From the NCBI GenBank assembly GCA_030533085.1, contig JAUNJZ010000002.1, positions 62,001 through 126,000 of the forward strand: 64,000 nucleotides of DNA, given 5' to 3'. Every line of letters begins with the position of its first letter. The first letter of the stretch is position 1. A program made the translations under genes and the position numbers. Positions 1-64,000 of this stretch are shown here, in pieces. Origin of the DNA: Synergistaceae bacterium. GTDB taxonomy: Bacteria > Synergistota > Synergistia > Synergistales > Synergistaceae. The notes below the pieces were generated by a model. The model did not search any database. It worked only from the letters and a program-made list of their open reading frames with translations, and was not told the origin of the DNA.

Positions 1-136
1 CTTCTTCGCATTTCGCGAAAGTTGACAAAAGCCCCTCGCACATCTCCGGGGTCAGCGAGTTAAGCGTATTCGGCCTATTCATCGTCACCCATGCTATTTT
101 CCCGCGCCTTTCCAGAATTACCGTTTCATCACTCAT
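1..136 (-). CDS. Enoyl-CoA hydratase/isomerase (crotonase) family protein, N-terminal fragment
   Basis: Partial gene running off the left edge; only the first 45 codons are present. The translation contains WVTMNRPNTLNSL, the typical first beta-strand and NRP..LN motif of crotonase-fold enzymes, which bind acyl-CoA thioesters in fatty-acid or amino-acid catabolism. The ATG at 136 is preceded by GGAG about nine bases upstream, which supports this start. It is divergent from the MBL hydrolase gene at 278. The specific reaction (hydratase, isomerase, decarboxylase) cannot be judged because the oxyanion-hole and catalytic region lies outside the window. Confidence 0.75.
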   Translation of the reverse strand, partial: MSDETVILERRGKIAWVTMNRPNTLNSLTPEMCEGLLSTFAKCEE

Positions 137-277
137 TATTTCAGCTCCTTTATCCATACGACGCCTGTAATTATAAATCACGGCGACTCGCCGCGCGGCG
201 GTTTCCGCAAAATCATTTTTTGATATATACTGAACGGGCCGCGTTGCGGCGAGATAAATCTTTACGGAGGTACTCTG
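137..277. other. Divergent intergenic region with candidate promoters
   Basis: AT-rich spacer between two divergent genes. A perfect TATAAT reads leftwards at 175-170 in front of the crotonase gene, but no convincing -35 lies 16-18 bases upstream of it. A TATACT reads rightwards at 226-231 in front of the MBL gene, again with a poor -35. GC-rich inverted bits (CGGCGACTCGCCG near 181) lie between them. Promoter assignment is tentative. Confidence 0.3.
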
Positions 278-1210
278 ATGATATACGATTACGGAAATGG
301 CATATATGGCGTGGATTCGTACTATGAGGGCAGGGAATTCGCCGAGATCTTCATACTGCGCGGCGGCGGGCGGGCCGCCGTCGTCGAAAGCGCTCACAAC
401 GCTTCGCTTCCGCGGCTGCTCTCCGCGCTGGATGAGCTGGGAATAGCCCGCGGCGAAATAGACTATCTCTGCCTGACGCATGTACATCTCGACCACGCCG
501 GCGGCGCGGGCAGCTATATGCGGGAATTTCCAAATGCGCGGCTGCTGCTGCATCCGCGCGGCGCGCGGCACATGATAGATCCGGCAAAGCTGGTGGAGGG
601 CGTTCGGGCCGTCTACGGCGCGGCGGAGACAGAGCGCATGTACGGAGAGATAATCCCTGTTCCTGAAGCCCGCGTCACAGCCCCTCGCGACGGGGAAGAA
701 TTCAGCGTAGGGGAATTTACGCTGGCCTGCTATGACGCGCCGGGACATGCGCGGCACCACATGATATTTTTTGAGAAAAAGACAAAATCACTCTTCGCAG
801 GAGACGCCTTCGGCATATCCTTCCCGTGGATGGAGGGGGCCGCGGGGCGATGGGCCTTCCCCTCGACCTCGCCGGTGCAGTTCGACCCGGAGGCTATGAT
901 CGCCACCACCGAGCGCATACTCTCTCTCCGCCCCGATTCAGTCTACATCACACATTTCGGGAGAATAGCGGGGGCGCAGGCAGAAAGAGTTGCCGCCAGC
1001 CTTATCGAAAGCGTAAAAAAATATACGCGGCTCGCCGAGGAAAAGGGCGGCGACAAGGACAAAATAAAATCCGGGCTGCTTAGCCTCTACCGGAGGATGG
1101 CCGAGGAAAACGGAATCAAAGCCGCCGAAGCTCCAAAAGAGCCCTTCCTTATAGACAGCGAGCTGAACGCGCAGGGAATAGCCTTCTGGTACAAATCGGC
1201 TAACAAATAA
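278..1210 (+). CDS. MBL-fold metallo-hydrolase
   Basis: 310-residue metallo-beta-lactamase fold hydrolase. The hallmark THVHLDHAGG metal-binding motif (H68, H70, D72, H73) is present, followed by a later His in PGHARHH and a C-terminal YITHFG, so both metal sites look complete. The family includes glyoxalase II-like, lactonase and related hydrolases; substrate cannot be deduced. There is no signal peptide, so it is cytoplasmic. The ATG is preceded by ACGGAGG eight bases upstream. A C-terminal helical extension of about 70 residues follows the core, as in several thioester/lactone hydrolases. It stands alone between a divergent crotonase gene and a co-directional nitroreductase gene. Confidence 0.85.
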   Translation: MIYDYGNGIYGVDSYYEGREFAEIFILRGGGRAAVVESAHNASLPRLLSALDELGIARGEIDYLCLTHVHLDHAGGAGSYMREFPNARLLLHPRGARHMIDPAKLVEGVRAVYGAAETERMYGEIIPVPEARVTAPRDGEEFSVGEFTLACYDAPGHARHHMIFFEKKTKSLFAGDAFGISFPWMEGAAGRWAFPSTSPVQFDPEAMIATTERILSLRPDSVYITHFGRIAGAQAERVAASLIESVKKYTRLAEEKGGDKDKIKSGLLSLYRRMAEENGIKAAEAPKEPFLIDSELNAQGIAFWYKSANK

Positions 1211-1375
1211 CGCCGCACGCATTATACGGGGATATGCCTCCGCTGTATGCGGCAGAAAATACCGGCCTTATGGAGTAACGCGCAAACCGTATATTTTACC
1301 TGTCGCTCCCGGCGCTTCACGATATACTCAAACCAAATCACAGCGTCATAATATTGTGGAATTGGAGTGAATATC

Positions 1376-1975
1376 ATGAATGAAAAAACAGCAGAGACAG
1401 CCTTCCCGGTGGCGGAGATTATCGCCGCGCGCTGGAGCCCGCGGGCCTTTTCGGGCAGACCGATAGAGGGGGATAAGGTACAGTCGCTCTTCGAGGCGGC
1501 GCGCTGGGCGCCGTCGGCCTTCAACGAACAGCCGTGGCGCTTCATCGCGGCGACGAAGAACGACAGGGCGGACTTTGACAGACTGCTCTCATGCCTCGAC
1601 GAGAGCAACCGGCTGTGGGCCAAAAGGGCGCAGCTGCTGATAATACTGGTGGTCAAGGAGAGATTCGACCACAAGAACAGGCCAAACAGATGGGCGATGC
1701 ATGACGGCGGGCTGGCGCTGGAAAACCTTCTGCTTGAAGCGGCGGCGCAGGGCTTGCAGGGGCATCCGATGGCCGGCTTCTCTGTTGAGGCAGTGCGCGA
1801 GAATTACAGCGTCCCCGACGGTTACGAGCCGCTGGTAGCTGTCGCCGTCGGTTACGTCGGTTCCCCGGAGATGCTGAACGACGAGCTTAAAGAGCGCGAG
1901 AAAGAGCCTCGCGAACGGCTGCCGCTCTCCTCGCTGGTATTCGGCGGCCTCTGGAACAAACCTTTCAAAAAATAG
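1376..1975 (+). CDS. Nitroreductase family protein
   Basis: 199-residue FMN-dependent nitroreductase-fold protein. It shows the N-terminal RWSPRAFSGRPI and ARWAPSAFNEQPWRF motifs that form the FMN phosphate and isoalloxazine pocket, and the usual C-terminal G.P..M dimer region. It likely reduces nitro-compounds, quinones or flavins with NAD(P)H in the cytoplasm. The ATG at 1376 has GGAG eight bases upstream and is preferred over an in-frame GTG at 1367 that overlaps that ribosome-binding site. An intrinsic terminator follows at 1998-2024, so it appears monocistronic. Confidence 0.88.
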   Translation: MNEKTAETAFPVAEIIAARWSPRAFSGRPIEGDKVQSLFEAARWAPSAFNEQPWRFIAATKNDRADFDRLLSCLDESNRLWAKRAQLLIILVVKERFDHKNRPNRWAMHDGGLALENLLLEAAAQGLQGHPMAGFSVEAVRENYSVPDGYEPLVAVAVGYVGSPEMLNDELKEREKEPRERLPLSSLVFGGLWNKPFKK

Positions 1976-1997
1976 CGGCAGGCGCAAAGCCGCGCGG

Positions 1998-2024
1998 GAG
2001 ACGCCTGAAAGGGCGTCTCTTTTA
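1998..2024 (+). terminator. Intrinsic terminator after nitroreductase gene
   Basis: Perfect 8-bp stem GAGACGCC/GGCGTCTC with a 6-base loop, followed by TTTT, 22 bases past the nitroreductase stop. Confidence 0.8.
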
Positions 2025-2086
2025 GTTATGGCTGAAAATTTTGCCGGCGCTGCGGTATAATATTCGGGAATGGGAGGGAAAATGTT

Positions 2087-2725
2087 ATGAGGACAGCAAG
2101 AACGATTTTTCTTCTTTTAGCCTTCGCGCTGATTCTGACGCCTGCCGGAGAGGCGGCCATTTCGCACGCCGACGCGAAAATGGTATGGGAAAAGGTCGCG
2201 CGCCCGACGGAGCTGACAGCGCTTCCATTCTCGATAAAAGAGGAAAAAAGCCCCAACGCCTGGGTAACGAACGGAGAATCCGTCACAGTCACGACAGGGC
2301 TGCTTGAGATACTGGACACAAACGCCGAGCTGTACGCCGTATTCGCGCACGAGGCCGGACACATCAAACTGAATCATCACCGGAGCGGCGCATCGCGCAC
2401 AGCCGGCCTGTCGCTCGCCGCCGCTATACTTGGAAATATACTCGGAGACGGACTGGCAGGCGCCGCGATCAACGTCGGGGCCAACCTCGTTAATTCCGGC
2501 TGGAGCCGCGAACAGGAGATAGCCGCCGACGATTACTCCGTGGAGCTGGCTCACCGCATGGGCGAGGACCCCGTCGGCATGTACAGCGCTATAAGCAAAC
2601 TCGCCAAAATCAACAAAACCGAGCCGAGCGGCTTCAACTCGCATCCGCCGGACGACCGGCGTCTGCTCCATATCAAAAACAAAATCCTGGAGCTTGAGCC
2701 GAACGCAAAGATACCGGAAATATAG
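2087..2725 (+). CDS. M48 family zinc metalloprotease, secreted or membrane-anchored
   Basis: 212-residue M48-type peptidase. The zinc motif HEAGH is at residues 88-92, with a third ligand likely in SREQEIAADDYSV. An N-terminal hydrophobic stretch (residues 5-20) ending GEA reads as a signal peptide, so the enzyme probably works in the periplasm, as do BepA/LoiP-like proteases in outer-membrane protein quality control. It is shorter than HtpX and lacks its four membrane segments, and also lacks BepA's TPR domain. The start has GGGAGG ten bases upstream and a TATAAT at 2056-2061; the matching -35 is poor. A strong terminator follows. Confidence 0.85.
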   Translation: MRTARTIFLLLAFALILTPAGEAAISHADAKMVWEKVARPTELTALPFSIKEEKSPNAWVTNGESVTVTTGLLEILDTNAELYAVFAHEAGHIKLNHHRSGASRTAGLSLAAAILGNILGDGLAGAAINVGANLVNSGWSREQEIAADDYSVELAHRMGEDPVGMYSAISKLAKINKTEPSGFNSHPPDDRRLLHIKNKILELEPNAKIPEI

Positions 2726-2757
2726 CCCCGCGCAGCCGGATGGGCAAGCGGCAAAGC

Positions 2758-2794
2758 GGCGCTCCCCGATACGAAAGGGGAGCGCCTGTTTTTC
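2758..2794 (+). terminator. Intrinsic terminator after M48 protease gene
   Basis: Ten-base perfect stem GGCGCTCCCC/GGGGAGCGCC followed by TGTTTTTC. It lies between the convergent M48 gene (+) and ppnP (-); only the plus orientation has a T-run. Confidence 0.85.
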
Positions 2795-2833
2795 GCCGCG
2801 CGGGCGGCTGCTATAGAGCCGAATCGAAGCGGA

Positions 2834-3151
2834 CTATTTTATATACGAGCAGACATACTGCACCGGCACATAGCAGCGGAAGCCGAATTTGCTGTTTGCC
2901 GGAATGCTGAAAGTCTCTCCCGCCTTCAGCTCCTGCCACTCGGTCGAGCCGGGAAGCAGCACTTCACAGACGCCGTCCGTGAGATCCATTATCTCCGCGT
3001 CGCCGGTGCCGAATTCATAGACGCCGGGCAGGAAAAGACCGAGCGTTTTGCGATCTCCATTCGGCATATAGACCGTGTGGCTCACTACCTTGCCGTCAAA
3101 ATAGACGTTAGCCTTCGCTGCGGCTGTTACATTTTCCAACTTTTCAATCAT
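2834..3151 (-). CDS. ppnP: Pyrimidine/purine nucleoside phosphorylase PpnP (YaiE/DUF1255)
   Basis: 105-residue cupin-fold protein matching the PpnP (YaiE, formerly DUF1255) family, which phosphorolyses several nucleosides to free base and ribose-1-phosphate. Recognisable family segments are VYFDGKVVSHTV near the N-terminus, TLGLFLPGVYEFGT in the middle and the C-terminal IPANSKFGFRC; length fits the family (about 95). The start ATG at 3151 follows GGGAGGGC. An open frame runs 38 codons further upstream but crosses the promoter region and is not part of the gene. Expressed from its own promoter, divergent from nudC. Confidence 0.9.
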   Translation of the reverse strand: MIEKLENVTAAAKANVYFDGKVVSHTVYMPNGDRKTLGLFLPGVYEFGTGDAEIMDLTDGVCEVLLPGSTEWQELKAGETFSIPANSKFGFRCYVPVQYVCSYIK

Positions 3152-3192
3152 TGTAATGCCCTCCCTGATAATATTTGCGCTGCGCTGTATAA

Positions 3193-3221
3193 ATAATAGT
3201 GTTCTTTTGCCCGCAAGTCCA
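3193..3221 (-). promoter_or_regulatory. Candidate promoter of ppnP
   Basis: Reading leftwards: TGGACT, a 17-base spacer, then TATTAT, about 40 bases before the ppnP start. Good -10, moderate -35. Confidence 0.45.
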
Positions 3222-3263
3222 GTAAAATAATAAATAAAATAAATGAAAAAAGGGAGCAATGGC

Positions 3264-4034
3264 ATGTCCTTTTACTATATTTTTCAAGACGGCAGAATAG
3301 TGTTGAAAAAAGATGGAAGCATCCCGCTGAAAGAGGAGCTTCCGCGTTGGCTGACGGAGGCGCTGGAAAACAGCGGCTATCTGGACAAGAATGAAAAGGA
3401 GGGCGACCGCTGGGGCGAGCTTCCGCCGGGGCGCGCGCTGCCGGAGGGATACGCCGCGATGGAGCGGCGCGGCTGCTGGACGGCCGTCGGAGAGGAGCAA
3501 TTCTTCCGTATCGGCAAGGCCTTTCACCTCATGGACTGGCAGCGGCTGCATAAATTCTGCGGCAGATGCGGCGCGCGCAATTCTTTCGACCCGAACGAGG
3601 GGGCTATGAAATGCGCCGCCTGCGGAGAGCTCTTCTATCCCGTCATCTCCCCCGCAGTCATCGTCAGCGTTGAAAAGGAGGGCAAGATACTGCTTGGCCA
3701 CGGGGTAAACTTCCCCGCCGGACGCTACAGCGTACTGGCCGGCTTCGTAGAGCCGGGCGAAAGCATAGAAGAGTGCGTCGCGCGGGAAATATACGAAGAG
3801 TCGAAGATTCGCGTAAAAAATATAAAATACTTCGCAAGCCAGCCGTGGCCCTTTCCGCGCTCGCTGATGCTCGGCCTCACCGCCGAATGGGAAAGCGGCG
3901 AAATATCGCCGGACAAAACGGAGGTAAGCGACGTGCGCTGGTTCGCGCCGGACGAAATACCGGACTACTACCGCGGCGTCAGCATCTCAGCCAGACTGAT
4001 AGAGGACTTCATCAGGAGACATACAAAATACTGA
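3264..4034 (+). CDS. nudC: NAD(+) diphosphatase / mRNA NAD-decapping hydrolase NudC
   Basis: 256-residue Nudix hydrolase of the NudC type, which cleaves NAD(H) to NMN(H) and AMP and can remove NAD caps from RNA. Order: divergent N-terminal domain; four-Cys zinc ribbon (C99, C102, C117, C120); Nudix box starting at G160 with REIYEES as the metal-binding core; and the NudC signature SQPWPFPRS at 192-200, which separates NudC from other Nudix families. ATG 3264 with GGGAG eight bases upstream is preferred over ATG 3243, which has no ribosome-binding site. The gene is divergent from ppnP, another nucleotide-salvage enzyme, and 49 bases upstream of the cobalamin adenosyltransferase gene. Confidence 0.92.
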   Translation: MSFYYIFQDGRIVLKKDGSIPLKEELPRWLTEALENSGYLDKNEKEGDRWGELPPGRALPEGYAAMERRGCWTAVGEEQFFRIGKAFHLMDWQRLHKFCGRCGARNSFDPNEGAMKCAACGELFYPVISPAVIVSVEKEGKILLGHGVNFPAGRYSVLAGFVEPGESIEECVAREIYEESKIRVKNIKYFASQPWPFPRSLMLGLTAEWESGEISPDKTEVSDVRWFAPDEIPDYYRGVSISARLIEDFIRRHTKY

Positions 4035-4083
4035 TTGCGGCGGCGGCGCGCAATGAGAAAATATTGAGAAGGGGTGGTAAACA

Positions 4084-4611
4084 ATGTTCGGTTCCGAAGG
4101 ATTGATAGAAATATACACAGGCGACGGCAAAGGCAAGACAACTGCGGCGCTCGGCCTCGCGCTGAGAGCCTCCGGGCACGGCGCGAAAATCGGCATAGTC
4201 CAGTTTATGAAAGGCTGGGCGCAATACGGAGAGCTTTTCTCCGCCTCAAAGCTGCCGGGAGTGACGCTGATCCACACAGGCCGCGATAAATGCATATTCC
4301 GCGGCGACGAGACGGAAGAGGACTTCGCGGAGGCTGCTCGCGGGCTGGCCGCGGCGGAAAAGTTCATCCTGTCGGGAGAATATGACCTTGTAATACTCGA
4401 CGAGGTAAACGTAGCGATAGACTTCGGCCTCTTAAAAGAGGGCGACGTCGCCGCGCTGCTGAAGAAAAAAGCCCCCGGCACTGAAATAGTCCTCACGGGC
4501 AGAAACGCGCCGCAAACGCTGATCGACATCGCAGAGCTTGTAACAGAGATGAAAGAGATAAAACATCCGTACAAAAAAGGAATTACCGCGCGAAAGGGAA
4601 TTGAATACTAA
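4084..4611 (+). CDS. cobO: Cob(I)yrinic acid a,c-diamide adenosyltransferase (CobO/BtuR type)
   Basis: 175-residue CobA/CobO/BtuR-family enzyme that transfers the 5'-deoxyadenosyl group from ATP to the cobalt of corrinoids. The P-loop variant GDGKGKTTAALGLALR is at residues 13-28 and the Walker B-like DLVILDEVN follows at about residue 100. Length is close to the usual 170-200; the N-terminal helix present in E. coli BtuR is missing. The start is preceded by GGGGTGG. It sits 49 bases after nudC and may be co-transcribed with it. No other cobalamin biosynthesis gene is nearby, so it could serve salvage. Confidence 0.9.
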   Translation: MFGSEGLIEIYTGDGKGKTTAALGLALRASGHGAKIGIVQFMKGWAQYGELFSASKLPGVTLIHTGRDKCIFRGDETEEDFAEAARGLAAAEKFILSGEYDLVILDEVNVAIDFGLLKEGDVAALLKKKAPGTEIVLTGRNAPQTLIDIAELVTEMKEIKHPYKKGITARKGIEY

Positions 4612-4638
4612 AAATTTCAAAAAAGCCGCAATCCAAGC

Positions 4639-4667
4639 TTGACAAAATAAGAGAAAAGCATTAAACT
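4639..4667 (+). promoter_or_regulatory. Promoter of rubrerythrin gene
   Basis: Perfect TTGACA, 17-base spacer, TAAACT, located about 80 bases before the rubrerythrin start. Confidence 0.65.
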
Positions 4668-4677
4668 AAAATAGTTT
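4663..4677 (+). promoter_or_regulatory. Small palindrome overlapping the rubrerythrin -10, candidate operator
   Basis: AAACTA-AAA-TAGTTT, a perfect 6-bp inverted repeat that covers the -10 box and transcription start of the promoter in front of rubrerythrin. This position would suit a repressor; a redox or peroxide regulator is only a guess from the target gene. Confidence 0.35.
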
Positions 4678-4746
4678 TAGATAACAAGCGCTTCTTAGCG
4701 TTAAATGTGGGAAAAAAGGATAAAAATTCAAGGAGGAAATCAGAAA

Positions 4747-5232
4747 ATGGCAACTCAGGAAAATTTCGCAACAGCATTCGCTGGAGAATCACAGGCCAAC
4801 CGTAAGTACCTTCTCTACGCCGAGCAGGCCGAAAAAGACGGCTTCGCGGGAATAGCGAAGCTCTTCCGCGCGACGGCGGAGGCAGAGACAATCCACGCCT
4901 TCGCTGAATTCAAGGCAATGGGCGGGGTCAGCACCACCGCGAACAACCTTCAGGCGGCTATCAACGGCGAAACCTATGAATTCACCGATATGTACCCTCC
5001 GATGGTCACAGAGGCCGAAGCCGAAGGCAACAAAGAGGCGGCTCGTATCTTCCGTTATGCCGAAGCCGCTGAAAAAGTTCACGCGAAGCTCTATCAGGAC
5101 GCCCTCAACGATATGAGCAACACCGAAGCCGACTACTATCTCTGCCCGATATGCGGCTTTATCCACAAAGGCCCCACGAGCGAAAATTGCCCGATATGCG
5201 GAGCCAAGGCGTCAATATTCAAGAAATACTAA
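4747..5232 (+). CDS. rbr: Rubrerythrin
   Basis: 161-residue rubrerythrin, a non-haem diiron peroxidase that protects anaerobes from hydrogen peroxide. The N-terminal four-helix ferritin-like domain carries the diiron ligand motifs ETIH (47-50) and EKVH (109-112); the C-terminal rubredoxin-like domain has C133, C136, C148 and C151 for one iron. Length is slightly below the classic 190-residue form, as in the short anaerobe type. ATG 4747 has AAGGAGG about ten bases upstream. It has its own promoter, a palindrome over the -10, and a terminator, so it appears monocistronic and regulated. Confidence 0.95.
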   Translation: MATQENFATAFAGESQANRKYLLYAEQAEKDGFAGIAKLFRATAEAETIHAFAEFKAMGGVSTTANNLQAAINGETYEFTDMYPPMVTEAEAEGNKEAARIFRYAEAAEKVHAKLYQDALNDMSNTEADYYLCPICGFIHKGPTSENCPICGAKASIFKKY

Positions 5233-5253
5233 GAAAACGCTCACAACAGACAG

Positions 5254-5285
5254 AGAGCCGTCCGCGCCGCGGGCGGCTCTTCTTT
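5254..5285 (+). terminator. Terminator between convergent rubrerythrin and polymerase genes
   Basis: Stem AGAGCCG..CCG/CGG.CGGCTCT with a short loop, followed by the T-rich TCTTCTTTC. It lies between genes that converge and may serve both. Confidence 0.6.
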
Positions 5286-5296
5286 CGTCACGCGGC

Positions 5297-6628
5297 CTAA
5301 AAGCTGACCCGCCTTTTCGGGCCGAGCGGAAGCGGCGGCCTGCGCCGCGCCTCCTCAGCCGCCGCGCTGTGCGCGCGCTGCGGATACCAGCGCGGAGTCC
5401 TCTCGGGGGCGGCGAAATTATCCGCGGAAGCGATGACGACCTTGCCAAACTCAAGATTCAGAGCATCGGCCACAGCCGCCGCCGCGCGCAGACGCCCATT
5501 CCGTTCCCCCTCCGGCTCCCCATCCTCGTCGAACAAAAGCCGCTGCCTCCCGAAGCTGACGTCGCTGAAGCCGGAAAGCCGCACGCCGGCCTTTTTATAA
5601 AGCGCCCCTTCGCGGAAAATCTTTTGCAGCATAGACCTCGCCGCATACAGAAAATCCGCGTCCAGAGACTTTGGAACAGAAAATATATACTCGTCCTCTC
5701 CGAAATAAAAATTCTCCCGTCGGAACGGGTTCGTCCTGATATAAAGCCCCATCCTTGAGGCCGCCTGCCGCGCGCCGCGCAGCTGACGGGCGGCGCAGAG
5801 CGTAAAATATGATACGGCGTCAAGAAGCTCCTCATAAGAAGAGACGGCGTCGCCGAAGGAACGCGAAACCTGAATAGAGCTGGGCGCTCCATGCTTCTCG
5901 GAAAGAGGGTAAACGGAATAGCCGCGCAGCTCCCAGGCGGTATAAAGGGCGTTCACAGAAAAATTCTTTTTGAGCCACAGATCGTCCGCCATCATAAAAT
6001 CAGCCGTGTTTTTGATACGGTAAGAGGAACGCAGCCGCGCCGCCATCCTCCTCCCTATCCCCCACACCTCCTCCAGAGGAAAAGCCGCCATCCATTCCGC
6101 GTCGCCGGCACAGCTCGAATCTATCCAGAAAACCCCGTCCGCGCTCATCTTCGCGCAGTGAGAGGCCAGCTTGGCAAGCGTCTTTGTTGAAGAAATGCCG
6201 ATAGACACAGGAATGCCGCAGCTCCGCCATATATCCTCGCGTATCTCGCGGCAGTAAGCCGCCGGATCCTCCACAGAGGCAATAGCAAGATTAAAAAAAG
6301 CCTCGTCGATAGAATAGACCTCCATCAGATCGCTGAAACGGGAAAGACGCCCCATCACCTCGGAAGAAATTTTATTATAAAGCGACAGCCGTCCGCTCAG
6401 CACCGCCGCCCCCGCCCGCTCCAGCAGCCCCCTGACCTTAAAATACGGCTCGCCCATCCCCACCCCCAGAGCCTTCGCCTCATTGGAACGCGAGACCACG
6501 CAGCCGTCGTTGCCGCTCAGCACCACGACCGGACGCGAAAGCAAAGAAGGATTCTCCCTCCGCTCACAGGAGACAAAAAAATTATTACAGTCGCATAAGC
6601 CAATGGAACGCTCCAATAGATTCTTCAT
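5297..6628 (-). CDS. Y-family DNA polymerase, UmuC type
   Basis: 443-residue translesion DNA polymerase of the UmuC branch. The palm acidic residues are present in LCDCNNFF (D13) and YSIDEAF (D108, E109), and the steric-gate/fingers segment VVVLSGNDGCVVSRSNEAK is typical of UmuC rather than DinB. An HhH region (EEVWGIGRRMAARL) and little-finger domain follow; the basic, Pro-rich last 30 residues look disordered. ATG 6628 has AAGGAG ten bases upstream, better than ATG 6655 which lies before it. No umuD/lexA partner is adjacent and no Cheo-type LexA box was found in the promoter. Confidence 0.88.
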   Translation of the reverse strand: MKNLLERSIGLCDCNNFFVSCERRENPSLLSRPVVVLSGNDGCVVSRSNEAKALGVGMGEPYFKVRGLLERAGAAVLSGRLSLYNKISSEVMGRLSRFSDLMEVYSIDEAFFNLAIASVEDPAAYCREIREDIWRSCGIPVSIGISSTKTLAKLASHCAKMSADGVFWIDSSCAGDAEWMAAFPLEEVWGIGRRMAARLRSSYRIKNTADFMMADDLWLKKNFSVNALYTAWELRGYSVYPLSEKHGAPSSIQVSRSFGDAVSSYEELLDAVSYFTLCAARQLRGARQAASRMGLYIRTNPFRRENFYFGEDEYIFSVPKSLDADFLYAARSMLQKIFREGALYKKAGVRLSGFSDVSFGRQRLLFDEDGEPEGERNGRLRAAAAVADALNLEFGKVVIASADNFAAPERTPRWYPQRAHSAAAEEARRRPPLPLGPKRRVSF

Positions 6629-6666
6629 GTAACATTTTCTCCTTAAAGAAAACATCTATCTTCTAT

Positions 6667-6695
6667 ACTTTAAGAAAAAAGCCGCGTAATGTCAA
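6667..6695 (-). promoter_or_regulatory. Promoter of Y-family polymerase gene
   Basis: Reading leftwards: perfect TTGACA, 17-base spacer, TAAAGT, about 40 bases before the start codon. A TACTGT half-site overlaps the -35, but there is no second half, so LexA control is not supported. Confidence 0.6.
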
Positions 6696-6798
6696 CAGTA
6701 AGTGCGTGTTATTTTTTTTATGTAATCTTTGATGAAAAAGGAGACGGGAATCGCTTCCGGCTATTGCCAAAGGGGAATTTATGGAATACTATATACGC

Positions 6799-6829
6799 TA
6801 TTCCACTATTATATTCGGTGGAATATAAT
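6799..6829 (+). promoter_or_regulatory. Inverted repeat and -10 box in front of the flavoprotein gene
   Basis: Perfect 8-bp inverted repeat TATTCCAC-N11-GTGGAATA (6799-6825) whose right arm runs into a perfect TATAAT (6824-6829), 30 bases before the start codon. The -35 is weak (TTCCAC), as expected for a regulated promoter. The repeat would cover the spacer and -10, consistent with an operator for an unknown regulator. Confidence 0.5.
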
Positions 6830-6859
6830 TTTTAAATAAAAACTTGAAGGGAATTTAAT

Positions 6860-7981
6860 ATGAAGAGCAAAGAAATAGAATTACCAACATTAAACATTGG
6901 AGGACATCAGCCCAAATACCCAATAATACAGGGAGGAATGGGCATCATGGTTTCAGGCCCCCGACTGGCCGGCGCGGTCGCCGCGGCGGGCGGCGTGGGA
7001 ACGATAGCCTCAGTCGGGCTGGCCGCGTCGCTGAAAGACTTCGACATGGCCTCCGGCAGCGGAAACATAAGCCGCCAAAACGGTGAAACGCTGGCCAGAT
7101 ATGTTAAAGAGGCAAAAGCGGCCTCAAATGGCGGCGTCATAGCCGTCAACTGCATGTGCGCCCTGAGCGACTACGAAGATCTGGTGCGCACCTCCTGCGC
7201 CGCCGGAGCCGACATTATAATATCGGGGGCCGGACTGCCGCTCAAGCTGCCGCAGCTTACGGAAGCTCACCCCGAAACGGCGCTGGTGCCGATAGTCAGC
7301 AGCGTAAAAGCCGCCTCCCTCATCCTCAGCCGCTGGGTCAAGCATTATGGCCGTATCCCCGACGCCTTCGTCGTAGAAAGCCCCAACACGGCAGGAGGCC
7401 ACCTCGGAGCGCGCGACAGCGAACAGGCGATGGACAAAAGCCTTTCGCTGAAAGAGGTCGTCCCCGCGCTCGTGAAATACCTGAAAGAGCTGGGACACAA
7501 CATCCCCGTCATATCAGCCGGCGGCATATGGGACGGACAGGATATAAAAGAGGCGATCCTGATGGGGGCAAGCGGCGTACAGATGGGAACGAGATTCGCC
7601 GCGACGGAAGAGGGCGACGCCTCAGAGCGCTTCAAACAGGCGTACATCGAAGCCGAAGAAAAAGACGTGGTGCTGATCAAAAGCCCCTGCGGCCTGCCGG
7701 GACGCGCGATAATGAGCCCGCTCATAGAACGCTACTTCTCAGGAAAGCTTGAAAAAGTCGGCTGCAAGGCGGGCTGCCTCTCACACTGCATCTGCCGTAT
7801 GCAGCAGGAAACCTTCTGCATCGCCGACGCGCTCGTCAGCGCCTACAGAGGAGATTGGGAAAACGGCCTCTTCTTCTGCGGCAGCAACGTAACGCGGGTA
7901 AAATCAATACTCAAAGTAAAAGAGCTGATAAAAGAGCTTCTGTCAGACTTCAGCCTCCCTGAAGCGCAAAGCGCCTTTTAA
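6860..7981 (+). CDS. Nitronate monooxygenase / FabK-like flavoprotein
   Basis: 373-residue TIM-barrel flavoprotein of the nitronate monooxygenase (2-nitropropane dioxygenase)/FabK family. The N-terminal PIIQGGMGIMVSGPRLAGAVAAAGG FMN-site region, the mid ESPNTAGGHLG loop with its active-site His, and the ISAGGIWDG / GASGVQMGTRF phosphate-binding segments are all present. A Cys-rich C-terminal extension (CKAGCLSHCICRMQQETFC) is found in a subset of the family in anaerobes. It could oxidise nitronates or act as an enoyl-ACP reductase; neighbours do not decide. A decayed, internally deleted copy lies at 15154-15322. Confidence 0.85.
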   Translation: MKSKEIELPTLNIGGHQPKYPIIQGGMGIMVSGPRLAGAVAAAGGVGTIASVGLAASLKDFDMASGSGNISRQNGETLARYVKEAKAASNGGVIAVNCMCALSDYEDLVRTSCAAGADIIISGAGLPLKLPQLTEAHPETALVPIVSSVKAASLILSRWVKHYGRIPDAFVVESPNTAGGHLGARDSEQAMDKSLSLKEVVPALVKYLKELGHNIPVISAGGIWDGQDIKEAILMGASGVQMGTRFAATEEGDASERFKQAYIEAEEKDVVLIKSPCGLPGRAIMSPLIERYFSGKLEKVGCKAGCLSHCICRMQQETFCIADALVSAYRGDWENGLFFCGSNVTRVKSILKVKELIKELLSDFSLPEAQSAF

Positions 7982-7992
7982 GTCAAAATAAC

Positions 7993-8030
7993 GCGGGGCC
8001 GCTCTCAGAGAGAAGCCCCGCATTATTAGA
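7993..8030. terminator. Bidirectional terminator between flavoprotein and exopolysaccharide operon
   Basis: Stem GCGGGGC/GCCCCGC enclosing a second stem CTCTC/GAGAG. The minus reading is followed by GTTATTTTG and the plus reading by ATTATTAG, so it could end both convergent units. A degraded copy of this hairpin is retained in the ghost at 15154-15322. Confidence 0.6.
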
Positions 8031-8035
8031 AAATT

Positions 8036-9367
8036 TTAGTCAAATTTGCTTTTTTTCGTCACCCACCACGGAGCCATCGACGAATCCTTATGCGATCTGA
8101 ATGCAAGCTCATAAATAGTGGCTATAAGACTGTTAATGCGCGACGCAAAGGTAAACAGCGGGAATATAGCCAGCAGCGGCAGCCGTGACAGCTCCTCCTT
8201 CTTACGCTCCGAGATAAAAAGAAGCGAGGTTATATACGTCGCCGAGAGCAGAATGAAGTAAAACAGGTAGACGGCAAATAGGAGACTGGCGACATAGCCG
8301 AGCGGATATGCCCAGAAGAGCCAGAGAGAATATGTAAAAATCACAAAAGGCAGGACAATTTGAGAATATAGCCCGCTGAGAATGACCATGATAAAATTTG
8401 ACCAGCCAAGCAGGCGCGGACTGAAAGCCCTCCGGTGTTTCCGAAAATAGATGAACGACAGATCCCCGTCCCAGCGTATTCGCTGTCTGAAATATCCGAG
8501 GAAGGTATCCGGCACATCAGTATGCCCCATCGTCTCAGGGTCAAAGATTATCCTGAACCTTTCGCCATAGCGGCCAAAATATTGCTTGATACGCAGAGTC
8601 ATATCAAGGTCCTCCGCGGTACCGGCGTCCCATCCCCGCACCAGCTCTACGACGGAACGACGGAAAATCCCGAATGCGCCGGACACGTTGTTGACAAGGT
8701 TAAATTCGCTGAGCCCCGTCTTCGACGTCTGTATCGAGATGAAGTATTCAACAGCCTGAAGCGAGGCGGCAAGAGAGCTGTCAGCGTTGCGGACGCGCAG
8801 ACATCCCGATACGGCGGCGACGGTTGGATCTTCAAAATGGCGCACAGCGCGCTCCACCATATTATTATCAAAAGAGGTATCGCCGTCCAGAACAAAAATT
8901 ATGTCGCCTTTCATATAATTGAGGCCGGTGTTGATATTGGAAACCCTTCCGCCGCGCTGCCATTTGGGAACGACCTCCAGAACTCTCGCCGCAAGGCCGC
9001 TCACATAGCCCTTCATCGCGAGCGCCGCTTCATAAGTCTCCCTGTTACGCGCCGCGCCGTCAACCATCGCTATGATCTGTATGCGTCCGGGATATATCTG
9101 CTCAGCCAGCGTGCGGATTGTTCCTTGTACGTCCCGCCCTTCGCTGTAACAGGTGATAACGCACGAGACAGGAGGAAAATAGGCCCTTCTAACCCCCTCG
9201 CGGCTGCGCTCGAAGATATACTTCGTCACCCCCAGATAGATGAGCAGAGTGTAAGGAAGCTCATAAAAGATGATGAAAGGCATGAAGCGCATGATAAGCG
9301 GCCAGACGTCGCCGCTCACAAATGGCTCCAGCACGGGCTTCAGCAGCCAAAGGACAAACTCGTACAT
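8036..9367 (-). CDS. Processive family 2 glycosyltransferase, membrane polysaccharide synthase
   Basis: 443-residue inner-membrane GT2 synthase, last gene of a four-gene operon. One or two N-terminal membrane segments (residues 30-50) precede the catalytic domain, with MVDGA (D103), DGD (D161, D163), TAED (E252, D253) and the processive-synthase Q..RW motif (Q295, R298, W299). Three to four membrane segments follow at about 315-400. This is the layout of Alg8, PgaC and hyaluronan synthases; there is no C-terminal PilZ domain as in BcsA, so any c-di-GMP sensing must be in a partner. It starts 10 bases after the regulator gene. The polymer made cannot be predicted. Confidence 0.88.
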   Translation of the reverse strand: MYEFVLWLLKPVLEPFVSGDVWPLIMRFMPFIIFYELPYTLLIYLGVTKYIFERSREGVRRAYFPPVSCVITCYSEGRDVQGTIRTLAEQIYPGRIQIIAMVDGAARNRETYEAALAMKGYVSGLAARVLEVVPKWQRGGRVSNINTGLNYMKGDIIFVLDGDTSFDNNMVERAVRHFEDPTVAAVSGCLRVRNADSSLAASLQAVEYFISIQTSKTGLSEFNLVNNVSGAFGIFRRSVVELVRGWDAGTAEDLDMTLRIKQYFGRYGERFRIIFDPETMGHTDVPDTFLGYFRQRIRWDGDLSFIYFRKHRRAFSPRLLGWSNFIMVILSGLYSQIVLPFVIFTYSLWLFWAYPLGYVASLLFAVYLFYFILLSATYITSLLFISERKKEELSRLPLLAIFPLFTFASRINSLIATIYELAFRSHKDSSMAPWWVTKKSKFD

Positions 9368-9377
9368 CAGAGCAGCG

Positions 9378-10856
9378 CTATGCTTCCTTCGCCAGCTTTT
9401 TGAGCAGCTCGTCTGGCGGCAGCGAAGCGTCGTCCGCGGATATCGAGAAACATTTCACGGAGAGTCTCAGCTTTTCCGCCCCGCGTCCCTCAAACAGCGA
9501 AGACATATCTTCCAGCCTTTCGGTCAGTATCATTCCTCCGTTAAAAGGAGTACGCGGCAGCAGAAGCCAGAAAGCGCCGTCCTCTCCCAGAACAGTTATG
9601 TCCGTTTCGCGAACCAGCTCTCTTATCCTTCTGTCAAGCTCGCTTATAACAGCTCTTAATCCCGCCGTGCCGATAAGCTCCTCAGCCTCTGACAGACCGG
9701 AAAGCCGCGCCCTCAACAGTGAAAAATCCTCGTCGGCATAACGCCTGCGAAGTTCCAGCAGCCATTTGATAATTCCGCAGAAAGACTGCATAGTCACAAC
9801 GCTCGCGCCGCTGAACAGCATGAAATCTTCAGGAATAATGCCTGTACGCAGCGCCTCCTCACCTCTGTCGCTGAGCCTGTAGCCGTAAAAGTTACTGACC
9901 GTCAGCTCTTCCGGCAGCGAGCGCGTGCCGCAGCTGAGACAGCTTACCCTGACATCAGGCTCGACGAACGCGGAGCCGCAGTTCCCGCACTGATACGACT
10001 CAAGCGGGTAGTCGTAATCACTGCCGATGTGACGAAGCCTGCTGTCGCAGCGCGGACAGGAAAGGGTGAAACCGCGCCGGAACTCCGGCTCCGGGGCCAC
10101 ATAACCGCAGGTGAAGCAGTGAATCATCTTCTTCTTCGCAATATCCAGACTGCCGCAATGAGGGCAGATATCCACATAATTCAACATCCCTGTCTGGCAT
10201 TTGGGACAAAGCCTTATCCTGTCGTATATTCTGGTATGCTCGATATAGCCGTGGAGCTGAGCCTCCCTTATCCACTTCAACGCCACCGCCATCTCGTCGT
10301 CATTGAAGAGCGGGGCTCCGTGCAGCTCCGTCCCGCTGCCGCCGCTGTATCTTTCCGGCTCGCCGCCGTCGCGGTTCATGATTGCCGCGACCAATGGATA
10401 GCCATATATACATTTTGAGCCTGGAGCGCAGAAGGGAGCCAGCTCATAATCCGAACCGCGCGCGTACATATAGCTGAGCATACGCAGCTTATAGCTCCCC
10501 TCCAAAGACGACGCCCTGAGCTGTTCTCCGCGGTTCAGTATCATATCGCCGGCTCTCGCGAGCGCGCCGACATCGTCAGATACGCCGTCAGCCAGCACGT
10601 CAAGAGCGCTGACAGAATGGGTGAAGAAAATAGGCGCGTAACAGAAAATAGCGCTCCTGCGAAGCGCCAGTATATTCTCCGCGTACTCCCGTTCCTCCCC
10701 CTGATGAAAAAGCTGCGTCTCCATTATCACGCTACCGGCCTCACGCTCTGAGGCAAGAAGCTCCTCCGCCGAGCGGTACACGCGGATAGACCGACCATCA
10801 TCTCTCGCCTCTTTAAAAGAGCCGGAGACAAGCATTAAAACCGGATATTTCTTCAT
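9378..10856 (-). CDS. Multi-zinc-ribbon regulator with degenerate GGDEF domain (TackOD1-like)
   Basis: 492-residue cytoplasmic protein with no membrane segment. Residues 1-110 look like a receiver-type alpha/beta domain. Residues 217-309 hold six CxxC knuckles (217/220, 231/234, 247/250, 267/270, 290/293, 306/309), enough for three zinc ribbons; this resembles what is known as thaumarchaeal output domain 1. The C-terminus is a GGDEF domain in which the signature is replaced by EDGAF (425-429), so it cannot make c-di-GMP, but RETD (416-419) sits exactly five residues before it, the place of the inhibitory I-site. I infer a c-di-GMP receptor that controls the synthase, comparable in logic to PelD. 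Its gene lies between the adaptor and synthase genes. Confidence 0.7.
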   Translation of the reverse strand: MKKYPVLMLVSGSFKEARDDGRSIRVYRSAEELLASEREAGSVIMETQLFHQGEEREYAENILALRRSAIFCYAPIFFTHSVSALDVLADGVSDDVGALARAGDMILNRGEQLRASSLEGSYKLRMLSYMYARGSDYELAPFCAPGSKCIYGYPLVAAIMNRDGGEPERYSGGSGTELHGAPLFNDDEMAVALKWIREAQLHGYIEHTRIYDRIRLCPKCQTGMLNYVDICPHCGSLDIAKKKMIHCFTCGYVAPEPEFRRGFTLSCPRCDSRLRHIGSDYDYPLESYQCGNCGSAFVEPDVRVSCLSCGTRSLPEELTVSNFYGYRLSDRGEEALRTGIIPEDFMLFSGASVVTMQSFCGIIKWLLELRRRYADEDFSLLRARLSGLSEAEELIGTAGLRAVISELDRRIRELVRETDITVLGEDGAFWLLLPRTPFNGGMILTERLEDMSSLFEGRGAEKLRLSVKCFSISADDASLPPDELLKKLAKEA

Positions 10857-10868
10857 CCAAATTCGCTC

Positions 10869-11909
10869 CTAACGAAAAAATCTTATGCCCCAGTCAATGC
10901 GAACAGGCATACCGTTGACGCTCTCTTCCGTAAGCAGGCGTTCATTCGGTTTCAAGAATACGACAATACTGCGGCGTCCTGAAAGTATCGTGTCGGAGAT
11001 TCCTCCGGGGATACTGTTAGCGTTCAGCGGCGGCTCGATCACAGTCGCCTCTATCGTTCGGCCGCTTCCGGGCAGATGTACCTTCGCCACGCTTCCGGGA
11101 CGCACGCGCCTGTCATAATTTTCAGGAAAAACATAAGCGATCAGATAAGGATCATCAGGGTCCGCAATCCTCATAAGCTCAAGCTCTCCAACCGTGTAAT
11201 ATCCTACAGCGGCGGCGATATATTCAACCCTTCCGGCTCGCGGGGCGTATATCACGGACGGAGTGCGCAGCTTCTCCTCCAGCATCTCGGCATACCTTCT
11301 CAAATACGCCTTGCGGACTTCGGCGCTCTGGTCCAGCGGCACAATCAGAGAAACGCGCAGCGCCTCGCGCTCATTCTGCGCGGAAATAAGGCGCTCCTTC
11401 GCCTGATTATACTCGGCGCGCGTAGCCGCCCCCTTTTCCATCAGGCCCTTCATCACGCGCTCTTCGTTGGCAAGATGAGCCACCATACTGTCCATCTGCC
11501 CCAGCGATCGGCGCGGGAGCGCCGCCGCGGAGACCGGCACGCCTGAAAGCGCCTCCAATTCGGCCTTGACACGCCTCAACTCAGCCATGCCGGCCTCCGG
11601 AACATACCTTTTCATCTCCGCGAGAGGGGCGCCAGCGGCCACACTCTCACCGGCTCTGACATATATCCTGCTTATCTCACCCTCCTCAAAAGCCTTAACA
11701 GGATAAGAATCCATAGCGATAACCCCTGGAGAGGAAATAAAAAGCCACCTTGCCCCAAGCGAAGCCAGCAACCACAGGAACGGAGCGAACACCAGAGTCA
11801 GAATCAGCCACCAAACGGCCTTGGAAACCTTTCTCCTGGCGGGGGCATAGCTTATCTTAATGCCGTCCTTATTCTCCGGATTCATTCTTCTGCTAAAAGA
11901 TACCCTCAT
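10869..11909 (-). CDS. HlyD-family periplasmic adaptor
   Basis: 346-residue membrane-fusion protein. One membrane segment (about residues 30-53) follows a basic cytoplasmic N-terminus; then come a lipoyl half-motif (FEEGEISRIYVRAGESVAAGAPLAEM), a helical hairpin (about 90-210), the second lipoyl half (IYAPRAGRVEYIAAAVG) and beta-barrel domain. It should bridge the inner-membrane synthase to the TolC-like protein. The layout recalls the periplasmic part of Alg44, but no PilZ domain is present. The start codon overlaps the stop of the TolC-like gene (TGATG), which suggests translational coupling, and the regulator gene follows after 12 bases. Confidence 0.85.
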   Translation of the reverse strand: MRVSFSRRMNPENKDGIKISYAPARRKVSKAVWWLILTLVFAPFLWLLASLGARWLFISSPGVIAMDSYPVKAFEEGEISRIYVRAGESVAAGAPLAEMKRYVPEAGMAELRRVKAELEALSGVPVSAAALPRRSLGQMDSMVAHLANEERVMKGLMEKGAATRAEYNQAKERLISAQNEREALRVSLIVPLDQSAEVRKAYLRRYAEMLEEKLRTPSVIYAPRAGRVEYIAAAVGYYTVGELELMRIADPDDPYLIAYVFPENYDRRVRPGSVAKVHLPGSGRTIEATVIEPPLNANSIPGGISDTILSGRRSIVVFLKPNERLLTEESVNGMPVRIDWGIRFFR

Positions 11910-14086
11910 CAGCGCATCACCTCATAATCTTTCCAGTCCTGCACGACAATTCCCTTATAATTACGATATCGCGAAAGCCGCTCGTCAATTTCGCGCATTG
12001 AAGCGCCGAAAGCAGCCATCCCGGCCGCGGCGTAGCTCTCGCTCCTGGGAAGCACCCTCTCAACGCTTTGCGCCAACACAAAATCAAAGCGCGGGAAACT
12101 GGCGAGAATCTCAGACATTCTGGAAACCACCCTCTCCCTGTTCGTAGAATAAATCATCGGCGCTATATAGCTTACATCGTCGGGAGAGAGCCTTTTCGCG
12201 ACAAGCGCCCCAAGCTCCCCTTCCAGATATCTGGGATGTACAGAGAGCGAAAGCGGCCTGCCGCTCGCGCTTCGCGACTCCTTTATAGTATCTATAAGCA
12301 AACCAAGCAGCTCGTGGCGCATTCCCTCCGCGCCAGGCAAAGAGTCCGGTTCTATATCAAGGTGAATACCGGCGAAGCGGAAATCTGACATAGAGCCTAT
12401 AATCGCGGTCAGGCTCTTCCTGTTCTCAGGAAAAAGCCATGTCGGCTCTCCAAGAAGCAGCTCTGTCGAGATACCGGCGGACGACGCTTCGGAAAGAAGC
12501 GCCTTCAAATTCCTTCGCCCCTCTTCGCTCCGAAAACCGTTCAACTCCTTAGCGGTAAAAGATAGCAGCATTCTGGCAATACCGCGTCCGCTCAGCCTCT
12601 TCAGCGCGCCGCCGCGCGTCGTTGGATTCAGAAAAGGCGACGCCTCCCATATATAGACGCTCCCCGCCGGCGGCGCCTCCACAGCGACGCCCCGCTTGCC
12701 CTCGACAGCCACAGCGGCGGCTGACCTCTCAGAAAACCACAACGGAGAAAGCATCCGCTCCAGCGCCCTTAAAGAGGCAGTGTCGGTACGCGCGGCAGGT
12801 TCCGTATTCCTGCCGCGTGGATAGGCGTAACTGAGAATATCCGCGCCGCTCTCCATAAAAAGCTGATAAGAGTCAAGCACATCCATCGCCACGCGATAAT
12901 ATTGATAACGGCTTGCCTGCAGCTGCTCAAGAGTATCTCCGGCAATAGCGGCATGCCGCAGCAGCTTCTCGCGGACATTCTCCGATATCGCCCTCAGCCG
13001 TGAAAGCTGCGCCTCGATATTCGCGGAGGCATACGCGGCGTAAGAAACCGCTTCCTCAGCCTCGCCGTCTAACGTCATGCGTGTAAAAAGCTCTTCGCGC
13101 TCCGCCCGCTCATAATCCGCGCGCGCTGCAAGATTCGCCTTATCCTCCGCAGAAGCGGCCGCCTTCAAAGGCTCTGAAATATTAAAGCCTAGATAAACGC
13201 CGCTGCCGTAATCACCCGGCTCCTCCTTACTGCCCGTAACCCCCACGACAAGTGAACTCTCCAAATCAATACGCTTTGTAACATCGACAAGCTTCGCGTA
13301 CCTCTCCAGCGCCTCCCTGCGCGCAAGAAAAGCCGGATTCGCCTCTATATCAGCGGCTGCGCCGTCAAAAACCGGCAGCGTCGGAAAAGCAAGCTCCCCA
13401 TCCTCCGGCATAGGCCACATAACGCCGGTAGACAGGCGAATAACCTGAAGCGCCTGCACCTTTCTCAGATTAGCGACCGCAATATCCCGCCTTGCCATCT
13501 CATAAGCGCTGTCAAATTCAAGCTTATCGGCCTTCAACAGCAAAGCCGCATCCCTCCGCTCCTCAAGACGACGCGTCACATCGCAGCGCGAACTGAGAAA
13601 CAAAGAGGCCAGCCGGATCTTCTGCGACTCCGTCCACAAAACCGCGTAAGCCTTCCTCAGCGCCGCCAGATTATGAAGCGCCAGCATCTGCGGTCGATAT
13701 CTGGAATCGATCGCCGCCAACTCCGCGTTCAGCCTGTTTATCCTGAGCTTGTCCCACGTGCCGAAAAGCGGAAAGCTCACCCCGGCCCCAACAGTGATCT
13801 TTTCATAACTTATATTGGAAGTGCTGCCGACAAACTGCGGCTCGTCATTATATCCATAAGAGGCGTTGAAAAAATAGCGCGCGCCCTCGCGCTGGCGTTC
13901 CAGCTCCTCGGCAAGCGAATCGCGCCGCATCGCGGAAATGGCGGCCAGAACCTCAGGCCCGTCTCCCGCTCTGCCTTCAAGCTCCTCAAGCGCTGGAAAA
14001 CCCATAGCCGCGCACGGATAAAAAGCAAAGAAAAAGAGCGCCGCGGCAGACGCCAACAAGCATTGTAAAGATAACTTTTTTAACAT
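11909..14086 (-). CDS. TolC-like outer-membrane protein fused to a glycoside-hydrolase-like TIM barrel
   Basis: 725-residue two-part protein. A signal peptide (residues 1-29) precedes a TolC/outer-membrane-efflux domain (about 30-425) with two alpha-helical hairpin repeats; after a linker, residues 476-725 look like a TIM-barrel glycosidase with GIHLDIEPD (D577, E579) at the end of a beta-strand, the place of catalytic acids in GH18-like barrels. I infer an export channel carrying its own polymer-trimming enzyme. ATG 14086 is chosen because GAGG lies ten bases upstream and a signal peptide follows at once; ATGs at 14104 and 14122 are poorer. First gene of the operon, 21 bases after the decayed surface-protein gene. 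Confidence 0.8.
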   Translation of the reverse strand: MLKKLSLQCLLASAAALFFFAFYPCAAMGFPALEELEGRAGDGPEVLAAISAMRRDSLAEELERQREGARYFFNASYGYNDEPQFVGSTSNISYEKITVGAGVSFPLFGTWDKLRINRLNAELAAIDSRYRPQMLALHNLAALRKAYAVLWTESQKIRLASLFLSSRCDVTRRLEERRDAALLLKADKLEFDSAYEMARRDIAVANLRKVQALQVIRLSTGVMWPMPEDGELAFPTLPVFDGAAADIEANPAFLARREALERYAKLVDVTKRIDLESSLVVGVTGSKEEPGDYGSGVYLGFNISEPLKAAASAEDKANLAARADYERAEREELFTRMTLDGEAEEAVSYAAYASANIEAQLSRLRAISENVREKLLRHAAIAGDTLEQLQASRYQYYRVAMDVLDSYQLFMESGADILSYAYPRGRNTEPAARTDTASLRALERMLSPLWFSERSAAAVAVEGKRGVAVEAPPAGSVYIWEASPFLNPTTRGGALKRLSGRGIARMLLSFTAKELNGFRSEEGRRNLKALLSEASSAGISTELLLGEPTWLFPENRKSLTAIIGSMSDFRFAGIHLDIEPDSLPGAEGMRHELLGLLIDTIKESRSASGRPLSLSVHPRYLEGELGALVAKRLSPDDVSYIAPMIYSTNRERVVSRMSEILASFPRFDFVLAQSVERVLPRSESYAAAGMAAFGASMREIDERLSRYRNYKGIVVQDWKDYEVMR

Positions 14087-14106
14087 TTTTTCTGAACCTC
14101 GCATCT

Positions 14107-14698
14107 TTATACCGGCCGCCATCCATTGTTATGAGGGGCATCGACATCCGTCGCGACAATGGCTTCATTGCCGCTTGACCAACTTACCGTTGGAGTTGCC
14201 GCGCCGGCATACAGCGCCCTCGCGGATAGCTGAGCAGGGTCGCCGGCGGCAGAGACCAAGCCGCTGCTTGCGCAGTCAGTTATTCTACGGCAGTCATGCC
14301 CAGCGACACACCCGGCGTAGACATCGTAGACTGGCCGGGTACATTTATATCGCCGCTGATTCATATCCGGCTGTAGTGACCAATGTAATAATACCCGATT
14401 GACGTCGGGCTGGCTGATGTTATTGTGTAGTTGACTGTGTGGCTGTCGAGGTCGATATCGCTGATTAGCCTGGCCTTCAAATCCAGGCTTGCGCCGCATT
14501 TGTTTACTTCGTCATGGAAGCCTTTAAGCTGTTCGCTTGTGGTTATCCGGTCGCCGCTTTTCGCCGGTGCGGTGAAGGTAAAGAGTGAGAATAGCAGTAA
14601 GAGCGATAATAAAGTATAATGAACTTTATTGCATCTTAGGGGGGGGCAATACTATTGTTCAGCGAATTGATGTGGCAGACGCTTTTTTCTGAGAACAT
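14107..14698 (-). pseudogene. Decayed GLUG-repeat surface protein, paralogue of the gene at 48048-50231
   Basis: A ribosome-binding site (AAGGAG) and ATG at 14698 open a frame that resembles the N-terminus of the intact paralogue but stops after 20 codons, because the C-run at 14646-14639 has 8 bases; 6 or 9 would restore the frame. In the restored frame the signal peptide CNKVHYTLLSLLLLFSLF is nearly that of the paralogue, followed by about 70 residues to a TGA at 14361. In a further frame to 14107 a GLUG-like repeat (VYAGCVAGHDCRRITDC) and an Ig-like piece (PTVSWSSGNEAIVATDVD) remain. The middle and C-terminus, including any sorting signal, are gone. Promoter and leader are conserved with the intact gene. 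Confidence 0.75.
14639..14646 (-). repeat. Poly-C tract (8 bp) in the decayed surface-protein gene
   Basis: Run of 8 C on the coding strand, at the same place as the 12-C tract of the intact paralogue. Its length puts the signal peptide out of frame with the start codon. Confidence 0.8.
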
Positions 14699-14793
14699 CT
14701 TTATCCAACTCCTTGCAGTTTTAGATTTGGACAGCCTCACGACACAACAGAGAAAAGCGCCCTCCGCCGCGAATAAAAGCAATCCATTGCGAT

Positions 14794-14822
14794 ACGATAT
14801 AACCTTTTCTGGCTACTGTCAA
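14794..14822 (-). promoter_or_regulatory. Promoter of the decayed surface-protein gene
   Basis: Reading leftwards: TTGACA, 17-base spacer, TATCGT. The spacer (GTAGCCAGAAAAGGTTA) is largely the same as that of the promoter at 50329-50357, so the two were copied with the genes. It points towards the exopolysaccharide operon, which has no other obvious promoter. Confidence 0.65.
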
Positions 14823-14842
14823 GTTGCGGATTTTCAGGTCGA

Positions 14843-15119
14843 CAGCATTTACTTTTTGTGTATTTCTCTTTATGTATTTAGAAAGCACTGGTCGATAGAA
14901 AATCAACGGCACTGGCGTCTGGATGTAATATTCCGTGAGGGCGCGTTAATAGCCGGAAAAGGCAACTCCCCGCTTAACAGGAACGTCTTGCGCAAGAATG
15001 CGCTTGCTCTGTTGAATCAGACAAAATACGTCCGTTTGAGCAAGAAGATGACGTTCAAGGCTGCGCTTAACCCGAAAACTTTGCTTTATCTCTTATTTAA
15101 ATTTAAAAAATAAATGCTG
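14843..15119 (+). mobile_element. ISAs1-family insertion sequence remnant with both ends
   Basis: The frame ending at 15113 encodes the C-terminal quarter of an ISAs1-type transposase (RKHWSIENQRHWRLDVIF, then NVLRKNALALL and FKAALNPKTLLYLLF); the catalytic DDE part upstream is missing. Terminal inverted repeats AGCATTTACTTTTT (14844-14857) and, inverted, AGCATTTATTTTTT (15118-15105) bound the piece, so it is an internally deleted, non-autonomous element of about 277 bp. No target duplication was recognised. The right 30 bases match 47795-47824 on the other strand at 27 of 30 positions. Confidence 0.75.
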
Positions 15120-15153
15120 CGCCCCGCGGAAGTCACTCCCTCTGTTGCCAAAG

Positions 15154-15322
15154 AGAGGAATTGGCGTCATGCTTTCAGACCCCAGACCGGCCGGCGCAGT
15201 TGCTGCGGCGGCCGGCGTTGGAACGATAGCTTCAGTTGGGCTGGCCGCGTCGCTCCTGAAGCGCAAAGCGCCCTTTAAGTCAAAATAATGCGAGGCTGCT
15301 CTCAGACGGAAGCCCCGCATTC
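15154..15322 (+). pseudogene. Internally deleted ghost copy of the nitronate monooxygenase/FabK-like gene
   Basis: Bases 15154-15254 match codons about 27-58 of the gene at 6860-7981 (AGAVAAAGGVGTIASVGLAAS region), and bases 15255-15322 match its last codons, stop and terminator. The join removes roughly 920 bp of the intact sequence. Several substitutions and the start-region loss show it is old and non-functional. Confidence 0.8.
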
Positions 15323-15635
15323 TCATTTCCCGCGGCGGGAAAAATACAAATAGAGCAGGCAGGCAAACTCTATCAGAACGAGAGACACAAGAAAAAACAG
15401 CAATAGAGAAGCACCCCCTGCAAGTTAATAGCCGAAAGCCGACCGGCTGACATATTCTACATACTAATACATCACAGAGCAACACTACTGACTTTAGAAC
15501 AGGTATTTTATGCCAGAAGAAATATCATTCATCCCTCCCATAAGTGAAAAAGAGTCACTTTTCGCTCTTCTTCAACGCAGCGTCCGCAAACAGAACGGAA
15601 ACGCTTTACCTTTAATTTTGCCCTCGCCGCCGGCG
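15323..15635. other. Intergenic region without a recognised gene
   Basis: 313 bases between the ghost and truA. A 26-codon minus-strand frame from a TTG at 15403 encodes a hydrophobic stretch ending FSRRGK after an AGGGGGTG, but such a short frame is not enough to call a gene. Weak hairpins lie near 15545-15605 after truA; none has a convincing T-run on the minus strand. Confidence 0.4.
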
Positions 15636-16394
15636 TTACCAGATTTTTTCGTCGTATGATATTTTCCAGAGGTAGAGGCCGCAGGCGGGGAAGGTGCGGC
15701 CGCCGTCGGCTCTTGCGCTTTTGTCTATGTCCAGAAGCTTTTTTATTTCTTCCGGCTTTATGCGGCCTAGGGCGGCCATTTCCAGGTTTCCTAGTATGAC
15801 GCGCACCATGTTGTGCAGGAAGCCGTCTCCTTTTATTTTCAGTATTACGAGCGGCTCTCTGTCGATGAGGCGTATTTCGCTTATCGTTCTGACTGTGTTT
15901 TGTTCGCCGCCTTCGGGGCGGCAGAAGTTTCTGAAGTCGTGGCGGCCAAGCAGCTCTTTTGCGGCGGCGGCGGCGGCGCGCCAGTCGTATTTCCGGGCTT
16001 TCAGCCAGCAGACTTTGCCTTTCATGTATGGGTAGATGGCGCTTGCGTTCCATATGAAGTAGCGGTATTCACGCTCTTTGGCGCTGAAGCGGGCGTGGAA
16101 GTTTTCCGGCACGGCGGCGGCGCGCATGAGGCTGACGCCTTCCGGCAGGTGCGCGTTGGCGGCGAGGAGCAGGCGGCGCGGCTCCCATTCGCGTTCCATG
16201 TCGAAGCTGCAGACTTGTCCGCGCGCGTGTACGCCGGCGTCTGTGCGTCCGGCTCCGGCGGCGGGGGTGCGGCGGCCGTTTATTTTTGACAGCGCCTCTT
16301 CGACCGCCTGTTGTACTGTCGGCAGTTCCGGCTGTATCTGCCAGCCGAAGAATTTGCCTCCGTCGTAGCTTATTTCAGCCGCGTAGCGTGTCAT
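15636..16394 (-). CDS. truA: tRNA pseudouridine(38-40) synthase TruA
   Basis: 252-residue TruA. It converts U38-U40 in the anticodon arm of many tRNAs to pseudouridine. The catalytic Asp lies in GAGRTDAGVHA, followed by the family motifs FHARFSAKEREYRY and KGDGFLHNMVR. Length is normal (about 250-270). The start overlaps the ecfT stop by four bases (ATGA), so it is the last gene of the translationally coupled rplQ-ecfA1-ecfA2-ecfT-truA string, the same order found in many Firmicutes. Confidence 0.95.
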   Translation of the reverse strand: MTRYAAEISYDGGKFFGWQIQPELPTVQQAVEEALSKINGRRTPAAGAGRTDAGVHARGQVCSFDMEREWEPRRLLLAANAHLPEGVSLMRAAAVPENFHARFSAKEREYRYFIWNASAIYPYMKGKVCWLKARKYDWRAAAAAAKELLGRHDFRNFCRPEGGEQNTVRTISEIRLIDREPLVILKIKGDGFLHNMVRVILGNLEMAALGRIKPEEIKKLLDIDKSARADGGRTFPACGLYLWKISYDEKIW

Positions 16395-17203
16395 AGCGGG
16401 AGCAGCCTTTCTCCGGCGATTATGAGGACAGCAATGGCCGCGAACGCCGCAAGGGCGGCGCTGTCCGCGGCGCGCCAGCAGAGCGGTTTCATGCGGCTGC
16501 GTCCCGCGCCTCCGTTGTAGCCGCGCGCTTCCATGGCGGATGCGAGGCTTTCCGCGCGTCGGAAGATGATGACGAACAGCGGTATGAGTACCGGTATGTA
16601 GGCTTTGGCGCGTTTCAGGAGGCCGCCTTCGTCAAATTCCGCGCCGCGCGATTTCTGCGCCTTTATTATGCGCGCTGTTTCTTCAAAGAGTGTCGGTATG
16701 AAGCGCAGGGCTATTGTTATCATCATCGCCGTTTCGTGCGCCGGTACGCCTATGCGTTTCAGCGGCGAGAGGAGTCCTTCAAGGCCGTCCGAGATGCGGG
16801 AGGGGGAGGTGGTGAAGGTGAGGAGGGAGGCGTACATTACAAGGCAGGCGAGGCGCAGCGACATTGTGAGCGCGAGGCGTATCCCCTCTTTTGTGACGGT
16901 TAGGGGGCCAATTTTTGCTGCGGCTTCGCCGGGGGTCATGAATAGGTGCAGGAGTGAGGTGAAGATTATCAGTATGAGGACGGGGCGGGCTGAGGCCGCG
17001 ACGACGCGCGGCGGTATTTTCGACAGGCGCGCGAGGAGCAGGAGGATGAGTCCCCAGAGTATGAAGGCTGCGGCTGTGCGGGTCATGAATATGGCCGCCA
17101 TGGCCGCGATTGTGAGGATTATTTTCGCGCGCGGGTCCAGGGCGTGTATCGGCGATTGCGCCGGTATGTAGCGGCCAAGGGCTATTTTATCGAAGGCTGG
17201 CAT
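16391..17203 (-). CDS. ecfT: ECF transporter transmembrane component EcfT
   Basis: 270-residue T-component of a group II energy-coupling-factor vitamin transporter. It has about five membrane segments and the two cytoplasmic coupling motifs with Ala/Ser-Arg-Gly, seen as KSRGAEF and MEARGYNGG, which insert into the ATPase pair. It couples ATP hydrolysis by EcfA1/A2 to any of several S-components (riboflavin, folate, biotin and others). The gene overlaps ecfA2 by 17 bases and truA by 4. No S-component gene is present in the window. Confidence 0.93.
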   Translation of the reverse strand: MPAFDKIALGRYIPAQSPIHALDPRAKIILTIAAMAAIFMTRTAAAFILWGLILLLLARLSKIPPRVVAASARPVLILIIFTSLLHLFMTPGEAAAKIGPLTVTKEGIRLALTMSLRLACLVMYASLLTFTTSPSRISDGLEGLLSPLKRIGVPAHETAMMITIALRFIPTLFEETARIIKAQKSRGAEFDEGGLLKRAKAYIPVLIPLFVIIFRRAESLASAMEARGYNGGAGRSRMKPLCWRAADSAALAAFAAIAVLIIAGERLLPL

Positions 17204-18023
17204 TTTTTATCTCTTTCAGAAGTTCTTCCGCGTCCCAGAGTATCTTTTTTATTTTTCCGGCTTCTTTGAGGCGGCGGGAGAGTTCCAGTATTTCCGGCGT
17301 TACAAGTCCTCTGATTTTTTGGAGGGCCAGCAGCTCCGCGGTTTCGCGCGCGTTTTTCCATGAGACGGCGCGCCCCTGTTCGAGGAGGAGTATTTTCGTG
17401 CTGATGGATAGGGCCAGCTCTATGTCGTGTGTGATGTGTATTATGCCCATGCCTTGGGAGGCGAATTTTTTCAGGGTCGAGGTCAGTTCGGCCGCCGCGC
17501 CGCTGTCAAGTCCCGCCGTCGGTTCGTCCAGGACGAGGTATGTCGGGAGGGCGGATATGACGGAGGCTATGGCGACTTTGCGTTTCTGTCCGCCGGAGAG
17601 GTTGAAGGGGGAGGCGGAGAGCAGTTTTTCATCGAGGCCGACTGTGGCCGCAGCTGTTTTTACCCGTTTTTTTATTTCTGTCTCTTCGACGCCCCAGTTC
17701 CGCGGGGCAAAGGCTATTTCTTCTTCCACGTTTTCCGCGAATATCTGTTCTTCAGGGTATTGGAATACGAGGCCGACTTTTTTTCTGATTTGCCGCGCGG
17801 AGGCGGCGCCTGATTGAAGGCCGTCTACTGTTACGGAGCCGCTTTGCGGGATTATCAGTCCGTTGAGGTGTTGGGCGAGGGTGGATTTTCCGCTGCCTGT
17901 GTGGCCGAGGATCGATATTATTTCCCCTTCCGCCGCCTCAAAGGATATTTCGCTGAGGGCGCGCTGTTCTGTCGGCAGTCCAATATTGTAGCTATAGCTG
18001 AGTTGTTTTACGATTATCGGCAT
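17187..18023 (-). CDS. ecfA2: ECF transporter ATP-binding protein EcfA2
   Basis: 278-residue ABC ATPase. Walker A GHTGSGKST (about 40-48), Q-loop FQYPEEQIF, signature LSGGQKRKVAI, Walker B YLVLDEPTAGLD and the switch His in ITHD are all complete, so it should hydrolyse ATP. The FQYPE Q-loop and position after EcfA1 fit EcfA2. It pairs with EcfA1 and EcfT at the inner membrane. It overlaps the ecfA1 stop by 10 bases and ecfT by 17. Confidence 0.92.
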   Translation of the reverse strand: MPIIVKQLSYSYNIGLPTEQRALSEISFEAAEGEIISILGHTGSGKSTLAQHLNGLIIPQSGSVTVDGLQSGAASARQIRKKVGLVFQYPEEQIFAENVEEEIAFAPRNWGVEETEIKKRVKTAAATVGLDEKLLSASPFNLSGGQKRKVAIASVISALPTYLVLDEPTAGLDSGAAAELTSTLKKFASQGMGIIHITHDIELALSISTKILLLEQGRAVSWKNARETAELLALQKIRGLVTPEILELSRRLKEAGKIKKILWDAEELLKEIKNASLR

Positions 18024-18835
18024 AGTATTTCGCTCATTTTTTCAATGTCCGCGCCGCAGCGGGGAGGGAGCAGTCCCTCTTTTATCAGCGCTTCGGCGAC
18101 TTTTTCCAGCGGCGGTTTCGCAAGTTTCATTTCGGCCAGCTCTTTTTCGCTTTTGCCCAGGAATTCGGCTGCCGGCATGTCGCAGCTTATTACGCCATTT
18201 TCAAGGGTGAGGACGCGCGTCGCGCCGCGTATTTCTTCCAGTCTGTGCGTGACCTGGATTATTGTCAGCCCTTTGCTGTGTTCTTCTGTGATGACGCGGG
18301 TGAAGTCAAGGCGCGACTGTGGGTCGAGCATGGACATGGCTTCGTCGAGCAGCAGGGCTGAGGGGCGCATGGCTAGAGCGCCGGCTAGGGCGAGGCGCTG
18401 TTTTTGCCCTCCTGATAGCGAGGATACGAGTTTTTCCCCGCCTGTTTCCAGCCCCGCGGCGCGGAGGGAGTTTTGCACGCGGCTTATTATCTCTTCGCGC
18501 GGACAGCCGAGGTTTTCCGGGCCGAAGGCGACTTCTTCTTCCACTGTGGCGGCTACTATCTGGTCTTCCGGGTTCTGGAAGACTATGGCCGCGAAGCCGC
18601 GGGGAGGCTGCGCGGCGGCTGTGTTCACTCCGCCGATAAAGCAAAGGCCCTGCGTGGGAGTCAGCAGGGCGCTCAAAAGTTTTAAGAGTGTCGATTTTCC
18701 TGAACCGTTGGAACCAAGAAGGGCAACCCACTCTCCGGCGCGGATTTCCAAATCGATACCTTTCAGTATCTTTTCAGAGGCTTGCGGATAGCTGTATTCC
18801 GCGCCTTTGAGGATGAATTGTGTTTCCCGGTTCAT
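18014..18835 (-). CDS. ecfA1: ECF transporter ATP-binding protein EcfA1
   Basis: 273-residue ABC ATPase with Walker A GSNGSGKST, Q-loop FQNPEDQIV (the Gln-Asn-Pro form typical of EcfA1), signature LSGGQKQRLAL and Walker B LLLDEAMSMLDP. The Pro of the usual DEP is Met-free here (DEAMSMLD), a common EcfA1 variant. It starts 6 bases after rplQ, and so is transcribed with the ribosomal alpha operon. Forms the ATPase heterodimer of the vitamin transporter with EcfA2. Confidence 0.92.
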   Translation of the reverse strand: MNRETQFILKGAEYSYPQASEKILKGIDLEIRAGEWVALLGSNGSGKSTLLKLLSALLTPTQGLCFIGGVNTAAAQPPRGFAAIVFQNPEDQIVAATVEEEVAFGPENLGCPREEIISRVQNSLRAAGLETGGEKLVSSLSGGQKQRLALAGALAMRPSALLLDEAMSMLDPQSRLDFTRVITEEHSKGLTIIQVTHRLEEIRGATRVLTLENGVISCDMPAAEFLGKSEKELAEMKLAKPPLEKVAEALIKEGLLPPRCGADIEKMSEILCR

Positions 18836-18841
18836 CAGAGC

Positions 18842-19195
18842 TTAATCGACCAGCTGTATTACCGCCATCGGTGAGGAGTCGCCTATGCGTGCTCCAAGCT
18901 TGACTATTCTGGTGTAGCCGCCGTTGCGCTCCGCGTATTTGGGGCCGATTTCGTTGAATAGTTTGTTGACGGCCTCTTTATGAGGGATGCGGGCTATGAC
19001 AAGACGGCGGTCGTTGAGTGTGCCGGATTTCGCCTTTGTGATGAGTTTCTCGGCGACGCGGCGCAGCTCTTTGGCTCTCGTCTCTGTGGTCACTATGCTG
19101 CCCTCTACGAAGAGACTGGCCGCCATGTTGCCAAGCATGGCCCACCTGTGGGCGCTGCAGCGGCCCAACCGCCTTGTGTTCATGCGGTGTCTCAT
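18842..19195 (-). CDS. rplQ: 50S ribosomal protein L17
   Basis: 117-residue L17, a 50S subunit protein near the exit tunnel. The start MRHRMNTRRLGR and the HRWAMLGNMAASL helix are diagnostic. Length is normal for bacteria. It follows rpoA by 3 bases and closes the alpha operon (rpsM-rpsK-rpsD-rpoA-rplQ), with the ECF transporter genes continuing the transcript 6 bases later. Confidence 0.97.
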   Translation of the reverse strand: MRHRMNTRRLGRCSAHRWAMLGNMAASLFVEGSIVTTETRAKELRRVAEKLITKAKSGTLNDRRLVIARIPHKEAVNKLFNEIGPKYAERNGGYTRIVKLGARIGDSSPMAVIQLVD

Positions 19196-19198
19196 TGG

Positions 19199-20266
19199 TT
19201 ATTCTTCCTCCTTCAAGTTCTTCTCGTCTGTCTCCATATCGTCGTCATCTTCAATCGGGGTGCTTATGTCTCCGCTGAGGTGCAGGTCGAATCTGCCAAG
19301 TTTTTCTTCGATCTCTCTCAGGGAGATTTTGCCCAGGTTGCGGATTTTCAGAAGGTCGTCCCTTGTGCGGGAGACAAGTTCGCCTATCATGTGTACTCCG
19401 CCGCGAAGCAGGCAGTTCTCGCTGCGCACGGAAAGCTCCAGGTCTCTGACGGGGCGCGTGTAGATTGAATTTTCTCCCATCGGGAAGCCCGGCATTCCGG
19501 CGTGCATGTCAAAGCCTTTCGCTCCGGCCGCAGTGCGCGCCGCTTCGTCGCCTTTGATTATTTCGTCAAGGGCGCTGGTGCCGGGGCCCGCGAGAGCGTC
19601 CACGAGCGAGGCGTAGTAGCCTTTGAGTATGCGGCTCGCCTGTATGACGGCGGATTCCGGCGATACGACGCCGTTTGTCCATATTTCAAGGTTGAGGCTG
19701 TCGTAGTCGGTTCTCTGTCCCATGCGCTTGTCCCGAATATCGTATTTTACGCGCTGCACGGGCGAGAAGAGGGCGTCTGTCTGGAGCGCGTCTACCGGCA
19801 GGTAGGAGGCGCGGGGACGGTCTATCGGGGCGTAGCCTGTGCCGGTCGCCACGTAGATGTCCATGGACAGTGAGTTTCCCTCTTCAATGGTGCAGATGTA
19901 GGCGTCCGGGTCGGGGAATTCGACTTCGCTGTCGGGGTCGATGTCCGATACGGTCACAACTTTCGGCCCCTGGGCCTCGAGATGGAGGGTACGGACTGAG
20001 GTCGAGTGGCAGCGGACGGGAACGTGCTTCATGTTGACAAGGAGCTCTATCACGTCTTCCCTGACTCCGGGAATGGTGCTGAATTCATGCAGGACGCCAT
20101 CGATGCGCACCGCTACGACCGCGGCTCCGCTTATCGACGATAGCAGAACGCGGCGCAGGGAGTTGCCCAGCGTAACTCCGTAGCCTCTTTCAAGAGGCTC
20201 TACGGTGATTTTACCATACGACGGGGTGGATTCCTGTACTATGATCTCATGGCGATCATGCTCCAT
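19199..20266 (-). CDS. rpoA: DNA-directed RNA polymerase subunit alpha
   Basis: 355-residue alpha subunit. The N-terminal domain (about 1-235) with EPLERGYGVTLGNSLRRVLLSS drives dimerisation and core assembly; the C-terminal domain with ELSVRSENCLLRGGVHMIGEL and helix-hairpin-helix KIRNLGKISLREIEEKL contacts UP elements and activators. An acidic tail rich in D/E ends the protein. The ATG at 20266 follows AGGTGG and is preferred over an in-frame GTG at 20278. About 40 residues longer than typical Firmicutes forms, mostly in the linker and tail. Confidence 0.97.
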   Translation of the reverse strand: MEHDRHEIIVQESTPSYGKITVEPLERGYGVTLGNSLRRVLLSSISGAAVVAVRIDGVLHEFSTIPGVREDVIELLVNMKHVPVRCHSTSVRTLHLEAQGPKVVTVSDIDPDSEVEFPDPDAYICTIEEGNSLSMDIYVATGTGYAPIDRPRASYLPVDALQTDALFSPVQRVKYDIRDKRMGQRTDYDSLNLEIWTNGVVSPESAVIQASRILKGYYASLVDALAGPGTSALDEIIKGDEAARTAAGAKGFDMHAGMPGFPMGENSIYTRPVRDLELSVRSENCLLRGGVHMIGELVSRTRDDLLKIRNLGKISLREIEEKLGRFDLHLSGDISTPIEDDDDMETDEKNLKEEE

Positions 20267-20289
20267 ATTCTCCCCCACCTTTCGTTTCG

Positions 20290-20916
20290 TTAACGTGCAT
20301 AGAATTCAACAACAAGCTGTTCGTTCACAGGTACGTCTATCTGTTCGCGCACCGGTACTGTGAGTAACGTGCCTGACATTGCTTCAGGATTAAATTCCAG
20401 CCATGCCGGTATGCTGCGGCTGGCCGCGGCTTCCGCGTTTTCTTTGAGAGCCTGTACGCCGCGGCTGCCTTCCGCTACCGCGATCACGTCCCCGGGCTTG
20501 AGCAGCGCGCTCGGTATGTCGAGCTTGTGGCCGTTGACGGTGAAGTGTCCGTGGCAGACGAGCTGGCGCGCCTGGCTGCGGCTGACGCCGAGGCCGAGAC
20601 GGTAGACTACGTTGTCAAGACGGCGCTCCAGAAGCTGGAGGAAGTTATGGCCGGTCTGGCCGGTCATGCCGGTGGCTTTCTTATATATTCTGCTGAATTG
20701 CGTCTCGCTTATCCCGTAGAAGCGGCGAAGTTTCTGCTTCTCGCGGAGGCGAAGACCATATTCGCTCATTTTGCCGCGGCGCGTTCCGTGCTGGCCGGGC
20801 TTTGAATTACGCTTGGTGAGTCCGCATTTTTCCGTATAGCAGCGGTCACCTTTCAGAAAGAGCTTGGCGCCTTCCGCGCGGCAGAGCCGGCAGACAGGTC
20901 CTGTGTATCTGCTCAT
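20290..20916 (-). CDS. rpsD: 30S ribosomal protein S4
   Basis: 208-residue S4, a primary binder of 16S rRNA. It is the zinc-binding (C+) form: CRLCRAEG and CYTEKC supply four Cys near the N-terminus. The S4 RNA-binding motif with RLDNVVYRLGLGVSRSQARQLVCHGH follows. Located between rpsK and rpoA in the alpha operon; in other bacteria S4 represses this operon, but no leader structure could be verified here. Confidence 0.97.
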   Translation of the reverse strand: MSRYTGPVCRLCRAEGAKLFLKGDRCYTEKCGLTKRNSKPGQHGTRRGKMSEYGLRLREKQKLRRFYGISETQFSRIYKKATGMTGQTGHNFLQLLERRLDNVVYRLGLGVSRSQARQLVCHGHFTVNGHKLDIPSALLKPGDVIAVAEGSRGVQALKENAEAAASRSIPAWLEFNPEAMSGTLLTVPVREQIDVPVNEQLVVEFYAR

Positions 20917-20941
20917 ATTTACAAGTACCTCCTTATCAGGA

Positions 20942-21334
20942 CTACACGCGGCGCCGCTTGGGAGGACGGCATCCGTTGTGGGGTATCGGCGTTGCGTCGC
21001 GGATCACGTTTACCTGCAATCCAGCCGCCTGAAGCGAGCGGATGGCTGATTCGCGTCCCGGGCCGGGGCCTTTGACTACTACGTCGATCTCTACCACTCC
21101 GTGATCCTGGGCGACTTTGGCCGCCTGAGCCGCCGACATCTGCGCGGCGTACGGCGTTGATTTACGGGTACCCTTGAATCCGACGTTGCCGCCAGATGCC
21201 CATGAAAGAGCGTTGCCCTGTTTGTCTGTCAGCGTCACTATGGTGTTGTTGAAGGTCGAATAGATATGGGCTACGCCATAGCTGACATTTTTCTTTTCTT
21301 TGCGCTTACGGCTGCGCTGTACACGTTTGGCCAA
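20942..21334 (-). CDS. rpsK: 30S ribosomal protein S11
   Basis: 130-residue S11 of the 30S platform, in contact with S6/S18 and the Shine-Dalgarno helix. Diagnostic segments are [30 protein letters not shown] and the C-terminal [18 protein letters not shown]. The N-terminus is rich in Arg/Lys. It lies 25 bases after rpsM and is preceded by a clear GGAGG-type site. Confidence 0.97.
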
Positions 21335-21359
21335 CTGTTATTCCCTCCCTGGCTGCACC

Positions 21360-21737
21360 TTATTTGGTGGCTTTCTTCTTGCCCGCGACTGTCCTCTTGG
21401 GGCCTTTGCGCGTGCGGGCGTTCGTCTTCGTCCTCTGGCCTCTGACCGGAAGTCCCTGACGGTGTCTGAGCCCGCGGTAGCAGCCTATGTCCATGAGGCG
21501 CTTGATGTTCATCGCTATTTCGCGGCGAAGATCTCCCTCTACATGGCGGTTGTTTTCGATTTCAGCGCGGAGCTTCTGCTCTTCGTCTTCGCTGAGATCT
21601 TTCACGCGGGTGTCGGGGTTTATCCCCGTTACTTTTATAATATCCTTCGCAACTGCCGGGCCGATACCGAAAATATAGGTAAGGGCTATTTCGATTCTCT
21701 TCTCACGCGGCAGGTCAACACCGGCTAAACGAGCCAT
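21360..21737 (-). CDS. rpsM: 30S ribosomal protein S13
   Basis: 125-residue S13 of the 30S head, which contacts the P-site tRNA and 50S bridge B1. [22 protein letters not shown]-type N-terminus with the helix-two-turns-helix [10 protein letters not shown] and the basic C-terminal tail [17 protein letters not shown] are diagnostic. The rpmJ stop lies six bases upstream, so its ribosome-binding site (AAGGAGG) is inside the rpmJ 3' end. Confidence 0.97.
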
Positions 21738-21743
21738 TCCCTG

Positions 21744-21869
21744 CTACCTCCTTGCTCCCTGACGCTGTTTATGGCGCGGGTTTCTGCTGCATATCACGCG
21801 CACGACGCCGTGACGCTTGATGATTCTGCAATATTCACATATTGTTTTGACCGACGGTCTTACTTTCAT
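21744..21869 (-). CDS. rpmJ: 50S ribosomal protein L36
   Basis: 41-residue L36, the zinc-binding C+ form: [20 protein letters not shown], then [12 protein letters not shown], with C11, C14, C27 and H33 as ligands. It is four residues longer than the usual 37 because the C-terminus extends as QGARR, and this extension encodes the rpsM ribosome-binding site. It sits between infA and rpsM, its standard place. Confidence 0.95.
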
Positions 21870-21919
21870 AAAATGCAGACCTCCTTGACTGGGCTGATTC
21901 CTTTGGGCGGTTTTTCCGC

Positions 21920-22138
21920 CTACTTATATCTGTATGTTATCCTACCGCGCGTCAGGTCGTAGGGGGACAGCTGCAACAGCACGCGGTCTCCCGGCAGTAT
22001 CCTGATAAAATGCATACGCATTTTGCCCGAGACATGAGCCAGTATCTTGTGGCCATTTTCCAATTCTACCCGGAACATGGCGTTCGGCAGCGGCTCCACT
22101 ACCTTGCCTTTTACTTCGATTACCTCTTCTTTGGCCAT
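21920..22138 (-). CDS. infA: Translation initiation factor IF-1
   Basis: 72-residue IF-1, an S1/OB-fold protein that binds the A site of the 30S subunit during initiation. Sequence [20 protein letters not shown] and the [22 protein letters not shown] core are canonical. The start lies inside the end of the KOW protein gene (19-base overlap), so the two are probably translated in coupled fashion. Confidence 0.97.
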
Positions 22139-22458
22139 TCGGCAGCTTCATCCTCCTGTTTGCAAGATGTGCAGCCCGTTTCCAACACTGTGGAAATTTT
22201 CTGCACTAACCAGCCGTTGTCCAGAGTCTTTCCGTCAGCGACACGCCCGGCCACATCTTCGAGATTATAGTGCGTCTGCTGCAGGTGAATAACATTTTTC
22301 CTCTTGGGCCTCGCAGCTTTATATTCGGCCCCGTTCGCTATGAGAATCCTGTCGTCAGAGCGGCCCGTCACGATGAAGGCCTTTCCCGCGTATTTGCCGC
22401 GGCGTACTATGACGACGTCTCCAGTGCAGAATCTTTCTCTCTGTAAGGAGGCTGTCAT
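22120..22458 (-). CDS. KOW-domain RNA-binding protein (L14e/L27e-like)
   Basis: 112-residue protein with an N-terminal KOW motif ([20 protein letters not shown]), like the small KOW proteins related to archaeal L14e that many Clostridia and Synergistota encode between map and infA. Probably binds ribosomal RNA; exact role is unknown. The C-terminal half includes [22 protein letters not shown] 22458 overlaps the map stop (ATGA) and is chosen; ATG 22464 two codons upstream is possible. Confidence 0.8.
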
Positions 22459-23225
22459 TCCCATGGCGTCAGTATCTCCGCGCCGTCTTCCGTGACGAGA
22501 AGGCTGTACTCAAAATGAGCCGCGTCGCTTCCGTCTTTTGTTACGACGGTCCATCCGTCTGAAAGGGTTTTCACCTCTTCCGCTCCGGTCATTACCATCG
22601 GCTCTACGCAGAAGGTCATCCGCGGTTTGACGGTTATACCGCTTCCAGGCGTCCCGAAGTTGGGAACCTGCGGCGCTTCGTGCAGCCGATGTCCGATGCC
22701 GTGTCCGGCGTAGTCTCTTACGAGGCCGTAGCCGGCGGGAGAAACTGTTTCTTCTACCGCGTGACCGATGTCTCCGAGCGTTGCCCCCGGCTTTACCGCC
22801 GCCGCGCCTCTGTGGAGGGATTCAAGCGTAAGATCGAGCAGCCGCTGTCGCTCTTCGCTTATTTTCCCCACCGCGTAGGTGCAGGCGGCGTCGCCAAAGA
22901 AGCCCTCTATTGAGGCTCCGGTGTCGATACTGATTATGTCGCCCTCCTGAAGGATGCGATCCCTGGAAGGTATCCCGTGAACGACTTCGCAGTTTATTGA
23001 AGCGCAGATCGTTCCGGGGAAGGGAACTGAACCCCACGGAACCTTGTATCCCTTGAAGGCCGGCTTTCCACCCGCTTTTTTTACCAGATTTTCAGCCGCT
23101 TCGTCAAGGGTAAGGGTATCAATTCCCGGCCTGACCATTTCTCTCATTAATTTGAGAATATCCGCAACGACCTGTCCCGCCCTGCGCATTTTGGCTATGT
23201 CACGGTCGCTTTTGAAGGTGATCAT
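22455..23225 (-). CDS. map: Type I methionine aminopeptidase
   Basis: 256-residue methionine aminopeptidase that removes the initiator Met. The five metal ligands are visible in context: SIDTGASIEGFFGDAA (two Asp), GHGIGHRLHE (His), FCVEPMV (Glu) and the C-terminal HFEYSLLVTEDG (Glu). The early CASINCEVVHG holds the active-site His. Standard type Ia length without zinc-finger extension. The start is adjacent to the adk stop, and its own stop overlaps the KOW gene. Confidence 0.97.
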   Translation of the reverse strand: MITFKSDRDIAKMRRAGQVVADILKLMREMVRPGIDTLTLDEAAENLVKKAGGKPAFKGYKVPWGSVPFPGTICASINCEVVHGIPSRDRILQEGDIISIDTGASIEGFFGDAACTYAVGKISEERQRLLDLTLESLHRGAAAVKPGATLGDIGHAVEETVSPAGYGLVRDYAGHGIGHRLHEAPQVPNFGTPGSGITVKPRMTFCVEPMVMTGAEEVKTLSDGWTVVTKDGSDAAHFEYSLLVTEDGAEILTPWE

Positions 23226-23875
23226 TAACGGCCTTGGCCTTTCATCCGCTCAAGGATGTTAAGCACGGCGTCTTTGCCTCCGGTCGCGTCTACCGCTACG
23301 AGCAGTCCCTTTTTACCGTAGTAGTCGATGAGAGGGGAGGTCTGTTTGTGGAATACGGAGAGACGGTTGCGTATGACGCTTTCTTTGTCGTCGTCGCGCT
23401 GTACCACTTCTCCGCCGCATTTGTCGCAGATTCCCTCTTTGGCCGACGGCTTGAGCGCCGTGTTGTATATTTCGCCGCAGCTTTTGCAGACTCTTCTGGC
23501 TGTCAGTCTTCCGACTACTGTGTCGTCGTCTATTTCAAGGCTGACGACGGCGTCCAGTTTGATCGCCAGTTTGCCGAGCATCAGGTCAAGCGCCTCCGCC
23601 TGCCCTATGGTGCGGGGAAATCCGTCGAGCAGGAAGCCGTCTTTGCAGTCGTCTTCCTGCAGCCGTTTTTCCATCATTGCGATGATCACTTCGTCAGGGA
23701 CGAGTTTTCCGGCATCCATATATTCTTTGGCGCTTTTTCCCAGCTCTGTCCCCGCTTTGACGTTGGCGCGGAGTATGTCGCCGGTAGAAATGTGCGCGAC
23801 GGGATATTTTTTCTTTATGCTGTCGGCCTGTGTGCCTTTGCCCGCTCCGGGCGCTCCAAGAAGTATAATCCTCAT
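23225..23875 (-). CDS. adk: Adenylate kinase
   Basis: 216-residue long-lid adenylate kinase, AMP + ATP to 2 ADP. P-loop GAPGAGKGTQ at residues 7-16; LID domain carries a four-Cys zinc site (CKSCGEIYN and CDKCGGEVVQR), as in Gram-positive and many anaerobe enzymes; DGFPRTIGQAEAL is the conserved AMP region. ATG 23875 is chosen over a GTG three codons earlier. The stop and the map start share one base. Confidence 0.96.
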   Translation of the reverse strand: MRIILLGAPGAGKGTQADSIKKKYPVAHISTGDILRANVKAGTELGKSAKEYMDAGKLVPDEVIIAMMEKRLQEDDCKDGFLLDGFPRTIGQAEALDLMLGKLAIKLDAVVSLEIDDDTVVGRLTARRVCKSCGEIYNTALKPSAKEGICDKCGGEVVQRDDDKESVIRNRLSVFHKQTSPLIDYYGKKGLLVAVDATGGKDAVLNILERMKGQGR

Positions 23876-23893
23876 CTGTTTCACCAGCTCCGA

Positions 23894-25189
23894 TTACAGC
23901 TTCAGCAGTCCGCCGTTTTTACCGCCGCGGCGCTTGAGGATGCCTTCGTAATGACGCATGAGAAGCTGTCCCTCAATCTGATGTACTGTGTCGAGCGCTA
24001 CGCCGACGACGATTATTACCGCCGTTCCGCCGAAGTAGAATGTATTGATGTTCATCAGCCCCGTCATAAGGGTCGGAACTATCGCTATTACCGCAAGCGC
24101 TATGGAGCCGCCGAGCGTTATGCGCCCCATTACTTTCTCAATGTAGTCGGTGGTGGGTTTGCCGGGGCGTATGCCGAGGATGAACCCGCCGTTTTTCTTC
24201 ATGTTGCTCGATATTTCCTCAGGCTTGAATACGACGGCCGTGTAGAAATAGGAGAAGAAGATTATCAGGAGGATGTAGAGCAGCATGTAGACAGGGCTGC
24301 TCGGCCTCATCGCCGACTGTATCATTCTCGCTATGCTGTGCTGGAAGAGTCCCGCTATCGTGTAGGGGAAGAGGAGCACGGAGGAGGCGAAGATTATCGG
24401 TATGACGCCAGCCGTGTTGACGCGCAGCGGTATGAAGCTGCTCTGGCCGCCGTACATTTTGTTGCCGACCATGCGCTTCGCGTACTGTACGGGAAGACGG
24501 CGCTGTCCCTCCTGGAGCATTACGCAGCCCGCGATCACGGCAAGCATTATGACGATCGCGATCAGCAGCACCAGTATGTTCATCTCACCGAGGCGCACAA
24601 GGGAGAATGTGCGGATGATGGCTTCCGGTATTCTTACTACGATACCGGCGAAGATGAGCAGGGATATCCCGTTGCCTATTCCGTGGTCGGACATTATCTC
24701 TCCCAGCCACATGACGGCTACCGCCCCTGTGGTGAGGGTGAGCGAGACGAGGATGACGTCAAAGATGCTTCCCGAATATATTCCGAGCCCTCTGAGCCAT
24801 CCGGTCATGCCGACGGCCTGTATGAACGCGAAGATTATCGTTCCGTAGCGAGTCCACTGAACGATTTTTTTGCGTCCCTCTTCGCCCTCTTTCTGCATCT
24901 TCTCAATGCTCGGCACTACAACCGCGAGCAGCTGCATGACGATGCTTGAGTTGATGTAGGGGGTGACGCCCAGCGCGAAAATGCTGAAGCGGCTGAGGGC
25001 CCCTCCAGCAAAGAGATCAAGGAACCCCAGAAGGGAACCCTGATCAAAAAGTCTTCCGAGTGCCGCCGCGTCCACTCCGGGAGTGGGCACGTGAGCGCCC
25101 AGCCGGTATATGAAGAGCGCTGCAAGTGTAAAAAGTATACGGCGCTTCAGATCTGGCAGCCTGAATGTATCCCGGAAGGAATCCAGCAT
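23894..25189 (-). CDS. secY: Protein translocase subunit SecY
   Basis: 431-residue SecY, the channel of the general secretion pathway, with ten predicted membrane segments. Family landmarks: RILFTLAALFIYRLGAHVPTPGVD at the first segment, LGVTPYINSSIVMQLL in the second, and the cytoplasmic loop ending ...RGGKNG at the C-terminus. Standard position between rplO and adk in the spc operon; only one base separates it from rplO's stop region. Confidence 0.97.
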   Translation of the reverse strand: MLDSFRDTFRLPDLKRRILFTLAALFIYRLGAHVPTPGVDAAALGRLFDQGSLLGFLDLFAGGALSRFSIFALGVTPYINSSIVMQLLAVVVPSIEKMQKEGEEGRKKIVQWTRYGTIIFAFIQAVGMTGWLRGLGIYSGSIFDVILVSLTLTTGAVAVMWLGEIMSDHGIGNGISLLIFAGIVVRIPEAIIRTFSLVRLGEMNILVLLIAIVIMLAVIAGCVMLQEGQRRLPVQYAKRMVGNKMYGGQSSFIPLRVNTAGVIPIIFASSVLLFPYTIAGLFQHSIARMIQSAMRPSSPVYMLLYILLIIFFSYFYTAVVFKPEEISSNMKKNGGFILGIRPGKPTTDYIEKVMGRITLGGSIALAVIAIVPTLMTGLMNINTFYFGGTAVIIVVGVALDTVHQIEGQLLMRHYEGILKRRGGKNGGLLKL

Positions 25190-25190
25190 T

Positions 25191-25637
25191 TTATATCACC
25201 TCAGCCTTGCCGCCGGCCGCTTCGATTTTCTTCGCCGCCGATGAGCTGTAGGCGTTGGCTTTTACGTTGAGGCTTTTCGTAAGCTCTCCAACTCCGAGTA
25301 TTTTTACCGGGTTCGCCGCGTCGTCGATAAGGCGAAGCTCGCTCAGCTCTTTCGCCGTGACTTCGGCTCCGGCCTCAAAGCGCTCCTCAAGGTCTGCTAT
25401 GTTCACGATCTCGTATTTGACGGCAAAGCGGAAGTTGCTGAATCCGCGTTTGGGGATACGGCGCGCGAGCGGCATCTGGCCGCCTTCAAAGTTGGCCTTG
25501 ATGTCGGGGCTTTTTCTGGCTTTCTGTCCCTTGTGCCCTTTGCCGGCTGTTTTGCCTTTTCCGCTGCCCAGTCCCTGGCCGAGACGTTTTTTCTTCCTGC
25601 GTGATCCCGGTACGGGGCTCAGTTCATGAAGTTCCAT
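25191..25637 (-). CDS. rplO: 50S ribosomal protein L15
   Basis: 148-residue L15 of the 50S central protuberance region. The Gly/Lys-rich N-terminus ([19 protein letters not shown]) and the [17 protein letters not shown] motif are diagnostic. The true start is ATG 25637, preceded by AGGAGG; an open frame extends 58 codons further upstream but that part overlaps rpmD out of frame and is not coding. Confidence 0.97.
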
Positions 25638-25648
25638 GGCAGTACCTC

Positions 25649-25831
25649 CTATTCCTCTACCGACCAATCCAGCAGATGGGGGATTTTTTCCACCATTCCG
25701 CGGATCTGCGGGGTGTCCTCGTGGTATACGGTCTCGTTGAGCCTGTGAAGTCCGAGAGCTTTGATTATTCTCTCCTGACGCGGAGGACGGCCTATTGTGC
25801 TTCTCTTCCATGTAATACGAAGTTTAGCCAT
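25649..25831 (-). CDS. rpmD: 50S ribosomal protein L30
   Basis: 60-residue bacterial L30 with the short form's single ferredoxin-like fold: [25 protein letters not shown] is the family core. Lies between rpsE and rplO, spaced by 14 and 11 bases, as in most spc operons. Non-essential in some species, but intact here. Confidence 0.96.
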
Positions 25832-25845
25832 AGCGAATGTACCTC

Positions 25846-26364
25846 CTAGGCTTCCCTGCGCTCTTTGCCGCGCAGACGGTATATTTCTTCCGGCGTGCGG
25901 AGGCGCTTTACCGCGTCCATCGTCGCGTAAGCTATGTTGATGGGGTTGGAGGTTCTTCCCGTGACCTTCGCGATAACGTCTTTGATTCCGCCAAGCTCCA
26001 TGATCGGGCGCACGGAGGAGCCTGCGAGAACGCCGGTTCCGGGGGCCGCCGGACGCATGAGCACTTCCGCCGCGCCGAATTTGCCGATGATGGGGTGCGG
26101 AAGGGTGTGTCCGGTTTTTTTAAGGTCGATCATGTTTTTCTTCGCATGTTCGATGCCTTTCTTCATGGCCACGGAAATTTCTTTCGCTTTGCCCATGCCG
26201 AGGCCGACCTGGCTTACGCCGTCGCCGACCGCGACGAGTACGCTGAAGCGGAAACGCTTGCCGCCTTTGACAACTTTGCTGACGCGGTTGATTGAAACGA
26301 TGCGTTCTGAAAGTTCAAGGCCTCTGCTGCTATAGGATTTTGTATTCTGTGTCTCTTTCGCCAC
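25846..26364 (-). CDS. rpsE: 30S ribosomal protein S5
   Basis: 172-residue S5, located at the mRNA entry side and important for decoding fidelity. The double-stranded RNA-binding-like N-terminal part (RIVSINRVSKVVKGGKRF) and the C-terminal ribosomal fold (GTGVLAGSSVRPIMELGGI, then KVTGRTSNPINIAYAT) are complete. The VVKGGKRF loop, where spectinomycin-resistance changes occur in other species, has the standard sequence. Confidence 0.97.
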   Translation of the reverse strand: MAKETQNTKSYSSRGLELSERIVSINRVSKVVKGGKRFRFSVLVAVGDGVSQVGLGMGKAKEISVAMKKGIEHAKKNMIDLKKTGHTLPHPIIGKFGAAEVLMRPAAPGTGVLAGSSVRPIMELGGIKDVIAKVTGRTSNPINIAYATMDAVKRLRTPEEIYRLRGKERREA

Positions 26365-26380
26365 TTTATTGCGCCTCCTT

Positions 26381-26746
26381 TTAGAACTTCAGACCGGCTT
26401 CGCGGGCTGCTTCGGCAAGGGCTTTAATTCTGCCGTGGTAAACATGGCCGCCTCTGTCGAATACAACTTCGGTGATTCCGTTCGCAAGAGCGCGTTCGGC
26501 TATGAGTTTTCCTACAGCCTTTGCCGCTTCCTGATTTCCGGTGCCCTTTACGTCGTCGAATTTGTCCTGTACTGTCGATGCCGATACAAGGGTATGTCCC
26601 TTTTCGTCGTCTATGACCTGAGCGCTGATGTGCTTCAGGCTTCCGAATACTGCAAGACGGGGGCGCTCGCCGGTGCCGGAGAGATGCTTCCTGAGGCGAC
26701 GGTGGCGAAGCTCCCGCATTTCGTTGCGACTGCGATTATTTATCAA
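26381..26746 (-). CDS. rplR: 50S ribosomal protein L18
   Basis: 121-residue L18, one of the 5S rRNA-binding proteins. Diagnostic parts: [28 protein letters not shown]-like [17 protein letters not shown], and the C-terminal [26 protein letters not shown]. Order rplF-rplR-rpsE is standard. The start is preceded by a good purine-rich site. Confidence 0.97.
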
Positions 26747-26762
26747 CGTCCTTCACCTCGCC

Positions 26763-27305
26763 TTACTTCTTGGCGCCGGCCTTACCGGCCTTGCGGATTA
26801 CATATTCGCCGGCATATCTGATTCCCTTGCCCTTGTAGGGTTCGGGCGGACGATATCCGCGAACGTTCGACGCGACCTGGCCGACAAGCTGCTTGTCGAT
26901 GCCGCGTATGACTATTTTGATCGGGCTTTCGCAGGCGAATTCTATGCCCGCGGGGGGCACGACTTCGACGGGGTGCGAGAAGCCGAGGCTGAGCATCAGA
27001 TTTTTGCCCTGCATCTGCGCGCGGTAGCCGACGCCGACTATCTCAAGAACCTTCTGAAAGCCGTCTGTTACGCCGACTATCATGTTGTTGATGAGGGCGC
27101 GGGTCATGCCGTGAGCTGCGCGGACTTCTTTCTCGTCGTTCGCGCGGGCCACTTTCAGGCTTCCATCTTCGATCGCGACTGAGATGTTCGGCATTACGTC
27201 CATTTCAAGGGAGCCTTTCGCCCCTTTGACTGTGACGTGCTGGCCGTCGATCTTTACCTCTACGCCTTTGGGAAGCGCTATCGCTTTGCGTCCTATTCTT
27301 GACAT
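26763..27305 (-). CDS. rplF: 50S ribosomal protein L6
   Basis: 180-residue L6, beside the factor-binding site of the 50S subunit. It shows two repeated domains; the C-terminal motif EPYKGKGIRYAGEYVIRKAGKAGAKK is canonical. Spacing is 15 bases from rpsH and 16 to rplR. Standard length and composition. Confidence 0.97.
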   Translation of the reverse strand: MSRIGRKAIALPKGVEVKIDGQHVTVKGAKGSLEMDVMPNISVAIEDGSLKVARANDEKEVRAAHGMTRALINNMIVGVTDGFQKVLEIVGVGYRAQMQGKNLMLSLGFSHPVEVVPPAGIEFACESPIKIVIRGIDKQLVGQVASNVRGYRPPEPYKGKGIRYAGEYVIRKAGKAGAKK

Positions 27306-27320
27306 TTCTACGCGCCTCCG

Positions 27321-27725
27321 TTACCAGACGTAGCAGATGACTTCGCCGCCGAGTCCGAGCTTGCGGGCTGAGGCGTCTGTCATAAGTCCGGCCGATGTTG
27401 AGATAAGCGCTATCCCCAGACCGCCCATGACTTTGGGAAGTTCATCCTTGCCGACATAGATGCGGCGTCCGGGTTTGCTTATCCTGCGAAGTCCCTGAAT
27501 GACCCTTTCCTTCTGGGGACCGTAGTTCATGGTCAGCCTGAGGATGGGCATGGGCTGCTTCGCGTCGGTTACTGTCTTATAGTTGCGGATATAACCTTCC
27601 TCTTTGAGTATGCGCGCCATTTCAAGGCGCATCTTTGAAAGAGGCATGTCTACCATTTCATGATAAACCACATTCGCATTTCTGATGCGTGTGAGCATAT
27701 CCGCGACAGGATCGGTAATATGCAT
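27321..27725 (-). CDS. rpsH: 30S ribosomal protein S8
   Basis: 134-residue S8, a primary 16S rRNA binder. [19 protein letters not shown] at the N-terminus and the C-terminal [26 protein letters not shown] are canonical. In E. coli S8 represses the spc operon through a site at rplE; the equivalent could not be judged by eye here. Confidence 0.97.
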
Positions 27726-27755
27726 TAAAGGATCCTCCCTTCTACGCCCACGTGC

Positions 27756-27941
27756 CTACCAGCTCGACTTGACGACGCCAGGGATTTTTCCCTCGCGCGC
27801 AAGCTTGCGGAAACAGCAGCGGCACATATTGAATTTGCGCATATATCCGTGGGGGCGTCCACAGATTGGGCAACGATTATATTTTCTCACTTTGAACTTA
27901 GGCTCCTGAGCGGCCTTGTTCACCATACTTTTACGGGCCAT
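27756..27941 (-). CDS. rpsN: 30S ribosomal protein S14, zinc-binding type Z
   Basis: 61-residue type-Z S14 with the four-Cys zinc site in [20 protein letters not shown]. The short form marks the C+ lineage, in agreement with zinc forms of S4, L36 and L24 nearby. Lies between rplE and rpsH in the spc operon. Confidence 0.97.
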
Positions 27942-27959
27942 TTGCTTCTCCTTCCTACC

Positions 27960-28502
27960 TTAACGGGCGAAGGGCATGCCCAGCTCTTTCAAGAGCGCCT
28001 GGGCTTCCTCATCCGTCTTTGCGGTGGTGACGAATGTGATGTTCATGCCGCGCTGACGGATAACCTTATCGTAGTCTATCTCAGGGAAGAGAAGCTGCTC
28101 TTTGAGTCCGAGGTTGAAGTTTCCTCTGCCGTCGAAGCCTCTCGCCGAAATTCCCTGGAAGTCCTTGATACGGGGAAGCGCGACGCTTAAAAGACGATCT
28201 ACGAATTCCCACATTCTGTCGCTTCTCAGCGTTACCGCGCACGCTACCGGCATTCCTTCGCGTACCTTGAAGCCCGCTATGGATTTCTTCGCGCGCTTCA
28301 TTACCGGCTTTTGCCCTGAAATAATGGTAAGCTCGCTGATGGCGGCGTCCATGTATTTCTGGTCAAGCTTCGCTTCGTTTACGCCGATGTTGATTACAAC
28401 CTTAACAAGGCGCGGGATTTCCATGACGTTCTTGTACTGAAACTGTTCGTTCAGACGGGGAAGGACTTCCTCGGTGTATTTTGTTAAAAGACGCGGAGTC
28501 AT
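27960..28502 (-). CDS. rplE: 50S ribosomal protein L5
   Basis: 180-residue L5, which binds 5S rRNA and contacts the P-site tRNA. Family segments: [34 protein letters not shown], and the C-terminal [17 protein letters not shown]. Spacing of 15 bases from rplX. Nothing unusual. Confidence 0.97.
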
Positions 28503-28517
28503 TTATGTCCCTCCTCC

Positions 28518-28844
28518 TTATGCCTTATCAATGATTTCGCCGCACTGCTTGCAGATACGGACTTTTTTGCCGTCGTCAAGGAAGGCGCGTCCGACGCGGG
28601 TAGCTTTGCCGCACTTGGGGCAGACGAGCATTACCTTGGACGCTGAGAGAGCCGCTTCTTTCTTGACGAGTCCGCCGCGGGGATCCTTCTGCGTGGGACG
28701 CACGCTCTTGGTCACCATGTTGACGTTTTCGACGACAACTGTGTCCTTCTGTACGTCTCTTTTGAGGATTTTTCCCTCTTTACCGGCGTCTTTGCCGGAG
28801 ATCACGCGCACGCGGTCTCCCTTTTTGATTCTCATTTTAGACAT
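28518..28844 (-). CDS. rplX: 50S ribosomal protein L24
   Basis: 108-residue L24, an assembly initiator with an N-terminal KOW motif (KKGDRVRVISGKDAGKEGKI). A four-Cys pair (CPKCGKATRVG, then CKQCGE) in the C-terminal half forms a zinc site, found in several anaerobes. Follows rplN by 13 bases. Confidence 0.97.
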   Translation of the reverse strand: MSKMRIKKGDRVRVISGKDAGKEGKILKRDVQKDTVVVENVNMVTKSVRPTQKDPRGGLVKKEAALSASKVMLVCPKCGKATRVGRAFLDDGKKVRICKQCGEIIDKA

Positions 28845-28857
28845 GGCCGCTTACCCC

Positions 28858-29226
28858 CTACACAACTTCAGGCGCGAGAGAGACTATTCTCATGTACTTT
28901 TTCTCTCTCAGTTCCCTTGCTACAGGCCCAAAAATACGGGTTCCTCTGGGGTCGCCATTGTTGTCGATGACAACGGCCGCGTTGTCGTCGAAGCGGACGT
29001 AGGAGCCGTCTTTGCGGCGGATCTCTTTCTTCGTCCTGACGATGACGGCCTTTACGACGTCGCCCTTTTTGATGTTGGCGTTCGGCGCCGCTTCGCGAAC
29101 CGCGCCGACGATGACATCCCCGACAGTTCCGACCTTACGGAAGCTGCCGCCCTTTACCTGAACGCAGAGGATTTTCCTTGCGCCCGAATTGTCCGCTACG
29201 TTAAGAACTGTACGCAGCTGAATCAT
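28858..29226 (-). CDS. rplN: 50S ribosomal protein L14
   Basis: 122-residue L14, located at the subunit interface (bridge B8). [19 protein letters not shown] and the C-terminal [16 protein letters not shown] are canonical. The start is ATG 29226 with GGAGG upstream, inside the last codons of rpsQ's reading region; a longer open frame to 29253 adds nine non-conserved codons and is rejected. Confidence 0.97.
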
Positions 29227-29227
29227 A

Positions 29228-29521
29228 CTATTCGGCCTCCTCTTCAGCGGCAACGCCGAGGACGGGCGCTCTCTCGACTATCTGGACTACTTCCCAGCGC
29301 TTTCTTGCGCTCAGCGGACGAGTCTCGCCTATCATTACTGTGTCGCCGATGCGGCAGTCGTTGGCCTCGTCATGGGCCATAAACTTCTTTGAACGGAGAA
29401 CAGGCTTGCCGTAGAGAGAGTGCTTTGCCATACGGTCTACGCGCACGACGATGGTCTTTTCCATTTTGTCGCTGACCACTGTTCCGGTACGGAATTTACG
29501 ATGTGCTGTACGTTCTTCCAT
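29228..29521 (-). CDS. rpsQ: 30S ribosomal protein S17
   Basis: 97-residue S17, an OB-fold 16S rRNA binder. [33 protein letters not shown] and [20 protein letters not shown] are diagnostic. The C-terminus is slightly extended and acidic. It follows rpmC by six bases and ends one base before the rplN start. Confidence 0.97.
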
Positions 29522-29527
29522 CGCCGG

Positions 29528-29743
29528 TTACCTCCTTGCTCCTGAATGATCTATGCCCATCTCTTTTTCAGTGATTACCGTAAGGATACGGGCAATGGTC
29601 TTTTTTACGTCTTTGATGCGTCCCGAGTTGCTCAACTGTCCAATAGCATTCTGGAAACGGAGGTTGAACAGCTCTTCCTTATACTGCTTGTGCTTGTCTT
29701 TCAGCTCTGATACGCTGAGATCTCGAAGTTCCCTGGGATCCAT
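29528..29743 (-). CDS. rpmC: 50S ribosomal protein L29
   Basis: 71-residue L29, a helical hairpin at the exit tunnel where SRP and trigger factor dock. The core LKDKHKQYKEELFNLRFQNAIGQL is diagnostic. Separated from rplP by two bases and from rpsQ by six. Confidence 0.96.
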   Translation of the reverse strand: MDPRELRDLSVSELKDKHKQYKEELFNLRFQNAIGQLSNSGRIKDVKKTIARILTVITEKEMGIDHSGARR

Positions 29744-29745
29744 AA

Positions 29746-30165
29746 CTATTCACCTGCTCCCTCTCGGGTTAACATTTTGACCTTGATGGGCAGCTTGAAT
29801 GACGCCGTGCGGAACGCCTGTTCGGCGACTTCACGCGGCACGCCGGCTATTTCAAACATTACGCGGCCGCGCTTTACCGCCGCGGTCCAGTATTCAACGT
29901 TTCCCTTACCTTTACCCATACGGGTTTCAAGCGGCTTCTCCGTGACGGGGCGATCCGGGAATATCCTTATCCAGATTTTTCCGCCCTTTTTCATTTTACG
30001 GCTGATGGCGACGCGAACCGCTTCAATCTGACGCGCGGTGATCCAGCCGTTCTCGCAGGCCTGAAGGCCGAATTCGCCGAAGTCCACCTCGGTCGCTCCT
30101 TTGCTGTAGCCGCGGAGCGCCGTAAGATGAGGCTTGCGGTATTTTACTCTTTTTGGAGAAAGCAT
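29746..30165 (-). CDS. rplP: 50S ribosomal protein L16
   Basis: 139-residue L16, near the A site and important for aminoacyl-tRNA placement. [14 protein letters not shown], the [15 protein letters not shown] segment and the [23 protein letters not shown] loop are canonical; the Arg of the loop hydroxylated in some bacteria is present. Confidence 0.97.
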
Positions 30166-30171
30166 TGGATC

Positions 30172-30843
30172 TTACCTCCTCTCCTTAGCCGTAGGCTCAA
30201 CATCAATGGGCTTGCGTTCCATTACCTCGCCTTTGTATATCCACACTTTGATGCCGATAACGCCGTAGATGGTGCGGGCTTCTGCGAAGCCGTAGTCGAT
30301 GTCGGCTCTCAGCGTGGAAAGGGGAAGCTGTCCCTCCAGATACCATTCCGTGCGGGCGATTTCAGCGCCGCCAAGACGGCCGCCGCACTGTATCTTTATG
30401 CCCTTCGCTCCTGATTTCATCGCGCGGAATATTGACTGTTTCATCGCGCGGCGGAAGCTGATTCTGCGCTCCAGCGAAGAGGCGACGCCTTCGGCCACTA
30501 CCTGCGCCTCTACGTCGGGATTCTTCATCTCCTGGATATTTATCATGACCCGGTTGCCGGTCATGGCCTGGAGTTCCTCACGAACCGCCTGTATTTCTGC
30601 GCCCTGCTTGCCAATTACGACACCAGGCCGGGCGGTCCAAACTGTGAAACGCATGACGTCTCCGATACGCTCAATTTCCACACGGCTGACGCCGGCCTGC
30701 GCCCAGCGCTTCTTTATCCACTCTCTGAGCTCGAGGTCTTTGTGGAGATACTGCGCGTATTTCTTTCCGTCAGCGTACCAGCGGGATTCCCAATCGTAGA
30801 TTACGCCAAGCCTGTATCCTACCGGGTGAACTTTCTGACCCAC
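30172..30843 (-). CDS. rpsC: 30S ribosomal protein S3
   Basis: 223-residue S3 at the mRNA entry channel. An N-terminal KH type 2 domain with [18 protein letters not shown] and a C-terminal domain with [22 protein letters not shown] are complete. Starts 14 bases after rplV and ends six bases before rplP. Confidence 0.97.
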
Positions 30844-30857
30844 TTCTTCACCCCTCC

Positions 30858-31193
30858 TTACTTCTCACACACGACCATTGTTATATGGCACGTGTGATGT
30901 CTGAAAGCATGAGCGCGCCCCATCGATACCGGGCGGAAACGCTTCATGTACGATCCCTGATCCGCTGTGGCTGTCTTGACGATAAGTTTGTCCATGTCAA
31001 GGCCGTGGTTGTGCTCGGCGTTCGCTACCGCGCTTTTGAGCACCTTTTCGGCATACCTGGCGGGCTTGTTGGGAGTATATTTGAGTATCATCAACGCTTC
31101 GGAGGCGTTTTTGCCTCTGACCAGCGCGAGGACTCTACGCACTTTGTTCGCCGAAACGCGCAGGCTTTTTGCAGATGCTTTAACTTCAGTCAT
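30858..31193 (-). CDS. rplV: 50S ribosomal protein L22
   Basis: 111-residue L22, whose beta-hairpin lines the exit tunnel. [19 protein letters not shown] and the C-terminal [21 protein letters not shown]-type hairpin are diagnostic. The hairpin tip where macrolide-resistance insertions occur looks standard. Follows rpsS by 12 bases. Confidence 0.97.
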
Positions 31194-31205
31194 ACCTGTG
31201 CCCTC

Positions 31206-31490
31206 CTACCTCTTCACTTTTGTGGAGCGTTCCTGTCCGGCATGTCCGCCGAACTTACGGGTAGGAGCAAACTCGCCGAGCTTATGTCCTATCATGTTGT
31301 CGCTGATGTAAACGGGGACATGGATACGGCCGTTGTGTACGGCTATCGTATGACCGACCATTTCAGGCGTAATGGAGCAGGCGCGCGACCAGCTCCTGAT
31401 TACGGTCTTCTTGCCCGAGTCGTTCATGTCCTCTACCCTGCGGAGAAGCTTCGCGTCTACGTAGGGTCCTTTTTTTAGTGAACGAGCCAT
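31206..31490 (-). CDS. rpsS: 30S ribosomal protein S19
   Basis: 94-residue S19 of the 30S head. [45 protein letters not shown] and [17 protein letters not shown] are canonical. Standard place between rplB and rplV. Confidence 0.97.
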
Positions 31491-31517
31491 ATAATATTTC
31501 CCTCCTACAGATCCGGG

Positions 31518-32342
31518 TTACTTCTTGCGGCGGCGGACGATGAACTTATCCGACGGCTTACGCTTGCGTGTACGGTAACCCTTAGCCGGAGTACCCCACG
31601 GCGAGACCGGATGCTTGTGCGACTTGCTCTTGCCTTCGCCTCCGCCCATCGGGTGGTCGACTGGGTTCTGAATCATACCGCGAATATGCGGACGAATACC
31701 GAGCCAGCGCGTTCTTCCCGCTTTGCCGGAAACCACGTTTTCATGCTCTTCGTTGCCGACCTGGCCGACCGTCGCCATGCACTCGAGGAGCACGAGGCGA
31801 AGTTCGCCGGAGGGCATACGCACGAAAGCGTATTTTCCCTCTTTAGCCATCAGCTGCGCCGACGCTCCGGCCGAACGGACCATTACGCCGCCGCGTCCCG
31901 GCTCCAGCTCAACGTTGTGAATGACGGTACCGACGGGAATGTCCTTCAGTTTAAGGGCGTTTCCGGGACGGATGTCAGAGCCTTCTCCCGCGACTATCGT
32001 ATCGCCGACGTTAAGCCCGATCGGAGCAAGTATGTATCTCTTTTCCCCGTCTTTATAGGAGATAAGGGCGATACGCGCCGAACGGTTGGGATCGTACTCG
32101 ATGGCCGCAACTGTGCCGGGGACTCCAAGCTTGTTGCGCTTGAAATCGATGATGCGATATTTGATTCTTCCGCGTCCGCCGCGGTGGCGCATTGTAACGC
32201 GGCCGTTATTGTTGCGTCCCGCTGACTGCGAAAGTGATACGACCAGACTGCGCTCAGGCTTCGCCTTTGTGATTTCCGAAAAATCGGGCGTCGCCATCTG
32301 ACGGCGGCTGGGCGTTGTGGGACGATATTTCCTGATTCCCAT
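31518..32342 (-). CDS. rplB: 50S ribosomal protein L2
   Basis: 274-residue L2, needed for peptidyl-transferase function and subunit joining. The central [23 protein letters not shown]-like region, [20 protein letters not shown], and the C-terminal [23 protein letters not shown] with the conserved His residues are present. Normal length. Confidence 0.97.
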
Positions 32343-32363
32343 TTAGATGCTTCCCCTTTCTGC

Positions 32364-32660
32364 CTAGGCGCTTGCGCCCTCGAAGAATGCGATTTTTTCG
32401 CCCTTTGCGAGAGTTACGACCGCTTTCTTCCAGGAGCGTGAACGACCCAAAAAGGCGCCCATCCGCTTCGGTTTGGAACGGACCTGGATCGTATTGACCT
32501 TTACAACCTTGACCTTGAATACCTCTTCGACGGCCTTGCGTATCTCGATTTTGTTGGCCTTCGGCAGGACTTCAAAGGTGTACTGTCCAAGTTCCATCTG
32601 ACGGCTTGTCTTCTCCGTTATGACGGGCCGGACTATTATATCATAAGCGAGCGCGTTCAT
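32364..32660 (-). CDS. rplW: 50S ribosomal protein L23
   Basis: 98-residue L23, the main docking site of trigger factor and SRP at the exit. DIIVRPVITEKTSRQMEL and YTFEVLPKANKIEIRKAVEEVF are diagnostic. Its ATG overlaps the rplD stop (TAATG). Confidence 0.97.
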   Translation of the reverse strand: MNALAYDIIVRPVITEKTSRQMELGQYTFEVLPKANKIEIRKAVEEVFKVKVVKVNTIQVRSKPKRMGAFLGRSRSWKKAVVTLAKGEKIAFFEGASA

Positions 32661-33283
32661 TAGCCAAATACCTCCTCGAGCTTTTTAACCGCTTCAGGAG
32701 TCGCGATCAGCTGGTCATGGTTCAGAAGGTCGTAAACATTCACGCTGTCAACGTGCTGGACGTCGGCGCCGGGAATGTTCGCCGCGGATTTCACGACGGC
32801 CATATTAGTCTCGTGAAGCACGAGAAGCGGTTTCTTGCCGCTCTGTACCGCGGAGAGGAATTCGATCATGCCCTTTGTCTTCGGAGCTTCAAGGCCGAAG
32901 CTGTCGATGACGAGCATTCTCTCCTCCTGAACTTTAAGCGTAAGCGCGCTGCGGAGCGCAATGCGGCGAACCTTCTTGTTCACCTTCTGGTGATAGTCGC
33001 GCGGGTGCGGACCATGCGCCACTCCGCCGCCGACCCACACCGGCGAGCGTGAGCTTCCGGCGCGCGCGCGTCCCGTGTGCTTCTGTCTCCAGGGCTTCTT
33101 ACCGCCGCCGCGGACATCTCCGCGGTCTTTTGTGTTGTGCGTGCCAACACGGCAGTTCGCCAGATGCGCGACCACTACCTGATGCATGGCCGGCACATGG
33201 ATTGGGGCTCCGAAGACGGCATCGGAGAGCGTTACTTCGCCGATAACCTCGCCCTTGAAATTAACTTCTTTTACTACAGGCAT
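32660..33283 (-). CDS. rplD: 50S ribosomal protein L4
   Basis: 207-residue L4. The tunnel loop with GGGKKPWRQKHTGRARAGSSRSP is conserved, and the globular part NPLNHDQL-like VYDLLNHDQLIATPEAV ends the protein. In E. coli L4 attenuates the S10 operon; no equivalent leader was recognised here since the transcript probably starts far upstream. Confidence 0.97.
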   Translation of the reverse strand: MPVVKEVNFKGEVIGEVTLSDAVFGAPIHVPAMHQVVVAHLANCRVGTHNTKDRGDVRGGGKKPWRQKHTGRARAGSSRSPVWVGGGVAHGPHPRDYHQKVNKKVRRIALRSALTLKVQEERMLVIDSFGLEAPKTKGMIEFLSAVQSGKKPLLVLHETNMAVVKSAANIPGADVQHVDSVNVYDLLNHDQLIATPEAVKKLEEVFG

Positions 33284-33299
33284 CGTCTTCCGCCTCCTA

Positions 33300-33926
33300 C
33301 TACGCTGTCTTGCGGATCATTACAAGGCCGTCGCGCGCGCCGGGAACGGGACCTTCGATGAGGATAAGGTTGTTCTCTTCGTCAATCGAAAAAACCCTGA
33401 GGTTTTTCGTCGTGACTCGCTCGCTGCCCATGTGACCCGCCATTCTCCGGCCCTTCATTACGCGGCCGGGGAAGCTGCTGCATCCGATTGATCCGGGATG
33501 ACGGTGCGTTACCGAATGTCCGTGGCTCGCCGGCGTGCCGCCGAAGCCGTGGCGCTTCATTACGCCCGCTGTCCCCTTACCTTTGCTGACTCCTGTCACG
33601 TCAACAACTTCGCCATTCTGGAACAGAGAAACGGTGATCTCCTGTCCCACCTGGTAGTCCGCCGTGTTATCCACGCGGAACTCCCTCAGCCAGCGCCTGG
33701 GCGCAACATTCTGTTTCTCGAAGTAGCCCTTCATCGGCTTTGTAACCTTGACCGGCTTCACATCTCCGAGTCCCAGCTGCACCGCGCTGTAACTGTTCTT
33801 TTCAGGTGTCCGGATTTCAACGATCGTGCAAGGGCCTGCCTCAATAACTGTCACAGGCACCGCCTTACCGTTTTCGTCGAAGACCTGGGTCATCCCTACC
33901 TTGCGGCCCAGAATCCCCATACTCAT
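33300..33926 (-). CDS. rplC: 50S ribosomal protein L3
   Basis: 208-residue L3, early assembly protein reaching the peptidyl-transferase centre. GILGRKVGMTQVFDENG, VDVTGVSKGKGTAGVMKRHGF and TKNLRVFSIDEENNLILIEG are canonical; the Gln of the HGHSVTHRHPGSIG loop region methylated in some bacteria is replaced by standard family variation. Start ATG 33926 with AAGGAG ten bases upstream. Confidence 0.97.
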   Translation of the reverse strand: MSMGILGRKVGMTQVFDENGKAVPVTVIEAGPCTIVEIRTPEKNSYSAVQLGLGDVKPVKVTKPMKGYFEKQNVAPRRWLREFRVDNTADYQVGQEITVSLFQNGEVVDVTGVSKGKGTAGVMKRHGFGGTPASHGHSVTHRHPGSIGCSSFPGRVMKGRRMAGHMGSERVTTKNLRVFSIDEENNLILIEGPVPGARDGLVMIRKTA

Positions 33927-33959
33927 TAACGTTTCACTCCTTTTTCAGATTAAGACCGG

Positions 33960-34265
33960 TTAAAGTTTAATCTGTATATCCACACCAGAGGGCAAATTAA
34001 GCTCCATGAGGGCTTCCATCGTCTTCTGTGTTGGGTCGATGATGTCTATCAGGCGCTTATGCGTTCTGATTTCATACTGGTCGCGCGCGTCCTTGTCAAC
34101 GTGCGGCGAGGTGAGTACGCAGAAACGCTGCACCTCTGTCGGAAGCGGCACGGGACCCGATACTCTCGCGCCGGTACGCTGCGCCGTGTCGGCGATCTGC
34201 GTTGCGGAGGCGTCAAGTACGCGGTGGTCGAATGCCTTGAGTTTTATACGAATCTTCTTAGCCAA
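33960..34265 (-). CDS. rpsJ: 30S ribosomal protein S10
   Basis: 101-residue S10 (also transcription antitermination factor NusE in other bacteria). [21 protein letters not shown] and [20 protein letters not shown] are canonical. It lies 18 bases after tuf, so the S10 operon is joined to the str operon with no visible promoter between them. Confidence 0.97.
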
Positions 34266-34283
34266 AATATTCCCCTCCTGGGG

Positions 34284-35474
34284 TTATTCTATTATTTCAG
34301 TAACGACGCCGGCGCCTACGGTGCGGCCGCCTTCGCGTACTGCGAAGCGAAGACCTTCCTGCATCGCTATCGGCGCGATGAGCTGCACTTCAAAGGTGCT
34401 GTTGTCTCCGGGCATTACCATTTCCACGCCTTCCGCAAGCTTGATTTCGCCGGTGATGTCCGTCGTGCGGAAGTAGAACTGGGGCTTGTAGCCGCTGAAG
34501 AAGGGCGTGTGACGGCCTCCCTCTTCCTTTTTCAGTACGTACACTTCGCCTTTGAAGTGCGTATGCGGCTTGATGCTGCCGGGCTTCGCAAGTACCTGAC
34601 CGCGCTCGACGTCTTCTTTGCCTACGCCGCGGAGAAGTATCCCTACGTTGTCTCCCGCTTCCGCGTCGTCGAGGATCTTGCGGAACATTTCAAGGCTGGT
34701 CGCCACTGTCTTGTGGGTGTCTTTGAGGCCGACTATTTCAACTTCGTCGCCGGGGCGAACTATTCCCTTTTCAACACGGCCGGTTACGACTGTTCCGCGG
34801 CCCGTGATCGTGAATACGTCTTCTATCGGCATGAGGAAGGGCTGGTCAAGCGCTCTTTCCGGCTCCGGTATGTAGTCGTCGCAGGCTTTCATCAGCTCCA
34901 TGATTCCCTCTGTCCACTCGTTGTCTTCGTCGGATTCAAGCGCCTTGAGGCCGCTGCCGCGAACGATGGGGATGTCGTCTCCGGGGAATTCGTATTTGTT
35001 CAGAAGGTCGCGGATTTCCATTTCGACGAGGTCAAGAAGCTCTGGGTCGTCTACCATGTCGCATTTGTTCATGAATACGACGAGGGCGGGAACGTTGACC
35101 TGGCGGGCAAGAAGCACGTGCTCGCGCGTCTGCGGCATGGGGCCGTCTGCGGCGGAGACGATGAGGATGGCTCCGTCCATCTGCGCGGCGCCGGTGATCA
35201 TGTTCTTGATGTAGTCGGCGTGGCCCGGGCAGTCGATGTGCGCGTAGTGGCGCTTGTCCGTCTCATATTCCACGTGCGCGATGTTGATGGTGATTCCGCG
35301 CTCTCTCTCTTCCGGCGCCTTGTCGATCATGTCGAAGGGCGTGAAGTCGGCCTGGCCGTGACGCGCGAGCGTTTTTGTGATGGCCGCCGTCGTCGTCGTC
35401 TTGCCGTGGTCTATGTGACCGATGGTCCCTATGTTAAGATGGGGTTTCGTACGCTGAAAATGTTCTTTTGCCAT
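34284..35474 (-). CDS. tuf: Translation elongation factor Tu
   Basis: 396-residue EF-Tu, the GTPase that brings aminoacyl-tRNA to the ribosome. G1 [10 protein letters not shown]2 region ERGITI, G3 DCPGHADY, G4 NKCD and G5 near GSGLKAL are present, as are domains 2 and 3. The GSGLKAL segment replaces the common GSALKAL. Only one tuf copy is in the window. Lies 37 bases after fusA in the str-S10 supercluster. Confidence 0.98.
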
Positions 35475-35511
35475 TTTAATGCCTCCTCGGATAATTCTTT
35501 CTATTTAATTC

Positions 35512-37578
35512 CTAGGCCTTCAACAATTCTTCGGCCACGCTGCGCGGTACTTCCTCATAGTGGTCGAAGGTCATTGTGTATGAACCGCGGCCGGAGGTTT
35601 TGCTTCTGAGGTCTGTCGCATATCCGAACATCTCCGCAAGCGGCACAAAGGCCTTTACTATGCGGGCGTTCGCTCTGACTCCCATTTCGGATACTCTGCC
35701 GCGGCGCGACGAGAGATCTCCGATAACGTCTCCCATGTATTCCTCCGGGACTACGACTTCAACGCTCATCATCGGCTCCATCAGCACGGGGCCTGCTTTT
35801 TTGAGCGCTTCCTTTATCGCCATGGAGCCTGCGATGCGGAAGGCCATTTCGGAGCTGTCAACCTCGTGATAGCTGCCGTCCACGATTGCCACCTTGATGC
35901 CGATGACCGGATATCCGCCGAGAACGCCGTTGTTGAGCGCCTCTTCGACGCCCTTCTGAGCCGCGGGGATGTATTCTCTGGGGACTACGCCGCCAACGAT
36001 TTTATCCTCCCACTCAAAGCCTTTGCCCTCTTCAAGCGGTTCGATTTCCAGCACGACGTCGCCGTACTGCCCCTTACCGCCGGACTGCCTGACAAATTTG
36101 CCCTGCGCCCTGGCCGGCTTGCGGATGGCTTCGCGGTAGGCGACCTGGGGACGCCCTACCTTGACTTCGACGTTGAACTCTCTGCGCAGGCGGTCTACGA
36201 TAATCTCAAGATGAAGCTCGCCCATACCGCTGATGATGGTCTGGCCGGTATCTTCGTTCACCGAGACGCGGAAGGTCGGGTCTTCTTCAGAGAGAGCTTC
36301 CAGCCCCTTGGCCAGCTTTATCTGGTCGGCCTTGCTCATCGGCTCGACGGAAAGAGATATGACAGGCTCAGGGAAGATGAGGTTTTCCAGAAGAACGGGG
36401 TGCTTTTCATCGCAGAGCGTGTCTCCCGTGCGAACCTGCTTCAGTCCGGGAATAGCTATGATAAGTCCGGCCTGCGCGCTCTCCATCTCCTCGCGCTTGT
36501 TGGCGTGCATCCGCAGGATACGGCCGACGCGCTCGCGGCGGCGTGTGCTGCTGTTGTATATCGAAACCCCGTTCTCGATCTTTCCGGAGTAGACGCGGCA
36601 GAAGGCGAGCCTTCCGACGAATGGGTCTACCATGATTTTGAAAGCGAGGGCGGCGAATGGTTCGTCGGCCGCGGCCTTTATCTCAATCTCCTTCGAGGTG
36701 TCGTCGGGGTCGACGCCAATGGCGTGCGGCATATCGAGCGGGCTGGGCAGATAGGCTACGACCGCGTCAAGAAGGGGCTGAACGCCCTTGTTCTTGAAGG
36801 CCGAGCCGCACATTACCGGCACTATATCAAGGCTGATGGTTGCCTTTCTGATCGTCTTTTTTATCAGCTCGACGGGAACGTCGCCGCCGTCAAGATAGAG
36901 CTCCATCATTTCGTCGTCGTAGTCGGCGAGCATTTCCAGCATTTCCGTCCTTGCCGACGCCGCCTCTTCCACAAGCTGCGGAGGAATATCCGCGATGTGA
37001 AATTCCGTTCCCAGCGTGTCGTCGTATATCACGGCCTTGTTGTTCACAAGGTCGATCATTCCGGAAAAGCCGTCTTCGACTCCGATCGGAATCTGAATGG
37101 GAACGGCCTTCGCCCCGAGACGCTTGCGCATCTGATCCACAACGGCGAAAAAGTCAGCTCCTACCCTGTCCATCTTGTTGATGAAGGCTATCCTCGGCAC
37201 ACCGTACTTGTCAGCCTGCCGCCAGACCGTCTCCGACTGCGGCTCGACGCCGCCGACGGCGCAGAAGACCGAAACGGCTCCGTCAAGGACACGCATGGAA
37301 CGTTCAACCTCGACGGTAAAGTCCACGTGTCCGGGTGTATCAATTATATTGATAAGGCAATCGCCCCAGAAACAGGTAGTAGCCGCCGATGTGATAGTAA
37401 TACCACGCTCGCGCTCCTGCTCCATCCAGTCCATTGTGGCGGCGCCTTCGTGCGTTTCGCCAAGTTTGTGTTTGCGGCCTGTGTAGAACAGAATACGCTC
37501 CGTCGTCGTCGTCTTACCTGCATCTATATGCGCAGCTATACCGATATTGCGCACTGTACTCAAGTCGATGCCTTGCAT
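35512..37578 (-). CDS. fusA: Translation elongation factor G
   Basis: 688-residue EF-G, the translocase. G1 [16 protein letters not shown]3 DTPGHVDF, G4 NKMD, and domain IV with [20 protein letters not shown] followed by domain V with [12 protein letters not shown] are complete. ATG 37578 has GGTGGTG six bases upstream and is preferred to an in-frame GTG at 37590. Between rpsG and tuf, as in the classical str operon. Confidence 0.98.
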
Positions 37579-37621
37579 CGTCAACACCACCAGACTAAAT
37601 CAGAATTTGTAGAATAGCGCA

Positions 37622-38092
37622 CTACCAGCGGTAATGCGCGAACGCGCGGTTGGCTTCCGCCATACGGTGCGTATCTTCGCGTTTCTTCACCGAACCGCCT
37701 TCGCCTTTGCAGGCGTCGCCGAGTTCGCGGGCAAGACGCTCCACCATCGGTATCCCCTTGCGCGAACGGGAATAGCCGATTATCCAGCGGATAGCCAGCG
37801 CCTGCGCCCTGTCGGGCTTAACCTCGACGGGAACCTGATAGGTCGCTCCGCCGACGCGGCGCGGGCGAACCTCGACCAGCGGGCGAACGTTCGTCATTGC
37901 CTTGTCAAATACTTCGGCAGGCTCCATATTGAGTCTGCTCCCTGCCAGATCCAGCGCTCCGTACAAAATTCTCTCCGCCGTGCTCTTTTTGCCGCCGAGC
38001 ATCAGGCAGTTGATGAATTTCGTGATTGCGGGGTTCGCAAAGACTGAATCGGGCGGCGTTATACGTTTTTTCACATGTCCTTTACGCGGCAT
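37622..38092 (-). CDS. rpsG: 30S ribosomal protein S7
   Basis: 156-residue S7, the assembly initiator of the 30S head. [39 protein letters not shown] and the C-terminal [21 protein letters not shown] are canonical. Standard place between rpsL and fusA. Confidence 0.98.
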
Positions 38093-38119
38093 AAAAACTA
38101 CCTCCCATAATTTCTCTGA

Positions 38120-38491
38120 TTACTTCGGTCTGCGAGCTCCATAGAGCGAACGGCTCTGGCGGCGATTCTCAACTCCGCCGCAGTCAAGCGTGCCTCTGAC
38201 GATATGGTAACGAACGCCAGGCAGGTCCTTGACACGGCCTCCGCGAACAAGAACGACTGAGTGTTCCTGAAGGTTATGGCCGACTCCCGGTATGTAAGCT
38301 GTGACTTCGATCCCGTTGGTAAGGCGCACACGGGCGACCTTACGAAGAGCAGAGTTCGGCTTCTTAGGAGTTACAGTGTAGACGCGGGTGCAGACTCCGC
38401 GGCGCTGGGGATTCTCCTGAAGAGCAGGCGCGCTTGAACGACGCCTCTTTTCCTCTCTGCCGGTACGAATAAGCTGGCTGATTGTTGGCAA
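38120..38491 (-). CDS. rpsL: 30S ribosomal protein S12
   Basis: 123-residue S12 of the decoding centre. [34 protein letters not shown] and [16 protein letters not shown] are canonical. The Lys residues of PKKPN and RVKDLP whose changes give streptomycin resistance elsewhere are unmodified, so a streptomycin-sensitive type is expected. Follows the L7Ae-like gene. Confidence 0.98.
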
Positions 38492-38524
38492 ATAGCTCCC
38501 TCCTTCCCTTGTTAATAGTTATTT

Positions 38525-38773
38525 CTACTTTTTAAGGACAGCCGCGACCGCCGTTTTTCGCGTTACAGCGCAGGCTCTCCCTAGTTGCACTGAACTTTCC
38601 GCCGTCTCTATGGGGATATTATTTTCGGCCGCAGCCTCTTTTATCTTCCCCGTCACTTTTTCATCGGCGTCGTCCGCCAGAAAAATCTTCGCCGCCTCGC
38701 CCCTCGCGATTTTCCTCAGAACGCTGTTCAGTCCTGCCGTTCTGGGCGATTCGGCCAATTCATTTAAGGGCAC
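38525..38773 (-). CDS. L7Ae-like ribosomal/RNA-binding protein (YbxF type)
   Basis: 82-residue L7Ae/L30e/S12e/Gadd45 fold protein, the kind encoded between rpoC and rpsL in Firmicutes (YbxF), which binds kink-turn RNA. Typical segments: GLNSVLRKIARGEAAKIFLADDAD and ...VQLGRACAVTRKTAVAAVLK. The start is a GTG at 38773 with AGGAGG seven bases upstream; the frame open to 38842 crosses the promoter. First gene of the unit that continues into rpsL, rpsG, fusA and tuf. Confidence 0.85.
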   Translation of the reverse strand: MPLNELAESPRTAGLNSVLRKIARGEAAKIFLADDADEKVTGKIKEAAAENNIPIETAESSVQLGRACAVTRKTAVAAVLKK

Positions 38774-38806
38774 ACGAACACCTCCTGTGCACAGTCGCAC
38801 CGACAT

Positions 38807-38835
38807 ATAATAACAGCGGAGGCCGCTTGTGTCAA
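38807..38835 (-). promoter_or_regulatory. Promoter of the L7Ae-rpsL-rpsG-fusA-tuf unit
   Basis: Reading leftwards: TTGACA, 17-base spacer, TATTAT, 33 bases before the L7Ae-like GTG. Strong housekeeping promoter between rpoC and the str-S10 supercluster. Confidence 0.8.
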
Positions 38836-38888
38836 TAAACACCGCTTCCTCCGCCGTTAATTTTTACGATTATTTTTTTCGCGGCTCT

Positions 38889-41800
38889 TTATTCCCTGAA
38901 AGACAGCTCCATTAAATCTGTCTCCGCCGGAGCATCCGCTATTTCTTTAAGCTCTACCTTACGGTGACGCTCTATTCCGGTTCCCGCGGGTATCAGGAGT
39001 CCGATAATGACATTCTCCTTCAGGCCGGCGAGGCCGTCCACATCTCCCCTCACAGCCGCGGCGGCAAGAACCTGCGCCGTCTGCTGGAAGGAGGCCGCCG
39101 AGAGGAAGCTGTCTGTCGCGAGCGCAGCCTTTGTTACGCCGTGAACAACCGGACGCCACTGCGGCTCTTCGCGCAGGCGGCGCACGAAGGAGACTCTGTG
39201 CATGAGCTTCTTCTGCTCCGACGGGGCTGAGACGGAGCGCAGCGTGATGGAGCCTGTCGCCGCCGACGCGATAAGGTCAAGGACGGAGCTGGTTATCTCC
39301 TGCGCCGCCTGAACGACGACATTTCCCTTTCCATCGGCGATAGGCTCAAGCAGTATTTTGCCAAGCGCCCTTTCCGTGAGCAGCCTTTTCAGCACGCGCT
39401 CCCTCGTCAGTATCATCTCGTCGCATTCGACCCCGCTTATCGTCCCCTCGATGAGGCCGCTGATGACGGAGCCGTCTATCACGTGCGGAATATCTTCCAT
39501 CACTTCGCCGTCGGCGTTCATCGCCTGCTTTATCGCCTTGCCGAAGTAGTGCTCTATCATAACGTGGTGCATCGCGTCCGTGAGATTTATCACCTCCGGC
39601 GATTTCCAGAGCTTTATCTGCGGCACGTTGTATTCTTTAAGCAGCGCTATGCTTTCGTCGTTGAGCGGCGAGTCGGATTTGATGATGACTTCTCCATCCG
39701 CTTCAACATCCCCCGCTATCCACGTTTTATCCTTATTTTCTTCAAGCAGGTTCATATCGCGGATATGGAGCGGGCGCGGACTGAAAGCTGTCACGACGGA
39801 AAGGTCGGCGGAGGAGAGCCTTGTGCCGCCGGCTATAAGGACTTCGCCGTTTTCCGGGTTCACAAAGTCGTCTATCAGCTCCAGCCCTTCCATCGCGCGC
39901 TTGAAGTTGGCGTCGCCGATGATGACGCGCGCCTCTCCATTCTCGTCCTTTACCGTTATCTCCGTCGCGCTGCTTCCGGGCTGGAGAAGCTCTCCGAAAA
40001 GGGCTTCCGTGACCGCGAGTTCAGGGGCGTCCTTGTCCGGGGCAGCAAGCCCCAGAACGTCGACCACTTCAAAGTCTTTGAGGAAGTTCAACGATTCTTC
40101 AAGCGAAACGGCGTTCTTCGCCTTTATTTCGCTGACAGCCTCTTCAAGGTCTTCCTTCCAGACAAGCTCTCCCGATACGAAGGAGCTGTCGCCCTCTTTC
40201 ATCACGCGGACGCGGTTCACGGGAGCTACCTTGCGCAGTATCGTCTCGATATGCTTGTCGTTGATGGAGACGCCCTGCGAGCGGTAGACCTCCTGAATGC
40301 CGTCAAGCAGATAATGCTGCACGGCCTCAAGCCCCTCGACCTCAAGAAGCTGCTGCGGGTCGATATAGCCCTCGGTGAGGATCTGCCCTTTGGTGATCTG
40401 GCAGCCCTCTTCGATGCCGGAAAGTAGATTCTGGGAGGCGGGGATATTGTAGGATACCCGCTCTTCCGTTCCGTCTTCGCCTTCTTTGGCGATGATAAGC
40501 TTCCGCTTGCCGTCCATTTCGCGCAGCTCCACAAGTGTGCCGGTCTCCTCGGCCAGTATCGCCACCTTTTTCGGGCGGCGGACTTCAAAGAGCTGCTCTA
40601 TCCTCGGCAGACCCTGCGTGATGTCCTCACCGGTGAACTGGCGAACGCCTCCCGTATGGAATGTGCGCATCGTGAGCTGCGTTCCCGGCTCTCCTATAGA
40701 CTGGGCCGCGACGACTCCGACAGACTCGCCTATCGCGACCTTTTTGCGCGTCGCCAGGTCGCGTCCGTAGCAGCTGCGGCAGATGCCGTGGCGCAGGCCG
40801 CAGGTGAGCGGGCTGCGCACCCATATCGACGTGATTCCGAGCGATTCGATATATTTCGCCTTTTCGGCGCTGATTTCTTCATTTCTTTCAAGCAGCAGAG
40901 CGCCGCTCTCCGGCTCGTAAACGTCTTCAAGGCTCACGCGCCCCGCGAGACGCTCCGACATGGAGATAGTCGCCTTGCCGTCCTGCTGGAGCAGCGGGCG
41001 TATCTCGACGCCGTTGTGCGTGTCGCAGTCCTCGTCCATCACAATGAGATCCTGCGCCACATCGACGAGGCGGCGCGTCAGATATCCCGACTTCGCGGTA
41101 CGGAGGGCGGTGTCCGCAAGCCCCTTTCGCGCGCCGTGCGTGGAGATGAAGTATTCCAGCGTATTAAGTCCCTCTTTGAAGTTGGCGACGATGGGATAGC
41201 GAATGATGCGCCCCGACGGGTCGGCCATCAGCCCGCGAATACCGGCCATCTGCGCGACCTGTCCGCGTGAGCCTCGCGCCCCAGAGTCGACCATGATGCG
41301 CAGCGGGTTGGTAACTTCCATGCTGTCCATGATCTTGTCTGCGATGCGGCGGCCGGCGTCCGACCAGAGTATATCCTTCTGACGCATATATTCGTCCTCA
41401 GTGAGGATACCCATCTCATACTGTCCGGTAAGATCCTCTTCCTGAACAAGCGTCACGTCGAGTATCTCTTTTTTCTCATGCGGGACGACGACGTCTCCGA
41501 CTCCGAGGCTGATTCCGCTGACCGTGGACCAGCGGTAGCCAAGCGTCTTTATCGCGTCCAGCATTTCGACCATGCCGGTCTGGCCTACGCGGTCGTAAGC
41601 CTCGTCAAGGAGCTTGCCCATCTCCTTTTTGTTTATCGTTTCGTTTTTATAGCGGAAGCCGGGGTGCAGCGCGCGGTTGAAGAGCACGCGCCCAGGCGTC
41701 GTCTCTATCCATTTCCCGTCTGCCGTATCGCATTCCCACTCCGGAGCCTTCTTGAGCCATATCTTCGAGTTGACGTGTACAAGCTCGTGGTCGAGCGCCG

Positions 41801-43901
41801 AAAGAACGTCCTCCATATCGCGGAAGTGCATTCCCTCGCCTATAAGCCCCTCTCTCATCGTCGTGAGATAGAATACTCCGAGAATGATATCCTGCGTCGG
41901 CGTGACGACCGGTTTGCCGCTGGCCGGCGAGAGCAGGTTGTTCGACGAGAGCATCAGCACGCGCGCTTCCGTCTGCGCCTCAATGGAGAGCGGGACGTGA
42001 ACTGCCATCTGGTCTCCGTCAAAGTCGGCGTTGAACGCCGTGCAGACCAGAGGATGGAGGCGTATGGCCTTACCCTCGATAAGCACCGGCTCAAAGGCCT
42101 GTATCCCGAGACGGTGAAGCGTCGGCGCGCGGTTGAGCATGACAGGGTGGTCTTTTATTATATTCTCCAGTATTCCCCACACCTCGTCGCGGCCGCGCTC
42201 TATGAATCTGCGCGCGCTCTTGACATTGGGGGCGAGGCCGCTCTCGACAAGCTTGTGCATGACGAAAGGCTTGAAGAGCTCGAGAGCCATCTGCTTCGGC
42301 AGTCCGCACTGGTATATCTTCAGATGCGGGCCGATGACGATGACGGAGCGTCCGGAATAGTCAACGCGCTTTCCGAGCAGATTCTGACGGAAACGTCCCT
42401 TCTTTCCGCGCAGCAGATCCGTAAGGCTCTTGAGCGGACGGTTGCCGGCTCCGAGAACTGCCTTGCCGCGGCGGCCGTTGTCTATCAGCGCGTCGACCGA
42501 CTCCTGAAGCATCCTCTTTTCGTTGCGCACGATTATTTCAGGGGCGCGAAGCTCCTGCAATTTGCGCAGACGGTTGTTGCGGTTTATCACGCGGCGGTAA
42601 AGGTCGTTCAGGTCGGAGGTCGCGAAGCGGCCGCCGTCAAGCTGAACCATCGGCCTGAGGTCGGGAGGGATGACCGGCAGCACGGAGAGAACCATCCACT
42701 CCGGCGAGGAATCGCTCTTGCGGAAATCCTCCGCCACCTGCAAACGCTTGATAAGCTTGCGCTTCCTCTGCCCCGAACATTCGGCGATCTCTTCCCTGAG
42801 CTGATCCACAAGCGCCTCGATATCTATTTCATGGAGCAGCGTAAATACGCCCTCCGCGCCGATACCGGCCTTGAATTCCTTGTCGTAGGCGTCGCATATC
42901 GCCTCTTCGCGCTCCAGTATGATATCGCCGCGCACGAAGGGGGATTCTCCGCCCTCGATCACTATATAGCAGGGGTCCTCTATCGTCTCAGTCTCCTCGA
43001 CTGCCTGGAAGCGCCGCGGATACTTCTGCGTATAGAGACGGAACTCGCTGTCCGATACGACGTCGTTTTTGGCGAAGGGCAGACGCACCACCGCCGTGAC
43101 GATATAGGCCTCCTGATTGTTGAGCACGGCGCGGTCGGCCTTCAGCTCCGGGTCCTGCGCCATCATGACCTTTTTCTTCGTCTCGGAGACCATTTCCGTA
43201 CTGTTCTCCGCGTCCTCTTCCTTATATATCCTGTATGCCGGCTCCACCTTGAAGAGCTCGTCTCCGAAGTCGTTCCTGATACGGCCGACCTGCGTTGCCG
43301 TTACGATATCGCCCTCATCCACCGGAACCTCTTCGACCTTTGTGATACGGTAAGCCTCTTCGGCCTTAAACTTGGGGTCGTAAAAACGGTGAATACGCTC
43401 CTCCGAGGCCGACATCAGTGTGCCGCGGCGGGCAAGGTCTGTCCTGCGCCCTTCGCTGACCACCTTGAAGACCTTCTCGCGGCGGCGCGTAGGGGCGAAA
43501 TAGACGACCTTCTCAAGCTCCTTTGTCGAAGCGCCGAGCAGCAGGCTCAGGCGGCTGGGAATGCCGCGCAGATACCATATATGCACGACGGGCGCGGCAA
43601 GCTCGATATGCCCCATCTTTTCACGGCGCACACGGTTGTCCGTTACCTCTACCCCGCAGCGCTCGCAGACGACGCCGCGGAACTTGGGGCCGCTGCGCTT
43701 GTATTTTCCGCAGGCGCACTCGTAGCTCCTGATGGGGCCGAAGATACGCTCGCAGAAAAGGCCGTCCTTCTCGGGACGAAGCGACCTGTAATTTATCGTC
43801 TCCGGCTTCTTGACCTCACCGCTCGAAAGCTCGCGGACTCTCTCAGGGGAGGAAAGCCTCATTCTTACTCCGGCGATTTCATGGCCTATGTTAGTCATCA
43901 A
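38889..43901 (-). CDS. rpoC: DNA-directed RNA polymerase subunit beta prime
   Basis: 1670-residue beta prime. N-terminal zinc ribbon [15 protein letters not shown] (about 61-80), catalytic NADFDGDQM triad of Asp, bridge-helix/trigger-loop region ([22 protein letters not shown]) and a second zinc site ([16 protein letters not shown]) are complete. It is about 250 residues longer than the E. coli form; an extra block of roughly 230 residues lies between the zinc ribbon and the clamp (about 135-375), where Thermus and Thermotoga also carry barrel-sandwich inserts. The start overlaps the rpoB stop (ATGA). Confidence 0.98.
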
Positions 43902-46900
43902 TTTTCATCTCCCTGCTCACCGGTCTGTGGGGTACTTTCAAACAAATCGTCGTCAAGCAGTACCGCCGCCTCTTTTTCCTCGTCGGTCTCATGCAGCCCT
44001 ATCGCGCCGTCGCTGAAAATGTCGTTTATGCCGTCGGAGGTATTCTTTGCCGCGGCGGCGCTGGTATCCGCCTCAAAGACGGCTTCTATATCGTCTACGG
44101 TGGAATCCGGCTTAAAGGAGACGTGGCGCACATTCTTGTCCTCGTCGTCGTTCAGCACCAGCTCTCCGAAGCTTCCGTCAGCGTACATGATCTCAACGTC
44201 GAGCGCCAGCCCCTGCAATTCCTTGATAAGGACGCGGAAAGACTCTGGAACTCCCGGCTTCGTCAGATTCTCGCCCTTCACGATGCGCTCGTAGGTCTTT
44301 AGGCGTCCGCGGATATCGTCTGACTTGACAGTCAGCATCTCCTGAAGCATGTGAGCCGCGCCGTAACCTTCCAGCGCCCAGACCTCCATCTCTCCGAAGC
44401 GCTGTCCGCCGAACTGCGTCTTTCCGCCCAGCGGCTGCTGCGTGATAAGGCTGTACGGCCCAATCGAACGGGCGTGAATCTTATCATCTACAAGATGTAT
44501 CAGCTTGAGCATATACATCACGCCCACCATGACCGGATTAGCCATCGGCTCGCCGGTGCGTCCATCGTATATGGTAATCTTGCAGTCGTCGCGCATCTCG
44601 GGATACTTATTCTCCTGAACGCGCTTCACATCCTCCGCGATATCCTCGGCCGTAACAGACTCAAAGACGGGAGTAACCACCTTATAGCCGTTCTGCATCG
44701 CGACGAAACCCAGCATCGTTTCAAGCACCTGACCGAGATTCATACGGCTTGGAACGCCGAGCGGGTTCAGCACGACGTCGACCGGCGTGCCGTCAGAGAG
44801 ATAAGGCATATCCTCTTCCGCCATAATGCGGGATACGACGCCCTTGTTTCCGTGGCGTCCGGCCATCTTGTCTCCCTCAGTTATCTTGCGGAACTGCGCC
44901 ACATAGACCTTCACGACCTCGTTGACGCCGGGGCTGAGATCCTCGCTGTTCTTCTCGCGTGAAAGGCGCTTGATCTCAACGACCTTGCCGCCCTCTCCGT
45001 GCGGGACGCGCAGCGAAGTGTCGCGCACCTCGCGGGCCTTCTCGCCGAAGATGGCGCGCAGAAGCTTTTCCTCAGGCGACTGATCGGACTCGCCCTTCGG
45101 CGTCACCTTTCCGACCAGAATATCCCCCGCCTTGACCTCCGCGCCGATGCGGACGATCCCATCCTCATCGAGATTCTTCAGCGCGTCCTCTCCGACGTTG
45201 GGGATATCGCGCGATATCTCCTCCGGGCCGAGCTTCGTGTCGCGCGACTCGACCTCGTATTCCTCTATATGTATCGAAGTGTAGAAATCTTCCTTCACAA
45301 GCTTCTGAGAGAGCAGGATTGCGTCTTCAAAGTTGTAGCCCTCCCACGAAACGAAGGCGACGACGACATTGCGTCCCAGCGCCAGCTCTCCTTCATCGCA
45401 GGACTGACCGTCGCCTATTATCTCATTCGCGTCAACATGCTGACCGTGCGAGACTATCGGCTTCTGATGAATAACCGTCCCCTGATTCGAGCGGCGGAAC
45501 TTGGACATACGGTACTCGTCGCGCCCTCCGTCGTCGGCAGCTATCTCTATCCTGTCCGCGTCCACATAGCTGACAGTACCGGCGCGGCGCGATACTACGC
45601 AGGAGCCGGAGTCCTTCGCTATGCGATGCTCGATGCCGGTGCCCACTATCGGGGAATCGGGGAAAACCAGCGGAACGGCCTGACGCTGCATGTTCGACCC
45701 CATCAGCGCGCGGTTCGCGTCGTCATGCTCAAGGAATGGAATGAGCGCCGTGGATATCGACACTATCTGCTTGGGGGAAATGTCGAGATAGTTAAGCTCC
45801 TTCGGATCTATTTCTATAGTGTTGTCGCGGTGACGGACATATATGCCCCCTGTCGACGACGGGATAACATTGCCCTCATCGTCCATAGGCATATCAGCGC
45901 GTCCGACATAGAATTCGTCCTCGTCGTCCGCGGAGAGATAGACAATATCCTCAGTGACCTTTCCATCCACCACCTTCCGGCGGGGACAGACAAGGAAGCC
46001 GTATTCATTGATACGCGCAAAGGTCGCCAGCGACGTGACCAGACCGATATTCGGCCCTTCCGGCGTCTCTATCGGGCATACGCGGCCGTAATGGGTATGG
46101 TGAACGTCGCGCGCCTCAAATCCGGCGCGTTCGCGCGAAAGGCCGCCGGGGCCGAGAGCCGAAAGACGGCGTCTGTGCGTAAGCTCCGCCAGCGGATTCG
46201 TCTGATCCATAAACTGCGAAAGCTGGCCGGAGCCGAAGAACTCGCGCAGCGACGCCGAAATCGGGCGCACATTGATCAGATCCTTGGCCATCGCGGTGGC
46301 CAGGTCGGGAGTCGTAGTCATACGCTCGCGCGCTATGCGCTCCATACGCAGCAGCCCAATGCGGACCTGATTCTGAAGCAGCTCGCCGACAGCGCGGACG
46401 CGGCGGTTTCCCAGATGGTCGATGTCGTCCATACGCTCGTCGCCGTCGCGGAGACGGATAAGCCCCTTCAGTATCGCAACGATATCAGTGACCGTCAGCA
46501 GCCGTTCCCTGCTGTCTATATCAAGCTGCAAACGGCGGTTTATCTTATAGCGTCCGACGCGCCCCAGATTATATCTTCTCGGGTCGAAGAATACGCTTGA
46601 GATATATTCGCGCGCATTCTCCATGCGGGCCGGCTCATTGGGACGCAGCCTGCGGAAAAGCTCCAGAATAGCCGCGTCGGGAGTATCCGTCATATCTCGC
46701 TCGATAGTCGCGGCGAGCGACGGGTCTATATCCCAGACGAGAACCTTCGTGCGTCCGTGAGTCCAGAGCACCTCCATGTGCTCCTTCGTAAGCCTCGTAT
46801 TCTTGCGCAGCCCATTTCCTATAGGATTGCCGGAATTATCCGTCAGGATATCCTCGGCGAGAAGCATTCCATTCACCTCATCGCCGATAAGATCCTTCTC

Positions 46901-47578
46901 AATCTCCTTACCGTCGAAGAGCCGGATTATCTCATCCGTATTCTGAATGCCGAAGGCTCTCAGCATCTGAGTGACGGGTATCTTCTTGCGGTTATCTATC
47001 TTTACTGAAAGCACGTCACCGGGGGCAAGCTCAAACTCTATCCACGCCCCGCGGTCGGGGATGAGCTTCGCGATAAAGCTCTCCTGCCCCGGTATTCCAA
47101 GCTCGGCGCTGTAATACACGCCCGCCGAACGCGCAAGCTGATTGACGACGACACGCTCCGTGCCGTTGATGATAAAGGTTCCTCTCTCCGTCATCGCGGG
47201 AAAGTCGCCGAGATAAATTTCTTCTTCCTTGATTTCGCCGCTCTTTTTGTTTATCAGACGGATCGTCGCGCGCAGCGGTCTCGACCATGTAAGGTCCCTG
47301 CTGCGAGCCTCATCCAGACTGATAGGAACAGGATCGACGTAATATCTTACGAACTCAAGTGCGAATGAACCGTCGTAGCTTTCGATAGGAAAAATCTCAT
47401 CGAAAAGCTCCTTCAACCCCTGGGATTCGCGGCGGTCAGGGTCTGTCTCCGCCTGAAAAAACCACTGATAGGAATTGCGCTGAACCTCCACCAGATCCGG
47501 CAGCGGTATCAGGTTCTTTTCCTTGCCGAATGTCTTACGGCGCTCGTATGCTTTGCCCGAAGTCTCTTTGCCCTGCAT
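43898..47578 (-). CDS. rpoB: DNA-directed RNA polymerase subunit beta
   Basis: 1226-residue beta subunit. The rifampicin pocket ([20 protein letters not shown], then [13 protein letters not shown]) has the sensitive-type sequence; [10 protein letters not shown] and [20 protein letters not shown] near the C-terminus are canonical. ATG 47578 with GGAGG eight bases upstream is chosen; the frame open to 47629 runs into the promoter. Unusually, rplJ and rplL are not upstream: rpoB starts its own transcript. Confidence 0.98.
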
Positions 47579-47635
47579 GGGAGCATCCTCCCCATTCGAA
47601 GATTTTGATGAAACTGTACAATCGTACAAATGGGA

Positions 47636-47663
47636 ATTATAGCAAAAAAGCGACAGCTGTCAA
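47636..47663 (-). promoter_or_regulatory. Promoter of rpoBC
   Basis: Reading leftwards: perfect TTGACA, 16-base spacer, perfect TATAAT with an extended TGC in front. Lies 58 bases before the rpoB start; one of the strongest promoters in the window. Confidence 0.9.
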
Positions 47664-47794
47664 TAGACAGGTATCGCCTGTTTTTACTTTTCTGAAAAGA
47701 TATTATATTTACGTCAGGGCGGCCTATGCCGTCAGGCGCTATTATGAATCAACCCCAACCGTTTTGTCAAGCGGCGGAAGGGATTTTACGGGCA

Positions 47795-47824
47795 GCAGCA
47801 TTTACTTTTTAAGGTTAAATAAGA
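47795..47824 (-). mobile_element. Right-end fragment of an ISAs1-family element
   Basis: Matches the last 30 bases of the 14 kb remnant (transposase stop plus terminal repeat AGCATTTACTTTTT). Only the end was recognised; the rest of the element is missing or unrecognisable. Confidence 0.5.
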
Positions 47825-47981
47825 CGTCAAGCAAAACCTGCGGGAAAGGGTGTTCCTTTGCCCAGGCCCCCTCGCCGAGTCGGCTGGTTTCCCCATCAGG
47901 GCTGTCGGCGAAGCCAACTGGGGAAGTGTTGGCCTTGCCATTCACCCTTGACATTTCCGTTTTCTTCCGCCCTGCCGCACG

Positions 47982-48030
47982 CAAGACCGCCCGAAGCTTT
48001 TTCTGCTTCGGGCGGTCTTGTTTTGTTTTT
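47982..48030 (+). terminator. Strong hairpin with plus-strand T-run
   Basis: Perfect 16-bp stem CAAGACCGCCCGAAGC/GCTTCGGGCGGTCTTG with a 7-base loop, followed on the plus strand by TTTTGTTTTT. No plus-strand gene leads into it. On the minus strand it lies directly after the surface-protein gene but lacks a T-run there. Confidence 0.6.
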
Positions 48031-48047
48031 ATTCTTTGTTTCTTATG

Positions 48048-50231
48048 TTACTTTTTTCTTCTCCTCAGCGCGAGCGGCGGCAGCGCGAGCAGCGCCGTTG
48101 CGCCGATGCCGGCCGCGCAGCCGCCGGAGGAGCCGCCTGACGGCGTCGGGGTCGTGGATTGGGTCTGCTGCGCGTGGAGTACCGCTATCGGGTCGGTGAC
48201 TTTGCACGGCTCGTTCTTCGAGAGGTCAAAGTCTCCTCCGTCCAGGATGAATATGGTCAGCGTGTAACGGCTCGCCCTGTTTATCGCTCCGGTTACTATG
48301 TTGCCGTCCGCGTCGAGCAACGCCGCCTTTTTGTCGCCGAATTCAGTGCTGTCGGTCACCATGTCGAAGAAAAGGCTCCGGCTGTTCGGGAGCAGTTTTA
48401 TTACTTTGATCATTTTCACGTCTTTGACGTCGCCGAATATATCTCCGCTTACGTTGAAGCCAAGGGCGTGTATTCTGTCCTGTTGGCCGGCGGAGGAGGT
48501 TACTACCGGCAGCGCGGTGACGTGGTCGTAGGAGACTGCGCCGACTCTGCTTTCTATGTCGGCTATGGCTTTTTTGATCATATCGTTTGTGACGGCAAGG
48601 TTTCCTTTGCTGTCTGTCGTCAGTTCTTCCACGGTGAAGCCGCTTCCTTCAAGCTCTCTAACAGCCGTTTGCATCTCTTCCGGCGTACTGACGAAGTTCG
48701 CCTGTACCGGTACTATATTGTCTCCAAGCGCGACGGTAAGGTTAGGAACTACTGCCGTGGGCGTTATTACCGTTATTGCCTTGTCATCTGATACGGCGGC
48801 TTTAAGCACCGTTATAGCGCAGTTAAGGTTGGTTGAGAGCGGCGTTGTTATGTGGGCGAGGTTGTTGGGGTTGGAGAAGTCTGTCGCGTATATATTGACG
48901 CTGACTGTCAGAGTCGCTCTGCCTCCGGCGGCTCCCGTCAGCGTGTATGGCCATCCGTTGCGGTCGATGCTGGCAAAACCAGCCGGTGAAGTGTCGGACG
49001 AGGTTACGGAGAAGTAACCGCTCATATCCTCCGCCGTGCCCGGGTAAGAGGTGAAGACCGTCGCGCCGCCGCGGCTGACCATGATATTGCGCCGCGCCGG
49101 GAGGACAGTCGTGACGATATTTTCCATCGAATCGAGCGAGGCTGCGTCGGTGACCTGGCCGGTGCCATAACCGGCCGCGACATTAAGCCCCTGGTTAACA
49201 TCGCCGGAGACGAGCCAGCCGCAATTCGTTATCCTGCCTTCGTTATTCCCCACAATGCCGCCCAAGCGGCCGCCAGAAGCTTCGACGTTGCCGCTGTTCG
49301 CGCAGTTCGTTATCTTCTCTCCTGCTCCTACGTTATATCCCACAACGCCGCCCGCGTAGTTCACGGAGCTGTCGGAAGCTCTGACAAAGCCACTGTTTGA
49401 GCAGTTCTTTATCGTGGCTCTGTTAAGCCCCGCGACGCCCCCCGCGCTGTTGAGGCCGCTGGAGCCGGAGGTCGTGACAGCGCCGCCGTTCAAGCAGTTC
49501 GTTATCGTGCCGCTTGTTACGTTATTCCCCGTAACGCCGCCTGCGTAATTGGAGTTTCCGTCAGCGGAGGCCGTGACAGCGCCGCCGTTCAGGCAGTTCG
49601 ATATCGTGCCCTCGTTCCCCCCAGTAACACCGCCCACGTTACTGCTGTCGTTGCCGGTGGAGGCTCTGACAGCGCCTCTGTTCTCGCAGTCCGATATCAG
49701 GCCGTGGTTATTATACCCTGCGACGCCGCCGGCAAAGACGCCGCCGTCGGTCACGGTCACATTTGTATCGCCGCTGACAGTGAGATTGCGCACGATACCG
49801 CTCGCGGCTATCCAGCCGAAGAGGCCGGCGAAGTACGAGCCTTGCGTCTGAGTGAGGTCATTTGAGGTTATTTTGTAATTGCTGACTGTGTGGCCGCCGC
49901 CGTCGAATGTTCCGGCGTACTGAATGGTACCGTCGGCGATTGGCTTCCAGTTCGCGCCGCCGAGGTCTATATCGGCGGTGAGCTTCGCGCTGATGTCGTT
50001 GCTGCCGGCGTTGACGGCCTCGCGAAAATCAATGAGGTCTTGGCTTGTGGCAAGCTCGTAAACGCCCTCCGCGTTCTGGGTCAGCGCCCGCGCCGGCGCG
50101 GCGAAGGCAAATAGCGAAATGAGCAGTAAGAGCGATAATAAGGCGGGATAAACCTTATTACAGCTTATGGGGGGGGGGGGCGTACCTTTGTTCAGCGAAT
50201 TGTCATAGCTCTCCGTTTTTTCTTCCAGCAT
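48048..50231 (-). CDS. GLUG-repeat surface protein with Synergist-CTERM-like sorting signal, poly-C tract in N-terminus
   Basis: 727-residue secreted protein. A long polar N-region (1-26) containing four prolines from the C-run at 50180-50169 precedes the hydrophobic signal core (about 28-46). About 110-330 holds repeated GLUG-type units (AGGVTGNN..GTITNCLNGG). Beta-rich Ig-like segments follow. The C-terminus is PTPSGGSSGGCAAG, a hydrophobic ALLAL stretch and RRRKK, a tripartite tail like the Synergist-CTERM sorting signal, so it is likely processed and surface-anchored. ATG 50231 has AAGGAG ten bases upstream; a longer frame to 50357 starts inside the -35 box. With 12 C the frame is open; most other lengths would shut it. 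Adhesin role is inferred. Confidence 0.8.
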   Translation of the reverse strand: MLEEKTESYDNSLNKGTPPPPISCNKVYPALLSLLLLISLFAFAAPARALTQNAEGVYELATSQDLIDFREAVNAGSNDISAKLTADIDLGGANWKPIADGTIQYAGTFDGGGHTVSNYKITSNDLTQTQGSYFAGLFGWIAASGIVRNLTVSGDTNVTVTDGGVFAGGVAGYNNHGLISDCENRGAVRASTGNDSSNVGGVTGGNEGTISNCLNGGAVTASADGNSNYAGGVTGNNVTSGTITNCLNGGAVTTSGSSGLNSAGGVAGLNRATIKNCSNSGFVRASDSSVNYAGGVVGYNVGAGEKITNCANSGNVEASGGRLGGIVGNNEGRITNCGWLVSGDVNQGLNVAAGYGTGQVTDAASLDSMENIVTTVLPARRNIMVSRGGATVFTSYPGTAEDMSGYFSVTSSDTSPAGFASIDRNGWPYTLTGAAGGRATLTVSVNIYATDFSNPNNLAHITTPLSTNLNCAITVLKAAVSDDKAITVITPTAVVPNLTVALGDNIVPVQANFVSTPEEMQTAVRELEGSGFTVEELTTDSKGNLAVTNDMIKKAIADIESRVGAVSYDHVTALPVVTSSAGQQDRIHALGFNVSGDIFGDVKDVKMIKVIKLLPNSRSLFFDMVTDSTEFGDKKAALLDADGNIVTGAINRASRYTLTIFILDGGDFDLSKNEPCKVTDPIAVLHAQQTQSTTPTPSGGSSGGCAAGIGATALLALPPLALRRRKK
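50169..50180 (-). repeat. Homopolymeric C12 tract in the surface-protein gene, candidate phase-variation switch
   Basis: Twelve consecutive C on the coding strand, encoding Pro18-Pro21, downstream of the start codon and just before the signal peptide. No alternative start codon lies between the tract and the signal core, so slippage by one or two bases would abolish the protein. Confidence 0.75.
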
Positions 50232-50328
50232 TTTTATCCGACTCCTTAAAGCTTTGAATTTGAGCGGCCTCGCGGCGCGGCGGACAGAAAAAGCCGCCCT
50301 CCGAGCGTATAGAGCCGTCCATAAATGT

Positions 50329-50357
50329 ACGATATAAGCTTTTCGCGGTACTGTCAA
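50329..50357 (-). promoter_or_regulatory. Promoter of the GLUG surface-protein gene
   Basis: Reading leftwards: TTGACA, 17-base spacer, TATCGT, giving a leader of about 90 bases. The same boxes, spacing and much of the spacer recur in front of the decayed paralogue (14794-14822). Confidence 0.7.
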
Positions 50358-50514
50358 GCGGCGGATTTTGTTTTTTCCGGCGTGAGTGTGAAGAGAGAGA
50401 AATAAAGAAAGCGCAAAGGCGAAATCGGGCTGGGGCGCTCCGCTATTTTTGTTCGCCGGGGGAGCTTTTGCCTCCGATTGCCTTCAGCTCCCGCCAGCGG
50501 CGGAGGCGCGGCGC

Positions 50515-50549
50515 AAAAAAGCCGGAGAGACAGGCTCTCCGGCTTTTTG
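50515..50549. terminator. Bidirectional terminator after groL
   Basis: Perfect 9-bp stem GCCGGAGAG/CTCTCCGGC with a 5-base loop. The minus reading ends in TTTTTT and the plus reading in TTTTTG. Closes the groES-groL operon 36 bases after the groL stop. Confidence 0.88.
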
Positions 50550-50584
50550 TTTCGTTTTTCGGTTTATGCCGCGGGCTTTCGGGC

Positions 50585-52246
<1,662 letters not shown>

Positions 52247-52257
52247 TCAGTATTTTC

Positions 52258-52548
52258 TTATTTCTCGACTACCGCGAGAACGTCTCTTTCGCCGATTATG
52301 AGGTAGGTTTCGTCGTCTACCTTGACTTCGGTTCCCGAATATTTGCTGTAGATGATCTTATCGTCAACCTTGACTTCCATCGGCTGGCGAGTTCCGTTTT
52401 CAAGAACTTTGCCCGCTCCTACCGCTACGACGATACCTTCCACCGGCTTCTCCTTCACTGTGTCCGGAAGCACGAGTCCCCCCTTGGTTTTTTCTTCGTT
52501 GGGCGCTGCCTTGACTACCAGTCTGTCTCCGAGTGGCTTGAGTTTCAT
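52258..52548 (-). CDS. groS: Co-chaperonin GroES
   Basis: 96-residue 10-kDa lid of the chaperonin. [29 protein letters not shown] with the mobile loop that binds GroEL, and the C-terminal [23 protein letters not shown], are canonical. First gene of the operon, with AGGAGGG upstream of the ATG. Confidence 0.98.
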
Positions 52549-52592
52549 AAGAAAATCCCTCCTGTTTTTATACTCTCTTTTGTTAAGTCATG

Positions 52593-52619
52593 TTAGCACT
52601 CACTCTTATTGAGTGCTAA
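52593..52619. promoter_or_regulatory. CIRCE operator of groESL
   Basis: Perfect TTAGCACTC-N9-GAGTGCTAA, the HrcA-binding inverted repeat, just downstream of the promoter and about 45 bases before groS. Indicates repression by HrcA, which is not encoded in the window. Confidence 0.95.
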
Positions 52620-52636
52620 TTTTCTTTACGACTGAG

Positions 52637-52665
52637 ATTTTAATAATTATATGCCGTTTTCTCAA
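52637..52665 (-). promoter_or_regulatory. Promoter of groESL
   Basis: Reading leftwards: TTGAGA, 17-base spacer, TAAAAT. The start site falls just before the CIRCE element, the usual arrangement. Confidence 0.75.
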
Positions 52666-52950
52666 ATCTGATTATGGGGAAATATTGCGTTTTTTAGTCT
52701 GTATTTTTGCCTTTTTGAAAGATAGCTGGATTATCCATAAAACGTTTGACTTTATTAAATCTTTGCGCTGTTTACCTGTTTTTCGGCTTTTTTAGAGATA
52801 AGCGTCCTTCCGCGGCCATTAAAAAAGGCCGGAGGGCTGTGCCCGCCGGCGCTTTTATTTTTTAATCCGCGCCTTTATTTTCAGCGGGAGCCTTTTCTGT
52901 TCCCGCGGCGATTTTACCGTGAATCGTATTGGCTTTCGGCTGTATTTTTC
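52666..52950. other. Intergenic region between groES promoter and tsaD
   Basis: 285 bases, very AT-rich from 52670 to 52800. No gene is recognised; a 60-codon plus-strand frame here begins inside CIRCE and looks random. Near tsaD a small hairpin (GCGGGA/TCCCGC, about 52883-52908) and the terminator at 52821-52850 are present. Confidence 0.4.
52821..52850 (-). terminator. Terminator downstream of tsaD
   Basis: Stem GCCGG.GGGC/GCCC.CCGGC with a single mismatch and 3-base loop; the minus-strand reading ends in CTTTTTT. It lies 100 bases after the tsaD stop. The plus reading is also T-rich. Confidence 0.65.
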
Positions 52951-53991
52951 TTACCAGAGGCTCCAGGAGGGGTTCGGCGAGAGGCGGAGGTCGGAGCGAT
53001 TTCCGCGCATGTATGAATTGTATCCCGCGGCCGCTATCATGACGGCGTTATCCGTACACATCGCGCGCGGCGGGAGGAAAAGTTCGATTTTTTTCGCCGC
53101 GGCGTAGCCGGCAAGGGCGGAGCGGAGGGCGGAATTTGCCGCAACGCCGCCGGATAGGGTTATCTGTTTCACTCCGCTTTTTTTAACGGCAAGTTTGAGC
53201 TTTATCAGCAGGCTTTCGACGACGGCGCGCTGAAAGGAGGCGCATATATCCGCCAGCGGCAGCTCCCCGCCGCGCTCGCGCTCCTTTTCTATCAGAGTTA
53301 TTGCCGCAGTTTTAAGTCCGCTGAAGCTGAATTCTATCTCTTTTGTGGAGGCGAGCGGTATCGGAAGCGTGAAGGCTTCCGCGCTGCCGGAGGCGGCAAG
53401 GCGGTCTATTGCGGGGCCTCCGGGATAGCCCAGCCCCAGCGTTTTGGATACCTTGTCAAAGGCCTCCCCCGCCGCGTCGTCGCGCGTGAAGCCCAGCAGC
53501 TCGTAGTCGCCGAATTTTCGTACAAGCACGATTTCCGTGTGTCCGCCGGAGACTATAAGCGAGATGAAGGGAGGGCGCGGCTGCCGCTCTCCGACGGCGC
53601 GGGCGGCGGCGAATATATGGCCTTCAAGGTGGTTTACGCCGATGAGCGGTATATCCCAGCCCTGCGCCAGAGCTTTCGCGGTCATTACGCCGACGAGCAG
53701 TGAGCCCATCAGTCCGGGGCCGGAGGTGACCGCGACTAGCGATATTTCCTTTCGCGGCTCTTTTACGCCGGCTTTGGCGAACAGCCTTTCAAGCAGCGGC
53801 AGGATTGCCTCCTGATGCATACGCGAGGCAAGCTCCGGCACGACGCCGCCGTAGGCGCTGTGGGAATCGATCTGGCTGGATATCAGGTCGGCCAGCACGT
53901 TGTTTTTTTCGTCTATCAGGGCGAGGGCCGTGTCGTCGCAGCTTGTCTCGACGCCAAGGGTGACGAAGCCTTTTTCTCCGCGCTCCGTCAA
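52951..53991 (-). CDS. tsaD: tRNA N6-adenosine threonylcarbamoyltransferase TsaD
   Basis: 346-residue TsaD (Gcp/YgjD), which transfers threonylcarbamoyl to A37 of ANN-decoding tRNAs with TsaB/TsaE. Landmarks: TLGVETSCDDTALAL, GVVPELASRMHQE, the metal motif GVNHLEGH, and the ATP-binding YPGGPAID. The start is a TTG at 53991 with GGAGG nine bases upstream and overlapping the previous stop (TTGA); the frame open to 54033 runs within the upstream gene. TsaB and TsaE are not in the window. Confidence 0.95.
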   Translation of the reverse strand: MTERGEKGFVTLGVETSCDDTALALIDEKNNVLADLISSQIDSHSAYGGVVPELASRMHQEAILPLLERLFAKAGVKEPRKEISLVAVTSGPGLMGSLLVGVMTAKALAQGWDIPLIGVNHLEGHIFAAARAVGERQPRPPFISLIVSGGHTEIVLVRKFGDYELLGFTRDDAAGEAFDKVSKTLGLGYPGGPAIDRLAASGSAEAFTLPIPLASTKEIEFSFSGLKTAAITLIEKERERGGELPLADICASFQRAVVESLLIKLKLAVKKSGVKQITLSGGVAANSALRSALAGYAAAKKIELFLPPRAMCTDNAVMIAAAGYNSYMRGNRSDLRLSPNPSWSLW

Positions 53992-54182
53992 TGTGAGCAG
54001 CCTCCGCAGCCGGCGCAGCTTCCGGAGCAGCATTTTTTACCGGCGCGCGGCTCGCCTTTCAGATGTATCAGTACGCGGCAGCGGCAGCGGGGGCATTTTT
54101 CCGCGTGGCTTTCGCTGGCGAATATCAGCCCGCAGTCCGCGCATCTGTAGCTGTGTTCCGCGGCTATTTCGGTACGTTCCAT
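53988..54182 (-). CDS. Small Cys-rich zinc-ribbon protein
   Basis: 64-residue protein with nine or more Cys. YRCADCGLIF and KCPRCRCRV make one zinc ribbon, similar in shape to FmdB-type regulators, and the tail KKCCSGSCAGCGGCSH adds a Cys cluster that could bind another metal. The stop overlaps the TTG start of tsaD, and its start lies inside the end of the secreted-protein gene, so all three are coupled. Function unknown. Confidence 0.7.
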   Translation of the reverse strand: MERTEIAAEHSYRCADCGLIFASESHAEKCPRCRCRVLIHLKGEPRAGKKCCSGSCAGCGGCSH

Positions 54183-54703
54183 TTTTCCGAATACTCCCCG
54201 TATCCCAGCTCTATCGTCTCTCCCTTTTTAAGCTCGGAGGCGGGAACGACGAAGGCGAAGTGGCCTTTTTCTTCCGAAGCGAGCGGGCCGAAGGGATTTG
54301 TCATGCTCGGCGATAGGATATCAGCCTTTTTCAGATGGTAGCCGCCGACGAATACTTTTGTGTAATCGAAGTCCCAGGGCTTGTATGTCTCGATATGGGC
54401 GATAAAGAGCGCCTTTTTCCGCGCGGCTTCGCTGCCGAAATACTGCGCCATTTCGTAGACCCACTGCTGCAGCCTGCTGTTTCCTGTGATGTGGTCAGAG
54501 AGAGTTTTATCGACATAGATGAGCTGCATCGTTCCGCGCGAGCCAAGCATCATGTCTCCAAGCCGCTCCCCCTCTATCCAAATATCGCTCTGTCTTACTT
54601 CGAGCAATTCTTCCAGCCCCTTTCCGTCAGCGGCGGCATGGGCAGGCGCGGCAAGCAGCGCCAGCGCAGCGAACAGACAGAATATTACTGATCCGATTTT
54701 CAT
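54164..54703 (-). CDS. Secreted protein of unknown function
   Basis: 179-residue protein with a clear signal peptide (residues 1-24, ending AHA), so periplasmic. No Cys pair and no familiar motif; the middle part SRGTMQLIYVDKTLSDHITGN and the C-terminal FAFVVPASELKKGETIELGYGEY suggest a beta-rich domain. I do not recognise the family. It lies between murJ and the zinc-ribbon protein; a TATGAT with an extended TGC (about 54764-54774) may provide its own promoter. Confidence 0.6.
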   Translation of the reverse strand: MKIGSVIFCLFAALALLAAPAHAAADGKGLEELLEVRQSDIWIEGERLGDMMLGSRGTMQLIYVDKTLSDHITGNSRLQQWVYEMAQYFGSEAARKKALFIAHIETYKPWDFDYTKVFVGGYHLKKADILSPSMTNPFGPLASEEKGHFAFVVPASELKKGETIELGYGEYSEKWNVPK

Positions 54704-54834
54704 TCCGTTTCATTCCTCCGCATATATCAATATCCGAGCATCAGGGAAAATTTCATCTCCCCGATTGATTATCATAGCATATTTTAAGGGCGCGGCGCGC
54801 ATTTCTCCGCAAGATTTACGGCAAATGCGCCTAT

Positions 54835-56457
54835 TCAGCGGCGGCCTTTGAGGGCGTCGCCTATCCAGCGCCACTCAGGGCAGCGAAGCGCGAGCGTAGA
54901 GAGGCCATAGAGGGCGGCGCTTCCGGTTATCGCGGCGGCAAGCCATAGGGCGCGGAGCGCGAGCCGGGAAGCCGCCGGATATGGGAGCAGGCATTTGAAG
55001 GCAAGCAGCGCGGCGGACATCGCGGCCAGAGGCAGAAGCACACGCCAGAGCCACTTTAATTCAAATATCCCCAGCTTTTCATTTATGTTTCGCGAGAGCT
55101 TCCAGGCGGCGAATATGCTGGCGCTGGTGAAGGCGACGGCAGAGGCGGCTGCGAGCCCCGCGTAGGCGAAGCCGCGCATGAGTACGACGCTGGCGCAGAG
55201 GTTTACGGCGACGGTCACGCCCGTGATGGCGACGGCGGCGCGCGGCATACGGCGGGCGTATATGGCGCGCATTATCACAGTGCTGCTGGCCATGCCGGGA
55301 AGACCGAGAGCGTAGAGGGAGAGGGCGGTCGATGTGGCGCGCCAGGCCCATTCTGTGAACGCGCCGCGGAAGAAGAGTATATGAACCATTTCGCTCGCTA
55401 TTATGCAGAGTCCGGCGGCTACGGGAAGGATGACAAATAGGTTGAAGCGCATGGCGTCGCGGATAAAGTCGCGGAATTCCGCGGTCTTGTCCGGATCTTG
55501 CCGCGAGAGCATCGGCAGAACGGCCTGGGATATGGCTATGACGAAGAGGCCGAGCGGAAGCTGCAAGACGCGGTCCGCGTATGTGAGCACTGAGATGGAG
55601 CCGCCCTTGAGGAAGGAGCCGAGCATACGGCTGATTACCGGGTTAAGCTGGTTCAGCGACAGTCCGGCGGCATAGGGCAGGAACAGCGCCATCATATTTC
55701 TGAGACGCGGGTCGCCGCGGCCGGGCATTTTAGGGCGCAGCGCGAATTTCAGCCGTCCGCACCAGTATACCTGCAAAAGCATGTGGAAGAGTCCGCCGAG
55801 CAGCACGGCGACCGCCAGATTCCAGACAGAGAGGCTGCGGCGCGTGGATAATAAAAAAAGTATGTAGACCAGATTGCTGACGGCGGGGGCAACGGCGGGG
55901 ATGAAGAAGCTGCCGAGACTGTTGAGCACGCCCATCGCCAGCGCGCCGATCGATACGAGCATGAGGAATGGGAACATCATCCGCGTCAGCGATATTGCAA
56001 GCCCGCGCTCCTCCGCCGCGAAGCCGGGAGCCATTATGTCAACCAATGCGGGGGCAAATATCACTCCGACGGCGACGACGCAGCTGCATCCGAATATCAG
56101 TATCGTCATCGCCTCGTCGGCAAGCTTTTTCGCGCTGTCGCGGCCATCCGACGAGAGCGTGCGGGAGAATACCGGAACAAACGCCGCGGAGAGCGCCCCT
56201 TCGGCCAGGAGCTGCCGTGAAAGGTTCGCGAGCGTGTAGGCCACAAAAAAAGCGTCGAGCTGCCGCGTCGCACCGAAGAGCGCGGCAGTCAGCATTTCGC
56301 GCACAAGCCCAAGCACGCGGCTGACGAGGGTGCCCATCATCATGCGCATGGCGTGAAATACCATGCCGCCCAGGCCGCCGCTTGTCTCCCTTGCCTTTTC
56401 CGGCGCTTCGCCGCCTTTTTCTTCCGGCCTCTTTTCCTGTTCTTCCACAGCCGTCAC
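54835..56457 (-). CDS. murJ: Lipid II flippase MurJ
   Basis: 540-residue integral membrane protein with about 14 segments, of the MurJ/MviN group in the MOP superfamily, which moves lipid II across the inner membrane. Landmarks: VSRVLGLVREMLTAALFG at the first segment, EGALSAAFVPVFS, and ADRVLQLPLGLFVIAISQAVLP. The start is a GTG whose bases overlap the lptB stop (GTGA). An N-terminal 25-residue Glu/Arg-rich extension precedes the first segment. Confidence 0.93.
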   Translation of the reverse strand: MTAVEEQEKRPEEKGGEAPEKARETSGGLGGMVFHAMRMMMGTLVSRVLGLVREMLTAALFGATRQLDAFFVAYTLANLSRQLLAEGALSAAFVPVFSRTLSSDGRDSAKKLADEAMTILIFGCSCVVAVGVIFAPALVDIMAPGFAAEERGLAISLTRMMFPFLMLVSIGALAMGVLNSLGSFFIPAVAPAVSNLVYILFLLSTRRSLSVWNLAVAVLLGGLFHMLLQVYWCGRLKFALRPKMPGRGDPRLRNMMALFLPYAAGLSLNQLNPVISRMLGSFLKGGSISVLTYADRVLQLPLGLFVIAISQAVLPMLSRQDPDKTAEFRDFIRDAMRFNLFVILPVAAGLCIIASEMVHILFFRGAFTEWAWRATSTALSLYALGLPGMASSTVIMRAIYARRMPRAAVAITGVTVAVNLCASVVLMRGFAYAGLAAASAVAFTSASIFAAWKLSRNINEKLGIFELKWLWRVLLPLAAMSAALLAFKCLLPYPAASRLALRALWLAAAITGSAALYGLSTLALRCPEWRWIGDALKGRR

Positions 56458-57194
56458 CAGCTGAAATCTTCTCCTAGGTAGAATTTGCGCGCCTCTTCGT
56501 TGGCGGCTATATCCTCCGGCCTGCCTTCAAGGAATACCTTTCCTTCGTAGATGAGGTAGGCGCGGTCTGTTATTGAAAGCGTCTCGCGCACGTTGTGGTC
56601 TGTGAGCAGTATGCCGTAGCCCCGCCGCTGGAGGTCGCGTATTATCGCCTGCAAATCGGCGACTGCGATCGGGTCTATGCCGCTGAATGGCTCGTCCAGA
56701 AGTATGTAGTGCGGCTCAAGCGCGAGGCATCTCGCTATCTCAACGCGCCGCCGTTCGCCTCCGGAGAGGGATATCCCTTTGACGTCCTGAAGATGCTTCA
56801 GCCCGTAGTCCTCAAGCAGCATACTGATCTTGTCGCCGCGAATGTCGTTCGGCACGCCGGATTCTTCCAGCACGAGGTCAAGATTCTGTCTGACTGTGAG
56901 GCTGCGGAATACCGAGGCCTCCTGCGGCAGGTAGCCTATGCCGGCGCGGGAGCGCATATACATCGGCTCTCCGGAAAGCTCTCTGTCGCCGAGCCATACC
57001 GTTCCCGAATCCGGGATTATGCGGCCGACTATCATGTAGAAGGTGGTGCTTTTGCCGGCTCCGTTGGGGCCGAGGAGTCCTATTATGTCTCCCTTTTTTA
57101 TATCGAGGCTGACTTCGTTTACGACCTTGCGGCCGTTGAATGTCTTTACCAGCTTTTCGGCGCGGAGAAGCGCCTCTCCGTTATTTTCCGCCAT
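56454..57194 (-). CDS. lptB: LPS export ABC transporter ATP-binding protein LptB
   Basis: 246-residue ABC ATPase that powers LPS extraction from the inner membrane with LptF/LptG. Walker A GPNGAGKSTTF, Q-loop GYLPQEASVF, signature LSGGERRRVEIAR, Walker B YILLDEPFSGIDP and switch LTDHNVRETL match LptB closely. ATG 57194 is chosen; 62 further upstream codons overlap lptA out of frame. Sits 4 bases after lptA and overlaps murJ, so envelope lipid export and cell wall assembly are co-expressed. Confidence 0.95.
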   Translation of the reverse strand: MAENNGEALLRAEKLVKTFNGRKVVNEVSLDIKKGDIIGLLGPNGAGKSTTFYMIVGRIIPDSGTVWLGDRELSGEPMYMRSRAGIGYLPQEASVFRSLTVRQNLDLVLEESGVPNDIRGDKISMLLEDYGLKHLQDVKGISLSGGERRRVEIARCLALEPHYILLDEPFSGIDPIAVADLQAIIRDLQRRGYGILLTDHNVRETLSITDRAYLIYEGKVFLEGRPEDIAANEEARKFYLGEDFSW

Positions 57195-57198
57195 GCTG

Positions 57199-58242
57199 TC
57201 AATCTCCCTCCACCCACTCTTTTTCTCTGTCGCTGATAGAAGAAGTGGGGCGCGGCTCCGGCGGCCTTTTTTCCCCGGCTGTTTCAGTTTCGGCATCCGC
57301 CGCCTCCTTTTCAGCGCCCGCTCCGGCGGAAGCGCCGTCAGCCGCGCCGGCCGCTGGTTCTTCCCTCTTTTTTTCTTCAACGATGAATACTATTTTTGAA
57401 TTGCCCTTCGCCTCTATGAGGCGCGTATCCTCATGCACGACCATCGTGTCCGCAGTGACCGTCTTTCCGTCGCTGCGCACCGCTTTCGTGTTCCCGGAGA
57501 CCACGATGGTGCCGCGCGCCTTTGAATAGACGGCTTTGTCTCCCGTAACGCGGCTTTTCATCCCCTCGTTGTCAACAAAGTCGAATACCACGTCTTTATC
57601 CGCGACCATTTCCTGTAATATCTCATTCCCCGTCTTGCCGTCTTTTGCAAAGCGTCCCTGCACAGATCTGGCGGAGAGGACGAATTTTTCCGTGAGGTCT
57701 TCATAACGGCGCACGCCGCTCGCACGGAAAGTCTCTCCCGTTCTTGACGCCTCCGCCGCTATGAGGATTCTGTTTTCCATTATTCCGTCGACGTTTCCGC
57801 GCGCGCGGTAGTTTTCGCTGCCAACCTGCCACCATACGTAATCGGCGTTGAGACGGTCTTTTTCTCCGCGCGTGAGCAGCACCTCTCCAAAGGCTTCGAC
57901 GGAACCGTCCGTCTTTTTGCTTTTGTCGCCGGTCCATGTGGCGCTTTCCGATTTCAGCGTAACATGCTGCCTGGGGAACTCTCCCTTTACGTTGCCGCGA
58001 AGCGTCATTATCTCTTTTTCGGTGTTGCCCTCGGCCTCGTCGCCCCAGAGCGTGGAGTCTTCCCGCTTTATCACGACGCTGCCGCTGGCTTTTGCGTCTC
58101 CCGTATTGACGTTGTAGCGGATATCGTCCGCGGTCATCGTGTTTGTGACTTTGCGCGTCTCCTCGGCCGCGAAGGCCTCTACGGAGAATGGGCAGAAAAT
58201 TGACAGTGCGCAGAATATGATCAAAAGTTTTTTTATCTTCAC
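57199..58242 (-). CDS. lptA: LptA/OstA-like periplasmic LPS transport protein
   Basis: 347-residue periplasmic protein with a signal peptide (about 1-23) and the OstA/LptA beta-jellyroll seen as repeated strands such as TADDIRYNVNTGDAKASGSVVI, TLRGNVKGEF and the second set VTGDKAVYSKARGTIVVSG. It is nearly twice as long as E. coli LptA and contains two sets of OstA-like repeats, so it may also cover LptC's role. The tail after about 300 is Ala/Glu/Pro-rich and probably disordered. Start GTG 58242 has GAGG eight bases upstream. Confidence 0.82.
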   Translation of the reverse strand: MKIKKLLIIFCALSIFCPFSVEAFAAEETRKVTNTMTADDIRYNVNTGDAKASGSVVIKREDSTLWGDEAEGNTEKEIMTLRGNVKGEFPRQHVTLKSESATWTGDKSKKTDGSVEAFGEVLLTRGEKDRLNADYVWWQVGSENYRARGNVDGIMENRILIAAEASRTGETFRASGVRRYEDLTEKFVLSARSVQGRFAKDGKTGNEILQEMVADKDVVFDFVDNEGMKSRVTGDKAVYSKARGTIVVSGNTKAVRSDGKTVTADTMVVHEDTRLIEAKGNSKIVFIVEEKKREEPAAGAADGASAGAGAEKEAADAETETAGEKRPPEPRPTSSISDREKEWVEGD

Positions 58243-58323
58243 AGAGGGCGCCTCTTTTCCACAAATATAACTGTACACGGCGACAGACGCCGGGCACTCA
58301 TATTCTACCCTATTTCCGCGAAT

Positions 58324-59196
58324 TTATATACCGCCTGTTTTTTTACCGGAGCTCTGCGCGCCTTTGACTCTGTTGGATATCATAGTGAAGATGTCGTGCA
58401 GAAATATGAAAAATTCCGTGTCCTGCGGCGGCGCGGGCAGCGTCAGGCGATAGGGAAAGGCTGTGGCGGCGGCGCGTATCGGCGCGGGCGTCCAGGGATC
58501 TAGCAGCAGCAGCCAGCCGCGCCGCGAGGCCTCGGCGAGCGCGGCGTTCAGAGCCTCGACGTCTCCGTTCAGCCAGCTTTTCCAGACGCTCTCAGGAGGA
58601 CGCAGCGCCCCCTCTATCGACGAGCGAACCCACGCACCTTCCGCGCCTGTGAGGTCGAGCAGTCTGGTGTCGCTCAGCAGATGACGCCCCACTCCCATCG
58701 TGCTGTCGATGCGCGACTGAAATTCCGCGAGCCTGCGCTGATAGTAGGCGTAATTTTCCTGGTCTTCGGCGGAGATGATTTTCATTATCCCGCGAGCGAC
58801 AAAGGGCAGCATGGCAGGGTCGAAGAAGGCGGAACGGCGCTGTTCCTCCGTCATCCGCACCTTGTCATAGAGCAGGCGCAGATTTTTATTTTTCAGCTTC
58901 AGCCCGCGGCGCTCCGCCTCCTCAGGGTCGAAGGCGATGATTATCTCCGACGCCAGCGGACGCGCCGTATTCAACAGCTCGCCGCTCTCTCCGAAGCGCG
59001 AAAGGGCGCGCACGCGGGCGCGGCCGCCGGAGATGAAGTCGGCGATCTCACAGAGCAGCGGCGAGGTCGCCGCTATCCTCATCGCGGGAGCGGCGGCCGC
59101 TTCCGCCGCATCGCGGCGGAAGAGTATGAGAAGCGATAATATCAGGAAAAGGCAGAGGCGGCGTGAGAGAGCGCGCCGCGCCGCTTCTTTCGTCAT
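58324..59196 (-). CDS. Degenerate ZnuA-like periplasmic protein
   Basis: 290-residue secreted protein. After a signal peptide (about 10-33) the sequence MRIAATSPLLCEIADFISGGRARVRAL resembles the first strands of ZnuA/TroA-type metal-binding lipoproteins, and the long central helix and second lobe fit. The His metal ligands and the His-rich loop of ZnuA are not found, so it probably does not carry zinc. Start ATG 59196 is chosen; a TTG at 59241 overlapping pyrE is possible. It lies between pyrE and lptA and may serve the envelope. Family only tentatively assigned. Confidence 0.5.
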   Translation of the reverse strand: MTKEAARRALSRRLCLFLILSLLILFRRDAAEAAAAPAMRIAATSPLLCEIADFISGGRARVRALSRFGESGELLNTARPLASEIIIAFDPEEAERRGLKLKNKNLRLLYDKVRMTEEQRRSAFFDPAMLPFVARGIMKIISAEDQENYAYYQRRLAEFQSRIDSTMGVGRHLLSDTRLLDLTGAEGAWVRSSIEGALRPPESVWKSWLNGDVEALNAALAEASRRGWLLLLDPWTPAPIRAAATAFPYRLTLPAPPQDTEFFIFLHDIFTMISNRVKGAQSSGKKTGGI

Positions 59197-59206
59197 TTCC
59201 GCCGCT

Positions 59207-59803
59207 TTATTTCTTATCGGGGCGGCTTCCCGGTTTGACAAGAGGCTCTCCCGCGGCGCACATGGGACACTCCTCCGCCGTATATGTGGCGAAATGCACC
59301 TTTACAAGCGATTTCAGATCCCAGTCCGGCTGGCAGTCCGGCGAGCGGCGGTCTACGACGCAGCCGGAGGCGACCCATTCCGCGCCGCCGTCGACAAGTA
59401 TCCGCGCCGCTTCGCGCGATGATTTTCCAGTCGTGCAGACGTCTTCGACCAGCGCGAAGCGCAGCTTTCCGGGATGCGGAAATCTTTTAAGACGCATATC
59501 GCCGTCCGCCCTTTCGGTAAATATAAAGGGCAGCCCAAGGGCGCGCGCCACTTCGTGGCCGATTATCAGGCCGCCGAGAGCCGGCGACAGAATGAAGTCG
59601 GGCTTCGCTGGGGCCAGCAGCTTTGCCAGCTCTTCTCCCGCATAGGCGGCGAAGGCCGGATAGCGCAGCATCAGCGCGCACTGCATGTAGTTGTCGCTGT
59701 GAAGACCGGAGGTGAGTTTGAAGTGCCCGTGCAGATGCGCTCCGCTCTCCCTCATCATCTCAAGTATTTTTTCAGAAACTCCGCCTTCGCATTTACAGTT
59801 CAT
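59207..59803 (-). CDS. pyrE: Orotate phosphoribosyltransferase
   Basis: 198-residue PyrE, orotate + PRPP to OMP. The PRPP-binding motif LVEDVCTTGKSSREAA and the Lys-containing loop FIFTERADGDMRLKRF are present. The Cys-containing C-terminal HFATYTAEECPMCAAGEPL resembles the archaeal/anaerobe PyrE type. Its ATG overlaps the pyrF stop (TGATG). Confidence 0.94.
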   Translation of the reverse strand: MNCKCEGGVSEKILEMMRESGAHLHGHFKLTSGLHSDNYMQCALMLRYPAFAAYAGEELAKLLAPAKPDFILSPALGGLIIGHEVARALGLPFIFTERADGDMRLKRFPHPGKLRFALVEDVCTTGKSSREAARILVDGGAEWVASGCVVDRRSPDCQPDWDLKSLVKVHFATYTAEECPMCAAGEPLVKPGSRPDKK

Positions 59804-60510
59804 CAGCGTGAGACCTCCTCTAACGTCTTTATGATATCAAGGGCCGCCGCGACAGGGTCGGGGGCCTCAAGCACGGGACGCCCGACCACTATGCAGGAGG
59901 CTCCCGCCAGCGCCGCATCCTTTGCCGTGGCGACGCGCGTCTGATCTTCCGTGCTGACCTTTTTCGCGCGGATGCCTGGGACGACGCGCAGCAGATTTTC
60001 CGCCCTGCCGCGCAGCAGCTCCAAATCAAGCGGAGAACAGACTATTCCGTCCAATCCGGCGCGGCTCGCAGTCTCGGCGCGTCCGATAAGGGCTTCGCGC
60101 ATATCGCAGCCGGGATGAACGTCGCTCCACAGCTCGCCGCCAAGGCTGGTAAGCACCGTTATGCCCAGCAGCTTCATAGCGCTTTTCGTTTTGTCGCGCA
60201 TCGCGACGCTGCGCGCCATCATCTCATAGCCGCCGGAGCTGTGGATCGTGAGCGCCCACAGCCCCAGCTCGGAGAGAGGCTCCACTGCCGACGCGACTGT
60301 GTTCGGTATGTCGTGCAGCTTGAGATCCAGAAACAGCTCGTAGCCCATGGCTATTATCTCTTTCACAAAGGGCAGCCCCCCCATCGCGTAGAGGCGCGGC
60401 CCCACTTTCACATATTTTGTCGCTCCCTCCAGCCTGTCAAGGAAATTTCTCGCCTCGGCCGGCGTAGGAAGATCGAGCGCTACAATGAGTTCGCAGCGTT
60501 TTTTATCCAT
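59803..60510 (-). CDS. pyrF: Orotidine 5'-phosphate decarboxylase
   Basis: 235-residue PyrF, OMP to UMP. The catalytic LDLKLHDIPNTV motif (Lys-Asp-Lys-type tetrad) is present, and the C-terminal GIRAKKV...TAKDAALAGASCIVVGRPV phosphate-binding part is complete. ATG 60510 has GGAGG nine bases upstream; a GTG at 60528 is less likely. A 13-bp hairpin ends eight bases before the ribosome-binding site, and a TATAAT lies before it, so pyrFE may have its own promoter. Confidence 0.95.
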   Translation of the reverse strand: MDKKRCELIVALDLPTPAEARNFLDRLEGATKYVKVGPRLYAMGGLPFVKEIIAMGYELFLDLKLHDIPNTVASAVEPLSELGLWALTIHSSGGYEMMARSVAMRDKTKSAMKLLGITVLTSLGGELWSDVHPGCDMREALIGRAETASRAGLDGIVCSPLDLELLRGRAENLLRVVPGIRAKKVSTEDQTRVATAKDAALAGASCIVVGRPVLEAPDPVAAALDIIKTLEEVSR

Positions 60511-60529
60511 CTTTACATCCCTCCGCACA

Positions 60530-60561
60530 GAGATAGCACAACCTGTCAGTTGTGCTATCTC
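60530..60561. promoter_or_regulatory. Perfect hairpin in the pyrF leader
   Basis: GAGATAGCACAAC-N6-GTTGTGCTATCTC, a perfect 13-bp inverted repeat right before the pyrF ribosome-binding site and after the TATAAT at 60583-60578. No T-run follows, so it is not a simple terminator; it could stabilise the mRNA or bind a regulator. Confidence 0.5.
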
Positions 60562-60592
60562 CGATCCTTGTCTTTATATTATACCCGCTGCG

Positions 60593-60720
60593 CGCTCCGT
60601 TGTGTCGGCGCTCCGCGTATAATCAGCGGCTGGCTGTGGCTGGCGCGGAGGCGTATGCAGATACGTAGGAGCGACAGCCCCAGCCAGCCTGTGACGCGAA
60701 CGGAGCGTATGATCAGCGGC
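60593..60720. repeat. Palindromic intergenic element between pyrC and pyrF
   Basis: Inverted arms CGCTCCGTT (60593-60601) and AACGGAGCG (60699-60707), inner complementary stretches GGCTGGCTG / CAGCCAGCC, and near-identical direct repeats GTATRATCAGCGGC (60617-60630, 60707-60720). The build looks like a REP/MITE-type element inserted right after the pyrC stop. Confidence 0.4.
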
Positions 60721-60723
60721 GAT

Positions 60724-62028
60724 TTACAGCTCTTCGCTGTCCTGCCATATCATCCGCCCCTCGACAAAGGTCATGACCGGCCAGCCGGTGAGGGCTATTC
60801 CCTCCCACGGGCAGCAGCGCGCCTTGCTTTTCCATGTCTGGCAGTCAACGATGCGCGTCCTGCTTTCGTCTATGACAGTGAGGTCGGCGACCGCGCCCTC
60901 TTCTATTCTGCCGAGAGCGTTCCATTTTTCCGGCAGCAGAGAGGCGGGGGCGCTCGTCATCTTTGTGAAGAGCAGCTCCAGCGGCACTTCGGGATAGTTG
61001 CGCGCGCGGTAGTCAAGCAGCACGGCGACCGCGCATTCAAGGGAGGCTATGCCGAAGGGGGCCTCCTGGAACGGCTCGTCCTTCTCGTCCATGTGCCACG
61101 GCGCGTGGTCTGTCACTATCGCGTCTATCGTGCCGTCTTTCAGCCCCTCCCAAAGCGCGCGCTGGTCTTCGACGGAACGCAGCGGCGGGTTGACTTTGAA
61201 GCGCGAGTTGTAGCCGCTGTTGATGACCGCGTTTTCGTTAAGCGTCAGATGATGGAAGGTGGTGTCGCAGCTAACGTCAAGACCGGCGCGCTTCGCGTTG
61301 CGGATAAGCTCCACGGCTCCGGCGCTGGATATATGCGTGAAGTGGATGCGTCCGCCTGTGTCGCGGACAAGAGCGATGCCGCGCGCCACATCTATTTCCT
61401 CGGAGGCTCCGGGAATGCCTTTCAGTCCGGAAAGGGCGCTGACACGCCCCTCGTGAACCTGCCCTCCCTGAAAAAGGCTGATCTCTTCAGGATGTTCCAT
61501 CACGCGCGGAAGCACCTTGCCTGTATAGAGCAGCGCGAGACGAAGGAGCTGGCTAGTGGCGACAGGCGCGCCGTCGTCTGTGAAGAATACCGCGCCGGCC
61601 TCCGCCATCTTTTCCATCTCGCACATCTCTTTGCCCTCGCGTTTTTTGCTCACGCAGCCGGCCGGCAGTATGCGGGCGGCCTTTGCCGCCGCGCCGTGGC
61701 TGAGCACATATTCTATCAGCGCAGGCTCCGAGACGGCCGGTTTTGTGTTGGGCATCGCGACAAGCGTCGTGAAGCCGCCGGCGGCTCCCGCCATCGCGCC
61801 GCTTTTAAGATCTTCGTTCCACTCCTGCCCCGGGTCGCGGAAGTGCGCGTGCAGGTCAATGAAGCCGGGGACAATAAGGCGTCCGTCGCCCTCTATAATC
61901 TCCGCGCCGCCGCACTCAAGGCCGCTGCCTGTCTTCACGATCTTTCCATCTTCTGCCAGAAGGCAGTCGTCTTTTATAAATTCAGTACCGTTGAATATTT
62001 TGAAGCCTTTGAAAAGCAGTTTTCCCAT
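60724..62028 (-). CDS. pyrC: Dihydroorotase, class I
   Basis: 434-residue zinc amidohydrolase, carbamoyl-aspartate to dihydroorotate. Metal motif DLHAHFRDPG near residue 60, His ligands in FHHLTLNE-like FTHISSAG and TFHHLTL, and the catalytic Asp in VTDHAPWH are present; the last DLTVID-type C-terminal strand is normal. Start overlaps the pyrB stop (TAATG). Confidence 0.95.
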   Translation of the reverse strand: MGKLLFKGFKIFNGTEFIKDDCLLAEDGKIVKTGSGLECGGAEIIEGDGRLIVPGFIDLHAHFRDPGQEWNEDLKSGAMAGAAGGFTTLVAMPNTKPAVSEPALIEYVLSHGAAAKAARILPAGCVSKKREGKEMCEMEKMAEAGAVFFTDDGAPVATSQLLRLALLYTGKVLPRVMEHPEEISLFQGGQVHEGRVSALSGLKGIPGASEEIDVARGIALVRDTGGRIHFTHISSAGAVELIRNAKRAGLDVSCDTTFHHLTLNENAVINSGYNSRFKVNPPLRSVEDQRALWEGLKDGTIDAIVTDHAPWHMDEKDEPFQEAPFGIASLECAVAVLLDYRARNYPEVPLELLFTKMTSAPASLLPEKWNALGRIEEGAVADLTVIDESRTRIVDCQTWKSKARCCPWEGIALTGWPVMTFVEGRMIWQDSEEL

Positions 62029-62984
62029 TATCTCGCACCTCCGCCGCAGAGATAGAGAAGCGCCATCCTCGTGGCAACTCCTGAACGCACCTGCTCAAGT
62101 ATCACGCTCTGATGTCCGTCGGCCACTTCGGAGGCTATTTCGACGCCTCTGTTTATCGGCCCCGGGTGCATCGCCAGCGCTCCGGGGCTGGCGTACTTCA
62201 TCAGCTCTTCGTCGGCCCCCCACCAGCGGTGGTATTCATCGACGGAGGGGAAGAGGCCGTCCTGCTGACGCTCGCGCTGTATTCTGAGCAGGTAGACCAT
62301 ATCGGCTCCTGCGACCGCTTTGCGCGGGTCACGCTCGTAATTTACGCCGAGCGTCTCCGCCTCTCTCGGCATCATCGTCGGCGGTCCTGAGAGAACGACC
62401 TCGCAGCCCATCGTCCTGAAGGCTATTACGTCGCTGCGCGCGACGCGGCTGTGCAGCACGTCCCCGACAAGCGCTATCTTTCTGCCTGTAAGGTCTCCGA
62501 AATGCTTCCACGCCGTATATACGTCCAGAAGCGCCTGCGTCGGATGCGCGTGCGTGCCGTCGCCGGCGTTGAGAACTATTCCGCGTTTGAGTTTGGAGGC
62601 GAGGTATTGAGCCGCCCCGACCGCGCCGTGACGCATGACGACGATATCAGCTCCCATGGCCTCAAGCGTCCACGCCGTGTCGCGCATCGTCTCCCCCTTC
62701 GCGGCGCTTGAACCTGAAACGGACCAGTTCACCACGTCGGCTGAAAGCATCTTCTCCGCCAGTTCAAATGAAACTCTCGTGCGCGTAGAGTTCTCAAAGA
62801 AGAGATTGACGCACATCTTGCCGCGCAGGGCGGGAACCTTTTTTACCGGCCTGTCCATCACATTTTCCATGTGGCGCGACTGGTCGAGGAAGAAATAAAA
62901 TTCCTCTCTCGTCCAGTTGTCCAAATCTATCACGCTGCGATGACGCCAGGTCACCTGTCCTATTTCGTTAAGCGTCGCACTCAC
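62028..62984 (-). CDS. pyrB: Aspartate carbamoyltransferase catalytic subunit
   Basis: 318-residue ATCase catalytic chain. Carbamoyl-phosphate motif FFENSTRTRVSFE, the HAHPTQALLDVYT loop and PGPINRGVEI C-terminal signature are complete. No pyrI regulatory subunit is adjacent, so it is probably the unregulated trimer as in Bacillus. The start lies 17 bases inside pyrR's end. Confidence 0.96.
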   Translation of the reverse strand: MSATLNEIGQVTWRHRSVIDLDNWTREEFYFFLDQSRHMENVMDRPVKKVPALRGKMCVNLFFENSTRTRVSFELAEKMLSADVVNWSVSGSSAAKGETMRDTAWTLEAMGADIVVMRHGAVGAAQYLASKLKRGIVLNAGDGTHAHPTQALLDVYTAWKHFGDLTGRKIALVGDVLHSRVARSDVIAFRTMGCEVVLSGPPTMMPREAETLGVNYERDPRKAVAGADMVYLLRIQRERQQDGLFPSVDEYHRWWGADEELMKYASPGALAMHPGPINRGVEIASEVADGHQSVILEQVRSGVATRMALLYLCGGGAR

Positions 62985-63519
62985 AGATTACCACCTCGTC
63001 TTTTCCGTCAAGTTCGTCTACCCTTACCTCTACGACTTCGCTTCTCGAAGTCGGCGTTTTTTTGCCGCAGATATCGGCGTGTATCGGCAGCTCCCTGTGA
63101 CCGCGGTCGATGATCACCGCGAGCTGCACTATCTGGGGACGCCCAAGATCCACAAGCGCCTCCAGCGCGGCGCGCACAGTGCGCCCCGTAAACAGCACGT
63201 CGTCCACAAGGAAGATATGCTTGCCGGAGATGTCCGCCGGCATTCTGGTGCTGTGGACTATCGGCTGCTCGGAGAGCGTCGTAAGGTCGTCGCGGTAGAG
63301 CGTGATGTCAAGCTCACCGCATGGAACCTTCGTTCCTTCGGCCTCTTCGATAAGCTTTTGCAGCCTGCGCGCGATGTAGACGCCGCGCCTGTGAATGCCG
63401 ACCAGGATCATGTTATCCGTCCCCTTGTTGCACTCCACCATTTCGTGGGCGATGCGGCGAATTACGCGGTTCAAATCCTGCGAGTTCATAAGCTGCGTCT
63501 TTTCTCTCAGTTCCGCCAT
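62968..63519 (-). CDS. pyrR: Bifunctional pyr operon regulator / uracil phosphoribosyltransferase PyrR
   Basis: 183-residue PyrR. The PRPP-binding loop LVDDVLFTGRTVRAAL and the N-terminal RRIAHEMVECN are typical. In Bacillus it binds pyr mRNA in the presence of UMP and promotes termination; here a terminator lies in the leader just upstream, but a PyrR-binding loop consensus was not recognised by eye. First full gene of the pyrRBCFE operon; AAGGAGGGG lies before the ATG. Confidence 0.95.
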   Translation of the reverse strand: MAELREKTQLMNSQDLNRVIRRIAHEMVECNKGTDNMILVGIHRRGVYIARRLQKLIEEAEGTKVPCGELDITLYRDDLTTLSEQPIVHSTRMPADISGKHIFLVDDVLFTGRTVRAALEALVDLGRPQIVQLAVIIDRGHRELPIHADICGKKTPTSRSEVVEVRVDELDGKDEVVICECDA

Positions 63520-63539
63520 AAAAACCCCTCCTTAATTTT

Positions 63540-63668
63540 CTAAAATTCTTTCTGGACAGCCAGAGACAAAAAACAGGCCGTCCGCGACGGACAGCCCAAC
63601 GATACAATATAAGAAGCCGGAAGGACGGCGAGTATGACATTTTCTGCTCCCGCAATGTTGTCTTTCAT
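63540..63668 (-). CDS. Putative 42-residue leader peptide of the pyr operon
   Basis: ATG 63668 with AAGGAG nine bases upstream opens 42 codons (MKDNIAGAENV... ending AVQKEF) that end 20 bases before pyrR. The frame runs straight through the intrinsic terminator at 63567-63596, so a ribosome following closely behind RNA polymerase would melt the hairpin. This is the arrangement of the E. coli pyrBI leader, which senses UTP. Peptide function is not expected. Confidence 0.6.
   Translation of the reverse strand: MKDNIAGAENVILAVLPASYIVSLGCPSRTACFLSLAVQKEF
63567..63596 (-). terminator. Attenuator terminator in the pyr leader
   Basis: Stem GGCTGTCCG/CGGACGGCC (9 bp, one U-G pair), 3-base loop, then TGTTTTTTG, reading leftwards towards pyrR. 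It lies inside the leader ORF. A second small stem TCTGG/CCAGA follows at 63563-63550. Confidence 0.75.
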
Positions 63669-63700
63669 CCGGCAAATCTCCTTTTTTCTAAACTCGGAAG

Positions 63701-63729
63701 ATTATACAGTATATTTTTAAGTTGTGCAA
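63701..63729 (-). promoter_or_regulatory. Promoter of the pyrRBCFE operon
   Basis: Reading leftwards: TTGCAC, 17-base spacer, perfect TATAAT, 33 bases before the leader ATG. Confidence 0.65.
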
Positions 63730-63864
63730 GCGGTTGCAAAATTTTTTTCAAGATAAGCCTTCTCCGCGGCAGGACGCTCTTTCGCGCCGGGCTTCGCTGG
63801 CGAAGGGGCGGCCATTGCGGGCGCTCCGCGCGCATTGAAGGGGCGGGTATCAGAGAAGGTTACG

Positions 63865-64000
63865 CTAAAGTTTTTCCGCCTCTTTGCGCGGGCGGCTGCC
63901 CCTTTCATCATCTTCAATGATTTTTTGCAGCGCAGCCGTCTCCCTGCTTTTTATCAGTTCGCCTCTTTCCTTCCCTTTTAACCCCTCCGGCAGAGGGAGG
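63865..64000 (-). CDS. C-terminal fragment of an unrecognised gene
   Basis: Frame open to the right edge, encoding about 44 residues with alternating charge (ELIKSRETAALQKIIEDDER, then RKEAEKL and stop). Composition is that of a real cytoplasmic helical C-terminus, but no family can be named from this piece. It ends about 135 bases before the pyr promoter. Confidence 0.55.
   Translation of the reverse strand, partial: LPLPEGLKGKERGELIKSRETAALQKIIEDDERGSRPRKEAEKL

Follow-up and report, generated by a model that had tools for sequence, protein, structure and literature searches.

The locus described here raises the question of what a processive glycosyltransferase is doing in one gene cluster with a TolC-type channel, an HlyD-type adaptor and a protein carrying a degenerate GGDEF domain. 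The window, that is, the whole 64,000-nucleotide stretch of Synergistaceae DNA that was analyzed, contains these as four open genes, all co-oriented on the minus strand in its open reading frame list (Table 1). The TolC-glycosidase and HlyD genes overlap by one base, and gaps of only 12 and 10 bp separate HlyD from the regulator and the regulator from the GT2 gene, respectively. The open frame of the TolC-glycosidase extends over 11909-14122 (737 aa), with the signal-peptide Met at 14086. No Rfam match to a c-di-GMP riboswitch was found within 7900-16500.

Table 1. Features of the four-gene cluster, in window coordinates
Feature	Position	Strand	Size, residues or motif	Basis or conservation
GT2 synthase	8036..9367	(-)	443 aa	Pfam/NCBIfam matches, alignment, hydropathy
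Regulator	9378..10856	(-)	492 aa	PF18551, structure model, Foldseek, GGDEF matches in family
R447 of regulator	9516..9518	(-)	31 residues past R416	R in 92/97, K in 5/97
Inhibitory-site (I-site) motif of dead GGDEF	9600..9611	(-)	R416-E-T-D419	R and D in 97/97 non-redundant regulators
HlyD-family periplasmic adaptor	10869..11909	(-)	346 aa	HlyD_3/HlyD_D23, hydropathy
Helical-hairpin tip of adaptor	11409..11444	(-)	L156-MEKGAATRAEY167	Resembles TolC-docking tip of AcrA-type adaptors
Conserved cytoplasmic tail of adaptor	11811..11909	(-)	MK[IV]xF...G-x-K-V-x-Y-[AS]-x-x-KR......W	
TolC-glycosidase fusion	11909..14086	(-)	725 aa from signal-peptide Met	Family profile, model, Foldseek
TIM-barrel glycosidase half	11912..12667	(-)	Residues ~486-737, eight strands	Model, Foldseek
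TolC/OEP outer-membrane channel half	12725..14023	(-)	Residues ~34-466 (737-aa frame)	MtrE/OprJ/TolC profile, Foldseek

The cluster is conserved far above chance, and its parts are inherited as a unit. Among 151 Synergistota genomes, PF18551 gave strong matches in 30; a GT2 alignment query recovered 29 of these, the 30th having its GT2 gene on a truncated contig, and a TolC-glycosidase query recovered the identical 30, while the other 121 gave no match to the regulator, GT2 or TolC-glycosidase at the thresholds used. Gene order is uniform among these loci. Beyond Synergistota, the cluster is present in Desulfobacterota, Acidobacteriota, Bacillota MAGs, Nitrosomonas, Thioalkalivibrio and Pseudomonas/Stutzerimonas, and two gene orders exist across phyla, the second being regulator-GT2-TolC/GH-HlyD. 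In 69 non-redundant, well-flanked loci, GT2 and HlyD were each found in 69, the glycosidase in 68 and TolC in 63. Some clusters lack both TolC and glycosidase (L095, L096, L145 and L147-L149), and HlyD stays beside GT2 even in clusters without TolC; the minimal core is regulator-GT2-HlyD, to which the other two parts are not invariably added. In loci without the TolC half, the barrel can be a separate protein bearing a signal peptide or lipobox, and the genomes of such loci that were checked hold 9-32 other TolC-family matches. The conserved gene set includes no ABC, RND or MFS gene, and the flanks examined contain no conserved deacetylase or nucleotide-sugar partner gene. At one locus, L148, galE comes after HlyD.

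The GT2 protein matches Pfam Glyco_tranf_2_3 (4e-20), and hydropathy places one membrane segment at the N terminus and several at the C terminus. Its D103, D161xD163, E252D253 and Q295RxR298W299 are invariant in the alignment of non-redundant loci; no catalytic residue expected of a processive inner-membrane synthase is lacking. The nearest curated equivalog is PgaC_IcaA, at 128.9 bits against a cut-off of 422 bits, followed by NodC at 74 bits; the CelA equivalog domain scored 23.9 bits against a cut-off of 699 bits, and Pfam/NCBIfam searches of GT2 gave no PilZ match. With scores so far under the cut-offs, identification as a PgaC, BcsA or NodC ortholog was rejected. Further GT2-domain proteins exist in the same genome, and the one inspected shares 23% identity over part of its length.

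By sequence or model, the regulator is a catalytically dead cyclase that retains its RxxD inhibitory site and also carries TackOD1, a zinc-ribbon domain. A receiver-like domain (residues 1-110) precedes TackOD1 (residues 191-328; PF18551, 6e-57), whose cysteines are invariant and whose functions are described as "obscure", none being known (PMC5847659). The degenerate GGDEF (residues ~350-492) was recognized by PF00990 in 38 of 40 family members and by PelD_GGDEF in 5, and the structural model (pLDDT 87.8) resembles diguanylate cyclases including PleD in Foldseek. GG[DE]EF is kept in none of 109 regulators, on which ground an active diguanylate cyclase was rejected, and the sequence of the dead catalytic loop is variable. 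The RxxD motif aligns with that of diguanylate cyclases in the HMMER alignment. The spacing from R416 to R447 would match that of PleD R359/R390, and R447 might be a third c-di-GMP contact, for which there are no binding data; binding by the regulator as a whole is likewise inferred. Some relatives are annotated as "diguanylate cyclase" despite the lost catalytic motif. Genomes that carry the operon encode a median of 14 GGDEF proteins (minimum 4), and the others a median of 5, ten having none; this comparison is confounded by phylogeny, and the counts were limited near 22.

The adaptor is of the HlyD type (HlyD_3, 8e-9; HlyD_D23 also matched), with a single N-terminal transmembrane helix at residues ~27-54 by hydropathy, a conserved cytoplasmic tail and, by sequence or model, a hairpin tip of the TolC-docking type. 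In the tail, Y21 (95/95), K/R25, R26 and W33 (96/96 each) and F5 (91/95) are conserved, and it is possible that this segment docks the synthase or the regulator. The tip pattern L...G.[ST]..E occurs in 89 of 108 loci. The RLS motif of TolC-docking adaptors, however, is only partly kept, with its Arg displaced, and the full motif R...L......[ST] is no family feature (41/108, counted anywhere in the protein). No paralogue of the adaptor was found in the same genome.

The outermost component is a TolC channel with a glycosidase barrel tethered at its C terminus, as sequence and model show (pLDDT 90.6), while the activity of the barrel is inferred. Searched alone, the window's protein had no Pfam match, but OEP/TolC was matched by 35 of 37 family members, the family profile matched MtrE/OprJ/TolC chains at 3e-6, and the TolC half resembles CusC/TolC/OprM in Foldseek (E 1e-14). 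Foldseek matches of the barrel include GH84 O-GlcNAcase (3e-4) and a GH18-fold xylanase inhibitor, and the Glyco_hydro_18 profile matched weakly (E 0.06) and in 2 of 37 members only. D589 and E591 past strand 4, H629/R631 past strand 5, Y658 past strand 6, E688 past strand 7 and Q728 at strand 8 are invariant in all 82 members of the non-redundant set.

These findings bear out most of the original prediction. The cluster is real: the four tightly spaced or overlapping minus-strand genes are confirmed by reading frames, Pfam matches and models; the processive GT2 with DGD, ED and Q..RW, the HlyD protein, the TolC-like channel with its glycosidase-like barrel and the degenerate GGDEF all held. 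The "zinc-ribbon regulator" held but was incomplete, the protein being a receiver-like domain, TackOD1 and a dead GGDEF with a logic nearest to BcsE and PelD. The claim of c-di-GMP control passes a specific sequence test, the RxxD, with binding still an inference. Lack of joint conservation of the four genes had been named as the result that would refute the proposal; tested, that refutation failed, given co-occurrence and co-linearity across phyla, and the system is broader than could be seen from the sequence alone.

The cluster shares with synthase-dependent exopolysaccharide systems, as defined in PMC7112194, an inner-membrane processive synthase in a discrete operon (motifs, transmembrane segments and conserved operon) and a periplasmic modifying or hydrolysing enzyme (invariant D589/E591/E688, its activity and substrate not shown). 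In place of their c-di-GMP regulator stands a protein with degenerate GGDEF and intact RxxD, as in PelD/BcsE-type receptors, for which binding is inferred only. A TPR protein and beta-barrel pore are missing, an HlyD adaptor and a TolC-type channel forming the exit instead; the cluster is therefore a variant rather than a standard member. The earlier statement that known systems use porins and TPR proteins, "not TolC/HlyD", was too strong because of the membrane-fusion domain of Alg44 (PMC8461298) and the proposed cyanobacterial cellulose system XcsAB-TolC, whose TolC export is unvalidated (Maeda et al. 2018, reviewed in PMC12430437). The latter is the nearest precedent, with a GT2 synthase, an HlyD-like adaptor, a TolC-like channel, an associated glucanase and c-di-GMP input. 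Its input, however, is a PilZ on the synthase, whereas the present GT2 is PgaC-like without PilZ and a distinct TackOD1/dead-GGDEF protein serves as the presumed sensor; its genes are scattered or its TolC lies outside the operon, whereas here there is one operon with the hydrolase fused to the channel. HlyD and TolC are present as that proposal requires, but on the CelA score alone, without a comparison with XcsA sequences, GT2 does not classify as a cellulose synthase. The statement that no described system has this exact set held in the literature searched, where only the cyanobacterial proposal, and no description of the cluster itself, was found.

Other systems share single features. Pel has a periplasmic glycosidase (PelA) and a degenerate cytoplasmic GGDEF keeping the RxxD c-di-GMP site (PelD), but uses a GT4 (PelF), PelG and a PelB/PelC exit, and in PelD a GAF domain and membrane helices are found instead of the receiver-like domain and TackOD1. 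BcsE is a soluble receiver-like and dead-GGDEF tandem that binds c-di-GMP by RxxD (PMC7439463), but it is an accessory protein without TackOD1. Bcs has a hydrolase partner, fused to the pore as BcsZ-BcsC in Zymomonas (PMC7112194), but carries PilZ on BcsA and exports via BcsC, and neither the CelA score nor PilZ marks the present GT2 as BcsA/CelA. PNAG (Pga) offers the nearest GT2 equivalog and a periplasmic TIM-barrel glycosidase, PgaB of GH153 (PMC5933820), whereas the cluster lacks PgaD, a deacetylase and the PgaA porin. Alginate Alg8/Alg44 pairs a GT2 with a co-polymerase that bears both a c-di-GMP receptor and a membrane-fusion (HlyD-like) domain (PMC8461298), but the PilZ sensor is fused to the membrane-fusion domain, the exit is AlgK/AlgE and the system has many modifying enzymes.

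The four proteins are likely to form an exopolysaccharide system of the synthase-dependent kind, gated by c-di-GMP and using TolC/HlyD as its conduit. The original inference of polymer export through a type I-secretion-like conduit under c-di-GMP is supported to that extent, but the identity of the polymer, its synthesis, c-di-GMP binding and export are all inferred, no polymer, binding or complex having been shown. Further points against it are that TolC export is unvalidated even in XcsAB-TolC, that the adaptors keep the RLS motif only in part and that some clusters have neither TolC nor glycosidase. In this scheme, other GGDEF proteins of the genome would make c-di-GMP, which would bind the I-site of the regulator as in PelD and BcsE, and the regulator would switch on the synthase, possibly via the cytoplasmic tail of the adaptor. 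The synthase would use a common nucleotide sugar to polymerize and extrude a homopolymer, most likely of GlcNAc type given PgaC/IcaA as the nearest family and the hexosaminidase-like fold of the barrel; the sugar is only weakly constrained, the conserved set having no dedicated nucleotide-sugar or deacetylase gene. An HlyD ring would conduct the polymer through the periplasm and into the TolC channel, and stray chains might be trimmed or cleared by the glycosidase tethered to it, as BcsZ, PelA and PgaB do elsewhere.

One alternative, which seems unlikely, is that the regulator is no c-di-GMP receptor, its GGDEF remnant binding another ligand or merely dimerizing and its zinc ribbons being the true sensor, of metal or redox state. 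The invariant cysteines of a domain without known function and the variable dead loop would allow this, but RxxD is invariant and position 447 is R/K in 97/97 although catalysis is lost, and the operon is found in GGDEF-rich genomes; the alternative touches the regulatory step only and is hence compatible with polymer export. Another, also improbable, is that the product is a NodC-like short secreted oligosaccharide or signaling glycan, sized by the glycosidase and released by TolC, and not a matrix polymer. NodC is the second-best equivalog, the active site of the channel-fused glycosidase is invariant and small cargo suits TolC pipes, but PgaC scores higher, dead-GGDEF receptors are known from the matrix-polymer systems of PelD and BcsE (PMC8461298, PMC7439463) and no conserved acyltransferase or sulfotransferase partner exists. 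It is similarly doubtful that the product of GT2 is a cell-envelope glycan or a lipid- or protein-linked surface sugar, with HlyD/TolC an efflux or lipid-transport conduit whose only tie to it is regulatory: the GT2 family is broad, ABC/RND pumps are the usual partners of HlyD and TolC, and TolC is missing from some clusters, but QxxRW and D,DxD,ED are invariant as in processive synthases, PgaC/IcaA is the nearest equivalog, no pump gene is conserved and HlyD is kept with GT2 where TolC is missing. Ordinary efflux or type I secretion, which would call for an inner-membrane transporter in the cluster, is rejected, the conserved set having none of the ABC, RND or MFS type.

Returning to the polymer-export reading, a bolder form of it joins three parts in one claim, which in our judgment is as likely to fail as to hold: that the cluster is a new cross-phylum synthase-dependent class in which GT2 replaces the ABC/RND pump of a TolC-HlyD tripartite conduit; that the TackOD1/dead-GGDEF receptor switches GT2 on via the adaptor tail, which would be the first function of TackOD1; and that the exported polymer lies outside the five catalogued for synthase-dependent systems, of which TPR/beta-barrel exits are typical in Gram-negative bacteria (PMC7112194). 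A co-linear cluster with a TolC/HlyD exit, present in tractable Pseudomonas, Stutzerimonas and Nitrosomonas, would open the unvalidated TolC-export model to direct testing. It would also assign TackOD1 a role and would hint that nitrifiers and pseudomonads make an unrecognized matrix polymer.

Three queries converge on the same members of the phylum Synergistota. Matches to TackOD1 (PF18551), the zinc-ribbon domain of the regulator, occur in 32 of the 151 genomes and pass the cut-off in 30, and wider stretches were examined for these 30 strong loci and for one weak match. All 30 strong loci contain the four genes in the order TolC-glycosidase, HlyD, regulator and GT2, the exceptions being contig ends and two regulators, of which one is disrupted by an insertion and the other was read as two pieces; none of the four lies at the weak locus. 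The GT2 alignment, as an independent query of the 151 genomes, recovered 29 of the same 30 and no other, and the genome that it missed (L044) has the start of the GT2 gene on a truncated contig. The TolC-glycosidase alignment recovered the same 30 and no other. Thus 30 genomes have the whole set and 121 have none of it.

Gene layout of the operon and its surroundings in the window
Feature	Position	Strand	Remark
Rubrerythrin-like gene	4705-5232	plus	adjoins UmuC-like gene
UmuC-like Y-family DNA polymerase gene	5297-6655	minus	below operon
Gene below operon	6860-7981	opposite to the four genes
GT2	8036-9367	minus	10-base gap to regulator
Regulator	9378-10856	minus	12-base gap to HlyD
HlyD	10869-11909	minus	one-base overlap with TolC-glycosidase gene
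TolC-glycosidase	11909-14122	minus	likely start 14086, giving a classical signal peptide
Fragment like ISAs1-type transposase C-terminus	14655-15113	plus	upstream of operon
truA-like gene	15636-16394	minus	next same-strand gene above operon, 1.5 kb off

The 500 bases from the ISAs1-type fragment towards the operon resemble degraded remnants of a surface-protein gene, with Ig-like repeat words. In a genome of the same family (G135, locus L053:7983-9154), a ~1.3-kb insertion, whose sequence resembles a minus-strand ISAs1-family transposase, splits the regulator gene; GT2, HlyD and TolC-glycosidase are still open, making this a natural regulator knock-out.

Beyond the phylum, searching a single genome from each species returned 215 regulator relatives. 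The 80 that were kept, in all of which GT2 adjoins the regulator, come from Synergistota, Desulfobacterota, an Acidobacteriota MAG, Bacillota MAGs (of which two themselves hold 15-20 TolC-family matches), Nitrosomonas, Thioalkalivibrio, Pseudomonas, Stutzerimonas, Halomonadaceae, Marinobacter and others; 10 of 299 sampled Pseudomonadota (~3%) carry the regulator at E < 1e-40. The gene order of the window is that of Synergistota, Bacillota and Acidobacteriota, and a second order, regulator, GT2, TolC-glycosidase and HlyD, is found in Desulfobacterota and most Proteobacteria. Some genomes are shared by both locus sets; the 69-locus and per-residue conservation figures are non-redundant counts. 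Of the 69 loci flanked on each side by 7 kb or more, all contain GT2 and HlyD, 68 contain the glycosidase and 63 the TolC part. The TolC part is lacking in four Pseudomonas loci and one "Synechococcus" MAG, where the glycosidase is a short protein of its own that bears a signal peptide or lipobox; in the three such genomes checked, 9-32 other TolC-family matches are present. Only regulator, GT2 and HlyD occur at L095, L096 and plasmid-borne loci of Photobacterium, Plesiomonas, Alisedimentitalea and Phyllobacterium, and these three therefore compose the minimal core. The Methanomethylovorans (L086) and Oscillospiraceae (L090) labels probably reflect mis-binned contigs.

Several of these loci have further features. 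The L086 and L090 copies sit on 6-kb contigs, and only one TolC-family match is present in the whole L090 genome. On a Plesiomonas shigelloides plasmid (L147:7557-11257), regulator, GT2 and HlyD, without TolC or glycosidase, neighbor galM and genes for sialic-acid/ManNAc catabolism. The Alisedimentitalea regulator (L148:7854-9163) ends after TackOD1; between it and GT2 lies a small independent ORF, possibly a split GGDEF remnant. Aeromonas caviae plasmid pKAM345_3 (L146, 7635-10004), which is small and mobilizable, carries a close regulator homologue annotated as "diguanylate cyclase", then a GT2 gene that runs off the end of the record; the system might move on plasmids.

The model of TolC-glycosidase (pLDDT 90.6) comprises a TolC protomer joined through a flexible linker (467-484) to a TIM barrel of eight strands; Foldseek matched the first half to CusC, TolC, OprM and VceC, and the second to GH84 O-GlcNAcase and a GH18-fold xylanase inhibitor. 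D589, E591, H629, R631, Y658, E688 and Q728, modeled at the C-terminal ends of barrel strands, are invariant in 82/82 non-redundant sequences, and the barrel is therefore likely an active enzyme, although activity is only inferred. The C-terminus of TolC is periplasmic, which places the fused barrel in the compartment in which AlgL, BcsZ, PelA and PgaB act; Zymomonas BcsZC is a parallel hydrolase-pore fusion (PMC7112194). The adaptor, an HlyD family protein with a single N-terminal helix, bears at its hairpin tip a partial likeness to TolC-docking adaptors. Its most conserved region is the cytoplasmic tail, where F5, G16, Y21, K/R25, R26 and W33 vary little or not at all between phyla; by inference, the tail might contact the synthase or the regulator, for which it is a natural candidate. 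GT2 matches general GT2 Pfam models, its nearest equivalog being PgaC/IcaA, for which it scores 129 bits and the cut-off is 422 (NodC, 74; CelA, 24). Among the non-redundant loci that cover them, D103, D161xD163, E252D253 and QRxRW show no variation. Judged by equivalog scores, without a tree, the protein belongs to a separate clade of processive synthases, distinct from PgaC, BcsA and NodC.

The regulator model (pLDDT 87.8) begins with a receiver-like alpha/beta domain, continues through a cysteine-rich region and ends in a GGDEF fold, and Foldseek matched it to diguanylate cyclases including PleD. Family sequences match TackOD1 in 40/40 cases, GGDEF in 38/40 and PelD_GGDEF in 5/40, and the GG[DE]EF motif is absent from 109/109 regulators. 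R416 and D419, which a HMMER alignment to solved cyclases places on the RxxD I-site, are both invariant in 97/97 non-redundant regulators; at R447, 92 of these carry Arg and the other 5 Lys. To bind c-di-GMP, PelD requires RxxD together with an additional Arg, R402 (PMC8461298), and BcsE, a degenerate receiver-GGDEF tandem, binds dimeric c-di-GMP at RxxD (PMC7439463). TackOD1 was first defined in archaeal response regulators, with a function called "obscure" (PMC5847659), and the name was not found elsewhere in the open-access literature searched. None of the 30 operon genomes has fewer than four GGDEF matches, and their median is 14, versus 5 in the 121 without the operon, ten of which have none; the counts are lower bounds that top out near 22, and the contrast is confounded by phylogeny.

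Synthase-dependent systems, for which five polymers are catalogued, are defined by a synthase, a c-di-GMP regulator, a periplasmic enzyme and a TPR/beta-barrel exit (PMC7112194). The synthase and periplasmic enzyme features are met by the operon; that of the c-di-GMP regulator is supported but not proven, with binding inferred. The exit feature is lacking, as the exit is TolC/HlyD. The operon does not belong to the Pel, Pga, Bcs or alginate systems. The operon also differs from the proposed cyanobacterial XcsAB-TolC in sensor, synthase type, gene linkage and fused glycosidase. The literature was searched without most subscription journals, so an earlier description cannot be excluded. With activity, ligand and cargo all inferred, the operon would work like a synthase-dependent exopolysaccharide system, as a variant.
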